Assembly: GCA_038396585.1 (NCBI GenBank)
Contig: CP121691.1
Location: 3,720,001-3,784,000, forward strand
DNA length: 64,000 bases
Direction: 5' to 3'
Source: Vallitaleaceae bacterium 9-2
GTDB taxonomy: Bacteria > Bacillota > Clostridia > Lachnospirales > Vallitaleaceae
The translations under genes were made by a program, and so were the position numbers. Positions 1-64,000 of the stretch are shown here, piece by piece (the first letter of the stretch is position 1; the number at the start of each line of letters is the position of its first letter). The notes beneath the pieces are model-generated. The model searched no databases and was not told the DNA's origin. It was given only the letters and a program-made list of their open reading frames with translations.

Positions 1-589
1 CACCTTCTAAATCATCTAATTCAGCCCACTGTGGATTTGTAATCGCATATCCGATGACATTCCAATGAACCAAATCTTTTGAGTGGGATATAGGGATACA
101 GGGAAAGTAAATAAAACTTGAATTTACCATATAATAATCATCGTCGACACGAACAATTGAAGGATCCGGATACATTCCACGACGTATAGGATTGCGATAC
201 ATCTGATCAATAGATGCACCGCAAATCTTCTCATAATAAGCTTCTATCTCCGTCAGTCCCTTTGCTCTAGCAATATCAAAAGGCGTTATCAACTCTTGAT
301 CTCCTTCAACCGGAGACATACCTACCTTCTCAACAAGATAGCGAACCACCTCAAGATTGCCTGACATGGTTCCATAGTGAAGAATCGAACGGTATTTGGC
401 ATCTTTTGTATTCATGCTTGCGCGGGAATATTCTACGATATACTTCACCATCTCCAGATTCCCCGTCTTTGCCGCAACAAATGGCAATGGAATATTGTCT
501 GTTGTATATTTTTCGATGAGTTCCGGTGCTTGTTCAAGAATAGACTTTAGTTTGTCTATTTCTTCATTGATAATAACTTGTTCAATCAT
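1..589 (-). CDS. Ankyrin-repeat / GH43 glycosidase fusion (3' end cut off by window edge)
   Basis: The frame starts at ATG 589 and runs off the left edge; 196 residues are visible. Residues about 30-120 form three ankyrin-like repeats, seen as AAKTGNLEMVKYIVE, HYGTMSGNLEVVRYLVE and TPFDIARAKGLTEIEAYYE. From about residue 133 a GH43 five-bladed propeller begins, with YPDPSIVRVDDDYYM (D142 is the likely catalytic base) and SHSKDLVHWNVIGYAI. There is no signal peptide, so it should act in the cytoplasm on imported oligosaccharides, probably as a beta-xylosidase or alpha-arabinosidase. The start overlaps the stop of the upstream GH43 gene by 8 bases and follows GGTGG, so translation is probably coupled. 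GH43 membership is well supported; specificity is not. The role of the ankyrin part is unknown. Confidence 0.85.
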   Translation of the reverse strand, partial: MIEQVIINEEIDKLKSILEQAPELIEKYTTDNIPLPFVAAKTGNLEMVKYIVEYSRASMNTKDAKYRSILHYGTMSGNLEVVRYLVEKVGMSPVEGDQELITPFDIARAKGLTEIEAYYEKICGASIDQMYRNPIRRGMYPDPSIVRVDDDYYMVNSSFIYFPCIPISHSKDLVHWNVIGYAITNPQWAELDDLEG

Positions 590-2084
590 TTGGCACCACC
601 TCTATACTGTCAAACTTGGCATTTCCCTGTTTTCCTATTGCATAAAGCCCGATTTTTGATCCTACCCATGTATCATCCGATGGTGTAAAGAGGGTTTTAC
701 ATGCTATGCTTCTTTCTCCATCTTGTGCATATCCCATCCTTATCTGATGCTCACCATCCACTTGTTTTAGACAAATCGACAGATGAATTTTTGTTGTATC
801 TAAGTTCAGCTGTATTGTTTCTACTATCTTTTCTTGGCGTGTATTTCCATTCCCTGAAGAAATCCCATGGACTACATGCACTCCTTCTTCACTTTTTTTC
901 ACTGCAAGATAGGTATACTGACCGCCAAGAATCACACATCCTGCTTGTGACCCTATCTCAAGGTCTTTATAGTCCATCACAATGGTTGCCTCAAAGCTGT
1001 CATACATAAACTTCTGTGTCAACACATTAGGTGTCTCCCATAGGTTGGGTCCATTAAAACAATGCAGGTGCAGTTCTGAATTTAGTGTATCTAAGGTGTA
1101 AAACTCCGGTCGGTGGTTACCAAACCATTGCCACTGTAACCCTAAAGACTTACCGCTAAAATCATCGGATGTCCCTATCTTTTGCTGTGAAGACGAGGGC
1201 CCAAATGGCATAGGATAAGATAGCACCGGTTCTCCATGATTACCCATCACCGGCCAATAGTCCTCCCATCGCATCGGTTGTAAGTGAACAACTCTCCCAT
1301 AAATTCCTCGGTCTTGAAAATGAATGAACCAATGACTACCATTTGGCGCTTCAACCCATCCTCCTTGATGAGGACCGTTAACCGGTGTTGAACCTTGTTC
1401 CAAGACGATTTTTTCTTCATAGGGCCCCATAATATCTCGACTTCTAAGAACCGTTTGCCACCCTTGCGTTACGCCTCCGGCTGGTGCAAATATATAGTAA
1501 TACCCATCACGTTTGTAGACTTTTGGACCTTCAATCGTTATCTGGGTTTTAGTTCCATCAAATAAAAAGGTATCATCACTTAATACTTTTGTTGCATCAA
1601 GAGACATCTCAAAAATTCCTAGATAGCTTTTAAATCCAATACGACTCTTGGCATATCCATGAATGACATATGCCCGGTCTCCATCCCAAAACGGACATGG
1701 GTCAATATATCCCTTCCCTTCAAGTAACAGGTATGGCTCACTCCACTGATCTAGAGGGTCTTGGGTTTTGACCATAAAGATACCTTCATCCGGCATGCCA
1801 TAAAAAATCCAAAAAAATCCATCATAATACCGTATCGCCGGTGCCCATACACCTTTAGCATGGGCCGGTTTGGCATACATTGGATAGTCAATGTTTTGTA
1901 TGGCATAGTTTTTAAGTTCCCAGTGTACCAAATCCTTGGATACCAGTATAGGTAATCCAGGTGTATAGTTAAAGCTTGATGCTGTCATATAATACGTATC
2001 GCCTACTCGAATCACATCCGGGTCCGAATAATCCGCATTAATTATTGGGTTTTTATATTCGTTTTTTATCATCATATGCCTCAT
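582..2084 (-). CDS. GH43 family glycoside hydrolase (beta-xylosidase / arabinosidase type)
   Basis: This 500-residue protein has no signal peptide and is probably cytoplasmic. The propeller starts at NADYSDPDVIRVGDTYYM with D21 as likely base. D128 in YIDPCPFWD is the likely pKa modulator and E185 in TIEGPKVYK the likely acid. The last 190 or so residues look like the concanavalin-like C-terminal domain found in many GH43 beta-xylosidases. It lies in an operon after the transporter and esterase genes and overlaps the esterase gene by 32 bases. The frame opens with ATG at 2084, 7-8 bases after AAGGAA, but ATG codons at 2075 and 2072 are alternatives. Family assignment is firm; the substrate (xylo-, arabino- or galacto-oligosaccharide) is inferred from the family and from neighbouring esterase genes. 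Confidence 0.9.
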   Translation of the reverse strand: MRHMMIKNEYKNPIINADYSDPDVIRVGDTYYMTASSFNYTPGLPILVSKDLVHWELKNYAIQNIDYPMYAKPAHAKGVWAPAIRYYDGFFWIFYGMPDEGIFMVKTQDPLDQWSEPYLLLEGKGYIDPCPFWDGDRAYVIHGYAKSRIGFKSYLGIFEMSLDATKVLSDDTFLFDGTKTQITIEGPKVYKRDGYYYIFAPAGGVTQGWQTVLRSRDIMGPYEEKIVLEQGSTPVNGPHQGGWVEAPNGSHWFIHFQDRGIYGRVVHLQPMRWEDYWPVMGNHGEPVLSYPMPFGPSSSQQKIGTSDDFSGKSLGLQWQWFGNHRPEFYTLDTLNSELHLHCFNGPNLWETPNVLTQKFMYDSFEATIVMDYKDLEIGSQAGCVILGGQYTYLAVKKSEEGVHVVHGISSGNGNTRQEKIVETIQLNLDTTKIHLSICLKQVDGEHQIRMGYAQDGERSIACKTLFTPSDDTWVGSKIGLYAIGKQGNAKFDSIEVVPND

Positions 2085-2724
2085 TAAGTAATTCCTTGTA
2101 TGGTCCGCCTAATTGATAGAGCCCGCGTGCAATCATCTCTGCAAAGACAACGGCTCCAGGATATCGCAAATGTGTGTTATCCACTTCTACAAAATATTCT
2201 TTTGACTTTTCATCTCCAGCTGATTCAATAAATTCTCGACTCATCGCATATAAGTCGATAATAGGAACGCCCATCTTGGTCGCCACCTCTTGCATGGCAT
2301 CCGGATAGTCTCCATGGATGTCTTGTTCAAGTGTGGTTGCATCTTGAAACCATCTACGACATAAAGGTGTAATAAGCACCGGGTATGCCTTCCGATTTTT
2401 TGCCACATGAATAAACTTCTCCAAATTGATTTGATAGTCCTCGTAGGCATTTGTAAACCTTAATTCATCTTCTTTTTTTGCATCATTATGTCCAAACTGT
2501 ATGAACAAAAAGTCGCCTGCTCTTAGTTCATTATAAATAACTGCAAGTCGTGACTCATCGATAAAACTTTTTGTACTGCGTCCGTTTTCTGCATGGTTAT
2601 GCACGCATACATGTTTCCCTAAAAACAAAGGCATTGCTTGACCAATGCCTGTTTGAGGGTATGTACTAAAGTCATTTGTTTTGACCGTTGAATCTCCAGC
2701 CCAAAATATATGCTGTGTATGCAT
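2053..2724 (-). CDS. SGNH/GDSL esterase, rhamnogalacturonan acetylesterase-like (CE12 type)
   Basis: A 223-residue hydrolase with the SGNH blocks in order: FWAGDST (S12 nucleophile), ENGRSTKSF, QFGHND, and VDNTHL with the Asp/His pair. This pattern matches the YesT / rhamnogalacturonan acetylesterase group (CE12), which removes acetyl groups from pectic or xylan oligosaccharides. There is no signal peptide, so it probably works on imported fragments. Its ATG shares one base with the stop of the upstream permease gene (TAATG), indicating translational coupling. The downstream GH43 genes would act after deacetylation. Family assignment is good; the exact substrate is inferred. Confidence 0.85.
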   Translation of the reverse strand: MHTQHIFWAGDSTVKTNDFSTYPQTGIGQAMPLFLGKHVCVHNHAENGRSTKSFIDESRLAVIYNELRAGDFLFIQFGHNDAKKEDELRFTNAYEDYQINLEKFIHVAKNRKAYPVLITPLCRRWFQDATTLEQDIHGDYPDAMQEVATKMGVPIIDLYAMSREFIESAGDEKSKEYFVEVDNTHLRYPGAVVFAEMIARGLYQLGGPYKELLNEAYDDKKRI

Positions 2725-3563
2725 TATTCTTTAACCGCTCCAAGGTTGATGCCTGTTACAAAATATTTTTGAGCAAACGGATAGATTATCATAAACGGAA
2801 TGATAGCTACCATTGTCGCTGCATTTCGAACAGTATTTTCTGTCGCCGAGCCTGTGGCTGTAGGCAAATCACTACCTAAGATGATACTTCGTAGTTTCAT
2901 CTGGAAGTTAAAAAGATCGGAATTGATAATGTAAATTTTATATGTTGTATAGTCGTTCCAATAAGCTACGGCAAACATAAGTCCAATAGCCGCAAGTGCC
3001 GCTTTAGAAAGTGGAAGCACGATTCTAAAGAAGGTTGCCATCGGCGAACATCCGTCAATCGCTGCCGCCTCAAATAAAGACTTTGGAATTCCTTCAAAGA
3101 AATTACGCATCAATACAAGGTTAAATACATTTAATGCTGGAAGCATAATAACAACCCACAATGTATTGGTAATTCCCAAGCTATTCATAACAAGATATGT
3201 AGGAATTAATCCACCATTAAATATCATAGTAAATAAAAGCATCCCGGATAAAAAGCTTCGTCCCGGCATATCCTTTTGAATTAACACATATGCCCCTAAT
3301 GTGGATAGTGTTAAGCCGACAAATGTCCCAGCAATGGTTGATACCAGTGATACAATTAATGGACGATAAAGCGTCGGGTTAGTAAAGACGGAGATATATC
3401 CATCAAAACCAAATTGTTCCGGCCATAATTTCATACCATACGCTGTTTTTAGGTCTAATGAATCGACCATAACTTTCCATAGTGGAATCAACATTGCAAT
3501 ACATATTAAGGCAAAGAATATGTTAAGAATGTAATCAAATGTTGTCATTTTTCTTTTCTTCAT
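2724..3563 (-). CDS. Carbohydrate ABC transporter permease, LplC/YtcP/YesQ type
   Basis: A 279-residue inner-membrane permease with about six hydrophobic segments. The cytoplasmic EAA loop is visible as FEAAAIDGCSPMATFFRIVLPLSK, and the end INLGAVKE is typical of the MalG-like partner in CUT1 oligosaccharide importers. AAAGGAG precedes the ATG. It follows the LplB-type permease by 11 bases and overlaps the esterase start by one base. With the binding protein and the other permease it forms an importer lacking its own ATPase gene here, as is usual for this family, which shares an MsmK-type ATPase encoded elsewhere. Confidence 0.9.
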   Translation of the reverse strand: MKKRKMTTFDYILNIFFALICIAMLIPLWKVMVDSLDLKTAYGMKLWPEQFGFDGYISVFTNPTLYRPLIVSLVSTIAGTFVGLTLSTLGAYVLIQKDMPGRSFLSGMLLFTMIFNGGLIPTYLVMNSLGITNTLWVVIMLPALNVFNLVLMRNFFEGIPKSLFEAAAIDGCSPMATFFRIVLPLSKAALAAIGLMFAVAYWNDYTTYKIYIINSDLFNFQMKLRSIILGSDLPTATGSATENTVRNAATMVAIIPFMIIYPFAQKYFVTGINLGAVKE

Positions 3564-3574
3564 CTTGTTCTCCT

Positions 3575-4540
3575 TTATACAATGCCGCGTCCACGGATTT
3601 TTTTACTTGCATAGTTACATACGATTACAAGAAGTCCACCAACAATGGATTTTACCATACCTACTGCCGTTGTATATCCATAGTTTGGCAAGGCCCCACT
3701 ATTAAAGGTCTGTGTATAAATATATGTCTGCAATACATCGGCTTGTTTCATTACCGCATCATTTTGCATAACAAAAACAGACTCAAATAAGTTCATGATT
3801 TTTGCAAGGTTTAAGATTAACACAATGACAATCGTATTCATCAAAGCCGGGACTGTAATATACATGATTTTTTGTAACCGCGTTGCACCGTCAATAGATG
3901 CCGCCTCATATAGGTCCGGACTTATTCCTGCAAGGGTTGCCATAAAGATAATGGTTCCCCATCCGGTTTCCTTCCAGATATTGATAAAGTAATAGACCGG
4001 ACGCCACCATTTACTACTCCCGAGAAAATATATCTCTTGTCCTTGTTCAATGATACCCAGATTTGTAAGCAATGCATTGACAAGACCTTGTTGTGATGGT
4101 GACATAATTAGTGCAAAAACAGATGCTGTTACTACCCAAGACATAAAGTGTGGTAAATAAACGATAGTTTGTGACAACTTTTTATATTTTAAGTTAATAA
4201 TCTCATTAAGCAATAAAGACATAATAATTGACATGAATGTCGTTAAAAATAATTTAAAAATACTAATCTCTAAAGTATTTGTAAAGGCATTCCAGAATCC
4301 CTGCATTGAAAACATTTTTTCAAAGTTGGCAAGTCCAACAAAAACCGGCTCCTTGATTCCTTTGTAGTCATAAAATGCATATCGCAATCCGTAGATAGGC
4401 GCATAATAAAAAGTAAGGGCAAATAACAATACGGGAGAAAAGAGCAAATAATACCAGCGGTGCTCATAAATACGCTTTGACAATGGCTTTTTCCCGATTT
4501 TTGCCTCGTCAATTTTTGAAGCTTCAACTTTTGAACTCAT
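3575..4540 (-). CDS. Carbohydrate ABC transporter permease, LplB/YteP type
   Basis: A 321-residue permease with a charged cytoplasmic N-terminus of about 25 residues and six predicted membrane segments. The EAA loop is seen as LYEAASIDGATRLQKIMYITVP. It belongs to the LplB/YteP group that pairs with LplC/YtcP permeases for import of complex oligosaccharides such as pectin or xylan fragments. AAGGAAGGAA lies upstream of the ATG. A strong hairpin separates it from the binding-protein gene, which probably lets the cell make more binding protein than permease. Confidence 0.9.
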   Translation of the reverse strand: MSSKVEASKIDEAKIGKKPLSKRIYEHRWYYLLFSPVLLFALTFYYAPIYGLRYAFYDYKGIKEPVFVGLANFEKMFSMQGFWNAFTNTLEISIFKLFLTTFMSIIMSLLLNEIINLKYKKLSQTIVYLPHFMSWVVTASVFALIMSPSQQGLVNALLTNLGIIEQGQEIYFLGSSKWWRPVYYFINIWKETGWGTIIFMATLAGISPDLYEAASIDGATRLQKIMYITVPALMNTIVIVLILNLAKIMNLFESVFVMQNDAVMKQADVLQTYIYTQTFNSGALPNYGYTTAVGMVKSIVGGLLVIVCNYASKKIRGRGIV

Positions 4541-4556
4541 TTAGTACCGTTCCTTC

Positions 4557-4588
4557 CTTAAAAAAAAGCGGAGTTAAACTCCGCTTTT
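4557..4588 (-). terminator. Intercistronic hairpin after binding-protein gene (partial terminator)
   Basis: An 11-base perfect stem (AAAAGCGGAGT / ACTCCGCTTTT) with a 3-base loop is followed on the minus strand by a run of T. It sits between the binding-protein gene and the permease genes of one apparent operon. I infer an attenuator or mRNA-stabilising element that sets the transporter subunit ratio rather than a full stop. Confidence 0.75.
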
Positions 4589-4631
4589 AAATTTAACTTT
4601 TAAGTCATTCTTTAATTAATGTCTCGTATGC

Positions 4632-6227
4632 TTACTTTGCATTTAATGATTCAACAATCATTTGTGACCATTCCAAGCCACCTTCATCTTCAAAACGTTG
4701 CATTTCTTCTTCAATCGTACGTGTACCAAGTACTACATTGGCTACGATTTCACGCTTTAATTTTACAAGGTCACCATTGTATTGACTCATCACATCACTT
4801 GATGGTACAAGTTCAACCAATCGAGAGTTTTCAGCAAATGTTGCTGCTGATACCAATGTCGCCTCTGGAACTTTTTCAATTCCTGGGTCTGCAAACTCTG
4901 TGAAACTTGTAAGTGCTAGCATTGGATCAATATGATTTTTCGTATATAATGTACCTGGTTTTTCTAAACTTTCAAGCATATGGAACTCACCGTCTTCATA
5001 TGTTTCACCAAGGACTTCTCCACCTTCAGTCGTCCAATATACACCTTCAGCACCGTATGTGAATAAACGTTGTCCTAAACCACCATCTAACATTGTTTCA
5101 ATAAAGTATTCAAAAATCGCTTCTGGATTTTCTGCTTTTGAAGTAATGGCCCATGTTGGCGCTTGACGCTCAAGGTATGATCCCACTTCTTCAATAGGCT
5201 CCATAGCAATAAGTTCACCATCTAAACCGTTAGCTTCTAGGTTTGTCTTAAGGTTTGTTCCCCATGTTCCTGCCCAGTATGTAAAGATACCAAATTTGTC
5301 TTCATAGAATTTATTACGGCAGTCACTTGTTCCGTTTGTTAATGCTTCTTTATCAATATAACCTGCTTGGTACGCATCACGTAAACGCTCTAATGCACCG
5401 ATGAAGTTGTCTTCAACAAAACCGTCAGCCCACTCGCCACTTTCTGTTAAGTAGAAGCTTGGGAACGCATCTTGATAAAATTCAGGCAAGTAGTTGATGA
5501 AAGGTACTTCTTCACCGATTAAGCCTGCACTAGATACTGCATATGTATCCCCATCAACACCGTTACCATCTGGGTCACCATGTGTAAAGGCATCTAATAC
5601 TGCAAGGTACTCTTCATAGTTTGTTGGCACATCAAGCCCAACATTATCCAACCATGCTTTTTTAATATATGTAATACATCCGTTTCCACGTGTAGGAGAT
5701 ATACCATATAGGCTTCCGTTAATTTTTAATCCTTCGATTAATTCTTCATTTTTAACACGTGATTTTAAATCAGAGTTTTCATATGCCTGTGTCATATCCC
5801 AAAGAACACCTTCTTCAGCATATCCAGCATAATAAGCTGAATTAAGTAACATTACGTCTGGCCAGTCTCCACTTGCTAGTACTTGACCTAGGTTATCTGT
5901 ATATGCATCATGGTCAGGTTGAATGATTTCTAAATCAACACCTGTCAACGCTTCCCATTCTGCTTCAAACGCTTCACGATTATTTGCTTTTGTTGTTAAC
6001 GTACCATCAACCATAATTGTAATTTTTTCTGGTTTTTCGATTTCGCCAGCTCCACCATCACTTGAATCATTGTTGTCTGTCGAATCCGATGTTGTACTTC
6101 CTGTATCTGTTGACGCCCCCGCATCTGTTCCCCCATCTTTAGGTCCACATGCTGTTAACACTAAAGATAAAACAATAAGTAAAGCTAATATCTTTTTCAT
6201 TGCACTGCTTTTGTTTGTTTTCACCAA
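4632..6227 (-). CDS. Extracellular oligosaccharide-binding lipoprotein (LplA/YtcQ/YesO type)
   Basis: A 531-residue solute-binding protein. A lipoprotein signal peptide ends in the lipobox LTAC (C27), followed by an acidic Ser/Asp/Gly-rich linker to about residue 65, then a large family 1-type binding domain. The size and the domain match the LplA/YtcQ group for long oligosaccharides. It is the first gene of the operon that continues with two permeases, an esterase and GH43 enzymes. No ATG is near the AGGAGG box: the plausible starts are TTG at 6227 (6-base spacing) and GTG at 6224 (9-base spacing). ATG 6200 is too far away. The sugar bound is not known. Confidence 0.9.
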   Translation of the reverse strand: MVKTNKSSAMKKILALLIVLSLVLTACGPKDGGTDAGASTDTGSTTSDSTDNNDSSDGGAGEIEKPEKITIMVDGTLTTKANNREAFEAEWEALTGVDLEIIQPDHDAYTDNLGQVLASGDWPDVMLLNSAYYAGYAEEGVLWDMTQAYENSDLKSRVKNEELIEGLKINGSLYGISPTRGNGCITYIKKAWLDNVGLDVPTNYEEYLAVLDAFTHGDPDGNGVDGDTYAVSSAGLIGEEVPFINYLPEFYQDAFPSFYLTESGEWADGFVEDNFIGALERLRDAYQAGYIDKEALTNGTSDCRNKFYEDKFGIFTYWAGTWGTNLKTNLEANGLDGELIAMEPIEEVGSYLERQAPTWAITSKAENPEAIFEYFIETMLDGGLGQRLFTYGAEGVYWTTEGGEVLGETYEDGEFHMLESLEKPGTLYTKNHIDPMLALTSFTEFADPGIEKVPEATLVSAATFAENSRLVELVPSSDVMSQYNGDLVKLKREIVANVVLGTRTIEEEMQRFEDEGGLEWSQMIVESLNAK

Positions 6228-6257
6228 ACTAATCCTCCTTAGATATATTTTTTTGTC

Positions 6258-6285
6258 GAGTCATTGTCATAATGTACAACAACTC
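6258..6285. promoter_or_regulatory. Imperfect inverted repeat in the leader of the LplABC-type operon
   Basis: Two 10-base half sites, GAGTCATTGT and ACAACAACTC, lie 8 bases apart and match in 8 of 10 positions when one is reversed. The repeat sits between a candidate promoter and the Shine-Dalgarno site of the binding-protein gene. It could be an operator for a sugar-responsive regulator. No regulator gene lies next to it in the window. Confidence 0.35.
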
Positions 6286-6298
6286 GATGACGAGATTG

Positions 6299-6328
6299 AT
6301 AATATCATATGTTTTGAACAATTCACAA
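6299..6328 (-). promoter_or_regulatory. Candidate sigma-A promoter of the oligosaccharide operon
   Basis: On the minus strand TTGTGA is followed after 18 bases by TATTAT, about 70 bases upstream of the binding-protein start. The match is moderate and the spacing one base long, so this is only a candidate. Confidence 0.35.
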
Positions 6329-6577
6329 GAATCATATTTTTAGCATAGGTACACTTTTATAGACGCATTTTAAAAAGTGCCCATTTCCCTTCATTATATA
6401 GTGCCATTGTACTTCCTGTTTTTTTCATTTATAATGCGTATTTTGAGTAAATAATTTTAGTCTTGACTTAAGTTTATCACCGAAATACAAGAAAAGGTAC
6501 TTTTTTTTAATCTCTCACTATCCCTTATAAATACAGCTTTCGTAATATATGTACCCTCAAAAAAATCGTCCGTTTTC
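6329..6577. other. Gene-free stretch, nothing further recognised
   Basis: The interval between the operon promoter candidate and the cupin terminator belongs to the 407-base gap between the binding-protein and cupin genes. It is AT-rich, and I see no open frame with a ribosome site, no RNA gene and no strong repeat. Confidence 0.5.
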
Positions 6578-6607
6578 TAAAAAAATCCTAAGCATCAGCT
6601 TAGGATT
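6578..6607 (-). terminator. Intrinsic terminator of the cupin gene
   Basis: A 10-base perfect stem AATCCTAAGC / GCTTAGGATT with a 4-base loop is followed by a T run on the minus strand, 28 bases after the cupin stop codon. Confidence 0.85.
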
Positions 6608-6634
6608 ATCTATAATACATCTTCAATTGTAGTC

Positions 6635-7072
6635 TCATCTTAATTGCTCATATATATGTGCATCTACCGGTTCCAACCATTGGTTTTGTGTTTCTTTTCC
6701 CGGAACTTCAATAGCAATATGGCTAAACCAACTGTCTTTTTTTGCTCCATGCCAATGCTTGACTCCTGCCGGTATCTTAACAACATCTCCCGGTTTAAGA
6801 CTTTGCGCTTTTTGCCCCTCTTGCTGATACCATCCTTCTCCGGCAATGCATAGAAGAATCTGTCCTCCTCCTTCTAACGCATGGTGAATGTGCCAATCAT
6901 TAATGCACCCTGGTTCAAACGTCACATTAAACATCAACACGGCATCTTCTCCCGGCATAGTTAGCGGATTGATAAAAGATGCCCCTGTAAAATATTGTGC
7001 GAACATAGTATTTTCCATACCCTTTTCAAAGGTATTCATTTTTTTAAAGTGTTCTTCGTCATAGATTTTCAT
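6635..7072 (-). CDS. Cupin-domain protein
   Basis: A 145-residue single-domain cupin. The first metal-binding motif is visible around NDWHIHHALEGGGQILLCIAG and the second around KPGDVVKIPAGVKHWHGA, so a bound divalent metal is likely. Proteins of this type often accompany carboxymuconolactone decarboxylase-like proteins or aldo/keto reductases and may bind small aldehydes or quinones. Its catalytic role is not known. It is divergent from a LysR regulator whose gene starts 81 bases away, so that regulator probably controls it. AGGAGATAAAA precedes the ATG, and a terminator follows the gene. Confidence 0.85.
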   Translation of the reverse strand: MKIYDEEHFKKMNTFEKGMENTMFAQYFTGASFINPLTMPGEDAVLMFNVTFEPGCINDWHIHHALEGGGQILLCIAGEGWYQQEGQKAQSLKPGDVVKIPAGVKHWHGAKKDSWFSHIAIEVPGKETQNQWLEPVDAHIYEQLR

Positions 7073-7153
7073 AAATTTTATCTCCTATTTCTTGATAAGC
7101 CTATATGTGAATGATAAACTATACATATATTTGGAAAGAAAGGTACACAGATT

Positions 7154-8074
7154 ATGATGGATATACGTACGTTGCGTTATTTTTTAGCCGTTGCAAGGGA
7201 AAAAAGCATCTCAGGTGCCTCTGATTTTTTACATGTGACACAACCTACACTCTCTCGTCAAATCAAAGAACTTGAGCAAGAACTTGGAACTCAATTATTC
7301 ATTCGCGGAAGCCGTCACATTACGTTGACCGAATCCGGAATTTTACTTCGGAAAAGGGCCGAAGAAATAATCAGTCTTTTTGACAAGGCTCATGGCGAGC
7401 TTACAAATTCAAGCGAGGTTATTAGTGGCGAGATTTATATCGGTAGCGGAGAGACTGACTCCATACGTTACATCGCCAAAGTCGCCAAGCAATTACACGA
7501 TCAATACCCGATGATTCGTTATCAGCTTTATAGCGGCAACTCTGAAAGCGTCATCGAACGTTTAGATCATGGGCTGCTGGATTTTGGTATACTCTTTGGC
7601 TCTGTAGACACCGATAAATATGATTTTATTCGTATGCCCACCACCGATCAATGGGGACTGCTTATGCGAAGGGACAGTCCACTTGCGATCAAGCATAGCT
7701 TATCACCAAAGGATTTATGGGATATCCCCTTGCTCTTTTCTTCCACGCGCTCTTTTGTCACCGAACCGCTTCTAGGCTGGATCGGTAAAAATAAAGACGA
7801 TCTCAATATTGTTGCTACATATAACCTCATCTATAATGCCGCTATTATGGTAGAAGAAGGCTTAGGCTATGCACTATGTCTTGACAAACTTGTCAACACC
7901 ACTGGAACAAGCCATCTATGCTTTAAGCAATTTTCCCCTCCTATCGACTTGCCTCTATACATTGTATGGAAAAAATACCAAGTTTTTCCAACGGCATCTA
8001 AATTATTTCTTGACACCCTTATAAAAACCTATAGTTTTCCACCAAATACAGGCATTACACTTGCAGAGCCATAA
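7154..8074 (+). CDS. LysR-family transcriptional regulator
   Basis: A 306-residue LysR-type regulator. The N-terminal winged helix is clear (MDIRTLRYFLAVAREKSIS, then TQPTLSRQIKELEQELG), followed by a linker helix and a two-lobed effector-binding domain from about residue 90. It lies between the divergent cupin gene and a convergent aldo/keto reductase gene and probably controls one or both. Its 3' end overlaps the reductase gene by 46 bases. AAAGG lies 10 bases before ATGATG; the second ATG is an equally possible start. The effector is unknown. Confidence 0.9.
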   Translation: MMDIRTLRYFLAVAREKSISGASDFLHVTQPTLSRQIKELEQELGTQLFIRGSRHITLTESGILLRKRAEEIISLFDKAHGELTNSSEVISGEIYIGSGETDSIRYIAKVAKQLHDQYPMIRYQLYSGNSESVIERLDHGLLDFGILFGSVDTDKYDFIRMPTTDQWGLLMRRDSPLAIKHSLSPKDLWDIPLLFSSTRSFVTEPLLGWIGKNKDDLNIVATYNLIYNAAIMVEEGLGYALCLDKLVNTTGTSHLCFKQFSPPIDLPLYIVWKKYQVFPTASKLFLDTLIKTYSFPPNTGITLAEP

Positions 8075-8892
8075 TCTTTAATTCGTTCCATTTCTTTAAG
8101 TATCTGCATGTCTGGCTCCGTAATCTCAAAATTTAAATCCATATTGTTTTGCATATGCTTTGGATTGGCCGTCTTAGGTAAGGGTAATAAGTCTAATTGA
8201 AGTGTATATTGAATACTTAACTGCGCAACGCTAACCCCATAACGCTTTGCCATTTGAATAATGGCTTCATTCTTCATTAACTCTCCATGCGCTACAGGCG
8301 AATATGCCTCAACCAAAATATCGTGTTGATGGCAAAATTCAATTAATTCAAATGGCGTGTTACTAATATGTGCTAAAATTTGATTCACCATCGGCTTAAT
8401 CCTACAGTGGGCTAATAGACTATTCAAGTCTTCTTGAATAAAGTTTGACACGCCTATAGCTTTAAGCTTTCCGGCTTTATAAGCATCTTCTAAAGCTCTC
8501 CACGCTTCTTGATTCCCTTTAAAATATCGATCGTCACTACCATATTCCACCCATGGCTGCGGACTATGAATAATCATAAGGTCAATATACTCTAGCTCCA
8601 TTTTTTTTAGAGAATCTTCTATCGCTTGGACAGCTTCATCATAAGTTTTAACTTCTGCCGCTAGCTTTGTTGTTACAAAAATTTCTTCTCGCGCTATCTT
8701 GGATTGCTTTATTGCTTGCCCAACACCCTCTTCATTAAGATAGGCTTGTGCTGTATCAATATGTCTATACCCCATAGCGATAGCTTCTTTAACCGCTTGA
8801 ACTACATCTTCATTGGATATCATCCATGTACCTAGTCCAACTTTAGGTATGCTCACACCATTGATTAACGTATATGTTTCATTGACTATCAT
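8029..8892 (-). CDS. Aldo/keto reductase
   Basis: A 287-residue NADPH-dependent reductase of the aldo/keto reductase superfamily (AKR5-like). With the chosen start the catalytic tetrad is D46, Y51, K76 and H109, seen in RHIDTAQAY, TTKL and LMIIHSPQPW. The C-terminal LPLPKTANP segment contacts the nucleotide in this family. The longest frame begins with a GTG seven codons earlier, but AGAGGAG lies 8 bases before the ATG at 8892, so I chose that start. The 3' end overlaps the convergent LysR gene. Likely role: reduction of a small aldehyde or ketone in the cytoplasm; substrate unknown. Confidence 0.9.
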   Translation of the reverse strand: MIVNETYTLINGVSIPKVGLGTWMISNEDVVQAVKEAIAMGYRHIDTAQAYLNEEGVGQAIKQSKIAREEIFVTTKLAAEVKTYDEAVQAIEDSLKKMELEYIDLMIIHSPQPWVEYGSDDRYFKGNQEAWRALEDAYKAGKLKAIGVSNFIQEDLNSLLAHCRIKPMVNQILAHISNTPFELIEFCHQHDILVEAYSPVAHGELMKNEAIIQMAKRYGVSVAQLSIQYTLQLDLLPLPKTANPKHMQNNMDLNFEITEPDMQILKEMERIKDYGSASVMPVFGGKL

Positions 8893-9043
8893 AACATCGA
8901 CTCCTCTATACACTACTTAAATACAATACTTGATTTCATTACCTTATTATCATATCCTTCCCTCTTTTATATATCAAATACCTATCTTACATAGTTTCCC
9001 ATGCTTTTTATCTATAGAACAACTCCTGTATTTTTAAGATAAA

Positions 9044-9086
9044 ATAAAAAAGAACCTTTACAATTTTTTAATTGCTCCAGTTCTTT
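9044..9086 (-). terminator. Probable terminator of the UPF0158-ParA-ParB cassette
   Basis: On the minus strand AAAGAAC pairs with GTTCTTT and, inside that, CAATT pairs with AATTG, followed by a T run. It lies about 40 bases after the ParB-like stop codon. The internal loops make it a moderately strong call. Confidence 0.55.
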
Positions 9087-9127
9087 ATCCTCGACAAATG
9101 TCGCACAATAACTATATACTTTTTTGA

Positions 9128-9583
9128 TTAAAGCAAATAGCTTGGCAAGCTCGATTGAATGGATGATACCATCTTGAACTTCTCCTCATGAATCGAGGTA
9201 GCTTGCAGATCGCTTTGTTCCAGTTTGCTTTGTTCCAGCTCTTCTCCCAATTCATACACCTGCTCTAGAGATAGCCCTTGAATCACTTGGCAAAAAACGG
9301 TATCCATCTTTAGATCTTTTGCCACTGCCAGACGCTTAGCGCCGGAGATGACCACTAATTCCTGAGACTTATCCACATAAACAATGATGGGAACCAACAT
9401 TGTCCACTTTTCAATGGACTTTTTCAAGGTTTTGTCCACTTCTACTTCTTGCGTTACCTGTAACTGGTCTATTGGAACTTGCTGAAGGCTTACCTGTATC
9501 CCCGAACTTTTCTTAATATCTCCAGGAAGCCGTGCCGCTCCACCATCATTCACCCGCTTTAAACTTCCCTTACTTATGGACAT
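9128..9583 (-). CDS. Short ParB-like nuclease/CTPase-domain protein
   Basis: A 151-residue protein with a ParB N-terminal-like fold at about residues 30-95 (VSLQQVPIDQLQ, SIEKWTMLVPIIVYV, ELVVISGAKRLAVAKDL). The usual GERRxRA box of ParB is weak here (SGAKRLAVA), and both the DNA-binding helix-turn-helix and the C-terminal dimer domain of full ParB (about 280 residues) are absent. The longest frame starts 22 codons earlier inside parA, but AAGGAGG lies 9 bases before ATG 9583. It overlaps the ParA gene by 14 bases. It probably partners that ParA; whether it binds DNA is unclear. Confidence 0.8.
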   Translation of the reverse strand: MSISKGSLKRVNDGGAARLPGDIKKSSGIQVSLQQVPIDQLQVTQEVEVDKTLKKSIEKWTMLVPIIVYVDKSQELVVISGAKRLAVAKDLKMDTVFCQVIQGLSLEQVYELGEELEQSKLEQSDLQATSIHEEKFKMVSSIQSSLPSYLL

Positions 9584-10361
9584 GCTTAACAACCTCCTTT
9601 GCCAGTGCATTATATTCATGCGCTGAACGCGCACTTTTCTTGTAGGCACCTACAGGCTTTGAATTTTCCTGTGCCCACTCAATCATACTATCCACACGGA
9701 TATATGTATCAAAAACATGTGTATCATTCAACTCACGGAGACTTTCAAGGGTTTGTTTAAAGTACTTTTTGTTGGTATTGACTTTGGTCATCGCAATTCC
9801 TAATAAGCCAAGGTCCGGATTCATCTGACGAATCGCCTGTAAAAATTCAAACATATTGGCTAGACCAAACAAGCCCCAAGGACTGGCCTCAACAGGAATA
9901 ACCACCTCATCTGAGGCGCACAACAAGTTAATGACCCATGTACCTAAGGTCGGCGGTGCGTCAATCAATATGTAATCGTAGTCCCCACTGGTTTGAAGTG
10001 ACTGGAGGCACTTTTTAACAATAAATTCTCTCTGCCACTTGGTAAAAAGTTCATATTCAATACCACTGATAAGGGTCGAAGAAGGGATGATATCCAGATT
10101 CTCATAGTCTGATGGATAGACATACTCCGTCAAATCTTCTTGCTTACTAATGGCAACATAGAGGTTTTTTTCGCTCTTAGCAATGTCTAAAACCCTCTCT
10201 TCTGATAAAAAAGACAGGGATAAATTCAACTGCATATCTCCATCCACCATAAGCACGCGTTTGCCCTGTTGCGCCAGAGCATATCCAATATTTGAGCATG
10301 TTGTGGACTTTCCGCTGCCGCCTTTGTTGTTTGCAAAACAAATCGTTTTTGTTGTTTTCAT
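9570..10361 (-). CDS. ParA-family ATPase
   Basis: A 263-residue ParA/Soj-type ATPase with the deviant Walker A KGGSGKST (K13 and K18), switch I VDGDMQLNLS and Walker B DYILIDAPPTLG. Such ATPases position DNA or protein cargo on the nucleoid. The long open frame extends 85 codons upstream through the UPF0158 gene in another frame. AAAGGAGA lies 11 bases before ATG 10361, and homology begins there, so the shorter start is chosen. It is the middle gene of a three-gene unit. No replication initiator gene is nearby, so this is not a recognisable plasmid backbone. Confidence 0.92.
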   Translation of the reverse strand: MKTTKTICFANNKGGSGKSTTCSNIGYALAQQGKRVLMVDGDMQLNLSLSFLSEERVLDIAKSEKNLYVAISKQEDLTEYVYPSDYENLDIIPSSTLISGIEYELFTKWQREFIVKKCLQSLQTSGDYDYILIDAPPTLGTWVINLLCASDEVVIPVEASPWGLFGLANMFEFLQAIRQMNPDLGLLGIAMTKVNTNKKYFKQTLESLRELNDTHVFDTYIRVDSMIEWAQENSKPVGAYKKSARSAHEYNALAKEVVKHVHK

Positions 10362-10365
10362 GTCC

Positions 10366-10848
10366 TTAAGCGTCTCCTTTTTTGTCCGTTTTCGTATATT
10401 CAATATGATGGGTTTTACACCACCCTCGTGCAAGTTCTTCGTAGCGCGTTTTTTTATAGGTCTTCCATTTTTGTTCAATACCATATTCTTTGATTTTGTC
10501 GGTAAAACCTGTAAGGGCTCCATGGGTTTCAAGGATTTCCCATAAGGCGTGACTAATATCTTCTTGTTGGAGGGACATGGCAAATCGTTCCATAAACCGA
10601 TACCCATTGATATCACTTTTTAGGGGAAGCTCTATAAACGCGCCAACCGGATTTTTGATTAACTCCCGAGCAAACAAAACCCCTTCTTGATATGCCTTTG
10701 GAATATGCGTAAGATCTTTGCCGCTTTTGGCATAGTGAACTTCTGTTTCGGTTATTTGAACGACAGATTTACTTCTAACATGATAGTAGTAATGACAATG
10801 CTCATCTTGATTTTCAATGCCTTCAACAACATCTTCTAAAGTAATCAT
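10366..10848 (-). CDS. UPF0158 family protein
   Basis: A 160-residue protein matching the UPF0158 family by its layout: an N-terminal segment with YYYHVRSKSVVQITETEV, a central GYRFMERFAMSLQQEDISHAL, and the C-terminal YEELARGWCKTHHIEY. The biochemical function is unknown. Its stop is four bases before the ParA ATG, and the ParA ribosome site lies inside its end, so the two are translationally linked. GGTGAG precedes the ATG. The association with a ParA and a short ParB is the main clue to its role. Confidence 0.75.
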   Translation of the reverse strand: MITLEDVVEGIENQDEHCHYYYHVRSKSVVQITETEVHYAKSGKDLTHIPKAYQEGVLFARELIKNPVGAFIELPLKSDINGYRFMERFAMSLQQEDISHALWEILETHGALTGFTDKIKEYGIEQKWKTYKKTRYEELARGWCKTHHIEYTKTDKKGDA

Positions 10849-10961
10849 GCGCTCACCGCTTTCATATGTGATGGTATGTACTTGTTCTTGTCAAATATAT
10901 CTTATCTATATTCTAATCTCATCTATAGATGATTACAATAGGTAATATGGGGTTTTTCGCT

Positions 10962-12080
10962 TTAACACCTATGAATCTTTTTTCCTTGAAACTGCTCAAT
11001 ACGCTTCAAAAATACTTGTTCATCCTTACTGCACAAAGAAATTGCTCGCCCTTTTTCTCCTGCCCGTCCCGTTCGACCAATCCTATGAATATAGGTCTGT
11101 GGTACATTAGGAATATTAAAATTAATAACCATGTCTAATCCATCGATATCAATGCCTCGCGCCGCCACATCCGTAGCAACGAGCACTTGAATCTCCTTGT
11201 TCTTAAACATTTCAAGAGTTTTGATGCGCTGAGATTGATTGATATCCCCATGGAATGCACGTGTGCGAATGTTGTTTATATTAATACTTTTGGCTAATTT
11301 ATCTGCTTTTTTCTTTGTTCTTACAAAAATTAATACGGATGTGTTCTTTTTTTCTTTTAAAATATCAATGAGTTTTTCAGCTTTATGTGTTTCTTCCAGA
11401 TAATATACTTCTTGAATGATTTTAGGCTGATTCTTTTTCTCAGGCTTAACTTCGATATGTACCGGATTGTTGAGAAAAGACGCGGCCAGTGTCCTTATTT
11501 CTTTTGGCATTGTCGCTGAGAACATTAAGTTCTGACGACTTTTTGGTAACATGGCTATGATCGATTTGACATCTTCGACCATGCCCAGCTCAAGCATACG
11601 GTCTGCTTCATCAAGTACAAAAACCTCAATCGCTGATAAGTCTATGCTTCCTTCTTCAATCAGTTGTCGTAACCGCCCTGGCGTTGCCACAAGGATACTC
11701 GGCTCTTTTTTGAGAACTTTCATATGTCGCTTCGGTGTCACCCCTCCAAAAATAACCCCGGTTCTAATTTCTGTCCATTGACCGTATATTCGAAAACTCT
11801 CTCCGATTTGAATGGCTAGTTCACGTGTAGGAGCAAGCACGAGCGCTTTAATCCGATTGAAAGCATGTGGATCTGTTGTCACTTTAACGTATCGATTGAG
11901 AATTGGCAACGCAAAAGCCGCTGTCTTTCCGGTTCCGGTCTGGGCACAACCAATTAAATCCTGCCCCTCTAAAATAATTGGTATCGCTTTTGTTTGAATC
12001 GATGTAGGGGTTTTGTATGCCTGACTTTTTATCGCTTCAACTAATTTTTCATCTAAATTAAATGTGTTAAATAATGTCAT
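10962..12080 (-). CDS. DEAD-box RNA helicase (RhlE-like)
   Basis: A 372-residue helicase core with all main motifs: Q motif (PTSIQTKAIP), AQTGTGKT, PTRELA, TPGR, DEAD, SAT, a conserved RGID and HRIGRTGR. It unwinds structured RNA during ribosome assembly, decay or cold adaptation. The protein ends soon after motif VI with a short basic tail and lacks the long C-terminal extension of many relatives. The open frame starts with a GTG eight codons earlier; AAAGGAAAAAGAAG before ATG 12080 supports the later start. The gene stands alone, and I saw no terminator downstream. Confidence 0.93.
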   Translation of the reverse strand: MTLFNTFNLDEKLVEAIKSQAYKTPTSIQTKAIPIILEGQDLIGCAQTGTGKTAAFALPILNRYVKVTTDPHAFNRIKALVLAPTRELAIQIGESFRIYGQWTEIRTGVIFGGVTPKRHMKVLKKEPSILVATPGRLRQLIEEGSIDLSAIEVFVLDEADRMLELGMVEDVKSIIAMLPKSRQNLMFSATMPKEIRTLAASFLNNPVHIEVKPEKKNQPKIIQEVYYLEETHKAEKLIDILKEKKNTSVLIFVRTKKKADKLAKSININNIRTRAFHGDINQSQRIKTLEMFKNKEIQVLVATDVAARGIDIDGLDMVINFNIPNVPQTYIHRIGRTGRAGEKGRAISLCSKDEQVFLKRIEQFQGKKIHRC

Positions 12081-12211
12081 CTTCTTTTTCCTTTTCTTAT
12101 TCACTGGTTTATGCCGCCTAAAAAATCATGGAAGTAATCGCAAAAATATACTATAATGACTATAGTATAACCTATAAACTTTCACATCACAAAATAGTTT
12201 AGGGGATTTTT

Positions 12212-14470
12212 ATGAAACAAAAAAAATTGTTAATTCTTATAAGTATATCACTTTGGTCAATAATTTTCTTGGTTGGCTTATTACAGCTACCCCTACAAGA
12301 AAAACTCGCAACAAATACTCTAGGTCTCTCGCTTTATGATGATATACTTGTGACCAAAAATAATACCATAAGCCCAGAAGATTTTATTTTTGCTTTATCT
12401 AAAAAAAACGTTCCTTTGGAGCTTTATAAAGACACGAACTATGCCGCTACATTATCTAACGATACTTATTGGTTCCTATTATCCGGCGACAAGTTTACAG
12501 ACTTCATTCACTCTCCTGAGCACGCCTTGTCCCTTGTTCAAATTGCAAAACCTCAGCTTGACCATCTATCGGTCTATCTGTTAGACGATTCATATCAAGT
12601 ACTTGACACTTTTTCTATGGGAAGAAAATTTTCTTACTATTCCCGACCTCTAAATCATCGCGACTACATTGTGCCTATTGATAACGCCTCAAAAGTAGAC
12701 AGTGTTTTATTCCAGGTGAAAACCGATAGCTATCTACAATTTCCTGTCACATTATGGCATGAACAAGATTGGCTCAACTTTTTGCACCTTGACTTATTGG
12801 GTCATGGTCTTTTTTATGGTGGACTACTGGTCATGTTTATTTATAATTTAATTCTTGGCATCTCCCTCAAGGATAAAACTAATACTTACTTTTCTCTGTT
12901 TGTTTTTTCTTTTATCCTCATGCAGGCAACATGGGATGGTTTTTCCTTTCAGTATTTATGGCCAAACAACGGCTTATGGGATTTAATGGCCAATCCACTA
13001 AGTATTCACTTTGCCAGTCTCTCCTTCGTCTTATTTTCAGCCCATTTACTAACAACCAAAAAAACACCCCATTCCTTAATCTATTATAGTATTATATGTA
13101 CGCATGTTCTTGGGATGTTATTGACCTTTTTATTCTCTAGTCATGTCAGCGTATATATCGCTATGTTTAATGCTTCGCTCACTCTTTTTTTCTCCTTTTA
13201 CCTATTGTACAAAAAAGGATTGCGTCACCGTACAGAAATTCTTTATCTTATGGCATGGCAGTTTTTTTTAGGTGCTAACCTGCTAAATATATTGTCCGGC
13301 GTCAAGCTTCTTCCCTATACCATTATCACCGCCACGGCTCCAAAGTTTGCCATTATCGGATTAGTCGCCTTATTTAGTCTCGCATTGTCGGAAAAATTCA
13401 ATACCATAAAGTATTTAAACGGTGTTGAAACCGAAAAGCGCAAACTCCTTAAAACACTCAATCACATGCACAAAAAAATTTCTTCTACACAAAATCTTCA
13501 CACAATTTTTAGCCATCTTCTAAATGAATTTGGCAGCATGACAAAATTTGAAGACGGTTTAATTGTTTTAATTGATCAAGACATGCTTACGTGTGATATC
13601 TACAGCAAAGATACACAAACAACGGATATGATTGAGCTCTCACCTACACAGCTAGATCAGCTTAATACTCTGATTCACGCAAAGCATATCAGCAATCTGA
13701 CCAAAGACGTCTACTCTTCTTCCAATGCCTACGAAGATATTATCGATATATTTTTGACCTCCAACACCAACCAAGTCAATAGTGTGTATCTTATTCCACT
13801 CATTAATCTTGGAACGCCCATTGGTTTTGTTCTTCTAAAATCAAAGGTCTATCGCCATCTTGATGCAATAACCAAAGAGACCATTAATAGTTTCGCCTCA
13901 CAAATTGCAATTACTCTAAACAATACCCGCTTATTTAATAAGGTCACCTATCAGGCACATTATGATGACCTAACTGGTGCATATAATCGGCGGTACTTTC
14001 TCGAATTAGCCCAAAAAATAATAACAGAAATACCTTCCAACGAACATATCTCTGTTATTATGATTGACATTGACGATTTTAAACATGTCAATGACACTTA
14101 TGGTCACATTGTCGGTGATAGTATTTTACAAGCTTCAGTTAAGCGAATCACTTCACTTCTTGATTCTTCAAGCGTCTTAGGTCGTTATGGTGGCGAAGAG
14201 TTTATTATCTTGCATCACGCACACGATGCAAAAGCGATTCACCCGTTGACCCAAAAATTACTAACCCAATTTTCCAATGAGCCATTTATCGTTCCAAGCA
14301 ATCAAAAAAATCTCAAACTGCAGATTACTATTAGTATTGGGGTTGCTACTTCAAGGCATTTTCACTCCATTCATGAACTGACAGACAAAGCGGATGCCTT
14401 ACTCTATCAAGCAAAAGCGAATGGTAAAAACACCATTTGCTATTCAACCCGGGATTCCTTAGCCAAATAG
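12212..14470 (+). CDS. Membrane diguanylate cyclase: 7TMR-DISM extracellular domain, 7TM, GAF, GGDEF
   Basis: A 752-residue sensor. An N-terminal membrane segment is followed by an extracellular beta-rich domain to about residue 185 (7TMR-DISM type). Seven hydrophobic segments occupy roughly residues 190-390. A GAF-like domain lies at about 415-570, and a GGDEF domain covers the rest with DDLTGAYNRRYF and an intact active site RYGGEEF. The position of the usual inhibitory RxxD site reads DSSS, so product inhibition may be absent. It should make cyclic di-GMP in response to an external ligand, often a carbohydrate in this class. AGGGGATTTTT precedes the ATG. It converges on the cardiolipin synthase gene with a 5-base gap. 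Confidence 0.9.
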   Translation: MKQKKLLILISISLWSIIFLVGLLQLPLQEKLATNTLGLSLYDDILVTKNNTISPEDFIFALSKKNVPLELYKDTNYAATLSNDTYWFLLSGDKFTDFIHSPEHALSLVQIAKPQLDHLSVYLLDDSYQVLDTFSMGRKFSYYSRPLNHRDYIVPIDNASKVDSVLFQVKTDSYLQFPVTLWHEQDWLNFLHLDLLGHGLFYGGLLVMFIYNLILGISLKDKTNTYFSLFVFSFILMQATWDGFSFQYLWPNNGLWDLMANPLSIHFASLSFVLFSAHLLTTKKTPHSLIYYSIICTHVLGMLLTFLFSSHVSVYIAMFNASLTLFFSFYLLYKKGLRHRTEILYLMAWQFFLGANLLNILSGVKLLPYTIITATAPKFAIIGLVALFSLALSEKFNTIKYLNGVETEKRKLLKTLNHMHKKISSTQNLHTIFSHLLNEFGSMTKFEDGLIVLIDQDMLTCDIYSKDTQTTDMIELSPTQLDQLNTLIHAKHISNLTKDVYSSSNAYEDIIDIFLTSNTNQVNSVYLIPLINLGTPIGFVLLKSKVYRHLDAITKETINSFASQIAITLNNTRLFNKVTYQAHYDDLTGAYNRRYFLELAQKIITEIPSNEHISVIMIDIDDFKHVNDTYGHIVGDSILQASVKRITSLLDSSSVLGRYGGEEFIILHHAHDAKAIHPLTQKLLTQFSNEPFIVPSNQKNLKLQITISIGVATSRHFHSIHELTDKADALLYQAKANGKNTICYSTRDSLAK

Positions 14471-14475
14471 CGTTA

Positions 14476-16074
14476 TCACATAAGCGGTGCAAACAGCTTT
14501 AATATGCGCCCTGTTGCTTTCATAAAAATATTGTACTCTTTAATATCGGTTAATGTAACGCATTGGGAGCGCTGCATCGTGTCGATAAAGTCTTTTTCAA
14601 CCTCTGCAATACTTGTTGTCTCTTCCATATATAGTGCGCACTCAAAGTGATGATATAAGCTACGATAATCCAAATTAATCGTTCCGACTACACTTCGAAC
14701 ATCATCACTAACAAAGACTTTTGCATGTATGAAGCCGGGAGTGTACTCATAAATCTGCACCCCTGATTTTATGAGTTCTGCATAATAACTTCTGGATTGT
14801 GCAAAAACCATTTTTTTATCTGGAATATGTGGTAAGATTATTTTTACATCAACACCCCTTTTTGCCGCAAACTTTAACGCAGATAGCATCTCTCCATCAA
14901 GAATAAGATAAGGGGTCATAATATGAACATAATCCTTTGCTCGATTAATAATATCCATATAGATCATCTCACCTACCTTATCACTATCTAGCGGCGAGTC
15001 GCCAAATGGAAGAACATATCCTTCGTTAACCGTATCTAACGGTTTTGCCCTGTATTTATCCTGCATATAGTGTCTTTGCCCTTCATTCACATTCCACATC
15101 TGCAAAAACATCATTGTAAAGCTATTAACCGCTTCACCTTGAACCATAATAGCGGTATCTTTCCAATGTCCATAGACTTCTTTTTTATTAATATATTCAT
15201 CCGCCAAGTTAATACCGCCTGTAAATGCCACGTTGCCATCTACCACTAATATTTTTCTGTGATCTCTATAATTATAATGGGTTGATAGAAAAGGTCGAAT
15301 CGGGGCAAACATTTTACAAGCGATACCTAATGCTTGTATTTTTTTAGGATAATTATGGGGTAATAATGCAAACTCACAGGTTCCGTCATACATCAAACGA
15401 ACCTCAACACCTTGCTTGGCCTTATCTGCCAATATTTTTAAAATTCTTCCCCACATATATCCTTCATCAATAATAAAGTACTCCATAAAAATATACTTCT
15501 CAGCTTTTTCCAACTGACTAAGCATGGCTTCAAAAGCCTCTTCTCCTATAGGAAAGTACTGTGTATGAGCCCCTTCATAGATTGGATAGCCACCTGCACT
15601 CTCGGTATATGTACTCAGGTTGTACAGGCTTTTATTGGTTTTTTTTAAGTTGTTCTTCACATTTTTTTGTGCCACCAACTGTGACTGTGATTCTTTGATA
15701 ATCGTCTTTAAGCGCTTCTTAAGTGCTCGATGTCCTACATCCTTTTGAATGATAATATATAAGACGCCTCCAAAACCCGGAAGTAGTGTAATTGTAGCAA
15801 TCCATGCCAACATAACATTCGTTCCGTGATCTGAATTCATAACATAGATGACCATCGACAGTGTAAACACCAATAAGGTTCCTACCATAAATGGAATCAC
15901 ACTTTCTAAAAACATAAAAATATTCACCAGCAAAACAATTTGCGCTAACAAGATAGCTATGACAATGCCTGTGCGTCCAAAGAGCATACGTAAAACACCA
16001 CGCTTGCCCTTCTCCAAAAGAAGAATCTCACTAATCTTTGAATCGCCCTTGTGTTTTGATGTTGTTTTTTCCAT
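14476..16074 (-). CDS. cls: Cardiolipin synthase (phospholipase D family)
   Basis: A 532-residue membrane enzyme that joins phosphatidylglycerol molecules into cardiolipin. Two or three hydrophobic segments lie within residues 30-110, followed by two HKD catalytic motifs: YRDHRKILVVDGNVAFTGG and GFIHAKVFVSDDVRSVVGT. Length and layout fit bacterial Cls. GAGGATTAAG precedes the ATG and overlaps the end of a 55-codon membrane-protein gene 4 bases upstream, so the two form one operon. Confidence 0.93.
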   Translation of the reverse strand: MEKTTSKHKGDSKISEILLLEKGKRGVLRMLFGRTGIVIAILLAQIVLLVNIFMFLESVIPFMVGTLLVFTLSMVIYVMNSDHGTNVMLAWIATITLLPGFGGVLYIIIQKDVGHRALKKRLKTIIKESQSQLVAQKNVKNNLKKTNKSLYNLSTYTESAGGYPIYEGAHTQYFPIGEEAFEAMLSQLEKAEKYIFMEYFIIDEGYMWGRILKILADKAKQGVEVRLMYDGTCEFALLPHNYPKKIQALGIACKMFAPIRPFLSTHYNYRDHRKILVVDGNVAFTGGINLADEYINKKEVYGHWKDTAIMVQGEAVNSFTMMFLQMWNVNEGQRHYMQDKYRAKPLDTVNEGYVLPFGDSPLDSDKVGEMIYMDIINRAKDYVHIMTPYLILDGEMLSALKFAAKRGVDVKIILPHIPDKKMVFAQSRSYYAELIKSGVQIYEYTPGFIHAKVFVSDDVRSVVGTINLDYRSLYHHFECALYMEETTSIAEVEKDFIDTMQRSQCVTLTDIKEYNIFMKATGRILKLFAPLM

Positions 16075-16078
16075 ATAC

Positions 16079-16246
16079 TTAATCCTCTTTGTTTTTACTA
16101 ATATATAGGTTAAATGCCTCTGTTCCTTTTTTCAGAAAGTTAATTGCTAAAACCATCACATAAACACTTAATCCGACAACGCCTAAAATAATAACGAAGT
16201 ATATAATAAAAAAAATTGCACTTCCTATTCCAAATACATTACTCAT
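16079..16246 (-). CDS. Small single-span membrane protein (55 aa) upstream of cls
   Basis: A 55-codon frame from ATG 16246 to TAA 16079, preceded by a very good AAGGAGGAG site 6 bases before the ATG. It encodes a short N-terminus (MSNVFGIGSA), one hydrophobic stretch of about 30 residues (FFIIYFVIILGVVGLSVYVM and on), and a charged end (YISKNKED). The stop lies 4 bases before cls, and the cls ribosome site overlaps its last codons. I do not recognise a family. The tight coupling suggests a partner or regulator of the cardiolipin synthase; this is inference. Confidence 0.75.
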   Translation of the reverse strand: MSNVFGIGSAIFFIIYFVIILGVVGLSVYVMVLAINFLKKGTEAFNLYISKNKED

Positions 16247-16361
16247 GTTTGCTCCTCCTTCATATGAACTGTTTTTTATATTTTATCCTTTAACACGAAA
16301 AAAAGCAAGAAACGTCATCCGCCTTGCCTTTTTTCGTTGATCTTATATGGACACTTCCTTG

Positions 16362-17291
16362 CTATTTAAAATAATAATCGTTGACAATGATGGACTCAAT
16401 AATTTCTTTTGGAATAACAAATTCAACAACGCCCATATATCCAGGAGCAGCTTCATACTTGTCAAATGAGATGACAAGTTGATGGTCTTGATTAATGTAA
16501 AATGTCTGATCCGGTTTTATCTTTTCAAATTGTGCGAACTCATCATCCCCTACCCAATATATAAGACTATCATCTTGTTCCATCTGTTGCTTCATATCTT
16601 TGATGATATAGTCACTAATGATGTCTACATAGGTTTCATCTTTAAATAGTCCCGGCAAAGTAAGAATATAATCATTAACCTTATCCACCGTATCATACTG
16701 CATCGTTGTCGAGGATGAGCCGACTGTATTAACATAATATCTTGAGATAACTAAAAGCTTTTCATCATCAACGACAACTTCATATCCACTATCAATGCCC
16801 ATGTGTCCGCCGCCATTTTCTTCCAAAACCTTCATATCTTCCACAAACGTCTCATACAGGGCTTTACTCTCCTCCTGATATTTTTCATTGAGGTATGTAA
16901 GCGTTTCGCTAGTTTGGTCTTCTCCCTCTATGCGTATTACTTCATCTGAATCGGTGTTATTGGCTTGATCCGCTTCCACATTTTCTACAATCTGCGGAAC
17001 ATCAATCTGTGCATGATAACCGTCTTCTTCAATCTGATAGCTCTCTACAGTAATAACATCAACAATAAGCCCTATAAAAGGAAGTTCACTCATTTTTTGC
17101 GCAAGAACGGTGTTTGTATTTAAAGTAATAATACATGCCACACCTAATGCAGCTACCACACCAAGGCGCTTGTAACTTCGAAATAGCCGTTCTCTATTGG
17201 CTTGTTTTATTGCTTGCTTCACTTTAAAATCTAATTCTTTGGGTATCTCAACACCCTCATATTTTTTGCGTTCATTATCCATCCAGCTCAT
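16362..17291 (-). CDS. RsiV-like anti-sigma factor with DUF3298 domain
   Basis: A 309-residue membrane protein. A cytoplasmic N-terminal segment of about 40 residues (MSWMDNERKKYEGVEIPKEL) would bind the sigma factor. One membrane span (LGVVAALGVACIITL) follows, then an extracellular region whose second half resembles the DUF3298 domain that senses lysozyme in Bacillus RsiV. The open frame starts 6 codons earlier, but AAGGAG lies 7 bases before ATG 17291 and within the end of the sigma gene. The two genes are adjacent and overlap in their signals. Lysozyme sensing is inferred from the family. Confidence 0.85.
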   Translation of the reverse strand: MSWMDNERKKYEGVEIPKELDFKVKQAIKQANRERLFRSYKRLGVVAALGVACIITLNTNTVLAQKMSELPFIGLIVDVITVESYQIEEDGYHAQIDVPQIVENVEADQANNTDSDEVIRIEGEDQTSETLTYLNEKYQEESKALYETFVEDMKVLEENGGGHMGIDSGYEVVVDDEKLLVISRYYVNTVGSSSTTMQYDTVDKVNDYILTLPGLFKDETYVDIISDYIIKDMKQQMEQDDSLIYWVGDDEFAQFEKIKPDQTFYINQDHQLVISFDKYEAAPGYMGVVEFVIPKEIIESIIVNDYYFK

Positions 17292-17292
17292 T

Positions 17293-17784
17293 TTAAATCT
17301 CCTTCTCATTAAGTGATATTTTTAAGGTATCTAATGTTCTATACAGCTTAGTTTTTACTGTATTCACATTTTCATCCATCACCGATGCGATTTGTGCAAA
17401 CGTCATTTCTTCAAAATATTTTAGCCGAAGAACTGTCTGTTCGTAAAAAGAAAGCTTTGTTAAGGCGTCTTCCAAATCAGGGTTCTCATACGAATCATAG
17501 CAAGGCTCCATCTGCTGTTCAATCTCCGCATCCGTCGTCGGTAATTGACGCTGTTGTTTACGTAAAAAGTCATATGTCGTCGTTGTCATAATTCGATAAA
17601 ACCACGGCTTCACTTTGTCCGCATCTTCAAGCTGTCGGCACTTTTTTAATGCCTTAACAATACTATCTTGAAGAATATCCATTGCATCTGTCGGATTTTT
17701 GATCATGCCATAGACATAGCGATAATGCGCTTGTTGATTTTCGATAAGATATGCTTCTACGTTTTTTCGATTTGTCTTAAACAT
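17293..17784 (-). CDS. ECF sigma factor, SigV-like
   Basis: A 163-residue ECF sigma factor with region 2 (YVYGMIKNPTDAMDILQDSI, VKPWFYRIMTTTTYDFLRKQ) and region 4 (LSFYEQTVLRLKYFEEMTFAQIA, then NVNTVKTKLYRTLDTLK). It is paired with a RsiV-like anti-sigma factor. The promoter in front of it looks like its own ECF target, so positive autoregulation is likely. AAAGGAG precedes the ATG. By analogy with SigV it may control cell-wall modification genes; none lie beside it. Confidence 0.9.
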   Translation of the reverse strand: MFKTNRKNVEAYLIENQQAHYRYVYGMIKNPTDAMDILQDSIVKALKKCRQLEDADKVKPWFYRIMTTTTYDFLRKQQRQLPTTDAEIEQQMEPCYDSYENPDLEDALTKLSFYEQTVLRLKYFEEMTFAQIASVMDENVNTVKTKLYRTLDTLKISLNEKEI

Positions 17785-17818
17785 AGGTTTGCTCCTTTAT
17801 TTTTTTGTCTATACTATA

Positions 17819-17846
17819 TAGACGCATGAGCTGGAGAAAAAGTTTT
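17819..17846 (-). promoter_or_regulatory. ECF-type autoregulatory promoter of the sigma factor gene
   Basis: On the minus strand AAAACT followed by T-rich bases lies 16 bases before CGTCTA, the classic AAC ... CGTC layout of ECF promoters. It ends about 35 bases before the sigma ATG and starts right after the MarR stop codon. Autoregulation by this sigma factor is the simple reading. Confidence 0.75.
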
Positions 17847-17852
17847 AAAATA

Positions 17853-18308
17853 TTAAATTTTCAAACGTTTTGTCATATGATACACTTTATCAATCGCCTC
17901 GAAGTATTCTTGTCGCTGAGCATCGCTAAATTGCCCAACCAGTTGATTAATGTAGCTTAGATGGTGTTCTTTAAACTTCATCGCCTCTTCTTGCCCTAGT
18001 TTTGTTAATTCAAGATTATAGATACGCTTATCTTTTTTGTCTTGAATCTTTTGAATATAGCCTAACTTTATCAGCTTTCTTGCCACCGGTGTAAACGACC
18101 CTTTTTCAAGATTTAAGCGCCTGCTCACTTCAGACATCGTCAGGTTTTTGTGGGAACTTAAGATAACTAACGTTAAGATATGAGTGTGAAAAAGATGCTG
18201 TGGATGTTCATAGTGACATGTAAATGAACGAAAAAAAACATGTTCAACTAAATGTTTTAGATTAAAAATACCTTCTACAGATTTATAGAGTTCGTGATGC
18301 TTGTTCAT
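17853..18308 (-). CDS. MarR-family transcriptional regulator
   Basis: A 151-residue MarR-type protein. The winged helix is visible at about residues 50-110 (LTMSEVSRRLNLEKGSFTPV, LIKLGYIQKIQDKKDKRIYN), flanked by helices that form the dimer interface. GGAGGGATTATC precedes the ATG. No transporter or efflux gene is adjacent; the neighbours are the ECF sigma pair downstream and a chemoreceptor upstream, so its targets are unknown. Confidence 0.9.
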   Translation of the reverse strand: MNKHHELYKSVEGIFNLKHLVEHVFFRSFTCHYEHPQHLFHTHILTLVILSSHKNLTMSEVSRRLNLEKGSFTPVARKLIKLGYIQKIQDKKDKRIYNLELTKLGQEEAMKFKEHHLSYINQLVGQFSDAQRQEYFEAIDKVYHMTKRLKI

Positions 18309-18386
18309 GATAATCCCTCCGCATATACTGTTTCGTTAGATTTCTAACTTTTGCACAATCGTAGCACCGATGAAGATAAAAGTCAA

Positions 18387-20597
18387 TTATTCAATAAGTG
18401 TAAATCCATTAACGATATTGCTCATATTTGTTGCCGTTACAAAAATAGCATTGGACAACTCATGAATTTGATTTGTTTCCTTAAATATGTGACGAATATT
18501 TTCCAATACTTGTTCACTGTGCATCTGTGATTTTGACGCCCCCTCTTGAAGGTGGTAGGATGTTGCATCCATTTCTTGATCAATACTATTAAAATCAACT
18601 GTCTGTGATTCGATAAGTTCTGCAATCTGGGATGTGTTTTCAGAGACTTCTGTAATCTGTTTTGAAATATTTTTAAACGTCTCTATTGTCTCTTGAAGCG
18701 TCGTGCTCTCATTCACTACTTTTTTTCCAATTTTTTGAATATTACTATTTGTATTGACTGTCTCCTTTTGAACATCTCCAATCAATTCACTGATATATAC
18801 GGTTGCCTGAGCACATTCAATCGCTAATTGCGATATGTTTTTTGCAACCACTCCAAATCCTTTTCCCGCTTCTCCTGCACGGGCTGATTCAATGGTTGCG
18901 TTGAGTGCCAACAGTTGTGTCTGCTTTGCAATCTTATCAATCGTACTTACTACGGCACTTATTTTCTGTGAATATTGGTTCAGCATTTGCATACTGGATG
19001 TTGTATTTTCCATTTCTTGCTCCAATTGATGCATTGTCATCAACGCCTCGTTGGACGTATGTATGCTTTTTAATGCATCTGCATTCGTATCTTTCATACG
19101 TTCTTCTATCGTCCCAATCGTTTGTGCAATAGTTGTCGCCTCTTGCCTTAACTTTGTAAATTTGTCCTTTGTCGCTTCAAACACCTGGTTTTGTTGTTGA
19201 AGGCTTTCAATTATTTGTTGCACGCCGTTGGCAACTTCAGGGGTTTGCCTCTCAATGGATCCACTTAAATCTTTTAATGCTTCCGACGTCTTTTTGGATG
19301 TGTCTGCAACGGTTCCTGCACGTTTTATCGTTTGCATCTGGCTACTTAAAAACTTATTAAACCATTTGGATACTTCACCGATTTCATCATGGTGAGCAAA
19401 GGGCAGGCGAAGCGATAGATCACCTGTTCCATCTGCAACCTTTTGCAAGATATCAATAATGTTTTTTATGGGTTTTACTAAAACAAAACGTGTAACTAAC
19501 GCCATCGCAATAACATTAATGCACCAAGGAAGCATCAATAAACCCACATTAACATCCGTGTCTACTTTACTCCATCCAATCCATTGGAATAAGAAAAGTC
19601 CAATATTAATTGCACCAATAAGCATTGGCAGTTTTAGGTTCAAGCTTGTGAACTTATAGATTTCATCGATATCCCCTTCGCACATCATTCCCCATACTTC
19701 GTCACTATATGGTGGACGTATAACTAAGCCCTTGCCCCCTACCAAAATATGCCGATACTCCGGATAGCCCGGCCAAGCCTCTATGTTACTCCCTTGCTCT
19801 ATGGTTTTTTGAACCCCTTCATGCAATTGTCCTGTTGCAGGGTCATTAAAAACGATTTCAAACTCTGTATGCTTTTTTATTTGTACTTTTCCCCATTTTT
19901 TTGTGCGTATACCTTCTTTTAGATTGTCCCCTAATGTAAATGTGCTATCTTCAAAGCGGCTCCGTGAAATCGCCGTTCCTGCCTGAATGTTTCGTGAGGA
20001 TTCCACCATAAAAAGATAGTTATCCCCTGATTCTTTAAACACATGGGTATCTTCCGCTTGAATAACATCACTCATGACATCATTTGGTATACGACCACAT
20101 AGGACTCCTTTGCTCTTTGTTCTACTGTCATAGATCGGCATTGCAAACATCAACGTCACTTCATCAAAAAACTTTGAGCAGCAGTTACCAACGGCAACTG
20201 TATGTGGATCACTATAGGGACCATACATGTAATAATTGCCTTCAATCGCTTTTTGAAAATATACTGTTGCTTTTAGATTCTCACTCCATCGAACCGTACT
20301 AGAGGATTGGCACACCTCTCCCATTGTATTAATAATAAAAAATTCCGAAAATTCTCTAAACTGCTGTTGCTTCTCTTCAAGCACTAGCTTTAATCCATGA
20401 TAATCCTGATCTTTTTCATGTTCTTTTTCATGTTCAAAATAGTTATGCACACTATCTTTTACCAACTCTAGTTGCATCCATTTGTCTTCAAACCAATGGT
20501 TTAATTCCCGTACCCGTCCATTGGCAATTCCTTCAAAGACGCGCTCGGTTTTTTCTTTTAGCTTTGGATTCATGCGGTATTTTACCCAGTTTTTCAT
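18387..20597 (-). CDS. Methyl-accepting chemotaxis protein with unusual N-terminal sensor topology
   Basis: The N-terminal 320 or so residues look like a dCache-type sensor ([35 protein letters not shown]). Two membrane spans lie close together at about residues 326-344 and 353-376. A HAMP domain follows ([20 protein letters not shown]), then a full signalling hairpin with [20 protein letters not shown]. There is no N-terminal membrane segment, so as written the sensor would face the cytoplasm. ATG 20606 sits directly on the ribosome site; ATG 20597 has AAGG 9 bases upstream and is preferred. Residue numbers here count from 20606. It signals to CheA; the ligand is unknown. Confidence 0.88.
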
Positions 20598-20620
20598 TCT
20601 GCTCATCCTTCCTATTTGTA

Positions 20621-20664
20621 TTAAAAAAAGGCAAAGGAAGTCGTTAATCGACTCCTTTGCCTTT
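20621..20664 (-). terminator. Intrinsic terminator of the GH2/GPH operon
   Basis: A 16-base stem with a single bulge, AAAGGCAAAGGA(A)GTCG / CGACTCCTTTGCCTTT, with a short TTAAT loop, is followed by seven T on the minus strand. It lies about 75 bases after the GH2 stop and just upstream of the chemoreceptor gene. Confidence 0.92.
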
Positions 20665-20738
20665 CAAATAGTATACCTGAGTTAAAAAATCATGTCAAGA
20701 TTTCGTTTTGTACATAATTAGCACTACATGTTGTACTT

Positions 20739-23024
20739 CTACTTTTCGATTTGAATCAATTCAGTGTTTAATCGATACAGTATATTCTCATTAAACATCT
20801 CTCCATCCATCTGCGCTAAAAGTTCAATACTCATTCCCGCCAACATGCCAAACATTGGTTGTGTCTCTACCTGCCCCAAAAATTGATGGATAATTTTTTT
20901 AGTTGCATCATTTTCGATTAGCTCCCCAATTGCATCTTTAATCGAAAACATACCTTCTAGGAAAATCAATTCTCCAGTCTCCATCGCTTCCATATCTTCC
21001 GGTAGTGTAAACCAGTTCGATACAAGAGACCCTTGTTCTTCAGGTCCTGTATAACTTGGATTTTCTTGTTGAACACCAATAAATGTTGCTTGATCGGTAT
21101 AGGTTTTTTCATCACCTGTGACGGTTGCACAAACTACTACTTTATTGATTCCTTGTTGAACAGGCACCTGGCTAAATATTGCTTTCTTATCTTCACCAAC
21201 GACACATGTTTCTACCCATTCTCCACAAGTCAGCTCCACTTTATCACAGTTTGTATAGACTTTGATATCCATTGTTTCTTGATGTCTTTCCACATAGCGC
21301 TTTGACGTTATATGAACAAATTTTTCTGCTGACCATTGCGCCTTGTACATATAAAAGGCATCTTTTTTTATACGGCGATCATATGTGATAAGACCTTTGT
21401 TATTACGCCCTTTGACGCCTCCCTCATCACGGATATTGGCACCAAAGTCAAACATGTTCCATACATATGTTGCCCATAAGAACGGACGCTCTTTGAAAAT
21501 TTTCCAAACCGTTTCATGAAATAAGCTATGATATTCTTCAGAATAATCTTTTATCTGTGGTTCATCACTATGATATTCAATAATGCCTTCTGCGCCATAC
21601 TCAGAAACACATAATTTGACACTTGGAGCATTAATTCTAAACGCATCTAACCACGTTGCAAAATCTTCGGTCTTTCCCTGATACCATCCATAGTATTTAT
21701 TATATCCGACAACATCCGTCATCGTATTGTATTCGTCTGTATCTTTGACCATCATCACATTCGCCATTGTAGTTAGACGTGTTGGATCTTCTTGTTTTGT
21801 CAGTGCATTGAGCTCACGTACCACTTGACGAATTTCCGGACGGTCTCCACCAATTTGGATCTCATTTTGAACACCCCAAAAGCATATGGATGCGTGGTGT
21901 AAATTCTGACGCACTAATTCTCGCATTTGTTGTTTGGCATTTTCACCTGTTAATTCGTTCTTGGACATGACTGAGATAAAAGGAATCTCCGCCCAAACAA
22001 TCATTCCCCTTTGATCACATAAATCGTAAAAATATTGATCATGCTGATAATGTGCAAGACGAATCGTATTCGCACCGATTTCTTCAATCAAATCCATGTC
22101 TTGTTGGTGATCTTCGCGTGCAATCGCCCATCCTTTACCCATACGATCTTGATGGCGTGATACACCATATAGGCGATAAGCCTCTCCATTAAGATAAAAC
22201 CCCTTGTCAACATCCACATGAAAATAGCGAAGACCAAGTGATTGGGTCACCGTATCTTTTACTTCATTATAGCTTTGCAATGAAGCTTGAACCGTATATA
22301 GATAAGGATCTTTTATTCCGTGCCATAAGTGTGGATGCTCGACTTCAATACATGTCACAACCTCCGTCATACCTTTAGCTTCCAATGCTACTTCGTTAGC
22401 ACTATATGCAACTATTTGTCCTTGTGCATCTAAGATTTCAATCCAAAGACGTACTTTTTTATCTTCTTCCCATGCATTAACAATCTTTGCATTGATATCA
22501 ATAACTGCTTTGTCCTTTGACACTTCTTTTTGAAAAAGGGCAAGTCCCGATGTGGCGTGGTCTAACAATTCAAAGTGTAGTCGATCTGTTACAATCAATT
22601 GTACATTTCGATATATTCCACCAAAAAAGCTAAAATCAGCCATCTGCGGATATACATCATCATAGATTTGATTATCCACCAATACAGTTAACTCATTATC
22701 GGTTCCTGCATGTAAATATGGTGTTATACAAAACCGAAACGTTGAGTATCCCCCTTTATGTTCTCCTACCAATGTATCATTCATATAGACTTTTGCAATG
22801 CTGTTAGCCCCTTGAAACTCAACAAAAACTTCTTTCTCCAACTCTTGTTTTGTTATTGTCAGTGTTTTGGAATATCTACATTCTCCGCGGTAATAGTCAA
22901 ACCCATTAGCTCCATCTATGGCATTCCATGTATGTGGCAAATCTACCTGTTCACTTTGTGCCAACTCTTCTTTTGGATATTGGGTAAATAGCCAATTATC
23001 ATTAATTTCTTTAATTATTCGCAT
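20739..23024 (-). CDS. GH2 family glycoside hydrolase (beta-galactosidase type)
   Basis: A 761-residue enzyme with no signal peptide. Layout: jelly-roll sugar-binding domain (about 1-150), immunoglobulin-like domain (about 160-265), then a TIM barrel with acid/base E388 in CFWGVQNEIQ and nucleophile E475 in CVSEYGAEG, and a further beta domain at the end. The family covers beta-galactosidases, beta-glucuronidases and related enzymes. The open frame starts with a GTG three codons earlier; AAAGGTGA 5 bases before ATG 23024 favours the later start. It is co-transcribed with a GPH symporter that probably brings in its substrate, and a divergent AraC gene probably controls both. Confidence 0.92.
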   Translation of the reverse strand: MRIIKEINDNWLFTQYPKEELAQSEQVDLPHTWNAIDGANGFDYYRGECRYSKTLTITKQELEKEVFVEFQGANSIAKVYMNDTLVGEHKGGYSTFRFCITPYLHAGTDNELTVLVDNQIYDDVYPQMADFSFFGGIYRNVQLIVTDRLHFELLDHATSGLALFQKEVSKDKAVIDINAKIVNAWEEDKKVRLWIEILDAQGQIVAYSANEVALEAKGMTEVVTCIEVEHPHLWHGIKDPYLYTVQASLQSYNEVKDTVTQSLGLRYFHVDVDKGFYLNGEAYRLYGVSRHQDRMGKGWAIAREDHQQDMDLIEEIGANTIRLAHYQHDQYFYDLCDQRGMIVWAEIPFISVMSKNELTGENAKQQMRELVRQNLHHASICFWGVQNEIQIGGDRPEIRQVVRELNALTKQEDPTRLTTMANVMMVKDTDEYNTMTDVVGYNKYYGWYQGKTEDFATWLDAFRINAPSVKLCVSEYGAEGIIEYHSDEPQIKDYSEEYHSLFHETVWKIFKERPFLWATYVWNMFDFGANIRDEGGVKGRNNKGLITYDRRIKKDAFYMYKAQWSAEKFVHITSKRYVERHQETMDIKVYTNCDKVELTCGEWVETCVVGEDKKAIFSQVPVQQGINKVVVCATVTGDEKTYTDQATFIGVQQENPSYTGPEEQGSLVSNWFTLPEDMEAMETGELIFLEGMFSIKDAIGELIENDATKKIIHQFLGQVETQPMFGMLAGMSIELLAQMDGEMFNENILYRLNTELIQIEK

Positions 23025-23038
23025 GTTTTTCACCTTTC

Positions 23039-24496
23039 TTATGCTTGCTGCATTTCTATTTCTTTTTTTCGTTCATGAATCGCTTGTTGAACTTCATTCA
23101 TTTTTTCTCCATCAAGTTCATAAAATTTCATTGCAATTAGGGATATAATCCATGCAATTGATGGTATTCCAACAAAGAAGAATAAGCCCATTGCAAAAAG
23201 TTCCGGTGTTTGTGGCGTATCTATCGTCGGAAATGTTTCTTTGAATCCGATTGTTGCCAATAAAAATCCGATGACTGCTGTTGAAATGGATGACACCATC
23301 TTATCCACAAAGGAAAATATAGTTCCCATCATCCCCGGTATATATTTATCACTTTGATATACTTCATAATCGGCACAATCTGCAATCATTGGAATCACAA
23401 TATTACCTCCAACATTCATCACTCCACTAAGCAGTGCCCATATAATGAGAAAGGCTATAGCTGACCCACTTATGGGTGTTAAAGATATCGTTGTTAAATC
23501 CACTATATTCATAAAAGCAAACAAGATTGCAATAAAGAGTAGACTCAATTTTGTTGCAATAACATAGGCTTTTTTTATACCCAGCTTTTTTGCATACCCA
23601 ATTCCCCAAAAAGTAATGAGGATTGTTGGAATCGCTGTAATCATTTGTAGCTTTCCAGACAATTCATAGTTGCCCATAAGGATTCCATAAATAATCACAA
23701 GAACCACCGAGTTACGCATGGTTAGACTTGCTAATTTGTCTGTTGAAGCCGCAACAATCAACATCTGAAGTGGGCGATTTTTTTTAATGACAGGAACATA
23801 ATCACGAAATCGAAGGCGAATGGCTTCGCCACTTCCCCAATTTTTTTCCACATCTTTTGTCCAGATAGAGATCACCGCTAAAACTGTAAAAATCGCAGAC
23901 GCTATGGCAGCAATAAAAAATGCTTCTGTAAAAAATCCCATTGTAAACCCTGCATGTTTCGGAACAAGTACAGAGGCTACCAACGTCTGGCCTCCGACAA
24001 ATAAAATCGTATTATAGATGGCATCAAAAAGAGTGAACATCGGGCGTTGCTTTGGATCATTCGTTAGAACCGTTTGCGCCGCTTTTGTAGAGGCCGTCTG
24101 AAAAGTATACCCAATAATATATAGCATATACATCCCAATAAAATATATTAGGCGAATACTTTCTGGCATGCGATGTGTTGTAAATAGAATAATTGCTGTG
24201 GTTCCCGCAAGAATTATATTTCCGCCAATCATAAAGGGGCGAAACTTACCAAACTTTGAGCGGGTCTTATCAATAAAAAATCCAATAAGCGGGTCTGTAA
24301 TTCCATCCCATATTCTTGAAAATGTTAGTATAGAGCTGACGGCAACGACGAGTAAGCCTGCAATTCCTGTTGCATAATATGCAATAAAGAAAAACAAGAA
24401 CATATATAGATTTGTTGCTGTATTGTTGAGGGCAAAAAAACCAATTTGCCATGTTTTTGCTGAATTATACACAATATCTGAACCTTTTTGTTCCAT
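23039..24496 (-). CDS. GPH-family sugar:cation symporter (MelB/XynP-like)
   Basis: A 485-residue transporter with about twelve membrane segments. The family signature is clear near the start: SRIWDGITDPLIGFFIDKTRSKFGKFRPF. It imports a glycoside, pentoside or hexuronide with Na+ or H+. It lies 14 bases upstream of the GH2 gene in the same direction, so the imported disaccharide is probably the GH2 substrate. AGGAGG precedes the ATG. A TATAAT without an obvious -35 lies at 24583-24588, as expected for an activator-dependent promoter served by the divergent AraC regulator. Confidence 0.92.
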   Translation of the reverse strand: MEQKGSDIVYNSAKTWQIGFFALNNTATNLYMFLFFFIAYYATGIAGLLVVAVSSILTFSRIWDGITDPLIGFFIDKTRSKFGKFRPFMIGGNIILAGTTAIILFTTHRMPESIRLIYFIGMYMLYIIGYTFQTASTKAAQTVLTNDPKQRPMFTLFDAIYNTILFVGGQTLVASVLVPKHAGFTMGFFTEAFFIAAIASAIFTVLAVISIWTKDVEKNWGSGEAIRLRFRDYVPVIKKNRPLQMLIVAASTDKLASLTMRNSVVLVIIYGILMGNYELSGKLQMITAIPTILITFWGIGYAKKLGIKKAYVIATKLSLLFIAILFAFMNIVDLTTISLTPISGSAIAFLIIWALLSGVMNVGGNIVIPMIADCADYEVYQSDKYIPGMMGTIFSFVDKMVSSISTAVIGFLLATIGFKETFPTIDTPQTPELFAMGLFFFVGIPSIAWIISLIAMKFYELDGEKMNEVQQAIHERKKEIEMQQA

Positions 24497-24658
24497 TCTT
24501 AATCCTCCTAAGTGTAAGCATCTTTATTTGACGTTCACAAACTTTCTTCCGCGCGTTGAAGTCGTTGATAAACTATGTTGTTATTATAGGGTTTTTTTTT
24601 GAAATGTGTTATACTTATATTATATTTATAAGCACAATATTATATTTAGGAGAAAAAC

Positions 24659-25894
24659 ATGTTATATATTCACTTCCACCAGACCATTATCCAAAGTATG
24701 TTCCATCTAAACGAATTGTCCCATTTAGATATTGTCTGGTTTTCCAGAAACTATCGTGAGGAATATAGTTTTATCAGCCACTCTATTCCCAGCGCAATTG
24801 ATTTTAATATTGCCAAAGAGTTTCCTCTCATCGAAGAAAAAATATTTGACTCTTCCGGATTGACCTATTGCTGTGCTGCAACTCACGGTTTTCTAGAATT
24901 TATCTTCATCCCATTAATGTATGAAGACGTCAAAGAAGGCTTCATACGCATTGGTCCTTTTCTTTCTACTGTACTTCAGGAAACTCAAATTAGTCAACTG
25001 TTTCATGCCCTCAAATTATCTGTACGTGATCAACAGCATCTTCGCCACTATTACGAAGCATTACCCTTGCTTGCGAGTAATACCAATGCCAATCTTGGGT
25101 ATTTGGGTATGAATCTTTTTGGTCAATCGATGCCTATTGTCCGTGAAAGTCATTATCAATCAGAGCATTCGGCTATCATTTCCAATGACATCCATAGCTC
25201 AACGACGGAAAATATTGCTCTTATTGAAGAACGATATAAACATGAACATCTTCTTCGTCAAGCCTTTCGTGAAAATAATCGTGCATTGCTTGATACGGTC
25301 ATCCATTATTTTGAGACATCTGCAAATTTTCGAGATCGCGTGCCCAAAAATCCACTCCGTTCCACCAAAAATCTTGCCTTTGCCTATAACACTGTTTTGC
25401 GCCATGCCTCTGAAGACGCCGGTTTACACCCTGTATATCTTGATCGTCTCTCCTTTAAGTATGCCTTGCTAATCGAACAATCAACAACAAGGACTCAAGT
25501 ACGCCAATTACATCGCGAGATGTTCAACGGGTATTTTAATGCGGTCTCAAAATATGTATTCAAACAATATTCTCCATTTGTTCAGCGTGTCATTCACTAT
25601 ATTCAACTAAATATTGACAAGACACTGACACCTTCACATTTGGCAAAACATTTTCATGTACAGGCTTCCAATTTATCTACTCTCTTTAAAAAAGAAACCG
25701 GAAAGACCATTTCAACTTTTGTACACGAACTCCAAATAGCTGAAGCCTGTTATTACCTTGAGACCACCACGCTTACAGTCAGCGAGATAAGCACGATGCT
25801 TGGCATTAACGACGCCAATTATTTTACCCGTCTGTTTAAAAAAATAAAAAAAATGCCCCCTAGCGTCTATCGAAAAGGGCATTTTAAATACTAA
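24659..25894 (+). CDS. AraC-family transcriptional regulator
   Basis: A 411-residue regulator with a C-terminal double helix-turn-helix (TPSHLAKHFHVQASNLSTLF, ETTTLTVSEISTMLGINDAN). The N-terminal 290 residues match no domain I can name, though the type is common in Firmicutes sugar regulators. It is divergent from the GPH symporter/GH2 operon and is the likely activator. AGGAGAAAAAC precedes the ATG. Its last 50 bases contain a hairpin that reads as a terminator for the convergent GH65 gene. Confidence 0.9.
   Translation: MLYIHFHQTIIQSMFHLNELSHLDIVWFSRNYREEYSFISHSIPSAIDFNIAKEFPLIEEKIFDSSGLTYCCAATHGFLEFIFIPLMYEDVKEGFIRIGPFLSTVLQETQISQLFHALKLSVRDQQHLRHYYEALPLLASNTNANLGYLGMNLFGQSMPIVRESHYQSEHSAIISNDIHSSTTENIALIEERYKHEHLLRQAFRENNRALLDTVIHYFETSANFRDRVPKNPLRSTKNLAFAYNTVLRHASEDAGLHPVYLDRLSFKYALLIEQSTTRTQVRQLHREMFNGYFNAVSKYVFKQYSPFVQRVIHYIQLNIDKTLTPSHLAKHFHVQASNLSTLFKKETGKTISTFVHELQIAEACYYLETTTLTVSEISTMLGINDANYFTRLFKKIKKMPPSVYRKGHFKY
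25840..25885 (-). terminator. Terminator of the GH65 operon inside the AraC coding end
   Basis: On the minus strand AAAATGCCC pairs with GGGCATTTT around an 18-base loop and is followed by a long T-rich run. It lies beyond the GH65 stop, within the 3' end of the convergent AraC gene. The large loop lowers confidence. Confidence 0.55.
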
Positions 25895-25910
25895 TTTATG
25901 TATTAGGAAC

Positions 25911-28085
25911 CTATTTTTTTATTATCTTCGTATCTTCCTGGGTCACATGAACTTCATAAATCTGATTCTTAATTTTCATACAAAAAGAATATTCCTCCCA
26001 GTTTTTGGGGATTTGCGGACGAAACTTTGGCATATTATCTTCCATTCTAAATCCTGCAAAACCGTAGACAATCCCCAACCAGGCTCCTGCCATATTGGCA
26101 GCATGTATACCATCCTTGGCATTATGATGGATATCCTCGATATCTGTTTTTGCCGTTTTCATATAGTATTCATAGCTTTTATCCAGCTCATCCAGTTCTG
26201 CCGCCATAATACCATAGATACAATTTGACAACGAGGAATCATGTGTCGTTATTTTTTCATAATACTCAAAATCTCGCCTCTTTTGTTCTAAGGAAAATCT
26301 TGTCGGCTGCAATAGCTCTGCCAAAACTACATCTGCTTGTTTACATACCTGATGCCTATATAGTGTCAACGGATGATAGTGCATCAATAGTGGGTAGTTT
26401 TCCTTAGGCGTATTCTTAAAATCCCATACCGGTTTTGATAAAAACCCATCATCTTGGGCATAAATCTGTAACGTTTGATCATAAGGCACATACATATCTT
26501 TTACAGCCTTTTTGGCCTTCGCATAATCAAATCCCTCTAATAAGGTTGACACCTTTAGATTATGGCGTTTTTCCTTGCTCTTATCCTCTGACAAGAGCTT
26601 GAGTAAAAACATAAATGCATCTTGCACCATAATATTGGTGTATGTATTATTATTCACTAAACAAGAATACTCATCTGGCCCTGTAACCTCATGAATACAA
26701 AAGCGTCCTTGATAATCGACATGCCCAATATCTAACCACAGATTTGCAATCTCAAGCAAAAGCTCCAAACCAAAGTCTTGCATAAACTCCCAATCTTGGG
26801 TTGCCTCATAATAGAGCTTGATTCCATATGCAATATCTGCATTAATATGATATTGTGCAGTTCCTGCCGGAAAAAACGATGAACATTCTTCACCATTAAT
26901 TGTACGCCAAGGAAATAGGACGCCTTGTTGATGTCCCATCTGCTTGCTACGGATTCTTGCCTTTTCAAGGGTATTATAGCGAAACATCAAAAGGGCTTTT
27001 GCAATGTCTGGATTTGTATAAATATAAAATGGAAGCATATAGATTTCTGTGTCCCAAAAGTAATGCCCTTCATAACCTTCCCCTGTCATTGCTTTTGCGC
27101 TTATATTCGTATAGCCGTCTTTTCCCACATTTTGGGTTAGATGATATAGGTTTAAGCGAATAGCTTTTTGCATACTCTCATCACCTTTTATGACAATATC
27201 CATGCTTTCCCACTGTTGGCGCCACCATGCTTGATGCTCTTTTAGCCTTGCCGCATAACCGGCTTTTGCCAATTCTATAACTTGAGCCTTCCCATCCTCT
27301 TGCTCATTTTTGTCCATCCAAATATATTTATATAATGTAAGCATCGTGTCCTGATTAAACGTTCCTGCCCACGTATTCGCCTCTACCTTGACCTTCTCAT
27401 CATTGACGCAAAACGTATTAAACACATGACAGTTATACTGCAACTTGGAATATTTTGTTGTTCCACTGACCAAAAGCATATTCGCATTTTCTTCATGACG
27501 TATAATGGTCATCGGTTCTTCTTTAAATTCGACACCTATTCTAGGATCATCTTCCTTACTAATGTTATGGCGTTGCGTCGCAATCATCGATTTTACTTCA
27601 TAGTTCCCTTCCCCTTCATGAAACTGAATGGTGTATTTCATGCATATCAGATGTTTATGAATACTGGATGCAAAACGTGTCGAGCATATAGTAGCAACCG
27701 TTCCTTTTTTTGTCTCCCATCTAAACGCACGGTTTAAACATCCTGTTTGTAAGTCCAGTTCACGCTTATAGTTTGATATCAAGCTACTTTCTAAGGATAG
27801 TTCTTCATCATCTACATAGACTTGGACCACTTTTGGATCCGCTAAATTTAACATTACTTGACTTTGTTGCGGATAGGCAGTGAATTTTTCCCCATAATTG
27901 AGATCATAAAATTCATAGAATCCATTCAAGTACGTCCCGTGATGTCCAAAAGATAGATTCGCTTCTTCATAACTTCCTCGAAGGCTTAAGTATCCATTGC
28001 TTATGGTCATCAATGATTCATTTTTCAAATACTCTTGTCTGTCAATTTCTGTTTCTATATATTTCCACTGATTATCATTTGACAT
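25911..28085 (-). CDS. GH65 family disaccharide phosphorylase
   Basis: A 724-residue GH65 enzyme with an N-terminal beta-sandwich (about 1-270), a linker, an alpha/alpha barrel and a short C-terminal beta domain. The catalytic acid is E472 in HEVTGPDEYS, and GEGYEGHYFWDTEIYMLPF is the usual family block. Members split alpha-glucobioses such as maltose, kojibiose, nigerose or glucosyl-rhamnose with phosphate to give beta-glucose 1-phosphate; sequence alone does not tell which. It ends an operon with a sugar ABC importer under a LacI regulator. I saw no beta-phosphoglucomutase gene here, which such a pathway needs. AAGGATGG precedes the ATG. Confidence 0.92.
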   Translation of the reverse strand: MSNDNQWKYIETEIDRQEYLKNESLMTISNGYLSLRGSYEEANLSFGHHGTYLNGFYEFYDLNYGEKFTAYPQQSQVMLNLADPKVVQVYVDDEELSLESSLISNYKRELDLQTGCLNRAFRWETKKGTVATICSTRFASSIHKHLICMKYTIQFHEGEGNYEVKSMIATQRHNISKEDDPRIGVEFKEEPMTIIRHEENANMLLVSGTTKYSKLQYNCHVFNTFCVNDEKVKVEANTWAGTFNQDTMLTLYKYIWMDKNEQEDGKAQVIELAKAGYAARLKEHQAWWRQQWESMDIVIKGDESMQKAIRLNLYHLTQNVGKDGYTNISAKAMTGEGYEGHYFWDTEIYMLPFYIYTNPDIAKALLMFRYNTLEKARIRSKQMGHQQGVLFPWRTINGEECSSFFPAGTAQYHINADIAYGIKLYYEATQDWEFMQDFGLELLLEIANLWLDIGHVDYQGRFCIHEVTGPDEYSCLVNNNTYTNIMVQDAFMFLLKLLSEDKSKEKRHNLKVSTLLEGFDYAKAKKAVKDMYVPYDQTLQIYAQDDGFLSKPVWDFKNTPKENYPLLMHYHPLTLYRHQVCKQADVVLAELLQPTRFSLEQKRRDFEYYEKITTHDSSLSNCIYGIMAAELDELDKSYEYYMKTAKTDIEDIHHNAKDGIHAANMAGAWLGIVYGFAGFRMEDNMPKFRPQIPKNWEEYSFCMKIKNQIYEVHVTQEDTKIIKK

Positions 28086-28111
28086 ATTTAACCATCCTTA
28101 ATTCATATCGT

Positions 28112-28948
28112 TTATTTTACGGCCCCTGAAGCGACGCCTTTAATAATATATTTTTGTGCTGCTATATAAAATACAATAATTGGTAAAATGGCCAACAACA
28201 ACCCTGCCATCGCCATATTCCATTGAATTGTAAATTGTCCAAAAAATGACGCCGTTGATAATGGAATCGTACGCAATTGTTTATCCGAAAGCACTAGTGA
28301 CGGCAATAAAAAGTCATTCCAAATCCAAATCATATCAAGAATCATCACGGTCACTGTTACAGGTTTTAACAACGGAAAAACAATTTTCCAAAAAACACGG
28401 AACTTGTTGCATCCATCAATCACTGCGGCTTCTTCAAGAGACCGAGGTATGGCTTTGATAAACCCGTGATACAAAAATACAGCCATACTTGCACCAAAAC
28501 CAAGGTTCATATAGACAAGGCCAAATAAGGAATTGATAAATGGCAGCCCTGTTTTTTGAGACAATGAACTCATCACTTGCATCAGTGGCATCATTAATGT
28601 TTGAAACGGAATCAGCATTGTCGCCACAAAAACCATGAACAAAACTTTACTCACGATATTATCCACACGTACAATCATCCACGCCGCCATTGATGCCAAT
28701 ATGACAATAACAAAAAGCGATGTTGACGTCACGATAAATGAATTCTTGAATGCTTGTACAATATGCATTTTTTCCATGGCTTCCACAAAATAGACAAAGT
28801 CTAGACTATGTGGGAGCGCCAGCATATTTTCATATAGCTCAGCTCTATTTTTAAACGCATTGGTAACCACAATATACACTGGAGATAAGTAAACCATGCA
28901 TAGAAGAATAAATCCTATTTCTGCAACTATTCGCATTATTTTTTTCAT
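28112..28948 (-). CDS. Sugar ABC transporter permease, MalG type
   Basis: A 278-residue permease with six membrane segments and the EAA loop SLEEAAVIDGCNKFRVFWKIVFP. It pairs with the MalF-type permease whose stop overlaps its ATG by one base (TAATG). The end IIKGVASGAVK is typical of CUT1 permeases. It likely imports an alpha-glucoside that the downstream GH65 enzyme phosphorolyses. The ATPase gene is not in the cluster. Confidence 0.92.
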   Translation of the reverse strand: MKKIMRIVAEIGFILLCMVYLSPVYIVVTNAFKNRAELYENMLALPHSLDFVYFVEAMEKMHIVQAFKNSFIVTSTSLFVIVILASMAAWMIVRVDNIVSKVLFMVFVATMLIPFQTLMMPLMQVMSSLSQKTGLPFINSLFGLVYMNLGFGASMAVFLYHGFIKAIPRSLEEAAVIDGCNKFRVFWKIVFPLLKPVTVTVMILDMIWIWNDFLLPSLVLSDKQLRTIPLSTASFFGQFTIQWNMAMAGLLLAILPIIVFYIAAQKYIIKGVASGAVK

Positions 28949-29823
28949 TACATGGACACCTCTCTTTTTTTAGTGATGGCAACTTGGACTAATGTGATGA
29001 CCGCAACACTTAGGAAAAATATCATCGCTTTTGCTTGTCCATAGCCATAATTATTCAATGAAAATATTTCATTATAAATATTCATAGCAAACATTTCCGT
29101 AGCATTGTTGGGGCCTCCACCAGTTAAGGAAAAGTTAACGTCAAATATTTTAAAACTCATTGATAAGGTTAAAAACAGACAAATTGTAATGGATTGCATA
29201 ATCATCGGTAGCTTGATATGCAACAACAAGTGCCAAAAACCTGCACCATCCACTTTTCCGGCTTCAATGACATCCTCTGGAATGGATTGTATTCCTGTAA
29301 TATAGATAATCATCACATAGCCTGCCATTTGCCAAGTAGAGACAATTACAATGGCAACCAAGGCCAAGTCAGGGTCCGTCAGCCAATTAAAAAATATATG
29401 GGTCAGTCCTGTCATCTCGCCTACAGAACGCAACATATCTGAAAAAATAAATTTCCAAATATATCCTAAAATCAAGCCCCCAATAAGATATGGCATAAAA
29501 AGCATCGTACGTCCTAAGTTTCTTAATTTCAACTTACTGGTAACGATGAGTGCAAAACTAAATCCTAAAATGTTAATTATAACAACCGCTAAAACTGTAT
29601 AATATAATGTATGTCCCGCTGACGTCAAAAAACGCTGGTCACTAAATAATTTCAGATAATTGTCTAGTCCTACAAATATTTTGGGGTTTAGCGGCATCCC
29701 ATCCCAGGAAAAAAACGAGTACCCGATCCCCATAAAAAAAGGAACAATAACAACACTAATAAAAACTAGTGTTAGGGGTAATACAAACAGTAAATACCAC
29801 AACATATCTTTTTTCTTTCTCAT
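28948..29823 (-). CDS. Sugar ABC transporter permease, MalF type
   Basis: A 291-residue permease with six membrane segments. The EAA loop reads VIEAGKVDGAGFWHLLLHIKLP, and SLTGGGPNNATEMFAMNIY is a typical MalF/UgpA-family periplasmic segment. GGAGGCATGAC precedes the ATG. It is translationally coupled to the MalG-type gene and separated from the binding-protein gene by a long hairpin. Confidence 0.92.
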   Translation of the reverse strand: MRKKKDMLWYLLFVLPLTLVFISVVIVPFFMGIGYSFFSWDGMPLNPKIFVGLDNYLKLFSDQRFLTSAGHTLYYTVLAVVIINILGFSFALIVTSKLKLRNLGRTMLFMPYLIGGLILGYIWKFIFSDMLRSVGEMTGLTHIFFNWLTDPDLALVAIVIVSTWQMAGYVMIIYITGIQSIPEDVIEAGKVDGAGFWHLLLHIKLPMIMQSITICLFLTLSMSFKIFDVNFSLTGGGPNNATEMFAMNIYNEIFSLNNYGYGQAKAMIFFLSVAVITLVQVAITKKREVSM

Positions 29824-29854
29824 GTCATGCCTCCAATCAATGTATTGTAACTTT

Positions 29855-29888
29855 AAAGAAATCTAATGCGCATGCATTAGATTTCTTT
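29855..29888. repeat. Intercistronic 15-bp palindromic hairpin
   Basis: A perfect 15-base stem, AAAGAAATCTAATGC and its complement around a GCAT loop, lies between the binding-protein stop and the MalF-type permease. On the minus strand it is followed only by TTTAAAG, so it is a weak terminator. It more likely protects the binding-protein mRNA or lowers read-through into the permeases. Confidence 0.8.
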
Positions 29889-29910
29889 ATGAATAATATG
29901 CATTTAGGTT

Positions 29911-31218
29911 TTACTTACCCGCTTCAACAAAAGCTTCCGTTAGTTTTGTTAATAACTCCTCTGCACTCATATCTGTTGTAAAGAATTCTTCTGCGACCGG
30001 AACGAGATAGACATCAACAATTCCAGCTGGCCAATATGTTGACATTGGCCAAGATATTGTTTTTCCTTCTGCTGTATATCGTGCTACTTCCGCTGAAAGT
30101 GGATCAAGATCTGCGTTATCAACAGATTTTAGAATCGGAATGAACCCAAACTCTTCGCTTAAATATCTTTGTCCATTTTCACTGGTATATAACCATTCAA
30201 GAAATGCCTGTCCTGCTTGAATCTCTTCAGGTGCCGCCTGAGAGTTAACGTACCAGCTTGATGGTACACTAACTGCAATCTTATCATTACCTGCAATCGG
30301 CAATGGCATCATACCCATTTCAAAGTCAAGATCATAATCAGCAAACATTCCATATACCCAGTTACCTTGGTGAATTGATGCTGTTTTACCTGTAGCAAAA
30401 TCACCTGTTTGTATATCATAATTAACATCCAACGGACTCACTGTATTTTCACGAACATCTACCATTAATTTTGCAAATTCAACAAACTCATTGTAGTCAT
30501 TCATGGTAACTTCACCTGCAATCAATTGCTCTGTAAAAGCTTGTGGGTCTTCAACAAGTGCAAAGGGTGTATTTAAAATATGACCAATCATAAAATAGCT
30601 TTCTTGAGATAGGCTAAATCCATTAAGCCCTTCTGCTTGCTTTTCTATTAACATGGCTTCAAAAGCATCAATATCTTTAACCACTGTAGGCTCAATCATA
30701 GACTTATTATATACGACTCCAAAGCCTTCAACTGTATAAGGAACACCTACAAGTTTTCCATCAATAACATCTGCCATGCCCTCTGCAATATCATCTGCAA
30801 AAGAAATATCACTTAAATCTGCCAAGTATGGTGTTAATTCTATAGATTCCGATCCCGGTGCCAAACTAAAAACTGTGGGTCCTTGATTGTTACTTAATCG
30901 AATTCTTAACTGTTGAAGATAATCATCTCCTGTTGTTCCCCACACTTCAACTTCAACACCTGTCTCTTGCTCATATTCCTTTGCTAGCGCCTCAAGTTGA
31001 TCAATAATTTCTACTTTGGATTGAAAGACCACAATCTTATCCACTGACTCTGCATCTGCATCCTTTGTCGCATCTGTCTCTGAACTTTCAGACGTACTTG
31101 CTGGCTCACCGCCATCCTTACCTCCATCGCTATCCGATGTATTCGCGCATGCTGTAAGCAACATACTCATAACCAATAATACTGCAATTAAGTGACTAAC
31201 TCCTCTTTTTGTTTTCAT
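29911..31218 (-). CDS. Sugar-binding lipoprotein of ABC transporter (family 1)
   Basis: A 435-residue binding protein. The signal peptide ends in the lipobox LTAC (C24), followed by an acidic Ser/Asp/Glu linker to about residue 58 and then a MalE-like two-lobed domain. It is first in the operon with two permeases and a GH65 enzyme, so a short alpha-glucoside is the likely ligand. AGGAGGG precedes the ATG. A consensus promoter with a LacI-type operator lies just upstream. Confidence 0.92.
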   Translation of the reverse strand: MKTKRGVSHLIAVLLVMSMLLTACANTSDSDGGKDGGEPASTSESSETDATKDADAESVDKIVVFQSKVEIIDQLEALAKEYEQETGVEVEVWGTTGDDYLQQLRIRLSNNQGPTVFSLAPGSESIELTPYLADLSDISFADDIAEGMADVIDGKLVGVPYTVEGFGVVYNKSMIEPTVVKDIDAFEAMLIEKQAEGLNGFSLSQESYFMIGHILNTPFALVEDPQAFTEQLIAGEVTMNDYNEFVEFAKLMVDVRENTVSPLDVNYDIQTGDFATGKTASIHQGNWVYGMFADYDLDFEMGMMPLPIAGNDKIAVSVPSSWYVNSQAAPEEIQAGQAFLEWLYTSENGQRYLSEEFGFIPILKSVDNADLDPLSAEVARYTAEGKTISWPMSTYWPAGIVDVYLVPVAEEFFTTDMSAEELLTKLTEAFVEAGK

Positions 31219-31240
31219 AATAGCCCTCCTATTTTGTTTG

Positions 31241-31254
31241 GTAAAACGTTATAC
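31241..31254. promoter_or_regulatory. LacI-family operator overlapping the transcription start of the GH65 operon
   Basis: GTAAAACGTTATAC is a 14-base near-palindrome (12 of 14 symmetric) with the central CG typical of LacI/GalR operators. On the minus strand it begins 4 bases after the -10 box, so a bound repressor would cover the start point. The LacI gene is adjacent. Confidence 0.75.
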
Positions 31255-31258
31255 TAGG

Positions 31259-31287
31259 ATTATAGGCTAGCCTTTATGCTTTGTCAA
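31259..31287 (-). promoter_or_regulatory. Consensus sigma-A promoter of the sugar ABC / GH65 operon
   Basis: TTGACA, a 17-base spacer and TATAAT on the minus strand match the sigma-A consensus in all twelve positions. It lies about 40 bases before the binding-protein ATG and is followed directly by the LacI-type operator. Confidence 0.9.
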
Positions 31288-31346
31288 CGCTTTTTTGTTT
31301 TTTATTAGTTATTATATACAAAAAAAGTATGTATCAACAGGTTTTT

Positions 31347-31358
31347 TAAACGTTTAAT
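31347..31358. promoter_or_regulatory. Second LacI-type palindrome upstream of the GH65 operon promoter
   Basis: TTAAACGTTTAA is a perfect 12-base palindrome with a central CG. Its centre is 105 bases from that of the promoter-proximal operator, about ten helical turns, which would suit DNA looping by a tetrameric or bridging repressor. Binding is inferred. Confidence 0.5.
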
Positions 31359-31432
31359 CCAAACCTATGAATACACACTTTTCATTTCATTGTTCTTTTT
31401 AATAAAACACAATGTTTTTTTACTAAAACATT

Positions 31433-32404
31433 TTACTTTCGATCCGGTGTCGTCTCTCGCCAAATAACTTTTGCCTCTACCAAAATATCATGCATCTGTT
31501 TTTTTCCTTTTATATATTCAATCAAATACTTTGCTGCGATAAACCCAAGCTCATACTTAGGAATATCCACAGTAGTAAGCCCCATAATTTGGGCAGATTG
31601 TTCATTATCAAATCCTGTAACTGCAACATCTTGAGGGACACGATGTCCATTTTCTTCTAAGGCTTTGATTGCACCAAGCGCCATATTGTCATTTGCACAC
31701 ACAAAGACTTCTGGAAGCTCTTGGCTTAAGATAAAAATCTTAGCTGCCAGATATCCACTTTTTTCCCGGTAATTCCCAGCATAATAGTAGTTTTCACTAA
31801 ATTCAATGGCATTGAGTTCAAGCACATCCCGAAAAGCTTTGTAACGCTCAATTGTATCCAGTGTATGTTCCGGTCCCGCAATAAACGCAAATTTTTTATA
31901 GCCTTTGTCGACAAGACCTTGAACTAGTTTTTTCATCGGATTATAGTTGTCGATAATAACACTTTTTATATTTGGATTATCGATTTTGCGATCTAACACA
32001 ACAATTGGATATTTTCGACTGGCAACGCTAATTAATAGTTCATCAGGAATTTTTTCGTCTAGAACGATACTACCTGCACTCATGTTGCTACGCATAAATT
32101 TTTCACATGATTTTTCTGTGATGATTGCAAGATCATAATCATAATCATTGACACAATCACTCATTCCATGAATGATTTTCAAATAAAAGCTTCGGTCAAA
32201 ATCGCCAAAATTAAATAACAGCACATTACTTTTCCCTGATTTTAAAGCTCGTCCGGCACTGTTAGGATAATAATTTAGCTCTTTACAAATGTTTAAAACA
32301 CGTTCTCGTGTTTCTTTACCTACATTTTTTCGTCCGTTTAATACATTTGAAACTGTAGAAATTGATACACCTGCTTTTTTTGCCACATCCTTTATTCCAC
32401 TCAT
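31433..32404 (-). CDS. LacI-family transcriptional repressor
   Basis: A 323-residue repressor with the LacI DNA-binding head (GIKDVAKKAGVSISTVSNVLNG), hinge helix region (NSAGRALKSGKS) and a periplasmic-binding-like effector domain. The open frame starts 9 codons earlier, but AAGGAG lies 6 bases before ATG 32404 and homology begins there. It is upstream of and co-oriented with the ABC/GH65 operon, whose promoter carries LacI-type sites. It is therefore the likely repressor, induced by the imported sugar or a derivative. Confidence 0.92.
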   Translation of the reverse strand: MSGIKDVAKKAGVSISTVSNVLNGRKNVGKETRERVLNICKELNYYPNSAGRALKSGKSNVLLFNFGDFDRSFYLKIIHGMSDCVNDYDYDLAIITEKSCEKFMRSNMSAGSIVLDEKIPDELLISVASRKYPIVVLDRKIDNPNIKSVIIDNYNPMKKLVQGLVDKGYKKFAFIAGPEHTLDTIERYKAFRDVLELNAIEFSENYYYAGNYREKSGYLAAKIFILSQELPEVFVCANDNMALGAIKALEENGHRVPQDVAVTGFDNEQSAQIMGLTTVDIPKYELGFIAAKYLIEYIKGKKQMHDILVEAKVIWRETTPDRK

Positions 32405-32453
32405 ATCGCTCTCCTTATCAACAAATTTCATATAGTTATTATACTACTTTTTA

Positions 32454-32474
32454 GTAAAATCACAAACATTTTAC
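32454..32474. promoter_or_regulatory. Inverted repeat at the LacI gene promoter
   Basis: GTAAAAT and ATTTTAC, perfectly complementary and 7 bases apart, sit over the upstream part of a minus-strand promoter whose -10 (TATAAT) lies about 20 bases nearer the LacI gene. It may be an autoregulatory site. It lacks the central CG of the other operators, so the protein that binds it is uncertain. Confidence 0.4.
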
Positions 32475-32523
32475 CAATTCGAAGCGAGATTTTAAAAACT
32501 CCTTTACTTATCTTCGTACCTGA

Positions 32524-32544
32524 TTTACTATATAATATAGTAAA
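32524..32544. promoter_or_regulatory. Perfect 21-bp palindrome overlapping the DUF1846 gene -10 box
   Basis: Ten bases TTTACTATAT are repeated in exact inverse around a central A, and the TATAAT -10 candidate (32531-32536) lies in the middle. The position, about 20 bases before the ATG, fits a repressor operator. Confidence 0.5.
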
Positions 32545-32564
32545 TCTAAACTCTGGAGGATATT

Positions 32565-34073
32565 ATGAAAAAAGGTTTCGACCCCAAAAAATATTTAGAA
32601 GAACAATCCAAATATATTCTAGAACGTGTGGACAATTATGATAAACTATATCTTGAATTTGGCGGCAAATTACTCTTTGATATGCATGCGAAACGTGTGT
32701 TGCCCGGCTATGATGAAAATGCAAAGCTTGAACTTTTAAAAAAATTACGTGATAAGCTAGAAATCATCATCTGTCTCTATGCTGGCGACCTTGAACGTAA
32801 CAAAATCCGCAGCGATTTTGGAATTTCGTATGATATGGACGTCTATAAGCTTATTGATGACTTACGTTCACAAAATCTTCTTGTCAATAGCGTAGTCATC
32901 ACGCGCTATGATAATCAACCTTCTGCCAACGTCTTTATCAATAAACTGGCACAAAAAGGCATCAAAGTCTATAAACATCAATCAACAAAAGGCTATCCTA
33001 CAGATATCGACACTATTGTCAGTGAAGAAGGCTACGGTCAAAACCCATACATCGAAACGTCTAAGCCTATTATTGCCGTTACCGGACCTGGCCCTGGTAG
33101 TGGAAAACTTGCCACATGCCTTAGCCAACTCTATCATGAAAACAAGATGGGTAATCGTATTGGCTACTCGAAGTTTGAGACCTTCCCCGTATGGAACCTG
33201 GCACTAAAGCATCCGGTCAACATCGCTTATGAAGCTGCTACTGCTGATTTAAAAGACGTGAATATGCTGGACTCTTTTCACATTGAAGCCTATAACGAAG
33301 TAGCTGTCAATTATAATCGCGATATGGAAACCTTCCCTGTGCTTAAGCGCATTATCGAAAAAATAACCGGTGTAGATTCACACTATCAATCACCAACGGA
33401 TATGGGTGTCAATTGTATTGCAAGCGGTATAGTGGATGATGAAATCGTACGAGAGGCTTCACGCCAAGAAATTATTCGCCGATACTTTAAAACAAGTTGC
33501 GAATATAAGAAAGGCTTAACCGATCAGGAGACACTTGATCGCATTAAATTAATCATGGATGAGATGAAGATTAAGATTACTGACCGCGCTGTCGTTGAAC
33601 CGGCTTGGAGATATCTTGAAGAACTAGACACTTCACATCCAGAGCAATCTTCCCATCACGTCGTCTCCATCGAACTGTGTAAGGGTCACATCGTTACCGG
33701 TAGAACCAGTGATATCATGGACGCCTCAGCAGCCGCCATCCTTAATGCTGTCAAACATTATGCAAAGATTGAAGATGATGTCCATCTCCTTGCACCTGCT
33801 ATTTTAGATCCGATTATTCGTCTCAAAAAAGAGAATCTGGGCAACCATTTTCCAATCCTTAACAGCGAGGAAGTCCTTCTTGCTCTAAGTATTAGCGCCG
33901 CTTTTAACCCGATTGCTCAAGTGGCTCTTGATAATTTGTATAAACTTAAAAACTGTCAAGCCCACTCCACAAGTATACTTAGTGCCAATAATGAAAGTAC
34001 CTACCGCAAGCTAGAACTGGAATTCACCTGTGATCCGGCCTTCTCCTCCGATAGTTTATTCTACAACAACTAA
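32565..34073 (+). CDS. DUF1846 / UPF0371 family protein
   Basis: A 502-residue cytoplasmic protein matching the DUF1846 (UPF0371) family from [20 protein letters not shown] at the start to the HST and NNES segments near the end. A glycine-rich loop ([16 protein letters not shown]) resembles a nucleotide-binding P-loop at about residue 177. The family is widespread in Firmicutes and has no agreed function. GGAGGATATT precedes the ATG. It stands alone between the divergent LacI gene and a convergent GH3 gene, with a shared terminator. Confidence 0.9.
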
Positions 34074-34107
34074 AAACCATCCCTTCGGTTCTTATAAAGA
34101 ATCTTGT

Positions 34108-34146
34108 AAAAAAAGCAATACCCCTTAATGGAGTATTGCTTTTTTG
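34108..34146. terminator. Bidirectional intrinsic terminator between DUF1846 and GH3 genes
   Basis: A 12-base stem AAAAAGCAATAC / GTATTGCTTTTT with a 10-base loop is flanked by A on one side and T on the other, so it can stop transcription from both convergent genes. Confidence 0.85.
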
Positions 34147-34156
34147 TTTCCTTACT

Positions 34157-36292
34157 TTATGCTTTAACCTCAAGCGTTGCCACACAGGCACCACTAAGTT
34201 CTTCACTGCGTTCATCCGGTTGAAACCCTCCAAAGGAGATTTGATAGCTCGCCTTAGGGAGTGTTTTGCTTCCTTCTTCATCATAGAGCACAAAGGCTTC
34301 TAGCGGCAGATGAATGGTAACCGTCTGGGCCTCTTGTGGGTCTAGATAGACTTTCTTAATGCCTTTTAACTGCCCATGGGGGGCACCATCCACCATGGCC
34401 TTAACATAGACTTGCACTGTCTCTGTCCCTGGACGACTTCCCATATTCTTCACATCGCCTTGAACCGTTATCCCTTCTTGTGTGACTTGCGTCGAAGATA
34501 CTGTAATATTTGAATACTCAAAGTCCACATAGGATAGACCGTACCCAAACGGATACAAGGGTTGGGTCTTCATATAGCGATAAGTCCTATCTTCCATAGA
34601 ATAATCAGTAAATGCAGGCAATTCCTCTGTTGACTTATAGAAAGTCACCGGCAACCGTCCTTCGGGTGAACAGTCTCCAAACAAGACATTGGCAATAGCT
34701 CTTCCCCCTTGGGCTCCCGGATACCATCCTTGAAGTATGGCTGGGACCTTGTCTTGTGCGTAGTTTATCGCCAATGCACTCCCGGACAGAAGAACCAAAA
34801 CAACAGGCTTTCCGCTTTCCACCATGATTCGAAGGATATCTTCTTGAAGTCCCGGCAGATTAAGATCTGCTTTATCACCGCTCGCGTACTGATTTCCTTC
34901 ATCGCCTTCTTCACCTTCCAAACCTGAATCCAAGCCTAAGCATGCAATGACAACATCACTCTGGGCACACACACCCTTGACTTCAGCCAGACGGTCATTT
35001 TTGGTGCCTAGCCCGCTTATTTGGTCTTTGTAAAGGTGACAGCCTTCTGAATACATCACCCGCGCCTGATCGCCCACATAATCTTGAATTCCTTCTAAAA
35101 CAGTGACATAACGTGACGCCGTTCCTTCGTAATTTCCTACCAAGGCTCTACGATTATTGGCATTGGGTCCAATAACTCCAATGGTCTTAAGTTTATTCAA
35201 ATCTAATGGCAAGATTTTCTTGGCATTTTTTAAGAGAACGATACTTTTTTCTGCCGCCTTTATATTTAAGGCGCGCATCGACTGACTATCAACAACCCTA
35301 TAGTCTATCGCATTAAATTCTCCGGCTTCATCGCCATCAAATAGTCCCAGCTTCATCCGTGTGGTAAACAGTCGAATAACCGCTTCATCTAGAGTTTTTT
35401 CCTCTAACAGTCCCTTTTTAACCGCATCTTCCAAGTAAAAAAACTGGTTGCCACAATTTAGATCACATCCATGATTCATGGCCATTGCTACGGACTCGGT
35501 TGAATTTTTTGTCACATGATGATGTTCATGAAAATCACGAATTGCCCAGCAATCTGAAACCACATGGCCTTCAAATCCCCAACTGTCCCGAAGAATCTCC
35601 TGCAAAAGAGTAGGGCTTCCACAGCAGGGCTCACCATTGGTTCGATTATATGCCCCCATAATTGCTTCAACTTTTGCTTCTTGGACACATGCCTTAAATG
35701 CAGGCAAATAGGTCTCATGCATGTCTTTTTTTGACGCTATAGCATCAAAGCTATGGCGTACATCCTCAGGACCACTATGCACCGCAAAGTGTTTTGCACA
35801 GGCTGCCGCCTTCATATAGTTTTCATCATGTCCTTGAATGCCTTGGACAAACCTTACACCAAGGCGACCTGATAAATAAGGGTCTTCTCCAAAAGTCTCA
35901 TGTCCCCGTCCCCATCTTGGGTCTCTAAAAATATTGACATTAGGTGACCAGAAGGTCAATCCTTTGTATATATCTGTATCATTAAACTCCTGTTGCATGT
36001 TAAACTTTGCTCGCCCTTCCGTTGAAATAGCATCTGCAACGGTTTCAATAAAGTCTTCATCAAAGGTCGCCGCCAATCCTATCGCCTGTGGGAAAACCGT
36101 AGCTACTCCGGCCCTTGCCACACCATGCAATGCTTCGTTCCACCAATTGTAGGCTTTAATGCCTAGGCGCTCGATAGCCGGTGCTGCATGGAGTGTCTGA
36201 GATACTTTTTCTTCCAATGTCATCTGACGGACAAGTTCTTTGGCACGTTTGCGAAACGCCTTATTTTTTTCCTGATTATACACTAGCTCCAT
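34157..36292 (-). CDS. GH3 family beta-xylosidase / beta-glucosidase
   Basis: A 711-residue GH3 enzyme with no signal peptide. The TIM-barrel domain holds the substrate-binding block NIFRDPRWGRGHETFGEDPYLS, the KHF motif (AKHFAVHSGPE) and nucleophile D247 in VVSDCWAI. An alpha/beta sandwich and a C-terminal fibronectin III-like domain follow. The pattern is closest to GH3 beta-xylosidases and beta-glucosidases acting on short plant oligosaccharides in the cytoplasm. It is the last gene of an operon with YesU-like, YetA-like and CE12-like genes. AAAGGAG precedes the ATG. Confidence 0.93.
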   Translation of the reverse strand: MELVYNQEKNKAFRKRAKELVRQMTLEEKVSQTLHAAPAIERLGIKAYNWWNEALHGVARAGVATVFPQAIGLAATFDEDFIETVADAISTEGRAKFNMQQEFNDTDIYKGLTFWSPNVNIFRDPRWGRGHETFGEDPYLSGRLGVRFVQGIQGHDENYMKAAACAKHFAVHSGPEDVRHSFDAIASKKDMHETYLPAFKACVQEAKVEAIMGAYNRTNGEPCCGSPTLLQEILRDSWGFEGHVVSDCWAIRDFHEHHHVTKNSTESVAMAMNHGCDLNCGNQFFYLEDAVKKGLLEEKTLDEAVIRLFTTRMKLGLFDGDEAGEFNAIDYRVVDSQSMRALNIKAAEKSIVLLKNAKKILPLDLNKLKTIGVIGPNANNRRALVGNYEGTASRYVTVLEGIQDYVGDQARVMYSEGCHLYKDQISGLGTKNDRLAEVKGVCAQSDVVIACLGLDSGLEGEEGDEGNQYASGDKADLNLPGLQEDILRIMVESGKPVVLVLLSGSALAINYAQDKVPAILQGWYPGAQGGRAIANVLFGDCSPEGRLPVTFYKSTEELPAFTDYSMEDRTYRYMKTQPLYPFGYGLSYVDFEYSNITVSSTQVTQEGITVQGDVKNMGSRPGTETVQVYVKAMVDGAPHGQLKGIKKVYLDPQEAQTVTIHLPLEAFVLYDEEGSKTLPKASYQISFGGFQPDERSEELSGACVATLEVKA

Positions 36293-36395
36293 AACATTCT
36301 CCTTTAGTCTTTTTACTTTTTATTATAAAGGATTTTTGATGGAATGCCTTCTCTCATCTTGTCAAACACTGCTTATATATTGCTATTTTTATTTT

Positions 36396-37097
36396 TCACT
36401 CTATCCATTGGCGTATCGCATCGCCGATGACTTTTGCATAGAGATTGGCTCCTTGCATATTTAGGTGTACATGATCTTCTAGATAATAAGTACCCAAAGC
36501 ATGAAGATCATAGTTCAAGATTTTTTTTGTGATGGTAGCAACATCGACAAACGGTACGTTATGCATCGCGGCAATGGTCTTGATCTCTGCCACATATGCC
36601 TTGATATCCTTGACCATGGGGCGTAATGTCGCTTCTTCATGGGAGTAGATATCAATAAGAATCGGTGCTAATACGATAAGATTCACCTTTTGCTTTCTTG
36701 CCGCACTCAAGATGATCTCATAATAAGTTTTTAGCTCCTCAATGGGGGTATAGCGCTCCGGCTTGTCCCTTGCTATATCATTATGAGCAAACTGCATAAT
36801 AAGCCAGTCATGGGCTTTAATGTTACTAAAAATATCAAGATGTCGATTTTCTCGAATGAAGGACTTAAGCGAGCGACCGGCCATCCCACAATTATCAATG
36901 ATAAAGCGCTCGCTCTCAAAGCATCGTTGTTGCTCAAAAACACACTGCAACCGATGATAACTATCCAAAAGTTCCCCATCCAGATATTCATGCAGTCGCT
37001 CTCCCCAACCGTACTGGGGGCGTTTGTCCTTCGTATAGGCCTGCATGGTCGAATCCCCGGCCAAAAAAATATGTAGTTTTCTTTTTCCTTTTTCCAT
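36396..37097 (-). CDS. SGNH/GDSL esterase, CE12-like
   Basis: A 233-residue cytoplasmic hydrolase with the SGNH blocks LHIFLAGDST (S16), CGMAGRSLKSF, MQFAHND and DHVHLNMQGA. It is closest in pattern to rhamnogalacturonan acetylesterases (RhgT, YesT). It differs from the esterase at 2 kb by a longer insert after the first block. Its start is uncertain: the open frame goes to 37157, but ATG 37106 and ATG 37097 are nearer the first block. I chose 37097, one base after the stop of the lyase-like gene. Ribosome signals are weak, which suggests coupling. Role: deacetylation of imported pectic fragments (inferred). Confidence 0.83.
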   Translation of the reverse strand: MEKGKRKLHIFLAGDSTMQAYTKDKRPQYGWGERLHEYLDGELLDSYHRLQCVFEQQRCFESERFIIDNCGMAGRSLKSFIRENRHLDIFSNIKAHDWLIMQFAHNDIARDKPERYTPIEELKTYYEIILSAARKQKVNLIVLAPILIDIYSHEEATLRPMVKDIKAYVAEIKTIAAMHNVPFVDVATITKKILNYDLHALGTYYLEDHVHLNMQGANLYAKVIGDAIRQWIE

Positions 37098-37098
37098 C

Positions 37099-39720
37099 TT
37101 ATGCATCTCTAAATCCATCGTAGTCCAAGTCGTTAATAATGGCTGTTGTTGCTTCAAAATCTTTTGTAAGATGCTCCCCTATAAATTCTAGGCACATAAT
37201 CATATTAAGACACCACTGGGCAACAAAATTCGTTGAAATCCAAGGTATCTCTACTAGTTCTTGATGATTTCCTTTGTTTATACTTCGATGTGTTTTAAAC
37301 CCATCAAAATTATCGTATCCGACTAAAGAATTTAATAGAGTTGCCCATACTTTTTTTCCAAGTGCTTCATCCTTAAAGTAATCAGCACCAAAAGCTCCCA
37401 TGGTCGCTGCCATAAATGGATATGAAAAAATCCGATCTCCAATAATGCCATGAGACTCCTCCATCTGCGTCTCATGGTCCAAGAAGTAGAACCGACCATA
37501 ATCAGCAAGCATTTTTGCCCACTCCCTGTCATCCAGAAGTAAGGCTAACTCAAACCATATCTGGGGTGCTCCCATGCAAATCTGCAAATGAATACCGCCG
37601 GTGGTTTTCTCACCAATATATCTTAGATGATTGGTATAAGGGTCAAACTCAAAATCCGGTCCCGACATCAACTGCAGGGGTGCTTTTTTTATATCCTCGA
37701 TGCCTGTTTTGATTTTATCACGATACCTCGAATCATTAAAACGTTCCCACTGGGTCATCCAATTCGAACATAGGGATGACCAATCCGGTCCGCTTCGGGC
37801 ATGAGCTTTATAGACCATTTTATCTTGATCATAAAACGCCTCTAAGGGGTCTTTATTCAAAAAGGTTAGTTCATTATCTTTAAGTTCATCAAAAATATCT
37901 TCTAACCTAGAATCTCCCGTCATATAGTAATAAAAACGGTGGTGCCCTGCCATAGCAATTCTGGCTTCTTTGCAAGGACATCCCCAGTGTCTGACGTTGT
38001 GTCTAGAGCCTAAGCCTTTGAGCTGACCCATATGATATACATCAACCTCTGAGGTATGTCTGGATAATTTTTCGGCAAGGGTAAAAATATCTTCCCGACC
38101 GGTTCGCATAAACATAAGCCACAGCCAAAGGGTTGGCACAAGCTCCGTATTATCCCACGCATAACCGCCAATATCATACCTCCATTGATGTCTTGGTGCA
38201 TCATATGTATGCATAAAATCACCATAATTAAACAAGCCATACCAATGTCTTTGCTTCACCTCATTGAGGTAAAAATCAACAGCCCGGTCAAGTTGTTCTT
38301 CAATCCATACTTCCATCGGTGTCTCTTTTTTAACCATGGACCAGTGCCCAAAAGCTTTTAACTGATGATAATACTCTGGCTTGCCAACATACACTGGCGG
38401 CTGATTAATCTGGCGCGAAAAGTCAATTAGCTTTTCATCGGATGGAATAATATTGGAATCAAAAATAATGGAAAACTCAGATGTCGACCCAATACCATAG
38501 GGTGTTGCGCCCTTAAAGTCATAGCCTTCGTAGCATACCGCATTATATCCTCGGTTGGCATAATGCCTAAAATCCATGGGTTGTGCTTGAGGTGACCAAA
38601 TCCACATCGTTGCATTTGCCAGGTCTTGGTCCAAATCTTTAATCGTATAACCACTAGGGTATTTTTCCCAAAAATCTCTTGTCCCTAAGATGACAGATCC
38701 ATTCTCATCTCCAAAAGCTATCGTCCCCTTGGTCTGCGTTCCTCGAAGACTATCAATATAACAAAGGTTCTCTCCAAATAATTTTTTCTTGATTAAAAAA
38801 CTGTTGTGGCTGGATTGACATAAATCAAATTCACTCCAGTAAGGGGTGTTGTTCATGATAAAGTCTATATCCGCTTGCTGTTCCATAGGAAAATCAATGG
38901 TTTCCCCATCCATTTGTGCCTCATAGACTTTTTTTGCAATTGGCGGACGCCAAGAAACTAACGGTACAACACTTTCATGAAACGTCCCAAAGTCTGTCTC
39001 CATTTTGATATGCCGGTTATACATAGGACTCTGCATCGGTTTATCAAAGGTAACCCCAAGCCCTTTTAGAAAATCTTTATCCTCATCGCCATCATATAAA
39101 AACGTATAGGTCATATCGATTTTTTCACTATTCAATCCAACTTTTAGGCGAATAATAAACGGGATTTTTTGATCGGTTGCATTGATATGTATCCCTTCGT
39201 ACTTAACAATCACCTGTAGGTCTCCACCTTGTTCAATGCTACAGTTTTCAATTTTAGACCGATAGGTCTTATCAAACCTTGCGTTATACCCATTCATCTG
39301 TGCCGGTTCTTCAAGGATTAACGTTGACTGGCCGTTTAAGAGGGTTAACTTTCCATCGACATAAATTTCATCAAAAATTTTGTCTGAATGTTTTGTAATC
39401 TTCATCAAAATCTTGTTCGTATCAATGCTTATCTCTTCTTTTGTCTCTTCAATCTTGATACCTTCGATTGTACTGCTTTTTTCACCTTCTACTGCCAAGA
39501 CTTCAATGGTATCTGATAAATTGGTTGCATCTGCCGTGTGTTTTGTCCATTTTATACTTTTATCCGGCCAAAAGGCTGTCACTTTCGTGTCCATTGGAAG
39601 CGTCTGTTTATCACTGATAAGCCTAAACGCCGTCGCATCTTTATATTGTCCCTTTTCCCATATACAACCAAATGTTGTATATCCCTTTTTTGTCCTGTTT
39701 TCTAGGTTTTTTAATTTCAT
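37099..39720 (-). CDS. Exo-rhamnogalacturonan lyase family protein (YetA / PL26-like)
   Basis: An 873-residue protein with the layout of Bacillus YetA and fungal exo-rhamnogalacturonan lyase PcRGLX (PL26). It has an N-terminal beta-rich domain (LISDKQTLPMDTKVTAFWPD), a central beta-sandwich with WIWSPQAQPMDFRHY, and a C-terminal alpha-helical toroid (QLKAFGHWSMV, HWYGLFNYGDFMHTYD, RHWGCPCKEARIAMAGHHRF). There is no signal peptide. The open frame begins 17 codons upstream, but AAGGAGATAAA lies directly before ATG 39720. It would release unsaturated galacturonyl-rhamnose units from RG-I oligosaccharides. The assignment rests on family resemblance; activity is not proven from sequence. Confidence 0.8.
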   Translation of the reverse strand: MKLKNLENRTKKGYTTFGCIWEKGQYKDATAFRLISDKQTLPMDTKVTAFWPDKSIKWTKHTADATNLSDTIEVLAVEGEKSSTIEGIKIEETKEEISIDTNKILMKITKHSDKIFDEIYVDGKLTLLNGQSTLILEEPAQMNGYNARFDKTYRSKIENCSIEQGGDLQVIVKYEGIHINATDQKIPFIIRLKVGLNSEKIDMTYTFLYDGDEDKDFLKGLGVTFDKPMQSPMYNRHIKMETDFGTFHESVVPLVSWRPPIAKKVYEAQMDGETIDFPMEQQADIDFIMNNTPYWSEFDLCQSSHNSFLIKKKLFGENLCYIDSLRGTQTKGTIAFGDENGSVILGTRDFWEKYPSGYTIKDLDQDLANATMWIWSPQAQPMDFRHYANRGYNAVCYEGYDFKGATPYGIGSTSEFSIIFDSNIIPSDEKLIDFSRQINQPPVYVGKPEYYHQLKAFGHWSMVKKETPMEVWIEEQLDRAVDFYLNEVKQRHWYGLFNYGDFMHTYDAPRHQWRYDIGGYAWDNTELVPTLWLWLMFMRTGREDIFTLAEKLSRHTSEVDVYHMGQLKGLGSRHNVRHWGCPCKEARIAMAGHHRFYYYMTGDSRLEDIFDELKDNELTFLNKDPLEAFYDQDKMVYKAHARSGPDWSSLCSNWMTQWERFNDSRYRDKIKTGIEDIKKAPLQLMSGPDFEFDPYTNHLRYIGEKTTGGIHLQICMGAPQIWFELALLLDDREWAKMLADYGRFYFLDHETQMEESHGIIGDRIFSYPFMAATMGAFGADYFKDEALGKKVWATLLNSLVGYDNFDGFKTHRSINKGNHQELVEIPWISTNFVAQWCLNMIMCLEFIGEHLTKDFEATTAIINDLDYDGFRDA

Positions 39721-39760
39721 TTTATCTCCTTGGCGTACCTGTTTGACACTTGAACATATG

Positions 39761-40423
39761 TTATATTTCAAAAACTTTTAAATTCTTATATTGAGCTGTT
39801 AGTGGTGCTAGCTGACGAAAGCCTATCTTTCCTCCATAAAGTCGCTCACCATAGGTTATACCGTCATCCTCATAAGTAAACACGCATAGATCATTCACAT
39901 AAAATTTAATCCATTTATCTTTTTTTGTTACAGTAATTTTATAAAAATCATTGATATGATAGGAACAAGGAATCGGATCAGCTCCTTGTGCCACAAGATG
40001 AAAACCACTGCTCTTTCTTAAATTACAGGTATGGAAACTCTTCTCGTCTTGCTCTTTACGTCGAAAATACGATACGTGAAATGCGTTGATATCACTACTA
40101 TGATACTGAGGATATTCTCCTGTTCTCTTCTTTAACTTTTTATCAAATAAATCGACACCACCTTGCCCTGTTGCCCCAAAAAACATTATACATAAGCCAT
40201 CATTGCTTAAAGGTTTAAACTCCCATTCAATTTTTATATTCTCCGGAAAATCCTCTGGACACCATAACACATAGTTTGCTTTTTGACCTTCTTCATTGGC
40301 TAGTGCGTTTTTTAGCTGCATGCTTTCATCAACAAAATCAATAATCGCTTTCCCTTCTAGGACAAAATCTTTGATGTCCTCTTTTGTTGATAATGCATTT
40401 TCATAAATTAACTTTTCATTCAT
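39761..40423 (-). CDS. DUF1961 family protein (YesU-like)
   Basis: A 220-residue protein resembling YesU of the Bacillus rhamnogalacturonan cluster (DUF1961, concanavalin-like fold). Recognisable segments are WEFKPLSNDGLCIMFFGATG, FHVSYFRRK, and HINDFYKITVTKKDKWIKFY with VFTYEDDG after it. The function is unknown, probably carbohydrate binding or modification. The open frame starts 6 codons earlier; AAGGAGG 8 bases before ATG 40423 supports the later start. It is the first gene of the operon with the YetA-like, CE12-like and GH3 genes. A small hairpin (AAAGGG/CCCTTT, 40525-40542) and a TATAAA lie upstream without a clear -35 box. Confidence 0.8.
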   Translation of the reverse strand: MNEKLIYENALSTKEDIKDFVLEGKAIIDFVDESMQLKNALANEEGQKANYVLWCPEDFPENIKIEWEFKPLSNDGLCIMFFGATGQGGVDLFDKKLKKRTGEYPQYHSSDINAFHVSYFRRKEQDEKSFHTCNLRKSSGFHLVAQGADPIPCSYHINDFYKITVTKKDKWIKFYVNDLCVFTYEDDGITYGERLYGGKIGFRQLAPLTAQYKNLKVFEI

Positions 40424-40594
40424 AATGTATGCCTCCTTCATGTCATATGCCCATACTAAAACGAATACTGCTAAAAGTAAATAATCATTTTATAGGCAGT
40501 TTTTTCCCATCAAACCTCTATTTTAAAGGGATTCCACCCTTTGATTTCTCAAATATTATCATTATATAGCCTATGTTTTTGGGCAAAATACTCG

Positions 40595-40640
40595 AAAAAA
40601 AACCTCTATCTGTTCCAAAAACGGAATGGATAGAGGGTTT
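40595..40640 (-). terminator. Intrinsic terminator of the alpha-2-macroglobulin-like gene
   Basis: On the minus strand CCTCTATC pairs with GATAGAGG, GTTCC pairs with GGAAC further in, and eight T follow. It lies 10 bases after the stop codon. Confidence 0.88.
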
Positions 40641-40650
40641 TAAAGGTTTA

Positions 40651-43600
40651 TTATTCAATTGTAATTGTTCCGCGTTCACCGATATATACACTGTCTTTGA
40701 CCTGAATACCTTGAATTATAGGGCTTTCTGCTGTGTACACACCTGGAGAAGTAATCCGCGCATAATAGCTGAATTCTGTCTCATTAAAACTTTCGTTGTC
40801 CTTATCGGATGGCTTATAGATATAAAAGCGCACCTTCTGTCCTTCAATGTCACGATACCAATACATGTTGTCATGGCGAAGTCCTAACTGCCAGGGGCTT
40901 TCAATCGCTTTAAGTCCCGATGGAACATAGTCCGTTAATTGATAGCTATCATCAATTGCTTCTTGATCTATTTCCCAATCTAAGACGACTTTAACGATAT
41001 CACCTTCTTTAAAGGTTGTCTGTTCTTCTCCGGTTTGATAGTTATAGTATTTTCTAGATACCCGAACATTTTCCTCTTGAGGTTTTTTCAGGATTGTATC
41101 ACTCATATAGGTTGCCGTCACTGCCATATCGCCTTCAACCTTAAGGATTTTCAACTGAGACAGCGTCGCACTTGGAAGGGTTAATGTCTGTGCCCATCCT
41201 TGGTCTAGGGTGATGGTCTTTTCCTGTCCGCCATATGCATAGGTGACCTGTCCCGTCGTCGTCTCTAGCCCCTCGAGTTGATCTAGGATGTATTGATAGA
41301 GATGGCTACTTACTAGAACGTCTTTATTTGTATGCGTTACTATATATGTATAGAATTTTTCATGTTCCGGTTGTTCGGTTTTTGAAGCAAGTAACATGGC
41401 TAATGCTGTCAGTTCGTATTCCATTTCTTCTGTATCTGCCTGAATGTAAGCTTGCTCTTCATAAGAAGTAACACGTCCTTCAACTACTTTATGGTACATC
41501 TGTTTCGCCTTATATGTATCGCCAATGGCTGCATATGCTAATCCAATGTACAACTGGTCTTTTAGACTTAAAGGCTCAGTAGATGCATAGGTCTGTAAGT
41601 CAAGGAGTATCGGTTCATCCAACATTGCCTGACCATATAATACAGCTCCTTTTTCAACGCGTCCGGCGTCATACCATGCATTTTCAAAGTATTTTGACAA
41701 GGCAAGTACATCAACTTCATCTTGAATCATCGGAAGCATAAGGGCTGATATCTCTACGTCCGCTTCGGCATAAGGTAAGATGGCCATTCCACCTTGATCG
41801 GTTTGATAGTCCGTTAAATTGACCTGTTCTTCTTTAACTTCTTGATTATATGTTGTATTCAGCAGTTGCTTGACTTTATTCGCCAAGTACTTTTGATCTA
41901 CACGCTTTCCACCAGAATATGCCATACGATAGAGCAGTGGCAAGTATTGTCCTCGACCTTGATCAATAAACGTCAGTACTGTCTCCCCTTGATCGGTTGT
42001 GCGAATCTGGGTATTTTCATTTAATGGATAAATATCTGAAACCCTTTGTTCATGATAAGATTTTTGTACTTCTATCGCTAGAACTAGTCCATCACTCGCA
42101 CCTGTATCGGTCTTGCCGGTTATGGTCACTTCATAGCTTCCGGCTTCTGAAAATGTTCCTAAAGGAATATTGGCCCGTTCAAAAGCTTTTCCTGTCGCTT
42201 CATACGTCGCAACGATTTGATTGGCTTTTTTTAAGGTAACTACATAATCAATCATCGTCTCTGGTTTTAACGCATTTCCATATCCGGTCACGCCGATCAT
42301 CGGCCTATCCCCGATAAGATACGTTGAACTTAGTGATGTATTTAAGAAAAACGGCAAAGATACATTTACATTTTCTACCTGACTTCCGGCATTTAAGCTT
42401 TCAGAAATAGCTGCCGCCATTAAACGCCAAGATGTTACATTATCCGGAAGTTCAAAGGAAGCTTTAGCTTTTCCTGAAGAATCCAACTTAACGCTCATAA
42501 ACTTTGCTGTATCTTTAAATTCTTGACGGATCTCGATAGCACTTGAATTCTTATCTATCGATCCACTTGCTGTGTCCATGGAACTTTCTTCGCTTACCGC
42601 TTCGTCTACCATGCTTCCAAAGCCCATATCATACCTTGCAAATCCATCATTTTGATTATGATGCGATCCATAGCTCATACCAAATCCGCCACTAACAGAT
42701 CGATATAATTCTGACAACGGATCTATCTGCATATCGCTAAGGGCAAAAAGTGCTTCATCCACGAGACTAATATTAACCACACCATCGCTTACAGGCTGTC
42801 GATTCCCTTGATCATCCACGTATGTTCCTTGAATACTCAATCCAACCGTATCACCAGGATAATAAGAGGGTGCATCGGCTGTAATGGTTAAATCGATCTC
42901 ACGTTGCATATAGTCAAAACGAACATCGGTCTGAGCCGCTTCCACATAGGTACTTCCATTAAAGAAAATCCCTTTGACTTCAATATTAGGAACGTCTCCG
43001 GCTTCAAATATCATAGAATACGTTGGTTCTGTCAAGATATCCACAGTTTTGATTCCATTTTGTCCGGTTATGAACAAATATCTTCCCTGCGTGTGGAGAT
43101 CATCATTATTCATAAAATTGATCTCTACATCGTCATGGATTCTGTAATTTTCTTGATCTGTTTCTAAGTGATACCAATCTCCATCATTTGGATACGGTTC
43201 ATATTCCCGTCCAAAGTAAACCTTTTCCACTATTTGACGATTTTTATGGTCATAGGTTTTAACTTCTGCTGTATAGTAGACACTTCGCTCTTCAGGTAAT
43301 TCCAAGGTATATTGTGCCTGACCTTTAGCATCGGTTGTTACTGTAAAGGTATCAAACTCTGTCGTTTTCAAATCATAACGATAACGTTTTTTAACTTCTT
43401 TGTTAATATAGTCATAGTACTCTCCGGTCTCTGTCTTAATCCACTCATTACGATAGACCGTTCCTTCAAGCTTATGATTATCCACAGGTTCGGACAAAAA
43501 GTCATAATCATTCTCAGCGCTACCATCATTAAGTCGGTCAAGGGTAATATTATGCACTTCCAAGGCAATGCTACCTTCATTATCGTAAATAGTGCCTGTA

Positions 43601-45594
43601 GGTTTTACATGAATATCATTAAAAAACACCCGAAAATAATCGTTGACATAAATACTTCCGGATTCAGGCAAGCTTGCATATGCCGAAAAAGAGTAATTTT
43701 GTTCCCCTTGTGTTCCGGCTTGATACTCCGGCGTGAAGGATACCTTCGCTTCACCACTGGCCTCTGTCGTTCCAGAGCCCTCTTTATGATTGACTCCGTT
43801 AATCGTATAATTATAGTCTAAAAAAGATACGGGTGTTCCTTCGAAGAAATTTGTTGCAATTGTATATTCCAATGTATCGCCAACAAAAAGCGCTTCGTGA
43901 TCTTTTTCCGCTTCAATTTTATAACTTGGCTTCATATAATTTTCAACCTGAATATAGGTTGAACTTATGACCTCATCCCCACGTTTCACTAAAAGCTGAT
44001 ATCCGCCTTCTTTTAAGTTGGGAAGTGCTAGCTGACCGTCAAAGAAACCTTGCTCAACTGTCACCGTTTTTGTTACATAGCTTAGTTCATCCATTGGTCC
44101 TGGAATAAATCCCCAATAATAAGCACGCCCTCTAGTGAGTTCTACGCTAAGTTTGGCAAGTTGCTCTCCATCATAACGATGACGAACAAACCCAAAAAAG
44201 TTGACCGTATCGTCCGGCTTATATAGGTTTCGATCCGGTTTAAAGTAGCTCCAATATTCCTGAGCCTCGCCTCCAAAATAATACGGCTCGCTCAGCGCTT
44301 GAAAATTATATAAAACCGCTTCGTTTTCCTGCGACGTCAAATGATAAAACATCGGCATCTTTTCATCGGTGTCTTTTGTAATACGTGCTAATCCTTCTGC
44401 ATTTGTCTCTACACTCGTATTCGTATCTAGATTTTTCACTTTGGCATGGTTAACGGGCTCTTGATTGGATAAATCATGAATCCAAAAAACATCTTCATTA
44501 TCCCCACCTTGGTAATAAAAGCTTAAGTCTGTTACTTGCATAAATGTATGAATGACCATATCCTCATATGTTGCTTGAACCATATAATATCCTGCATCCA
44601 AGGTATTTGGCAATTCTAAAAAGTTCGGATAATTATTCTCTATCGCAATTGTTTGCTCAAAGTCCATCACCCGCTCAAGTCCTTTGGTGGATATCTTGGC
44701 ATCAAGCATTCCATAATATGACCACATCGGAATATCTGTATAGTCTTTTATATCCTTCGTAAATTGATCTGCATCTCGGTAGGCAAAGACCTCTACATCC
44801 ACTGTAGCTTCTTTGATCTTAGTGTCATCAAAATAATAGTTCCACTCCAAACTAGGAACTTCTGATTCTGCAAATTCATGCATAAAGCTCTCAAAATTCA
44901 TATAAAACGTTGAAGCATCAAGCGTCTGATCACTTTGTGTCTCAAAACTGAATTGGACATCCTTTTCCAGTGTTTTATCTGAGCCTTCCAGTGGTAGTCC
45001 CGCCTTAAGCGTCACTGTATAAATCGTCTGTTTTTTTAGTTCCTTGGGTACAAAGGCAACCACGCGTCCGTGACGTTCAAAGCTTCCCTTAACTTTAGGT
45101 TCAATCTCAAAGTAGTCCTTAACATTGGCGCCTTCATAATTAAAGGTAAATTCAATACCTGTATTGATAGGCACATTTGTCGTCTGATGTCGCGGAAAAT
45201 GCCCCAGCACTTCAAACTTGGCTTCGGTGCGGTATGCCCAAGTAATGCCTTTAATCGTAAAAATATATGTTGTATTTGGTTGAAGACTTTGTTTTGGCGT
45301 GATGACAATGCCTTCTTCTTGTTCAGACAATGTATATTCTACGCTCGGTGAAATTGTCAGCACCTGTTTTAGCTCCTCAAGACTCAACGCGTCATTCGAT
45401 CCATCGGCCTTGAAAACAAAGGCTGAATCAATGGCCACACCAGCTGCATCCATCTGTGTTGGTGCAAGAATATATCCCTCTCGATATTCTGCTGCAAACA
45501 CTTTGGTCACATCTTGATTCAAAAAAAGTGTGACACCAATTGTTACAACCACTAAGATAATAGCCGTTGCAATACTTAAAACTCTTTTTTTCAT
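40651..45594 (-). CDS. Alpha-2-macroglobulin family protein lacking the thioester cysteine
   Basis: A protein of about 1650 residues, anchored by an N-terminal membrane helix (VLSIATAIILVVVTIGVTLF) and otherwise extracellular. Two Ig-like (Big_5 type) domains at about 45-230 precede a series of macroglobulin domains. The A2M core is clear at AKASFELPDNVTSWRLMAAA, and an alpha-helical segment and a C-terminal receptor-like domain follow. I find no CxEQ thioester motif, and in fact no cysteine anywhere in the translation. It cannot trap proteases covalently; it may be structural. ATG 45606 sits against the ribosome site, so ATG 45594 is preferred. The usual partner gene pbpC is not adjacent. 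Confidence 0.88.
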   Translation of the reverse strand: MKKRVLSIATAIILVVVTIGVTLFLNQDVTKVFAAEYREGYILAPTQMDAAGVAIDSAFVFKADGSNDALSLEELKQVLTISPSVEYTLSEQEEGIVITPKQSLQPNTTYIFTIKGITWAYRTEAKFEVLGHFPRHQTTNVPINTGIEFTFNYEGANVKDYFEIEPKVKGSFERHGRVVAFVPKELKKQTIYTVTLKAGLPLEGSDKTLEKDVQFSFETQSDQTLDASTFYMNFESFMHEFAESEVPSLEWNYYFDDTKIKEATVDVEVFAYRDADQFTKDIKDYTDIPMWSYYGMLDAKISTKGLERVMDFEQTIAIENNYPNFLELPNTLDAGYYMVQATYEDMVIHTFMQVTDLSFYYQGGDNEDVFWIHDLSNQEPVNHAKVKNLDTNTSVETNAEGLARITKDTDEKMPMFYHLTSQENEAVLYNFQALSEPYYFGGEAQEYWSYFKPDRNLYKPDDTVNFFGFVRHRYDGEQLAKLSVELTRGRAYYWGFIPGPMDELSYVTKTVTVEQGFFDGQLALPNLKEGGYQLLVKRGDEVISSTYIQVENYMKPSYKIEAEKDHEALFVGDTLEYTIATNFFEGTPVSFLDYNYTINGVNHKEGSGTTEASGEAKVSFTPEYQAGTQGEQNYSFSAYASLPESGSIYVNDYFRVFFNDIHVKPTGTIYDNEGSIALEVHNITLDRLNDGSAENDYDFLSEPVDNHKLEGTVYRNEWIKTETGEYYDYINKEVKKRYRYDLKTTEFDTFTVTTDAKGQAQYTLELPEERSVYYTAEVKTYDHKNRQIVEKVYFGREYEPYPNDGDWYHLETDQENYRIHDDVEINFMNNDDLHTQGRYLFITGQNGIKTVDILTEPTYSMIFEAGDVPNIEVKGIFFNGSTYVEAAQTDVRFDYMQREIDLTITADAPSYYPGDTVGLSIQGTYVDDQGNRQPVSDGVVNISLVDEALFALSDMQIDPLSELYRSVSGGFGMSYGSHHNQNDGFARYDMGFGSMVDEAVSEESSMDTASGSIDKNSSAIEIRQEFKDTAKFMSVKLDSSGKAKASFELPDNVTSWRLMAAAISESLNAGSQVENVNVSLPFFLNTSLSSTYLIGDRPMIGVTGYGNALKPETMIDYVVTLKKANQIVATYEATGKAFERANIPLGTFSEAGSYEVTITGKTDTGASDGLVLAIEVQKSYHEQRVSDIYPLNENTQIRTTDQGETVLTFIDQGRGQYLPLLYRMAYSGGKRVDQKYLANKVKQLLNTTYNQEVKEEQVNLTDYQTDQGGMAILPYAEADVEISALMLPMIQDEVDVLALSKYFENAWYDAGRVEKGAVLYGQAMLDEPILLDLQTYASTEPLSLKDQLYIGLAYAAIGDTYKAKQMYHKVVEGRVTSYEEQAYIQADTEEMEYELTALAMLLASKTEQPEHEKFYTYIVTHTNKDVLVSSHLYQYILDQLEGLETTTGQVTYAYGGQEKTITLDQGWAQTLTLPSATLSQLKILKVEGDMAVTATYMSDTILKKPQEENVRVSRKYYNYQTGEEQTTFKEGDIVKVVLDWEIDQEAIDDSYQLTDYVPSGLKAIESPWQLGLRHDNMYWYRDIEGQKVRFYIYKPSDKDNESFNETEFSYYARITSPGVYTAESPIIQGIQVKDSVYIGERGTITIE

Positions 45595-45669
45595 CCTATT
45601 CCCCATCCTTTCTTACCAAGCGACAATGTCGCACTGTAGATTCATTACATTTATTAGACGTCTTACATT

Positions 45670-46386
45670 TTAAAAATGTTCCATCGCCTCTATCTTCATG
45701 GCAACGGGTTGATCAAGTCGAATTGAATCCGGGGTCACTATACTATCATAACACAAAATCTGTACCCCTTTTTTCTGGGCTTCTTTAAGCGTCTTGGAAA
45801 ATAAAGGATCTGTTTTTTGATTGGGTCGAAATATTGTAACTCCTTTTAACTGAACCACAAAAAGTATATAGCTTTGGAAGCCTTCATCGATGCTATCCAT
45901 AAGTTCCCGAATATGCTTAGTTCCTCGAGTTGTTGGCGCATCCGGAAACATAGCCTCACCCTCTGCCTCCAAGGTCACCCCTTTGACTTCGATAAAGCCC
46001 TTTTTCCCGGTCTCTGCATTTTCATAATATATATCAAAACGGGATTTTTGAAAGGTCACTTCCCGTCGTAGCGTCGTAACCTCACCAATGATATTACGTA
46101 AATGGGGATTAGAGGTTATCGCCTCATAAGCAACGGCATTTGGAATCTGGGAATCGATATTGATAAGTATGCCATTTTTAAAAATGGCAATTAAAGAATA
46201 TCGTGTCTTACGTTCCGGATTTTTGGCTGGTTCCAGATAAACCTGTGCTCCCTCAACAAAAAGTTCCGCACATCGACCTGTATTTTTAACATGAACCTCG
46301 ACCACTTCTCCATCTAGATTCACCTGTGCAATAAATCGATTCATTCGTCGTATAAATGTGGCACTCACAACTGCATCATAATTCAT
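45670..46386 (-). CDS. sfsA: SfsA family DNA-binding / nuclease protein
   Basis: A 238-residue protein matching SfsA. It has an N-terminal OB-like part (FIARVN-type FIAQVNLDGEVVEVHVKNTG) and a nuclease-like core (FDIYYE, KGFIEVKGVTL, FPDAPTTRGTKHIRELMDSI), ending with FRPNQKTDPLF and the final segment. The open frame extends 105 codons upstream with no homology and would run through the divergent SLH gene start. GAGG lies 6 bases before ATG 46386, where homology begins. The role is unclear in Gram-positives; the name comes from sugar fermentation stimulation in E. coli. Confidence 0.92.
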   Translation of the reverse strand: MNYDAVVSATFIRRMNRFIAQVNLDGEVVEVHVKNTGRCAELFVEGAQVYLEPAKNPERKTRYSLIAIFKNGILINIDSQIPNAVAYEAITSNPHLRNIIGEVTTLRREVTFQKSRFDIYYENAETGKKGFIEVKGVTLEAEGEAMFPDAPTTRGTKHIRELMDSIDEGFQSYILFVVQLKGVTIFRPNQKTDPLFSKTLKEAQKKGVQILCYDSIVTPDSIRLDQPVAMKIEAMEHF

Positions 46387-46497
46387 ATTCAACCTCAACT
46401 TTACTCTATAGTCATACCCTACTATGTCATTATATACTAAAAACATGGTATAATGAAGATGATAACTATTATTAGGCAAAACAAAGGAGTGTATTTC

Positions 46498-48405
46498 ATG
46501 AAAAAACATCTTAGTTGCCTTCTCATTATCGTCATCGCTTTTAGCACAACTGTATGTACGCCCAAAGCACAGGAACGCTTCACTGACGTAGCATTGACAC
46601 ATTGGGCCTATGAATATATACACCAACTTGCTACAAAGGATGTCATCAATGGCTACCCTAACGGAGCTTTTTATCCTAATCAAGATGTCACTGCTGAACA
46701 ATTTTTAAAAATGGTCGTTAGCACCATTGGCTATCCGAACCTAAACGCATCTTCAGATGATCCCAGCCTTTGGTCCAAACCCTATATCGAAAAAGCTTAT
46801 ACCCTCGGGATAATTCAAACCCCCGATGCCTTATATAACTTAGATTGGTCCGATGCTATTACGCGTGAAGTCGCTGCCGATCTTGCCATCAAGGCAGATC
46901 ATCTTCTCCACAACACACCAAAAGATAGCATGGCGACTGAATCGAGCTACCCAATATCAGATATATACTTAATCAGCAACGCTTTAAAACCTTCGGTATA
47001 TGATGCATTTGCAAGCGGCATCATTACAGGTTATGAAGATAAAACCTTCAAGCCCAAAGGATTATTGACCCGTGCTGAAGCCAGTGCGATTATTATGCGT
47101 ATCACCAACATCGCCTTACGCCAGCCACAAGACACAACACTAGCTTTAGCACCTAGCTTACCCAAAAGCCGTGTTATCGCCATGACCGATGGCGAAGGTG
47201 ATGATCGGGCATCCATGGTCCGTTTTTTGTTCTATGCCAACGAAATGGACATCGAAGCCATTATTCAGACCAATTCATATTATCAAATCAATGGAAATAG
47301 CCAGACGACAAATGTCTACTGGCTAGAAGATGTGATTGAAGCATATGGAAAAGACCTGAAGAATCTACGTATACATGATCCTAACTATCCCGATGCCTCT
47401 TTTCTCTTAGATAGGCTATACCTAGGAGATGAAGATCCAGAGCATGTTCAAAAAAATAATGACAAAGCCATACCTCCATTTGGAGCAACACCTGGCTCTA
47501 AAAAAATCATCGAAGTGCTCCTAAATGACGACCCACGTCCAGTATGGATACAAGCTTGGGGCGGATTAAACACAGCGGCTGAAGCACTTTATGAACTTAA
47601 ATACAGTGGCAACTATAGTGCATCGGCATATAAAAAAGCGGCCGAAAAAACACGTATTTTTTCGATAACCTTTCAGGATAATAGCGGCGACTATATTCGG
47701 GAACACTTTCCTGAAGTCTTATTGATACGTAGTATGTCCTTTGATGATACCTGGGGTTATACCAACCCTCAAGACCAATGGACAGGGGAAGATTGGGTGA
47801 CAGCTTATCTCTATAAACATGGAAACCTTGCTTCAAGATATACTAAGCTTTCGATTCTTGAAGGCGATACCCCTGCTTTTCTCAACAACCTTGCTAATGG
47901 ACTACGTGCACACGAAAATCCTACCTTTGGCGGTTGGGGCGGACGCTTTTTTTCAAAAGATGGGCACTACTACACGGATGTTAAAGATGGCGGTTCTATC
48001 TATACTGCTGTTAAAAAATATATTCCTGCAGCGCAAAATGACTTTGCTGCCCGCCTAGATTGGGCAATGCATAATACCTATGCAAAAGCGAACCATCATC
48101 CGATGATTCGCCTAGATGGTCCGCGTGATTTTGTTGTTTCACCAGGAGATGATATTGAGCTTTCTGCGCGTGGAAGCTACGATCCAGATGGCGATAAAGT
48201 AACCTATACATGGGCACAGGATAAAAACGCCGGAACTTCCTCTGCCTCCATTAGCCTTCAAAACAACCACTCCTTGACAGATGCATTCTTTATTGTTCCA
48301 ACATCAGCAAAACCCGGAACTACCATTCACGTAATTCTGGAAGCTGTCGATGATGGAACCCCTCAGTTGGTACGATATGAACGCCTCATTTTTCACGTGG
48401 AGTGA
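46498..48405 (+). CDS. S-layer-homology surface protein with DUF1593 (nucleoside-hydrolase-like) domain
   Basis: A 635-residue exported protein. A signal peptide covers about the first 28 residues. Two clear SLH repeats ([40 protein letters not shown]) and a degenerate one between them occupy up to about residue 200. Then comes a DUF1593 / Sde182-type domain related to nucleoside hydrolases ([37 protein letters not shown]), followed by a C-terminal Ig/PKD-like domain ([20 protein letters not shown]). SLH domains attach it to the cell wall. AAGGAG lies before ATG 46498; the frame extends 15 codons upstream. The substrate is unknown. The end overlaps the convergent kinase gene by 13 bases. Confidence 0.88.
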
Positions 48406-50003
48406 AAGTGCTCAACAGCTGCCCGCTCAATATCTAACCCGTTGACATAGTATCGCATAAACTGTTCAAAGCCTTCCACATCTTCGATAACAGGATCTAT
48501 GCGCGTTGACTCTTGCTGCGAAAATACTTGTGTATCTAAAAAGGATTCTAATCGCTTATCTTGCTTAGCATAGTCAAGATAAGCGGCCAATATGGCAATC
48601 CCCCATGCTCCACCTTCTCCAGCCGTTTCCATGACTTCAACCGGAGCGTTGACCGCCGCCGCCATTAAGCGTTGGCCGACGCCAGGCGTCTTAAATAAGC
48701 CTCCATGACCTAACATCTTATCCAGAACCACTTTTTCTTTTTTTAACAATATATCTGTCCCTATTTTCATAGCACCAAGTGAGGTCTGCAAGTGCACACG
48801 CATAAAGTTAGCAAGACTAAACGTGCTGTCAGACAAACGTGTAAATAAGGGTCTTCCTTCTTCAAATTTTGTGATGTGTTCACCCGAGAGGTATCCATAG
48901 GCAAGAAGGCCTCCCCCATCTGCCTCCCCTTCAAGTGCTTTGTTATACAAGGCTTGATAAAGTGTCGTCTTATCTATAGATGCACCAAAAAGTTGTCCGA
49001 CTTCATCAAATATATTCACCCATGCATCCAAATCCGAAGTACAGTTGTTTGAATGGGCCATCGCAACCAATTTTCCTGATGGTGTCGTCACAAGGTCAAG
49101 CTCTTTATAGACTCTGGATAATTCGTTTTCAAGTACGACCATGGCAAAAATAGATGTTCCTGCAGATACATTACCCGTGCGTTCAGCGACACTATTTGTT
49201 GCTACCATTCCTGTCCCCGCATCACCTTCTGGTGGGCATAGCGGAATATCCCCGCAAAGTTCTCCACTTGGATCGATTAATCTAGCGCCTTCTGGTGTAA
49301 GCGTTCCTGCATCCTCTCCCGCAACTAAAGTTTTTGGTAAGATGTCGCCTAACTTCCATGCAAATCCTTTTCCCGATATATGTTCATCAAATGCTTCAAT
49401 CATCCGTGGATGAAAGGTTTGGTGATGAATATCAATCGGAAACATCCCTGATGCGTCGCCAATGCCCAAAACTTTATTCCCGGTTAGCTTCCAATGAACG
49501 TATCCTGAAAGCGTCGTTATGTAGTCAACCTCACGAACATGTTCTTCTTGATTAAGAATCGCTTGATATAGATGAGCAATACTCCATCGCTGGGGTATGG
49601 GATAATTGAATAAATCCATCAATTGCACAGAAGCCTCTTGTGTAATATTGTTGCGCCATGTCCGAAAAGGAACTAATAGGTGTTCATGCTTATCAAAAGC
49701 CAAGTATCCATGCATCATGCCACTGATTCCCATCGCCTTGACGGTCGAAAGTTTTGCTCCATAGCGTTGATTTACATCCTTTTTCAAAGCTTTATAGCTC
49801 TCTTGAAGCCCGTTCCATACCTCGTCCAGTGTATATGTCCAAATCCCTTGTTCATAAGAATTCGTCCATGCATGCTCACCTGATGCAATCGGTTTATAGT
49901 CCGTATCAATAAGCACAGACTTGATACGTGTTGAACCCAGTTCAATCCCAAGAACAGCCTTCCCCTCTTGGATCCTATGTTTAATCATTTCACTTTGATT
50001 CAT
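48393..50003 (-). CDS. FGGY-family carbohydrate kinase
   Basis: A 536-residue sugar kinase of the FGGY family. Phosphate motif 1 is [18 protein letters not shown], phosphate motif 2 includes [15 protein letters not shown], and the adenosine region is [20 protein letters not shown]. It is longer than typical xylulokinase and closer in layout to ribulokinase-like members. It closes the operon of a ribose-type ABC importer and a polyol-type dehydrogenase, so it probably phosphorylates the ketose that the dehydrogenase makes. The open frame starts 11 codons earlier; AAAGGAG 6 bases before ATG 50003 supports the later start. The exact sugar is unknown. Confidence 0.9.
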
Positions 50004-50032
50004 GCTTTTCTCCTTTGCCCTAGCTTGTATGA

Positions 50033-51100
50033 TCAAGGTACTAACAAGACTTTGATAACACTTCCGCTAAGTGCCAACTCAAAAGCTTCTGTAAACGCTT
50101 CCAACGGATATTGTGCTGCAACGATATCATCTGCTGTGACTAACTTACGCTTTAATAAATCGATAGCGACCGGATATGTATAGGGTCCCAAATGTGAACC
50201 GCGTATATCCAGTTCTTTACGGTCTCCAATTACACTCCAATCCGTGGTTGTCTCTTTTCCAAAGACACTAAATTCAACAAAACGTCCCAGTTTTCGAATC
50301 ATTTCCAAGCCTTGTGTTACCCCAATCGGTGATCCTGTTGCCTCAATATATACATCACAACCATATCCTTGTGTTAATGCTTTGACCTCGCTAATGGCAT
50401 CTGTTTTTTGGGGATTAATGGTTATATCTGCACCAAGTTTTTTCGCCATCGCCAAGCGCTCATCACTAACATCTAATACGATTAACGTCTTTGGTGTCTT
50501 TAAGCGTATAAGCTGAACCATACATAACCCTAAGGTTCCTGCGCCTGCAAGAACGACAACATCTTCATATTCTATGGTTGCCCGTTGCACCGTGTGCACT
50601 GCACATGCTAGAGGCTCAATAATACTAGCTTCTTCAAGTGAAAGTTCTTTTGGAATCTTATAGATTTTACTTACATTGTAGATCTTCATGTATTCTGCCA
50701 TTCCACCATCAGCAATACCACCTTGGAATCCATACATATCATGAACTTCACACATCCAATATTGACCCGATTGACAGAATCGGCACTTTCCACAGGGCTT
50801 AATTTGGTCGGTTATTATACGATCTCCGATTTGTATATCATATTTTTCAGCGGCACCTTCACCTAATTCAACGACGGTTCCAAAGAATTCATGTCCCGGT
50901 ATAACCGGTGCCTTCATCCATGGATTTTCTCCACCCCAAAACATACTGGCGCCATGATACGCTTTCATATCACTGCCGCATATCCCACAGGCACCGATTT
51001 TAATAATGACTTCTTCAAATCCGGCTTTTGGAATATCTACACTTTCAACTTTGTAATCTTCTGGTCCATAGGCTACCACTGCTTTCATTTTTTCGCTCAT
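50033..51100 (-). CDS. Zinc-dependent polyol dehydrogenase (erythritol/threitol dehydrogenase-like)
   Basis: A 355-residue medium-chain dehydrogenase. Catalytic zinc ligands are C in [11 protein letters not shown] in IPGHEFFG and E in [10 protein letters not shown]. The structural zinc site is the four-cysteine cluster in [16 protein letters not shown], and the NAD-binding Rossmann motif is [10 protein letters not shown]. The segments [14 protein letters not shown] and [20 protein letters not shown] resemble dehydrogenases annotated as acting on erythritol or L-threitol. It should oxidise an imported polyol to a ketose for the FGGY kinase. AAGGA precedes the ATG. The substrate assignment is by resemblance from memory only. 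Confidence 0.88.
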
Positions 51101-51135
51101 TATCTTTTCCTTCTTTCTTCGTTATATAGAGTTGA

Positions 51136-52125
51136 TTAGTCACGTTTTCTACTACTTAAATAAACTGCTGCAATAATGATAAGCCCCTTAAATATTCGTT
51201 GAATATAAGGCGATACACCAATCAGATTAAGCCCATTGGTCAAGACGCCAAGCATGACGGCTCCAATCAAGGTGCCCACAATATGTCCGCGTCCACCGGC
51301 AATATCTGTTCCACCAAGAACCACTGCGGCGATTGCATCCAGTTCAAAACCTTCTCCTGCCATGGGTTGTCCTGACATGAGACGGGATGTGATAATGGTT
51401 CCCCCAATGGATGCTGTGATTCCACTAATAACAAAGGGGAGAATAATATATAACTTGGTCTTAATTCCTGATAGTCGAACAGCCTCTTCATTGCCTCCAA
51501 TAGAGTATATATAGCGCCCCATTGCTAAATGATTCAAGATAATATAGGCTAAAATATAGACAATCGCCATAATCACTACAGGCACCGGAACAACACCGAG
51601 TACATATCCCCGCCCAATAATTGAAAACTGATCTGGTAAACCATTAAGCGGATAACCGCCTGTATAAAGTAAGGCAAGTCCTCTAGGAATTTGCATCATC
51701 GCTAGGGTTACAATAATTGCAGGTAACTTTGCAAAGGCAATCAAGACACCGTTAATCGTTCCAAAAAGTGCACCAATAAGAATTCCCAACAAAATCGCTA
51801 CGCCAATAGGCATGCCAAAATCTGCCATTGCCGCTGCCATCATTGTTCCTGAAAAAGCCATAATCGATCCAACCGATAGGTCAATTCGAGAGCTAATAAT
51901 CACAAAGGTCATCCCAGTTGCCAATATAGAATTAATCGTGACTTGTCTTAATACATTACTAATATTGGATGATGTTAAAAATTCAGGAGAAAAAAGCGCC
52001 ATGACAATACACAAGACGACCAGTGCAGTGATGGTAAACATCATCGGTTCATCAAAGAGTTTCTGTATTATGGATCGTAATGCTGCTATTTGACTATTTG
52101 ACTTTCTTTTGCTCGTATTATCCAT
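51136..52125 (-). CDS. Ribose-type (RbsC-like) ABC transporter permease
   Basis: A 329-residue permease with eight to ten membrane segments of the RbsC/AraH family. Recognisable segments are RIDLSVGSIMAFSGTMMAA, GTINGVLIAFAKLPAIIVTL and VVLGGTDIAGGRGHIVGTLI. The open frame extends 17 codons upstream into the ATPase gene; GGAGGTAAGCAAA before ATG 52125 gives the preferred start, which overlaps the ATPase stop by 8 bases. It forms the channel of the importer with the RbsA-type ATPase. Confidence 0.92.
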   Translation of the reverse strand: MDNTSKRKSNSQIAALRSIIQKLFDEPMMFTITALVVLCIVMALFSPEFLTSSNISNVLRQVTINSILATGMTFVIISSRIDLSVGSIMAFSGTMMAAAMADFGMPIGVAILLGILIGALFGTINGVLIAFAKLPAIIVTLAMMQIPRGLALLYTGGYPLNGLPDQFSIIGRGYVLGVVPVPVVIMAIVYILAYIILNHLAMGRYIYSIGGNEEAVRLSGIKTKLYIILPFVISGITASIGGTIITSRLMSGQPMAGEGFELDAIAAVVLGGTDIAGGRGHIVGTLIGAVMLGVLTNGLNLIGVSPYIQRIFKGLIIIAAVYLSSRKRD

Positions 52126-53632
52126 TTTGCTTACCTCCAGTAGCATAGTACATGATTTCTTCCTGGCTTGTCTCATCTGTAATCAGCTCACCTGTAATGC
52201 TTCCACCATAAACGGTCAGCACGCGGTCACTGACACCTAATACCTCCGGTAGTTCTGAAGATATCATGATAATCCCCAAACCTTCATTTGCTAAATCACG
52301 CATTAATTTATGAATTTCATATTTTGCTCCCACATCAATTCCGCGAGTCGGTTCATCAAAAATCAAGATATGACAATCTGTATTCATCCACTTGGCCAGT
52401 ACAACCTTTTGCTGGTTTCCACCACTCAGATTTTTTACTTTTTGCATTAGATGGGGTGTTTTGATATTGAGTGAATCAATATATTTTTTAGCAATTTTAT
52501 TTTCATCACTTTGTTTTCTAAATCCAAATCGACCACATGATTTTTTCATGTTGGACAATGTAATATTATCCTTTACAGTTGCCTCAAGGATAAGTCCCTG
52601 TGTCTTTCTATTTTCAGGCACAAGACCAATACCATAGTTTAGCGCTTGATGCGGCGAATGAATCGCTACAGGTTTATCCTCTAATAGTACTTGCTTACTC
52701 TGTGCACGATCCGCGCCGATAAGTAGACGAATAAGTTCTGTACGTCCTGCACCTACAAGACCTGCAATACCAAGAATCTCTCCTTGTCTTAATTCAAAGC
52801 TTGCATTCTTTACATATTTTCCTCGATTAAAATTACGTGCCTTTAATATGATTTTATTTTTTTTGATACTGTCATATGGTGGCTTTTGAGGGTATTGATT
52901 GTCACCTAACTCTCGCCCAACCATCATTCGGACAATGTCTTTTGCAGTTACATTTTTGACCAAATCCGTTCCTGCAAAAATTCCATCCCTTAGGCAAGAA
53001 AATCGGTCACAAATTTCAAAAATCTCATTCATATGATGGGATATAAAAATCATCGTTACGCCATCTGCTTTGAGTTTCTCAATCAGTTCAAAGAATTTCT
53101 TTGTCTCACCTTCGGTTAAACTGGCTGTCGGTTCATCCATAATTAATACTTGCGGATTCTCCATGAGTGCTTTGATAATTTCAACGATTTGCTGTTGCGC
53201 TACGGTTAAACGATCAACCGGTATATCTAGATTAACTTCCACTCCGATTTTATCTAGAAGCTTTTGTGCCTGACTTTTCATCTTTTTGCGATCTAGAATC
53301 CCTGAAGATCTTTTTAATTCCTTGCCAAGAAAAATATTCTCATAAGCATTTAAATACGGTACAAGACTAAATTCCTGATGAATAATGCTAATTCCAAGCT
53401 TCTGGGCTTCTTTTGGATCCAAGATACTCATCGGTTTGCCTTTAAATAAAATAACGCCTTCGGTCTGTTGGTAGATTCCAACTAGTATCTTCATAAGCGT
53501 GGATTTACCCGCTCCATTTTCTCCGACGAGTGCATGAATCTCTCCTGCATATATATCTAACGTCACGTCATGAAGTGCCGTCACCCCAGGAAATCTCTTG
53601 GTAATATTTTTAATTTCTAGTATTTTCTCCAA
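52118..53632 (-). CDS. Ribose-type (RbsA-like) ABC transporter ATPase, two ABC domains
   Basis: A 504-residue ATPase with two ABC domains. The first has intact motifs: Walker A VGENGAGKST, C-loop RLTVAQQQIVEI, Walker B LIMDEPTASL, H-loop FISHH. The second has the usual weaker Walker A of this family (GLVGAGRTEL) but good LSGGNQQKV and FDEPTRGIDVG. It powers import by the RbsC-like permease. The start is TTG at 53632, after AAAGGGGG. Its first domain is a natural reference for the degenerate ABC domain fused to the histidine kinase 2 kb upstream. Confidence 0.93.
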   Translation of the reverse strand: MEKILEIKNITKRFPGVTALHDVTLDIYAGEIHALVGENGAGKSTLMKILVGIYQQTEGVILFKGKPMSILDPKEAQKLGISIIHQEFSLVPYLNAYENIFLGKELKRSSGILDRKKMKSQAQKLLDKIGVEVNLDIPVDRLTVAQQQIVEIIKALMENPQVLIMDEPTASLTEGETKKFFELIEKLKADGVTMIFISHHMNEIFEICDRFSCLRDGIFAGTDLVKNVTAKDIVRMMVGRELGDNQYPQKPPYDSIKKNKIILKARNFNRGKYVKNASFELRQGEILGIAGLVGAGRTELIRLLIGADRAQSKQVLLEDKPVAIHSPHQALNYGIGLVPENRKTQGLILEATVKDNITLSNMKKSCGRFGFRKQSDENKIAKKYIDSLNIKTPHLMQKVKNLSGGNQQKVVLAKWMNTDCHILIFDEPTRGIDVGAKYEIHKLMRDLANEGLGIIMISSELPEVLGVSDRVLTVYGGSITGELITDETSQEEIMYYATGGKQNG

Positions 53633-53667
53633 GAAAACACCCCCTTTTTAGTTATGTGAAAAGTGAG

Positions 53668-53695
53668 GATGTATAGCGGAAAACCGCTATACATC
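53668..53695. repeat. Intercistronic hairpin between binding-protein and ATPase genes
   Basis: A perfect 12-base stem GATGTATAGCGG and its complement around an AAAA loop lies between the binding-protein stop and the ATPase start. There is no T run directly after it, so it probably stabilises the upstream message or slows read-through. Confidence 0.75.
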
Positions 53696-53703
53696 TATAG
53701 GTT

Positions 53704-54711
53704 TTACCAAGTAAATCCTTCTGCATTTTCTTTTGTCAGTTTTTTCACTTCAATCGGCATCACTTCTGGAACAATCGATCCCCAGTATTTTGCAAGAGCA
53801 ATCCCCAAACCAATACGTACTTGGTCGCGTGGGAATTGTGCCACTGTACATTTAAAGATGTCACCGTTTAAGATTGCATCGACCGCTTCTGGATGTCCAT
53901 CCACGCTATATAAGCCAATATCTTTTTGCGCTGACTCAATCGCTGCCAAAGTTCCAAGGGCTCCACCATCATTGACACTAAAAATCGCAGAAAGGTCTGG
54001 ATGTGCCTGCATCATGTTCTCTGTAACGGTCATTGCTTTATCTCTTTCTTGCTGACCATTTTGATTGTCAACGATTTCAATTCCCGGATAATTTGCAACG
54101 GCAGCTTTAAACCCTTCAACACGCTCAAGAATTGGAACCACCGGAATACCGTTTAAGATAGCAACTTTTCCTTCTCCACCTAAGTCTTCTGCCATTTGCT
54201 CTCCTGCCAAATAACCTGCATCATAGTTTTTGGATCCGGCAAAAGAATCAATGGGTCCATTTGCCTGCGCATCAATCGCAACGACAATAACACCCGCATC
54301 TTTGGCTTGAATAACTGCCGCTTCAACGCCTACACTATCCGTTGGGTTGATCAAGAGTATATCAATCTCTTTTTGAATCATATCTTCAATATCACTAATC
54401 TGTTTGTTCACATCATGCGATGCATCTGTCGTGATAGCCGTAGCACCAATCGAAGCACACGCTTCTTCAAAAGCTTCGTGCATCGTTACAAAATATGGGT
54501 TATCCATGTCTTGAAACGACATCCCTATAACAAGATCACCCGTTGCATTTGCACTGCCTGAACCGCTATCATCTGTTGATGCATCTTGCTTAGCTGTTGT
54601 TCCTGAAGTTTCATCTTTACCTGAACCGATTGGTTCTTGTGTACATCCGCTAAGTACGAGTGCCAATACTAATATCATTGCTACCATAATTCCAAAACGT
54701 GTTCTTTTCAT
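53704..54711 (-). CDS. Ribose-type sugar-binding lipoprotein
   Basis: A 335-residue periplasmic-binding-protein-like lipoprotein. The lipobox is LSGC (C23), a Ser/Asp/Gly linker runs to about residue 58, then an RbsB-type two-lobed domain starts at DLVIGMSFQDMDNPYFVTM, with TDSVGVEAAVIQAKDAGVIV and FSVNDGGALGTLAAI later. It delivers a sugar or polyol to the RbsA/RbsC-like importer. AAGGAGAGATAAGCA precedes the ATG. The leader upstream contains tandem hairpins and a terminator that probably control the whole operon. Confidence 0.93.
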   Translation of the reverse strand: MKRTRFGIMVAMILVLALVLSGCTQEPIGSGKDETSGTTAKQDASTDDSGSGSANATGDLVIGMSFQDMDNPYFVTMHEAFEEACASIGATAITTDASHDVNKQISDIEDMIQKEIDILLINPTDSVGVEAAVIQAKDAGVIVVAIDAQANGPIDSFAGSKNYDAGYLAGEQMAEDLGGEGKVAILNGIPVVPILERVEGFKAAVANYPGIEIVDNQNGQQERDKAMTVTENMMQAHPDLSAIFSVNDGGALGTLAAIESAQKDIGLYSVDGHPEAVDAILNGDIFKCTVAQFPRDQVRIGLGIALAKYWGSIVPEVMPIEVKKLTKENAEGFTW

Positions 54712-54819
54712 TGCTTATCTCTCCTTTGATTTTTTTAGTTGGTGTTGAACGCGTAACTATCCCCACAAGCCTCCTTTCATACTTGCTACATTGTTAACTT
54801 TAAATGCCTTTAACGTGTC

Positions 54820-54877
54820 AAAAAAAGCCTTACAGATTTGTGAATGATGTGTCATCACAAATTATCTGTAAGGCTTT
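54820..54877 (-). terminator. Attenuator-like intrinsic terminator in the transporter operon leader
   Basis: On the minus strand AAAGCCTTACAGA pairs with TCTGTAAGGCTTT; after a 3-base bulge TTTGTGA pairs with TCACAAA; then a T run follows. It lies between the response-regulator stop and the binding-protein ATG, about 110 bases before the latter. Its 5' arm includes the 3' arm of the second UUAUG-loop hairpin, so the two structures exclude each other. A TTGACA at the end of the T run could also start new transcripts, but its -10 (TTAACA, 18 bases on) is weak. Confidence 0.88.
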
Positions 54878-54886
54878 CATAACCTT
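54870..54886 (-). promoter_or_regulatory. Second UUAUG-loop hairpin (P2) of the transporter leader, antiterminator
   Basis: AAGG and CCUU enclose the 9-base loop UUAUGAAAG. The CCUU arm is also part of the terminator 5' arm, so formation of this hairpin would prevent termination. It lies 4 bases after the first hairpin of the pair. Confidence 0.65.
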
Positions 54887-54890
54887 TTTC

Positions 54891-54911
54891 AAATGCCACT
54901 CATAAGCATTT
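54891..54911 (-). promoter_or_regulatory. First UUAUG-loop hairpin (P1) of the transporter leader
   Basis: AAAUGC and GCAUUU enclose the 9-base loop UUAUGAGUG. It begins 7 bases after the response-regulator stop codon. The tandem arrangement with the next hairpin resembles RNA targets of ANTAR antiterminators, and an ANTAR protein is encoded directly upstream. Confidence 0.65.
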
Positions 54912-54917
54912 TGTATT

Positions 54918-55493
54918 TTATTTTTGAATTAATTCATTGGCTTCGATAATTTTTTCGGCTAATGTTGCCATCTTGATATTTTTATCTCGGCTCATCTTTT
55001 GAAGCTTTTTCATCGCTTCATGTTCTCGCAAATGATGATTTTCCATCAAAATTCCTTTGGCCCTCTCGATGTACTTACGGTCTTCATACTTTTTTTCCGT
55101 TTTTATCAGCTGTTGTTCGATATTTTTATAATCTAAAAATCTGCTATTACTTGTCTGTATCGCCACTTTGATGTCTTGTTTGGATATAGGTTTAATTAAA
55201 TATGCATATACTCCAACTTCATTGGCTTTCTTGACTAATTTTTGATCATGGTATCCGCTAACGATAATACTGGGGATCGATAGTTTTTCATTGATCTGTC
55301 TAAGTGCATCAATACCATTAATAATAGGCATATTGATATCCATAATAACCATATCCGGTTTTTTTTCTAGTACCTGCTTAACTGCATCCTTACCATCTGT
55401 TGCTTCTCCAATTACTTCATGTCCTAGTTCTTCCAGATTCGCTTTGAGTCCCATAAGTGAAATATACTCATCTTCAGCAATAATAACCTTCAT
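54918..55493 (-). CDS. Response regulator with receiver and ANTAR RNA-binding domain
   Basis: A 191-residue antiterminator. The receiver domain has the acidic pair at E7/D8, phosphoacceptor D52 in VIMDINMP, S79 and K101 in YLIKPIS. A coiled helix leads to a C-terminal ANTAR domain (RKYIERAKGILMENHHLREH, then EAMKKLQKMSRDKNIKMATL). ANTAR proteins bind tandem RNA hairpins and block terminators. The open frame starts 8 codons earlier; AAAGGGGATTTT lies before ATG 55493. It follows the kinase gene by 23 bases and precedes a leader with exactly such hairpins. It is the cognate partner of the ABC-kinase fusion. Confidence 0.93.
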   Translation of the reverse strand: MKVIIAEDEYISLMGLKANLEELGHEVIGEATDGKDAVKQVLEKKPDMVIMDINMPIINGIDALRQINEKLSIPSIIVSGYHDQKLVKKANEVGVYAYLIKPISKQDIKVAIQTSNSRFLDYKNIEQQLIKTEKKYEDRKYIERAKGILMENHHLREHEAMKKLQKMSRDKNIKMATLAEKIIEANELIQK

Positions 55494-55516
55494 AAAATCC
55501 CCTTTCATTAAAACCA

Positions 55517-57400
55517 TTATCTGCCTAAAAAAATTCTTTCCGAATCTAATCTGATATTAACTTTTGCACCTGAATCATTGGTAAATTCAATAACGCCTTT
55601 GAATTCATTCTTGATCATGGATGTTACAATGGTCAACCCTAAACTTTTGTCTTTTTCTATATTAAAGTTTGGGGGAAATCCTTTTCCATTATCATGAATC
55701 TGAACATAGACTCCATTATGTTTTTTATATCCCAATATCATGACTTTTTTGTTCATATGCACCTGATCTGTAAATGCATATTTGTTACAGTTACAAATCA
55801 ATTCATTAATCAATAAAGCAATCGATGTCGCTTTACTATAGGGTATAAACATATCTTCAAAATCCACTTCTATATCCACATCGGATTCCAATTCTGAAAA
55901 TTCAATGATGACACTAATAAGCTCTTTGATATTGATGATACTGCGTCCCAATTGATCTTTTGATAACAAATCATGGACAGCGGCAATACTTTTAATTCTA
56001 GAAATCGTATTATCCAATATATTTTCAACTTCATTCTTATATTCTTGACTGATATATCTTTTTTGCAAGGCAATATAGCTGCTGATTGCTTGTAAATTGT
56101 TTTTTATTCGATGATGGCTTTCTTGCAGCATCGCTGAACGTCCGATAAGACGCGTATCTTCAATAGATATTGCCGCCTGTTGAGCAAATGCCATTAAATA
56201 TTTTGCTTCTTCTTTTGAATGTACGTATGTTTCCTTATAAAAAATCTGTATAACACCTGCCACTCTTGAGCGAATACTTAACGGGACACAGATAAGGGTT
56301 TTAACTTGTCCTTTTTCTTTAAAATACGAACAAAATTCTTTATCACGATGATTCGAGTAAAATAGCGTATCTTCATCCAATAGCTGAAAAACAAAGTCTT
56401 CACGAACTTTTACATGCAAGGGTTCATCCTTATGATATACGTAAGTATCAATTTTTGTACGTGTACTATAATCTAACAAATCAATACACGTCCCATCACA
56501 ATTCATGGCTTTTGACACACTTTGAGCTAAAAACAACAGAACGTCCTTTAATTCATACTCGGAAGTTAAAAGTTCAGCTGCTCGAAAAACACTATTGAGT
56601 ACCTCTTCATTTTCATCATATTTTATATCCAGATGACTATCTTGAACACTATTATCTTTTTTAAAACTATAACTATCCAAAAGGCGAAGAAGTTTACGCG
56701 GATCATTTTTAGCTTCTGCTGCTGTAAATTTACCTACGCTTTTACCTTTTGACAATACTGAAATATTATCAGCAATCTTTAATGCTTCTTCCCAGTTTTT
56801 TGTTACATAGATGACACTGCCTCCATGCCGCTTATATTCTTGTAAAATTTTAAATAGTGTCGAGACTTTTGATGTGCTTAAGTTTTCTGTCGGCTCATGT
56901 AGGACAACCAGCTGCGGGCTATGCATAAATGTCTTGGCTATTTCTAATAACTTGCATTGCTCTTGTGTCAACCTTGCTACTTTTTCTTTGACATGGATAT
57001 GTATATTCAGATGCTGTAACACTTCTTCTGATTTTTTCTTGATTTTTCTCCAATGGATAAATTGTGTTCCTCGAATTTTGGGCAAACGGTTCAGCCATAA
57101 GTTCTCAGCTACCGTCAAATGACGAACCAAAGAATTTTCTTGAAATAAAAAGGCTATATCTTGATTCGATCGATTCAATAAGGACTTGGGGCTTAAGTGC
57201 TGACCATCGTAAAACACTTGTCCTTCTTCCAGGGGTGTAATCCCCGCCAACACAGATACAAACGATTTTTGTCCGGAATTATTTTCACCGACGATAACAT
57301 GTATCTCACCTCGTTTTAATTCAAGGGAAATATTTGAAATTTTAAATCCATCAGGACTTTGCCCTGCCAAGTTAACAACTTTTAATATTGTATCTGACAC
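55517..57400 (-). CDS. Fusion of degenerate RbsA-like ABC domain, GAF domain and HisKA_2 histidine kinase
   Basis: A 627-residue cytoplasmic protein. Residues 1-240 align with the first ABC domain of RbsA, but the catalytic motifs are altered: Walker A reads VGENNSGQKSF (the invariant Lys is Q44), the C-loop LTQEQ, Walker B VVLHEPTENL (Asp is H168), and the H-loop His is K201. The Q-loop Q87 is kept. A GAF domain spans about 265-415. The HisKA_2 dimerisation helix ESHHRIKNNLQAISSYIALQ has phosphoacceptor H430. The HATPase domain shows N532 (LLINELI), HDNGKGFP and SLGLTIV. The start is GTG, with TTGGAGA 8 bases upstream. No membrane segment is present. It should phosphorylate the ANTAR regulator encoded next; the pseudo-ATPase may dock on the transporter (inference). 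Confidence 0.92.
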   Translation of the reverse strand: MSDTILKVVNLAGQSPDGFKISNISLELKRGEIHVIVGENNSGQKSFVSVLAGITPLEEGQVFYDGQHLSPKSLLNRSNQDIAFLFQENSLVRHLTVAENLWLNRLPKIRGTQFIHWRKIKKKSEEVLQHLNIHIHVKEKVARLTQEQCKLLEIAKTFMHSPQLVVLHEPTENLSTSKVSTLFKILQEYKRHGGSVIYVTKNWEEALKIADNISVLSKGKSVGKFTAAEAKNDPRKLLRLLDSYSFKKDNSVQDSHLDIKYDENEEVLNSVFRAAELLTSEYELKDVLLFLAQSVSKAMNCDGTCIDLLDYSTRTKIDTYVYHKDEPLHVKVREDFVFQLLDEDTLFYSNHRDKEFCSYFKEKGQVKTLICVPLSIRSRVAGVIQIFYKETYVHSKEEAKYLMAFAQQAAISIEDTRLIGRSAMLQESHHRIKNNLQAISSYIALQKRYISQEYKNEVENILDNTISRIKSIAAVHDLLSKDQLGRSIINIKELISVIIEFSELESDVDIEVDFEDMFIPYSKATSIALLINELICNCNKYAFTDQVHMNKKVMILGYKKHNGVYVQIHDNGKGFPPNFNIEKDKSLGLTIVTSMIKNEFKGVIEFTNDSGAKVNIRLDSERIFLGR

Positions 57401-57432
57401 GCATTGTTCTCCAATCGTATAAAAATTACAAT

Positions 57433-57479
57433 AAAAAACACCTATCTATTGTCACATTTGTAATATGACATGTAGTAGG
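57433..57479 (-). terminator. Attenuator-like intrinsic terminator in the kinase operon leader
   Basis: On the minus strand CCTA and CTA pair with TAG and TAGG around a one-base bulge; then TGTCATATT pairs with AATGTGACA (9 pairs, one G-U) around an ACA loop; then TGTTTTTT follows. It lies between a consensus promoter and the kinase GTG. The first CCTAC is shared with the second UUAUG-loop hairpin, so the two exclude each other. Confidence 0.8.
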
Positions 57480-57493
57480 CATCCATAACCAAC
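57475..57493 (-). promoter_or_regulatory. Second UUAUG-loop hairpin (P2) of the kinase operon leader, antiterminator
   Basis: GUUGG and CCUAC (one U-U mismatch) enclose the 9-base loop UUAUGGAUG. Its 3' arm is the first part of the terminator stem. It lies 5 bases after the first hairpin, nearly the same spacing as in the transporter leader. Confidence 0.62.
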
Positions 57494-57498
57494 ACATA

Positions 57499-57517
57499 TT
57501 CACCAACCATAAGTGAA
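57499..57517 (-). promoter_or_regulatory. First UUAUG-loop hairpin (P1) of the kinase operon leader
   Basis: UUCAC and GUGAA enclose the 9-base loop UUAUGGUUG. It would form about 16 bases after the expected transcription start. The loop matches those in the transporter leader in seven of nine positions. Confidence 0.65.
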
Positions 57518-57539
57518 TTATTTCTCAACTTCTGTACAA

Positions 57540-57568
57540 ATTATACAATGGCTATAATGAATTGTCAA
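57540..57568 (-). promoter_or_regulatory. Consensus sigma-A promoter of the kinase / response-regulator operon
   Basis: TTGACA, a 17-base spacer and TATAAT match the consensus exactly on the minus strand. Such a strong promoter followed by a terminator and antiterminator hairpins fits control by antitermination rather than by initiation. Confidence 0.92.
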
Positions 57569-57622
57569 CACATTTTTTAAAATTCTTGTCAAACACGCAT
57601 CAAATACTCTTAATTTGCTCAG

Positions 57623-57654
57623 AAAAAAACCCCTGAATCATTGATCCAGGGGTT
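57623..57654 (-). terminator. Intrinsic terminator of the cold-shock gene
   Basis: AACCCCTG and CAGGGGTT pair on the minus strand with a further ATCA/TGAT pairing inside, followed by a T run. It lies about 25 bases after the stop codon. Confidence 0.92.
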
Positions 57655-57677
57655 AAGCGTCTATATATTATAAATAA

Positions 57678-57875
57678 TTATAGGCTAACTACGTTTTCAG
57701 CTTGAGGGCCTTTGTTTCCTTCAACTACGTCGAATTCTACTTTTTCGCCTTCTTCTAAAGTTTTGAAACCGTCTTTTTGGATTTGTGAGTAATGTACGAA
57801 TACATCATTTCCTTCGTCTGAAGTGATAAAACCAAATCCTTTGTCTCCATTAAACCATTTAACTGTTCCTGTCAT
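57678..57875 (-). CDS. Cold-shock protein, CspA family
   Basis: A 65-residue OB-fold protein with both RNA-binding motifs: [11 protein letters not shown] (RNP1) and DVFVHYSQI (RNP2). It binds single-stranded RNA as a chaperone. GGAGG lies 10 bases before the ATG. The leader is about 100 bases or more, as is common for csp genes. The fatty acid desaturase gene lies just upstream in the same direction, which could be a cold-adaptation pairing. Confidence 0.96.
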
Positions 57876-57989
57876 AATAAATTACCTCCGAATTTTTATT
57901 TCCTTGATTCATTTGTAACATAAAACTATAGCTTTCTTTCAATAAAAATTCAGCTGATAATTTGATACACATAATACAAGGTTGATTTA

Positions 57990-58017
57990 ATCATACACTA
58001 TTTTCAGAAAAAATCAA
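57990..58017 (-). promoter_or_regulatory. Candidate promoter of the cold-shock gene
   Basis: TTGATT, a 16-base spacer and TATGAT lie on the minus strand about 115 bases before the ATG, leaving a long leader. The match is good but not perfect. Confidence 0.55.
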
Positions 58018-58072
58018 GTCTTTTTAGCAAATTTGTATGATTTTTTCTAAATTTCCTTCAAAAAAATGAGTA

Positions 58073-59074
58073 TTAATTATAGTTTTCCCTCAATTTTAAT
58101 TCTTGGAAGGAAATTAACCGTTTTCTTTTTTGATCATATATTTGTAATAAGGCCAGTTTTAAACTCTCTTTAAAGCCAACTGTCTTGACACCTTGCAACT
58201 CATTTATACTGTAATAACACTTCTTCAGATGATAGTTTGGAATTCGTGAATTCAAGTGATGAATATGATGGTAGCCAATGTATCCACTAAACCATTCTAA
58301 AATGGATGGAAGCTGATAGAATGTACTTCCCTTTAACGCGGCATCGACACTATTCCATTCACTGGCTTCTTCCCAGTAGACATCTTCAAATTGATGCTGT
58401 ACGTAAAACATCCACACGCCGATGGATCCTGCAACAAACATCACCGATAGCTGAATCAAAAGATAGGCTTCTATACCAAACATCAAGGACAATACGATTG
58501 CTTGTACCAAAATTCCAACATTTGTAACTACATAACCGATATGCTCTTTTTGAGACGCATGTTTTGTTGGAAAACGTTGTAGAATGGTAAAAAGAAAAAT
58601 CGGTGCCACGCCAAAAAGAAATAGCGGATGTCTAAACAACCGATACCAACCTTTCATTAATACAGGCTGTGCCTTATATTCTTCAACCGTTAACGTCCAT
58701 ATGTCCCCTGCGCCTCTTCGATCAAGGTTACCTACTGCGCCATGATGGATATTATGATCTTTTTGCCAGGCAGGATATGATGTAAATGTGAGAATTCCAA
58801 AGAAAAATCCAAGCCTTCGATTCCATTTTTCACTAGCGGTAAACGATTGATGCGTACAATCATGGAAAAGGATAAATACGCGAACCATAAATAATCCATT
58901 TAAAATTATTAAGGGAATCAGAACAAACCAACTCACCTGTGCTTTATATAGATACATGGTAAACATTAATAAAGCTATATATACTACAACTGTATTCATT
59001 ATCTGACTGATAGCTTTTTTTAGACTCGGTGTTGCAAAAGGTTTTAACTGTTGATTCCATTCTTTTCTTGTCAT
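58073..59074 (-). CDS. Membrane fatty acid desaturase (di-iron, three histidine boxes)
   Basis: A 333-residue membrane enzyme with the three histidine boxes of acyl-lipid desaturases: HDCTH (H71, H75), HNIHH (H107, H110, H111) and HHIHH (H269-H273), with hydrophobic pairs between them. Such enzymes use oxygen and a di-iron centre to put double bonds into membrane lipids. AAAGGAG precedes the ATG. The promoter carries a Fur-type box, so it may be turned off when iron is plentiful. A desaturase needing oxygen is surprising if the organism is a strict anaerobe; it may be facultative, oxygen-exposed, or use the enzyme otherwise. Confidence 0.93.
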   Translation of the reverse strand: MTRKEWNQQLKPFATPSLKKAISQIMNTVVVYIALLMFTMYLYKAQVSWFVLIPLIILNGLFMVRVFILFHDCTHQSFTASEKWNRRLGFFFGILTFTSYPAWQKDHNIHHGAVGNLDRRGAGDIWTLTVEEYKAQPVLMKGWYRLFRHPLFLFGVAPIFLFTILQRFPTKHASQKEHIGYVVTNVGILVQAIVLSLMFGIEAYLLIQLSVMFVAGSIGVWMFYVQHQFEDVYWEEASEWNSVDAALKGSTFYQLPSILEWFSGYIGYHHIHHLNSRIPNYHLKKCYYSINELQGVKTVGFKESLKLALLQIYDQKRKRLISFQELKLRENYN

Positions 59075-59118
59075 AATATCTCCTTTACGATAATATGTAG
59101 TATTGATAACTACTTATT

Positions 59119-59147
59119 ATTGTAATGGTAATGATTATCATTGTCAA
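59119..59147 (-). promoter_or_regulatory. Sigma-A promoter of the desaturase gene
   Basis: TTGACA, a 17-base spacer and TACAAT lie on the minus strand about 45 bases before the ATG. The spacer is almost entirely taken up by a Fur-like box. Confidence 0.88.
59126..59145. promoter_or_regulatory. Fur box inside the desaturase promoter
   Basis: TGGTAATGATTATCA matches the 7-1-7 Fur consensus TGATAATNATTATCA in all but one defined position. The wider GGTAATGATTATCATTGTC matches the 19-base consensus in 17 positions. It lies between the -35 and -10 boxes, so a bound Fur-family repressor would block RNA polymerase. Confidence 0.85.
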
Positions 59148-59241
59148 GCTTTTTTGACTTTTTTTACCACATCATTTCCCCTTTATTGTATTCTCTTTTA
59201 TCTCCAGTTGACGAAAAATCCTAATCACAATCTATATTGAT

Positions 59242-59269
59242 TTGATTTCATTCCAATCAATGATATAAT
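59242..59269 (+). promoter_or_regulatory. Candidate promoter of the receiver/AraC gene
   Basis: TTGATT, a 16-base spacer and TATAAT lie on the plus strand about 80 bases before the ATG. Confidence 0.55.
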
Positions 59270-59352
59270 TAAAAGCAATGATATACAAATATGTTGCACC
59301 ATATTATGAAATCTACCTTAACAACTATAATGGAAGCATATAGAGGGGAAAA

Positions 59353-60768
59353 ATGACGACTGTATTGATAGTTTCGGAAAACAGGAAATTTTTAAAAAAC
59401 ATATGTGAAACACTTGTTGAATACGAAAACATAGTGATAAAAATAGTAAACTACAGTACAAGTGCCTTTGATGCTTTTGTGTCGCATAAACCTGATGTGA
59501 TCATCATTGATTCTCTTATTATGATACCTCTGCATATTTTATTGAATGAACTTAAACAATGCCGTTGGCCATTTTCTATTCTCATTTATGGTGAAATAAA
59601 AGAGCTAGCTAATTGGAAAGATCTTAATATTAAATGCATTGAAAAAAAAGATCTACAAGAGGTGGGACGTATCATACTCGATACTAAAACTCAAGCATTA
59701 AGCGCTACTTTAAAAACTTCTACATATAACTCAACGAAAAAATTAAAAAGTGAATCCTATTTCATTACACCTGAATATTATCACATCCTAATATCCAAAT
59801 ACGTTGGACATGACAATGTTATTCATGATGACACTCTAAAAAAATTGAACCAACATATAGATACTTTAGGAAATCCCGAAATTTTTAATGTTTTAAATCA
59901 AGATATCATCATAGCCTTTAAACAATCTGACATCAAAATATCTAATGCCCTTAATAAAGTCCATTCTATTATAAAATATTATATCAGCCCTAATTATGTT
60001 TCCATATACGCAAAAAAGATTCGGTGGGATAATGTGAATAGTATTTGTATGGAATTATTAACCGCTACAGATTTTTGTTACTTTTTTCATGGCGAAAGTG
60101 TCAACTATACCTTAATGACTGAGCGACTCAAAAAAAGTAGCTTTCAAAAGAATATTTATTTTATAACTGATATTTTTACAGATATCATCAAAAATGACAT
60201 CGTATCATTGAAGGAACGCTTAGCCAATATTTATTTGCATAACATAAAAGCCACCTTAGATAACGCTTCTTTACGTCATTTTAGAGACACACTAACTTTT
60301 GCAAATGCTTTTTTCTCTAAAATGCTTACGCTTCCTCTTGAACGGCATAATACAAACTATATATCTATAGAAAACGAATTTGAAGATGTATTAGATGCAT
60401 TTGTTACATTGGCAACAAAGCTTAACGAGTTAAAATTTTCTGATATTGTCTCAAATGCCATGATTTATTCATTTCAACATTATGGTGAAGAATTATCCTT
60501 ACAAGATATAGCGAAGGCTCTTTCTGTATCAAAGATGCATTTAAGCCGGGTCTTTAAGCTACAAACACATATGACCTACTTAGAGTTTCTACAAGGCTAT
60601 CGCCTTTTTATAGCCAAGGAACTGTTGATAAATGATCAAAGAATGATTAATGAAATCGCTGCTATGACAGGTTACGAAGATTCACGATATTTTTCAAAAA
60701 TGTTCAAAAAGAATGTAGGTATCTCTCCAAAAGAATATCGGAGCAAACATCAAAATGGCATATTCTAA
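59353..60768 (+). CDS. AraC-family regulator with degenerate receiver-like N-terminus
   Basis: A 471-residue regulator. The first 115 or so residues follow the receiver fold (TTVLIVSENRKFLKNICETL, KPDVIIIDSL, FSILIYGEI, KCIEKKDL). The aspartate in VIIIDS is kept, but the acidic pair that holds the metal ion is replaced by Ser-Glu (VSENRK). A long middle region with no named domain leads to a C-terminal AraC double helix-turn-helix (LSLQDIAKALSVSKMHLSRV, MINEIAAMTGYEDSRYFSKM). GAGGGGAAAA precedes the ATG. It is followed in the same direction by a dehydrogenase gene 49 bases away, and probably controls this and the transketolase genes. Confidence 0.85.
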   Translation: MTTVLIVSENRKFLKNICETLVEYENIVIKIVNYSTSAFDAFVSHKPDVIIIDSLIMIPLHILLNELKQCRWPFSILIYGEIKELANWKDLNIKCIEKKDLQEVGRIILDTKTQALSATLKTSTYNSTKKLKSESYFITPEYYHILISKYVGHDNVIHDDTLKKLNQHIDTLGNPEIFNVLNQDIIIAFKQSDIKISNALNKVHSIIKYYISPNYVSIYAKKIRWDNVNSICMELLTATDFCYFFHGESVNYTLMTERLKKSSFQKNIYFITDIFTDIIKNDIVSLKERLANIYLHNIKATLDNASLRHFRDTLTFANAFFSKMLTLPLERHNTNYISIENEFEDVLDAFVTLATKLNELKFSDIVSNAMIYSFQHYGEELSLQDIAKALSVSKMHLSRVFKLQTHMTYLEFLQGYRLFIAKELLINDQRMINEIAAMTGYEDSRYFSKMFKKNVGISPKEYRSKHQNGIF

Positions 60769-60817
60769 CTCTTATAAAAAAAATATGCATAAACATACTA
60801 TGTAAGGTGGATGAACT

Positions 60818-61837
60818 ATGAAAGCATTCGTTAGAACGAAAAATAAAAATATATTACTCAACGAAATCCCGGAAGTCTTTATATTAAATGATAACGAAGT
60901 GAAAATCGCTTTGGAATACTCTTCATTTTGTCGCGATGATATGCGATTTGAAGATGATAGTGATATATTTTCTTATATTGGTACGCTTGGTCATGAAGGC
61001 GTTGGTCGAGTTACAGAAGTTGGCAGCGCTGCTTTTTATAATGGATTTAAGGTCGGTGACAGAGTATTAATTATCCCATGGCATTTTTGTGGTGAATGCG
61101 AGATGTGCCTGGAGCAAAAAATTCATTATTGCGCAGAAGCACATATAGCCATGGGAACCATGGCACAATATGTTGTAAGAAAATATACGCATTTAATAAA
61201 AATTCCAGATAAGATGACTTATAAACAGGCTATATTAATTGAGCCTTTGGGATGTGTTTTAGAAGGAATTAGTAAGCTGGATATTGATTTTGATAAAGAA
61301 GTATTAGTCATAGGCGCTGGACTCATAGGAATAATATTTATTCATTTACTTAAAAAAAAGGGCGTTAAAAATATTACGGTTATTGAACCTATTCCAGAAA
61401 GGCAAAAACTTGCTAAAGCCTTTGGAGCCGATAATGTCATTGATTTAAACAGCTCCAATCTACAGTTAAAACTTTCAGAATTCAGTAATTTTAGAGGATT
61501 TGACATTGCCATTGAAACATCATCGAATATTCAAATGCTTAAAGAGGCTACAAATACTTTGACCAAAGGCGGAACACTAATGATTTTCACATACTATGGT
61601 AGTTCAGAGCATATAACATTTTCCGCATTAGATATGTATGCTTCAAATTTAAGTGTCATTTGGTCTAGTTTTTGTAGCCTTCCTAATTTTTACAAATCAA
61701 TTGACATTATTATGCGAACAAAATTTGATTCGCTGATTACAAAAGAGTTTGATTTCAAAGATATAACCAAAGCGTTAGAAAAGTTTAAAACTTTTGATTA
61801 CATAAAAATAGGCATTAAGAATTTTAATCTTCTTTAA
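60818..61837 (+). CDS. Zinc-binding medium-chain alcohol/polyol dehydrogenase
   Basis: A 339-residue medium-chain dehydrogenase. Catalytic zinc ligands appear in SSFCRDD and TLGHEGVG with E in LIEPLGCVLEG. The structural zinc cluster is CGECEMCLEQKIHYC, and the cofactor-binding motif is VIGAGLIGIIFI. It oxidises or reduces a sugar alcohol or similar compound with NAD(P). AAGGTGGATGAACT precedes the ATG. It lies after an AraC-type regulator and before split transketolase genes, and a terminator follows. It differs clearly from the dehydrogenase at 50 kb. Confidence 0.9.
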   Translation: MKAFVRTKNKNILLNEIPEVFILNDNEVKIALEYSSFCRDDMRFEDDSDIFSYIGTLGHEGVGRVTEVGSAAFYNGFKVGDRVLIIPWHFCGECEMCLEQKIHYCAEAHIAMGTMAQYVVRKYTHLIKIPDKMTYKQAILIEPLGCVLEGISKLDIDFDKEVLVIGAGLIGIIFIHLLKKKGVKNITVIEPIPERQKLAKAFGADNVIDLNSSNLQLKLSEFSNFRGFDIAIETSSNIQMLKEATNTLTKGGTLMIFTYYGSSEHITFSALDMYASNLSVIWSSFCSLPNFYKSIDIIMRTKFDSLITKEFDFKDITKALEKFKTFDYIKIGIKNFNLL

Positions 61838-61865
61838 ATTTTATAATCCGTTCTTTATCGATTAT

Positions 61866-61892
61866 GGACTCCTTTTATCGGGGTCCTTTTTT
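61866..61892 (+). terminator. Intrinsic terminator after the dehydrogenase gene
   Basis: GGACTCC pairs with GGGGTCC (one G-U pair) around a 7-base loop, followed by six T, 29 bases after the stop codon. Confidence 0.8.
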
Positions 61893-62031
61893 ATATCTAT
61901 ATTTATTTTTCTCTAAATGATAGTTATACATAATACTCCTAGCACATCAATAAATTCACCAAATAAAACACGCAAAAATTAGAACATCAATATATTCCAC
62001 CTTTATATATACCTCAACTATATATCGTTCA

Positions 62032-62060
62032 TTGAGAACATTCGTTGAACTTTATATAAT
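62032..62060 (+). promoter_or_regulatory. Sigma-A promoter of the transketolase operon
   Basis: TTGAGA, a 17-base spacer and TATAAT lie on the plus strand about 40 bases before the transketolase N-subunit ATG. Confidence 0.8.
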
Positions 62061-62098
62061 AAAAAGCACACGAATAACTTAATTTTAGGAGGTTTGTT

Positions 62099-62923
62099 AT
62101 GTATAGTGAAAGCAAAAAAACAGAACTAAATGCGTTTGCCAAAAACATCAGAATTCAATCTTTAGAACAATTTGCAAGTAGAGGGTTTGGTCATCTGGGA
62201 GGGGCCATGTCGATTGTAGAAATATTAGCTGTTTTATATGGAGATGTTATGAACTATGATCCAAAAAATCCCAAAATGAAAGATCGCGATCAATTTGTCT
62301 GTTCTAAAGGACATGCCGGTCCTTCTGTGTATGCAACATTAGCTTTAAAAGGATTTTTCGATACCGAAGAGTTAAAGACATTAAACCAACCAAAGACAAA
62401 CTTACCGAGCCACTGTGACATGTTAAAAACCAAAGGTATTGATGTGACTACTGGCTCGCTTGGTCAAGGAATTTCTTTAGCTTCTGGTGTTGCCTATGGT
62501 ATGAAACTTAATGGTTATGCAAGCAGAGTCTTTTGTATCGTGGGTGATGGTGAATTACAAGAAGGGCAAAACTGGGAAGCAATTATGAATTCCGCCCATA
62601 AAGGAATAGATAATTTAGTTGTTTTTGTCGACAGAAATTTTATGCAGCTTGATGGTGAAGTTAAAAATGTAAATGACATAACTGATATCGCCGCTAAATT
62701 TTCAGCATTTGATTGGAATACTATTAATGTTGAAAATGGACATGATGTTGAATTAATTGCCAAAGCTGTAAAAAAAGCAGATCAGTTTAAAGGTAAACCA
62801 ACGGCGATTATATGTAATACATTAAAAGGCAAGGGTGTAGTTTGGGCTGAAACTGAGTGGAACCATCACGTTCCCGTTACCAGAGAAGCTGCCGATATCG
62901 CTATAGAAGCATTAAACGCATAA
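62099..62923 (+). CDS. Transketolase, N-terminal (thiamine diphosphate-binding) subunit
   Basis: A 274-residue half-transketolase. It shows SRGFGHLGGAMSIVEILAVL, the SKGHAGPSVYATLAL block and the thiamine diphosphate motif CIVGDGELQEGQNWEA with its metal-binding residues. The enzyme moves two-carbon ketol units between sugar phosphates. The C-terminal half is encoded next, so the two polypeptides form one enzyme. AGGAGG lies 6 bases before the ATG. The isolated pair next to dehydrogenases and an AraC gene suggests a dedicated catabolic pathway rather than the housekeeping copy; this is inference. Confidence 0.93.
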   Translation: MYSESKKTELNAFAKNIRIQSLEQFASRGFGHLGGAMSIVEILAVLYGDVMNYDPKNPKMKDRDQFVCSKGHAGPSVYATLALKGFFDTEELKTLNQPKTNLPSHCDMLKTKGIDVTTGSLGQGISLASGVAYGMKLNGYASRVFCIVGDGELQEGQNWEAIMNSAHKGIDNLVVFVDRNFMQLDGEVKNVNDITDIAAKFSAFDWNTINVENGHDVELIAKAVKKADQFKGKPTAIICNTLKGKGVVWAETEWNHHVPVTREAADIAIEALNA

Positions 62924-62952
62924 TAAAGCAATCGAAGAAAAGGAGATATTTT

Positions 62953-63966
62953 ATGAGTATACAATTATCAAAAACAAGTAAATTAAATGAAAATACTATA
63001 GCTTCTGTTTACAGTGACTATCTATTTGAAGGTATGGGAAGAAATCAAAAGTTAATGCATATAGAATGTGATCTAGGTCTTTCGATTGTCAAATTTGATA
63101 TTTTTAAATTTGCTGAGCAATATCCGGACCGCTTTGTCAATGTAGGTATTGCTGAAGCTAATGCCGTAGGTTTTGCTTGTGGTCTATCCCACCAGAATTT
63201 TATCCCTTATGTACATTCTTTTGGTCCATTTATGTCTCGACGTGTAGCTGATCAAGTATTCATGGCCGGCGCATATTCAAACGCAAATGTCAAGCTGATT
63301 GGCTCTGACCCTGGTATTGTAGCGGCTTATAATGGGGGTACACATATGCCTTTTGAAGATATCGCCATCATGCGTTCTATTCCAACAATAAAGATTGTTG
63401 AACCTGCCGATAACGTAAGTGCTAAAGCACTATTTCCATTAATTGAGAAAGATTATGGTATGTATTATATACGTCTTGCCAGAAAAAATGTTGTCGATAT
63501 TTATGAAGAAGGCACTTCTTTTGAAATAGGAAAAGGAAATATCTTGTGTGAAGGTACCGATGTAACAATTTTTGCCATGGGTGTCATGCTCGAAGAAGCT
63601 CTTAAAGCTGTTCACCTGCTAAAAAATGAAAACATTTCAGCAAAGCTTGTTGATATGTTCACCATCCGTCCATTAGATAGAGATTTAATTATTCAAAGTG
63701 CTAAAGAAACAGGCGCTATTGTAACTTGTGAAAATCACAGTGTCAATGGTGGTTTAGGAGATGCTGTTTCTCAAGTCGTTTTCGAAGAACATATTGTTCC
63801 TGTTGAACGAATTGGCGTCAAAGAAAAATTTGGTCAAGTTGGAGATATGGACTTTTTAAAAGAGGAATATAACTTAACGGCTAAGGACATTGCTAACGCT
63901 GCAAAGGTAGCTATTTCTAAAAAGGAGAGTGTATACCATGAAAAGAAAAATGGCCATTTTAGTTGA
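62953..63966 (+). CDS. Transketolase, C-terminal subunit
   Basis: A 337-residue subunit with the pyrimidine-binding domain (RFVNVGIAEANAVGFACGLS, with the catalytic Glu) and the C-terminal domain (GTDVTIFAMGVMLEEALKAV, IVTCENHSVNGGLG). The open frame starts 32 codons earlier inside the first gene, but AGGAGATATTTT precedes ATG 62953 and homology begins there. Its end overlaps the next gene start by 29 bases. With the N-terminal subunit it forms a complete transketolase. Confidence 0.93.
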   Translation: MSIQLSKTSKLNENTIASVYSDYLFEGMGRNQKLMHIECDLGLSIVKFDIFKFAEQYPDRFVNVGIAEANAVGFACGLSHQNFIPYVHSFGPFMSRRVADQVFMAGAYSNANVKLIGSDPGIVAAYNGGTHMPFEDIAIMRSIPTIKIVEPADNVSAKALFPLIEKDYGMYYIRLARKNVVDIYEEGTSFEIGKGNILCEGTDVTIFAMGVMLEEALKAVHLLKNENISAKLVDMFTIRPLDRDLIIQSAKETGAIVTCENHSVNGGLGDAVSQVVFEEHIVPVERIGVKEKFGQVGDMDFLKEEYNLTAKDIANAAKVAISKKESVYHEKKNGHFS

Positions 63967-64000
63967 TAAAAAGAAATTTGAAATTCTTGAAGAAGATATC
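63938..64000 (+). CDS. Start of a probable dehydrogenase gene (cut off by window edge)
   Basis: AAAAGGAGAG lies 8 bases before ATG 63938, and the frame stays open to the window end (21 codons). The visible start MKRKMAILVDKKKFEILEED resembles the N-terminus of zinc-dependent polyol dehydrogenases. It overlaps the transketolase C-subunit by 29 bases, so it belongs to that operon. Too little is visible for a firm call. Confidence 0.6.
   Translation, partial: MKRKMAILVDKKKFEILEEDI

Follow-up and report, generated by a model that had tools for sequence, protein, structure and literature searches.

A fused sensor kinase beside a sugar importer

We analysed a stretch of 64,000 nucleotides from Vallitaleaceae bacterium 9-2 (contig CP121691.1), hereafter the window. 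The genes and transcription signals considered here all lie on the minus strand and are given in the order in which they would be transcribed.

57540-57568, minus: consensus sigma-70 promoter (TTGACA-17-TATAAT, 12/12 matches), upstream of the kinase leader
57476-57518, minus: ANTAR-type two-hairpin leader (P1, P2) before the kinase gene, 46.0 bits
57432-57490, minus (approximate ends): intrinsic terminator before the kinase gene, overlapping the 3' arm of P2
55517-57400, minus: sensor kinase gene, single open frame, 627 aa; approximate segments pseudo-ABC ~4-240, GAF 268-420 and HisKA_2/HATPase 421-627 (residues)
54918-55517, minus: receiver-ANTAR response regulator (Pfam Response_reg and ANTAR)
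54870-54911, minus: ANTAR-type two-hairpin leader before the importer operon, 45.5 bits
54822-54880, minus (approximate ends): intrinsic terminator before the importer operon, overlapping the 3' arm of P2
53704-54711, minus: RbsB-like sugar-binding protein (Peripla_BP_4)
52118-53632, minus: RbsA-like two-domain ATPase (ABC_tran, two stretches)
51136-52176, minus: RbsC-like permease (BPD_transp_2)
50033-51100, minus: zinc-dependent dehydrogenase (Pfam Zn-dehydrogenase)
48393-50036, minus: FGGY carbohydrate kinase (Pfam FGGY kinase)

A first-pass annotation had described a 627-residue protein joining an RbsA-like ABC domain, a GAF domain and a HisKA_2/HATPase kinase. The open frame and a Pfam scan bear this out: all three parts are fused within one frame at 55517-57400 (minus strand), with matches to ABC_tran (residues 22-171, E 3e-21), GAF (291-413), HisKA_2 (427-499, E 4e-15) and, marginally below its cut-off, HATPase_c (525-620; 26.3 bits, cut-off 26.4). 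The same scan found no SLC5 symporter domain in the kinase. An identical kinase gene (100% identity) is present in a second genome of the same species (G011), which rules out an assembly error; a contig search with the single protein as query matched only this species (contig DGAD01000034.1). Alignment of 16 kinases of this type shows the H, N and G2 boxes kept in 16/16 and a G1 box reading DNGxG in 15/16, the remaining one being DDGVG (G1045). The fusion kinase is probably soluble: a simple 19-residue hydropathy scan, in which some values are borderline, detected no strongly hydrophobic stretch (maximum 1.54), and the maxima of the 16 kinases range from 1.26 to 1.75, versus 2.69 for RbsC. A structure prediction made from few alignment rows reached pLDDT 35 and pTM 0.27, and the solved relatives among the matches listed (60 of 163) are ABC ATPases.

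The regulator gene follows directly on the kinase gene, as annotated. Its translation may start at an ATG at 55493, which by eye has the better ribosome site. The phospho-acceptor Asp of the receiver is conserved in 17/17 aligned regulators. The genome holds a second ANTAR gene, after what we take to be a glutamine synthetase gene, and no fusion kinase was found in the 3.1-kb stretch around it.

Pfam likewise supports the importer, dehydrogenase and kinase genes downstream. Their description as a separate operon fares less well. The importer is probably not a transcription unit of its own in the window, because its leader hairpin starts 6 nt past the ANTAR stop codon and the sole perfect -35/-10 site within 54600-57700 is the one at 57568-57540, upstream of the kinase; a second, weaker promoter may lie inside this stretch.

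Paired hairpins overlap terminators

Leaders of the same type were aligned across fusion loci. In this alignment 90.7% of cells are paired, a value favoured by trimming the rows to the hairpins, and covariation is 0.511 versus 0.192 after shuffling, with 0/500 shuffles reaching the observed value; two rows of alignment A3 (G000_imp and G1367) are partly out of register. The P1 hairpin covaries across leaders and is not convincing in G1337. A terminator overlaps the leader in 17/19 cases, and in two more once the distance limit is relaxed; both counts lack a shuffled control. Read by eye from the alignment, the P1 loop has an A in 17/17, and its position 4 is G in 12 rows and A in the other 5; position 4 of the P2 loop is G in roughly half. 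Loop sizes in the predicted folds are 5-7.

We searched 40 genomes for the leader, scoring 150 candidates per genome. All 20 matches at E<=1e-5 lie at fusion loci, and such matches occur in 15/17 genomes with the fusion versus 0/23 relatives without it. Of these 20, 17 had been used to train the model, and the remaining three come from the same species or are near-copies, which leaves the lack of strong matches in the 23 other genomes as the only independent part of this co-occurrence. The two fusion genomes lacking a strong match are G1124, which has none at all (contig ends), and G1337, whose best match has E 0.98. Weaker leader-like matches in G018 (E 3.7e-4) and G013 (E 5.5e-4) were rejected, being antisense inside an open frame. 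A wider regulon in the window's own genome was also considered and set aside: both of its matches at E<=1e-5 (150 candidates scored) fall at this locus. Between 45000 and 64000 of the window, Rfam gave no match to the leaders up to E 1.

The fusion recurs with an importer and an ANTAR regulator

The fusion was found in 17 genomes from 10 genera and six families, which excludes an assembly artefact. It is rare, with 2/391 genomes positive in a class-wide sample and 3/344 in an order-wide sample; with 3-6 candidates scored per genome, these samples may have passed over some fusions. Plasmid spread was examined and rejected: none of the best 5000 matches, the limit of the search, covers 80% of the protein.

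Genes of a CUT2 importer lie near the fusion in 18/18 loci read, the eighteenth (L063) being a broken copy; the locus of the window's sister genome G011 is outside this count. RbsA- and RbsC-like genes are both present in 15 of 17 fusion loci, and RbsC-like genes alone in two at contig ends. A receiver-ANTAR neighbour is present in 17/18; the exception is a broken extra copy in G1366, which has importer genes and no ANTAR gene. The catabolic genes differ from cassette to cassette: we take them to be of the dehydrogenase plus FGGY kinase, AraA/AraD-like, AraF-like, glycyl-radical-enzyme and transketolase types.

As controls we read the loci of 20 of 24 relatives in the same kinase family that have no ABC domain, omitting G132 and G077 (very long frames), G298 (short contig) and G313; six of these loci have shorter flanks owing to contig ends. 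A regulator of the same kind stands beside the kinase in 18/20, once within the kinase frame itself, whereas the CUT2-importer set is near the kinase in 0/20. Two control loci (L111, L112) hold other ABC ATPase frames scoring 31-68 bits to RbsA, with no RbsB or RbsC matches. The co-occurrence of the ABC-GAF-HisKA_2 architecture with ANTAR regulators and CUT2 importers, proposed as a check on the first-pass annotation, was seen at loci from six families. The idea that fusion, partner and target form a self-contained system is supported by the importer and ANTAR linkage over six families and by the antiterminator leaders before the importer. The outcomes named as fatal to it were an absence of relatives, an assembly error or homologues never beside transporters, and none of these was found.

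Its rarity, together with two broken copies (G1241 and the third copy in G1366), is what might be expected of an artefact or a decaying join of two genes. We consider this explanation close to negligible, given 16 intact frames in six families and a dN/dS of 0.11-0.13 for the ABC part (three pairs from one related trio), a value higher than that of the kinase part (0.02-0.04).

An importer-type ATPase domain that has mostly lost its catalytic residues

The ABC part of the kinase is a single domain, whereas CUT2 importer ATPases such as RbsA have two per chain. In NCBIfam, the nine top-scoring models for the ABC part of the window kinase all describe two-domain importer ATPases (eight for sugar import, one for putative vitamin B6 import), each aligned over its first half; all its CUT2-type matches fall under the curated cut-offs. 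By these alignments the domain shares ancestry with the first of the two ATPase halves of CUT2 (ribose/xylose/arabinose-type) importer proteins (RbsA/XylG/AraG/MglA).

In the window kinase the Walker A Lys is replaced by Q, the Walker B Asp by H and the switch His by K. Among 16 kinase ABC domains the Walker B Asp is replaced in 14, the switch His in 15, the Q-loop Gln in 12 and the Walker A Lys in five. By comparison, 15/15 importer ATPases have K, S, Q, D and E in place and 14/14 readable ones have H, and the first domain of the window's RbsA-like protein retains the motif residues examined (first half covered). The motif table counts the near-copies G169/G457 and G1370/G1374/G1375 singly, and omits G1241 (interrupted frame) and the broken G1366 copy. 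The ABC row of G1045 (A_G1045) is cut at 260 residues. Loss of the ATPase residues is not universal, since G1045 and G1337 both retain the Walker A Lys and the Walker B Asp, and G1045 additionally the Q-loop Gln and the switch His.

A domain that still binds nucleotide could report the ATP/ADP energy charge and so gate sugar import. The Walker A Lys kept in 11/16 domains, the Walker B Glu kept in 16/16 and the full retention of Lys, Gln, Asp, Glu and His in G1045 would suit such a role. We nevertheless regard it as improbable: beyond the frequent loss of the Walker B Asp and the switch His, the gene is kept in G169, G457 and G1124 although the entire Walker A motif is missing there.

Joint inheritance of kinase and importer

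In the tree, 13/15 kinase ABC domains form one clade (support 100/99); owing to G1045 and G1337, the kinase ABC domains do not fall on one side of a branch (2 changes). Apart from G1045 and G1337, whose placement is uncertain, they do not group with their own importers, and repeated independent fusions with a local RbsA were therefore rejected. Kinase and importer subgroups agree in the tree (Mantel r 0.90 over 12 loci). The identity of the ABC part follows the kinase part (r 0.95) more closely than it follows RbsA (0.90; partial r 0.48), and for this reason the agreement, as a pattern in sequences, shows joint inheritance rather than contact.

A domain that docks with its importer might resemble the cognate importer ATPase more than non-cognate ones. 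Over 10 loci no such excess was seen for the whole domain (permutation p 0.14), for the presumed docking interface (p 0.36) or for the first 80 residues (p 0.62). G457 and near-copies were left out of some alignments and tests.

This negative result is compatible with another arrangement, in which sensing falls to the GAF domain, with the imported sugar or a cytoplasmic metabolite as its ligand, the pseudo-ABC domain only aids dimerisation or folding, and the circuit is otherwise unchanged. The GAF domain is present and better conserved than the ABC part (46% versus 36% mean pairwise identity), and the ABC-less HisKA_2 kinases also have their regulators. Such a division of labour leaves unexplained both the ABC domain's relation to importer ATPases and the presence of importers of this type near ABC-bearing kinases (18/18) but not near ABC-less ones (0/20). 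We think it unlikely, with an appreciable chance of being right all the same. The reverse direction of control, with the kinase acting on the importer, was also weighed: the pseudo-ATPase would displace or lock RbsA and so control uptake, antitermination being a second output. Identical docking would serve, and an importer-ATPase homologue is indeed located beside an importer, but an intact kinase and the presence of leaders speak for control of expression, and we give this version very little credence.

A proposed uptake-sensing antitermination circuit

On balance we favour, with modest confidence, an antitermination circuit for sugar uptake in which the kinase uses its pseudo-ATPase as the sensing module, most likely by docking on the permease. 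The antitermination circuit itself, comprising fusion, ANTAR partner and importer target, is well supported by the gene and leader comparisons. Reading of the transporter's state by the ABC part is our inference; it would fit the importer linkage, the domain's relatedness to importer ATPases and its loss of catalytic residues. The negative docking-similarity test and the frequent loss of the Q-loop glutamine weigh against contact.

In the proposed circuit the pseudo-ATPase domain would couple the kinase to the adjoining importer, the likeliest contact being either docking onto the permease dimer or pairing with the importer's ATPase. The transport state, perhaps together with a GAF ligand, would set kinase autophosphorylation, and phosphate would pass to the receiver-ANTAR protein, which would bind the P1/P2 hairpins of nascent leaders. 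With P2 held by ANTAR the overlapping terminator would be blocked, allowing read-through of the importer operon and, in the window, of the kinase and regulator genes too, a positive feedback. For phosphotransfer and RNA binding, known ANTAR systems are the presumed model; for importer sensing by the ABC part the precedents are looser. More tentatively, and with the odds somewhat against it, the dead importer-ATPase copy, doubled by the kinase dimer, could serve as a decoy motor on the permease dimer, translating transport state into phosphorylation and antitermination within a feedback loop and defining a new class of transporter-reading kinase. Since the whole set of kinase gene, regulator and leaders fits within <3 kb, the question is directly testable.

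Comparison with known systems

HisKA_2 kinases with ANTAR regulators control operons through antitermination, as in EutW/EutV, where EutW is a HisKA_2-type kinase; we know of no ABC domain in that system. The EutW/EutV ethanolamine system comprises a kinase, a receiver-ANTAR protein and paired hairpins, the second of which overlaps a terminator (PMC3369931, PMC8934654). All these elements appear to be common to it and the fusion system. Unlike EutW/EutV, the fusion system targets a sugar importer, and its ABC-less relatives have no CUT2 importer nearby (0/20). The EutW/EutV type has six-base loops with A at position 1 and G at position 4, whereas the fusion-system loops read TNAWGR by eye, with G at position 4 in part only. 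The ABC part has its homologue in the first ATPase half of RbsA, XylG, AraG and MglA; unlike them it is a single domain, fused to a kinase, with its catalytic residues mostly lost.

The histidine kinase BceS adjoins the ABC transporter BceAB and reads its activity (PMC6978683, PMC3023708); it is described as an intramembrane-sensing kinase (PMC3023708) that contacts a transporter driving efflux (PMC6978683). By contrast, the fusion kinase carries a homologue of an importer ATPase and its output would be antitermination. To our knowledge no ATPase part is fused to the kinase in Pst-PhoU-PhoR, which, unlike the fusion system, uses a DNA-binding regulator. There an ABC importer sets the state of the sensor kinase (PMC6978683). 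In the SLC5/STAC kinases CbrA, CrbS and RpuS a transporter-derived part is fused to a histidine kinase (PMC9100948); that part is described as a solute symporter domain, whereas here it is a homologue of an ATPase subunit. In XylFII-LytS and CuaD-CuaSR a second solute-binding protein is the sensor for a kinase controlling importer genes (PMC10384115). There, as described, sensor and kinase are two proteins, the former an outer binding protein; here the putative sensor is an ATPase homologue fused to the kinase. AmiC resembles transporter binding proteins, and we know of neither a histidine kinase nor an ATPase part in AmiC/AmiR. In that system a nutrient-binding partner protein governs an ANTAR antiterminator (PMC3369936).

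Among the titles and abstract openings listed from the open-licence literature we found no description of an ABC-ATPase/histidine-kinase fusion with an ANTAR partner, which does not prove its absence in print. Kinases reading exporters, symporters, phosphate importers or sugar-binding proteins are already known; a fused ATPase homologue, if the favoured reading holds, would add another kind of reading part to them. Importer activity in cells is usually inferred from metabolites. Here the probe seems to derive from a protein akin to the motor of the pump itself and to be wired to a compact RNA switch, and a pseudo-ATPase would thereby gain a regulatory use in a modular device linking uptake to expression.

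Gene set in the window

The first-pass annotation had claimed a single frame joining an ABC domain, a GAF domain and a HisKA_2/HATPase kinase, followed by a receiver-ANTAR regulator and an RbsB/A/C-type importer (binding protein, ATPase, permease) with a dehydrogenase and a kinase. All of these are present.

Genes of the system
55517-57400, minus strand: sensor kinase of 627 residues, ABC + GAF + HisKA_2/HATPase
54918-55517, minus strand: receiver-ANTAR regulator
48393-54711, minus strand: binding protein, two-domain ATPase, permease, zinc dehydrogenase and FGGY kinase, in this order

Compared with NCBIfam, the ABC part has as its nine top-scoring models two-domain importer ATPases, eight of them for sugars and the ninth for putative import of vitamin B6; the match covers only the first half of each model and stays under its cut-off. 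Neither the dehydrogenase nor the FGGY protein scores above the cut-off of any model, so neither names the imported sugar; our guess is a pentose or pentitol.

Nearby, a cspA-like thermoregulator RNA (57625-58027, minus strand; 70.1 bits vs a gathering score of 78) covers what we take to be a cold-shock-type gene. On the plus strand, at 59353-60768 and 62099-63966, lie presumably an AraC-type regulator, whose receiver part is a guess from its sequence, and a split transketolase; in G1366, a genome of the same phylum, the gene right after the importer is also a split transketolase. A second ANTAR regulator in the window genome (L002:1087-1659) comes after a gene that by its look we take to be glutamine synthetase.

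The fusion is rare and keeps its neighbours

With either the full-length protein or its GAF-kinase segment as query, 17 genomes were found to carry the fusion, whose absence from relatives would have counted against the annotation. Two of them belong to the window's species, G014 to the same family, G169 and G457 to the same class, and G1124, G1241, G1311, G1045, G1337, G1366, G1367, G1377, G1370, G1375, G1378 and G1374 to the same phylum. It is rare, occurring in 3/22 genomes of the family, at least 3/344 of the order, at least 2/391 of the class sample and at least 2/347 of the order of G169. At least 10/329 genomes of the phylum sample matched, six of these ten with the ABC part; as three to six candidates were scored per genome in the large samples, these fusion counts are lower bounds.

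Including the window, 18 loci were read. The neighbours named by the annotation recurred: CUT2 (RbsABC-type) importer genes lie near the fusion in 18/18 and a receiver-ANTAR gene adjoins it in 17/18, before the kinase in G169 and G457 and after it elsewhere. The sole locus with no listed ANTAR gene is a broken extra copy in G1366, with importer genes ~4.6 kb away. RbsA- and RbsC-like genes accompany 15 of the 17 ANTAR-bearing loci; G1124 and G1367 have RbsC-like genes only, and their contigs end there. The catabolic cargo varies (dehydrogenase and FGGY kinase, AraA/AraD-like, glycyl radical enzyme, transketolase, or AraF-like binding protein), some of these names being our own assignments.

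As controls we used 20 of 24 same-type kinases that lack the ABC part. None of the 20 had an RbsA/B/C set within flanks of ~9 kb (shorter in six). A match to the ANTAR regulator was found in 18/20, once inside the kinase frame itself. Many control loci resemble what we take to be ethanolamine operons.

Two frames are damaged. The G1241 kinase (L048:8566-10419) is interrupted within its ABC part, and its regulator, leader and importer are all present. The extra G1366 copy (L063:8184-9488) is broken by stops; near it lie another CUT2 importer, AraA/AraD-like genes, an FGGY kinase and a shortened dehydrogenase.

The ABC part is a worn relative of importer ATPases, maintained in one trio

Of 16 intact fusion proteins, 15 have lost the switch histidine (lysine instead in 10), 14 the Walker B aspartate (histidine instead in 11), 12 the Q-loop glutamine and five the Walker A lysine; all 16 retain the Walker B glutamate. 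G1045 and G1337 are exceptions, retaining the Walker lysine and aspartate. Importer ATPases of the same loci keep Walker A Lys and Ser, Q-loop Gln and Walker B Asp and Glu in 15/15, and the switch His, readable in 14, is present each time. All 16 fusion proteins have intact kinase H, N and G2 boxes, the G1 box reads DNGxG in 15/16 (DDGVG in G1045), and the receiver aspartate is present in 17/17 regulators.

Evolution is faster in the ABC part than in the kinase (36% vs 51% mean identity). Its dN/dS is 0.11-0.13 in the three pairs of the trio G1370, G1374 and G1375, indicating from sequence that in this trio it is being maintained and is not decaying; little could be read from other pairs (G169/G457, four changes, ratio 0.26; G000/G014, the window genome and its family relative, saturated). 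Other residues have become fixed across 11 distant members: T200 and K208 in 11/11, W203 and K150 in 10/11. The kinase genes of L066 and L067 form a mosaic, with nearly identical GAF and kinase parts (dS 0.39 and 0.14) and a distant ABC part (dS 0.96), a pattern that recombination exchanging the front part would produce.

Kinase and importer appear to travel together

Most kinase domains in the ABC-domain tree (13 of 15) fall into a single clade (100/99). The first halves of the importer ATPases make up another clade (100/98) and their second halves a third (100/100). Owing to G1045 and G1337, two changes are needed to account for all kinase rows together. No kinase domain groups with its own importer, which rules out repeated local origin of the fusion from each RbsA.

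Kinase and importer trees share the groups G000/G014, G1311/G1377 and G1366b/G1370/G1374/G1375/G1378. In both, G1377 falls beside G1311, which belongs to a different genus, rather than with members of its own. These shared groupings suggest that kinase and importer travel together. Over 12 loci the Mantel correlation is 0.90 for ABC-RbsA but 0.95 for ABC-kinase (partial 0.48), showing joint inheritance and not contact. Across 10 loci, the ABC part was no more similar to its cognate importer ATPase than to non-cognate ones (p 0.14-0.62).

RNA leaders accompany the fusion

In the window's importer leader, hairpin P1 begins six bases past the ANTAR stop codon and is followed by hairpin P2, whose 3' arm doubles as the 5' arm of an intrinsic terminator. 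The full-length leader is predicted to fold into P1 and terminator, a shortened one into P1 and P2. The kinase gene is itself preceded by a second leader of this kind, both here and in G014; in the window a perfect sigma-70 promoter stands upstream of that leader.

In an alignment of 17 leaders, whose rows we trimmed to the hairpins, 90.7% of cells pair (73.4% shuffled, at most 49.7% slid), each of the six P1 pairs shows changes in both partners, and covariation scores 0.511 vs 0.192 shuffled (0/500 shuffles). P2 is less informative, with 3/5 pairs nearly constant and one unpaired in 7/17 leaders; P1 is not convincing in G1337. Terminator overlap was counted, with no shuffled control, in 17/19 leaders, and in the other two after the minimum distance was relaxed.

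A covariance model run against 40 genomes (17 with the fusion, 23 relatives without) returned 20 hits at E<=1e-5. Every one is at a fusion locus, up to ~7 kb from the kinase (G169, G457), and together they cover 15/17 fusion genomes. Seventeen of the hits had been used to train the model and the other three come from the same species or are near-copies; the independent part is the 23 fusion-less genomes, where no match reached E<=1e-5.

G014 has a third ANTAR leader (L044:8430-8474) before an AraD-like class II aldolase gene. Two tandem P1-like hairpins precede P2 in G1241 (L048:11182-11259) and G1367 (L064:4515-4596).

A possible route from pump to RNA

No strongly hydrophobic segment was seen in the kinase, so its ABC part, kin to permease-docking ATPases, would be an obvious way to reach the pump; a kinase dimer would present two ABC domains to the permease dimer. 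The main rival is that the GAF domain is the kinase's sole sensor. The output probably follows known ANTAR systems, in which phosphorylation favours a regulator dimer that holds hairpins and prevents termination (PMC3369931, PMC3369936, PMC8934654). Likewise, a phosphorylated receiver-ANTAR dimer may hold P1/P2 and stop termination.

Among the matches listed in the open-licence literature, we found no description of a kinase with a worn-out importer-ATPase relative, an ANTAR regulator and an importer. Related elements are known: ANTAR targets near sugar transporters in actinobacteria (PMC8164766), transporter-reading kinases of the Bce and Pst/Pho systems (PMC6978683), and kinases fused to symporters (PMC9100948).
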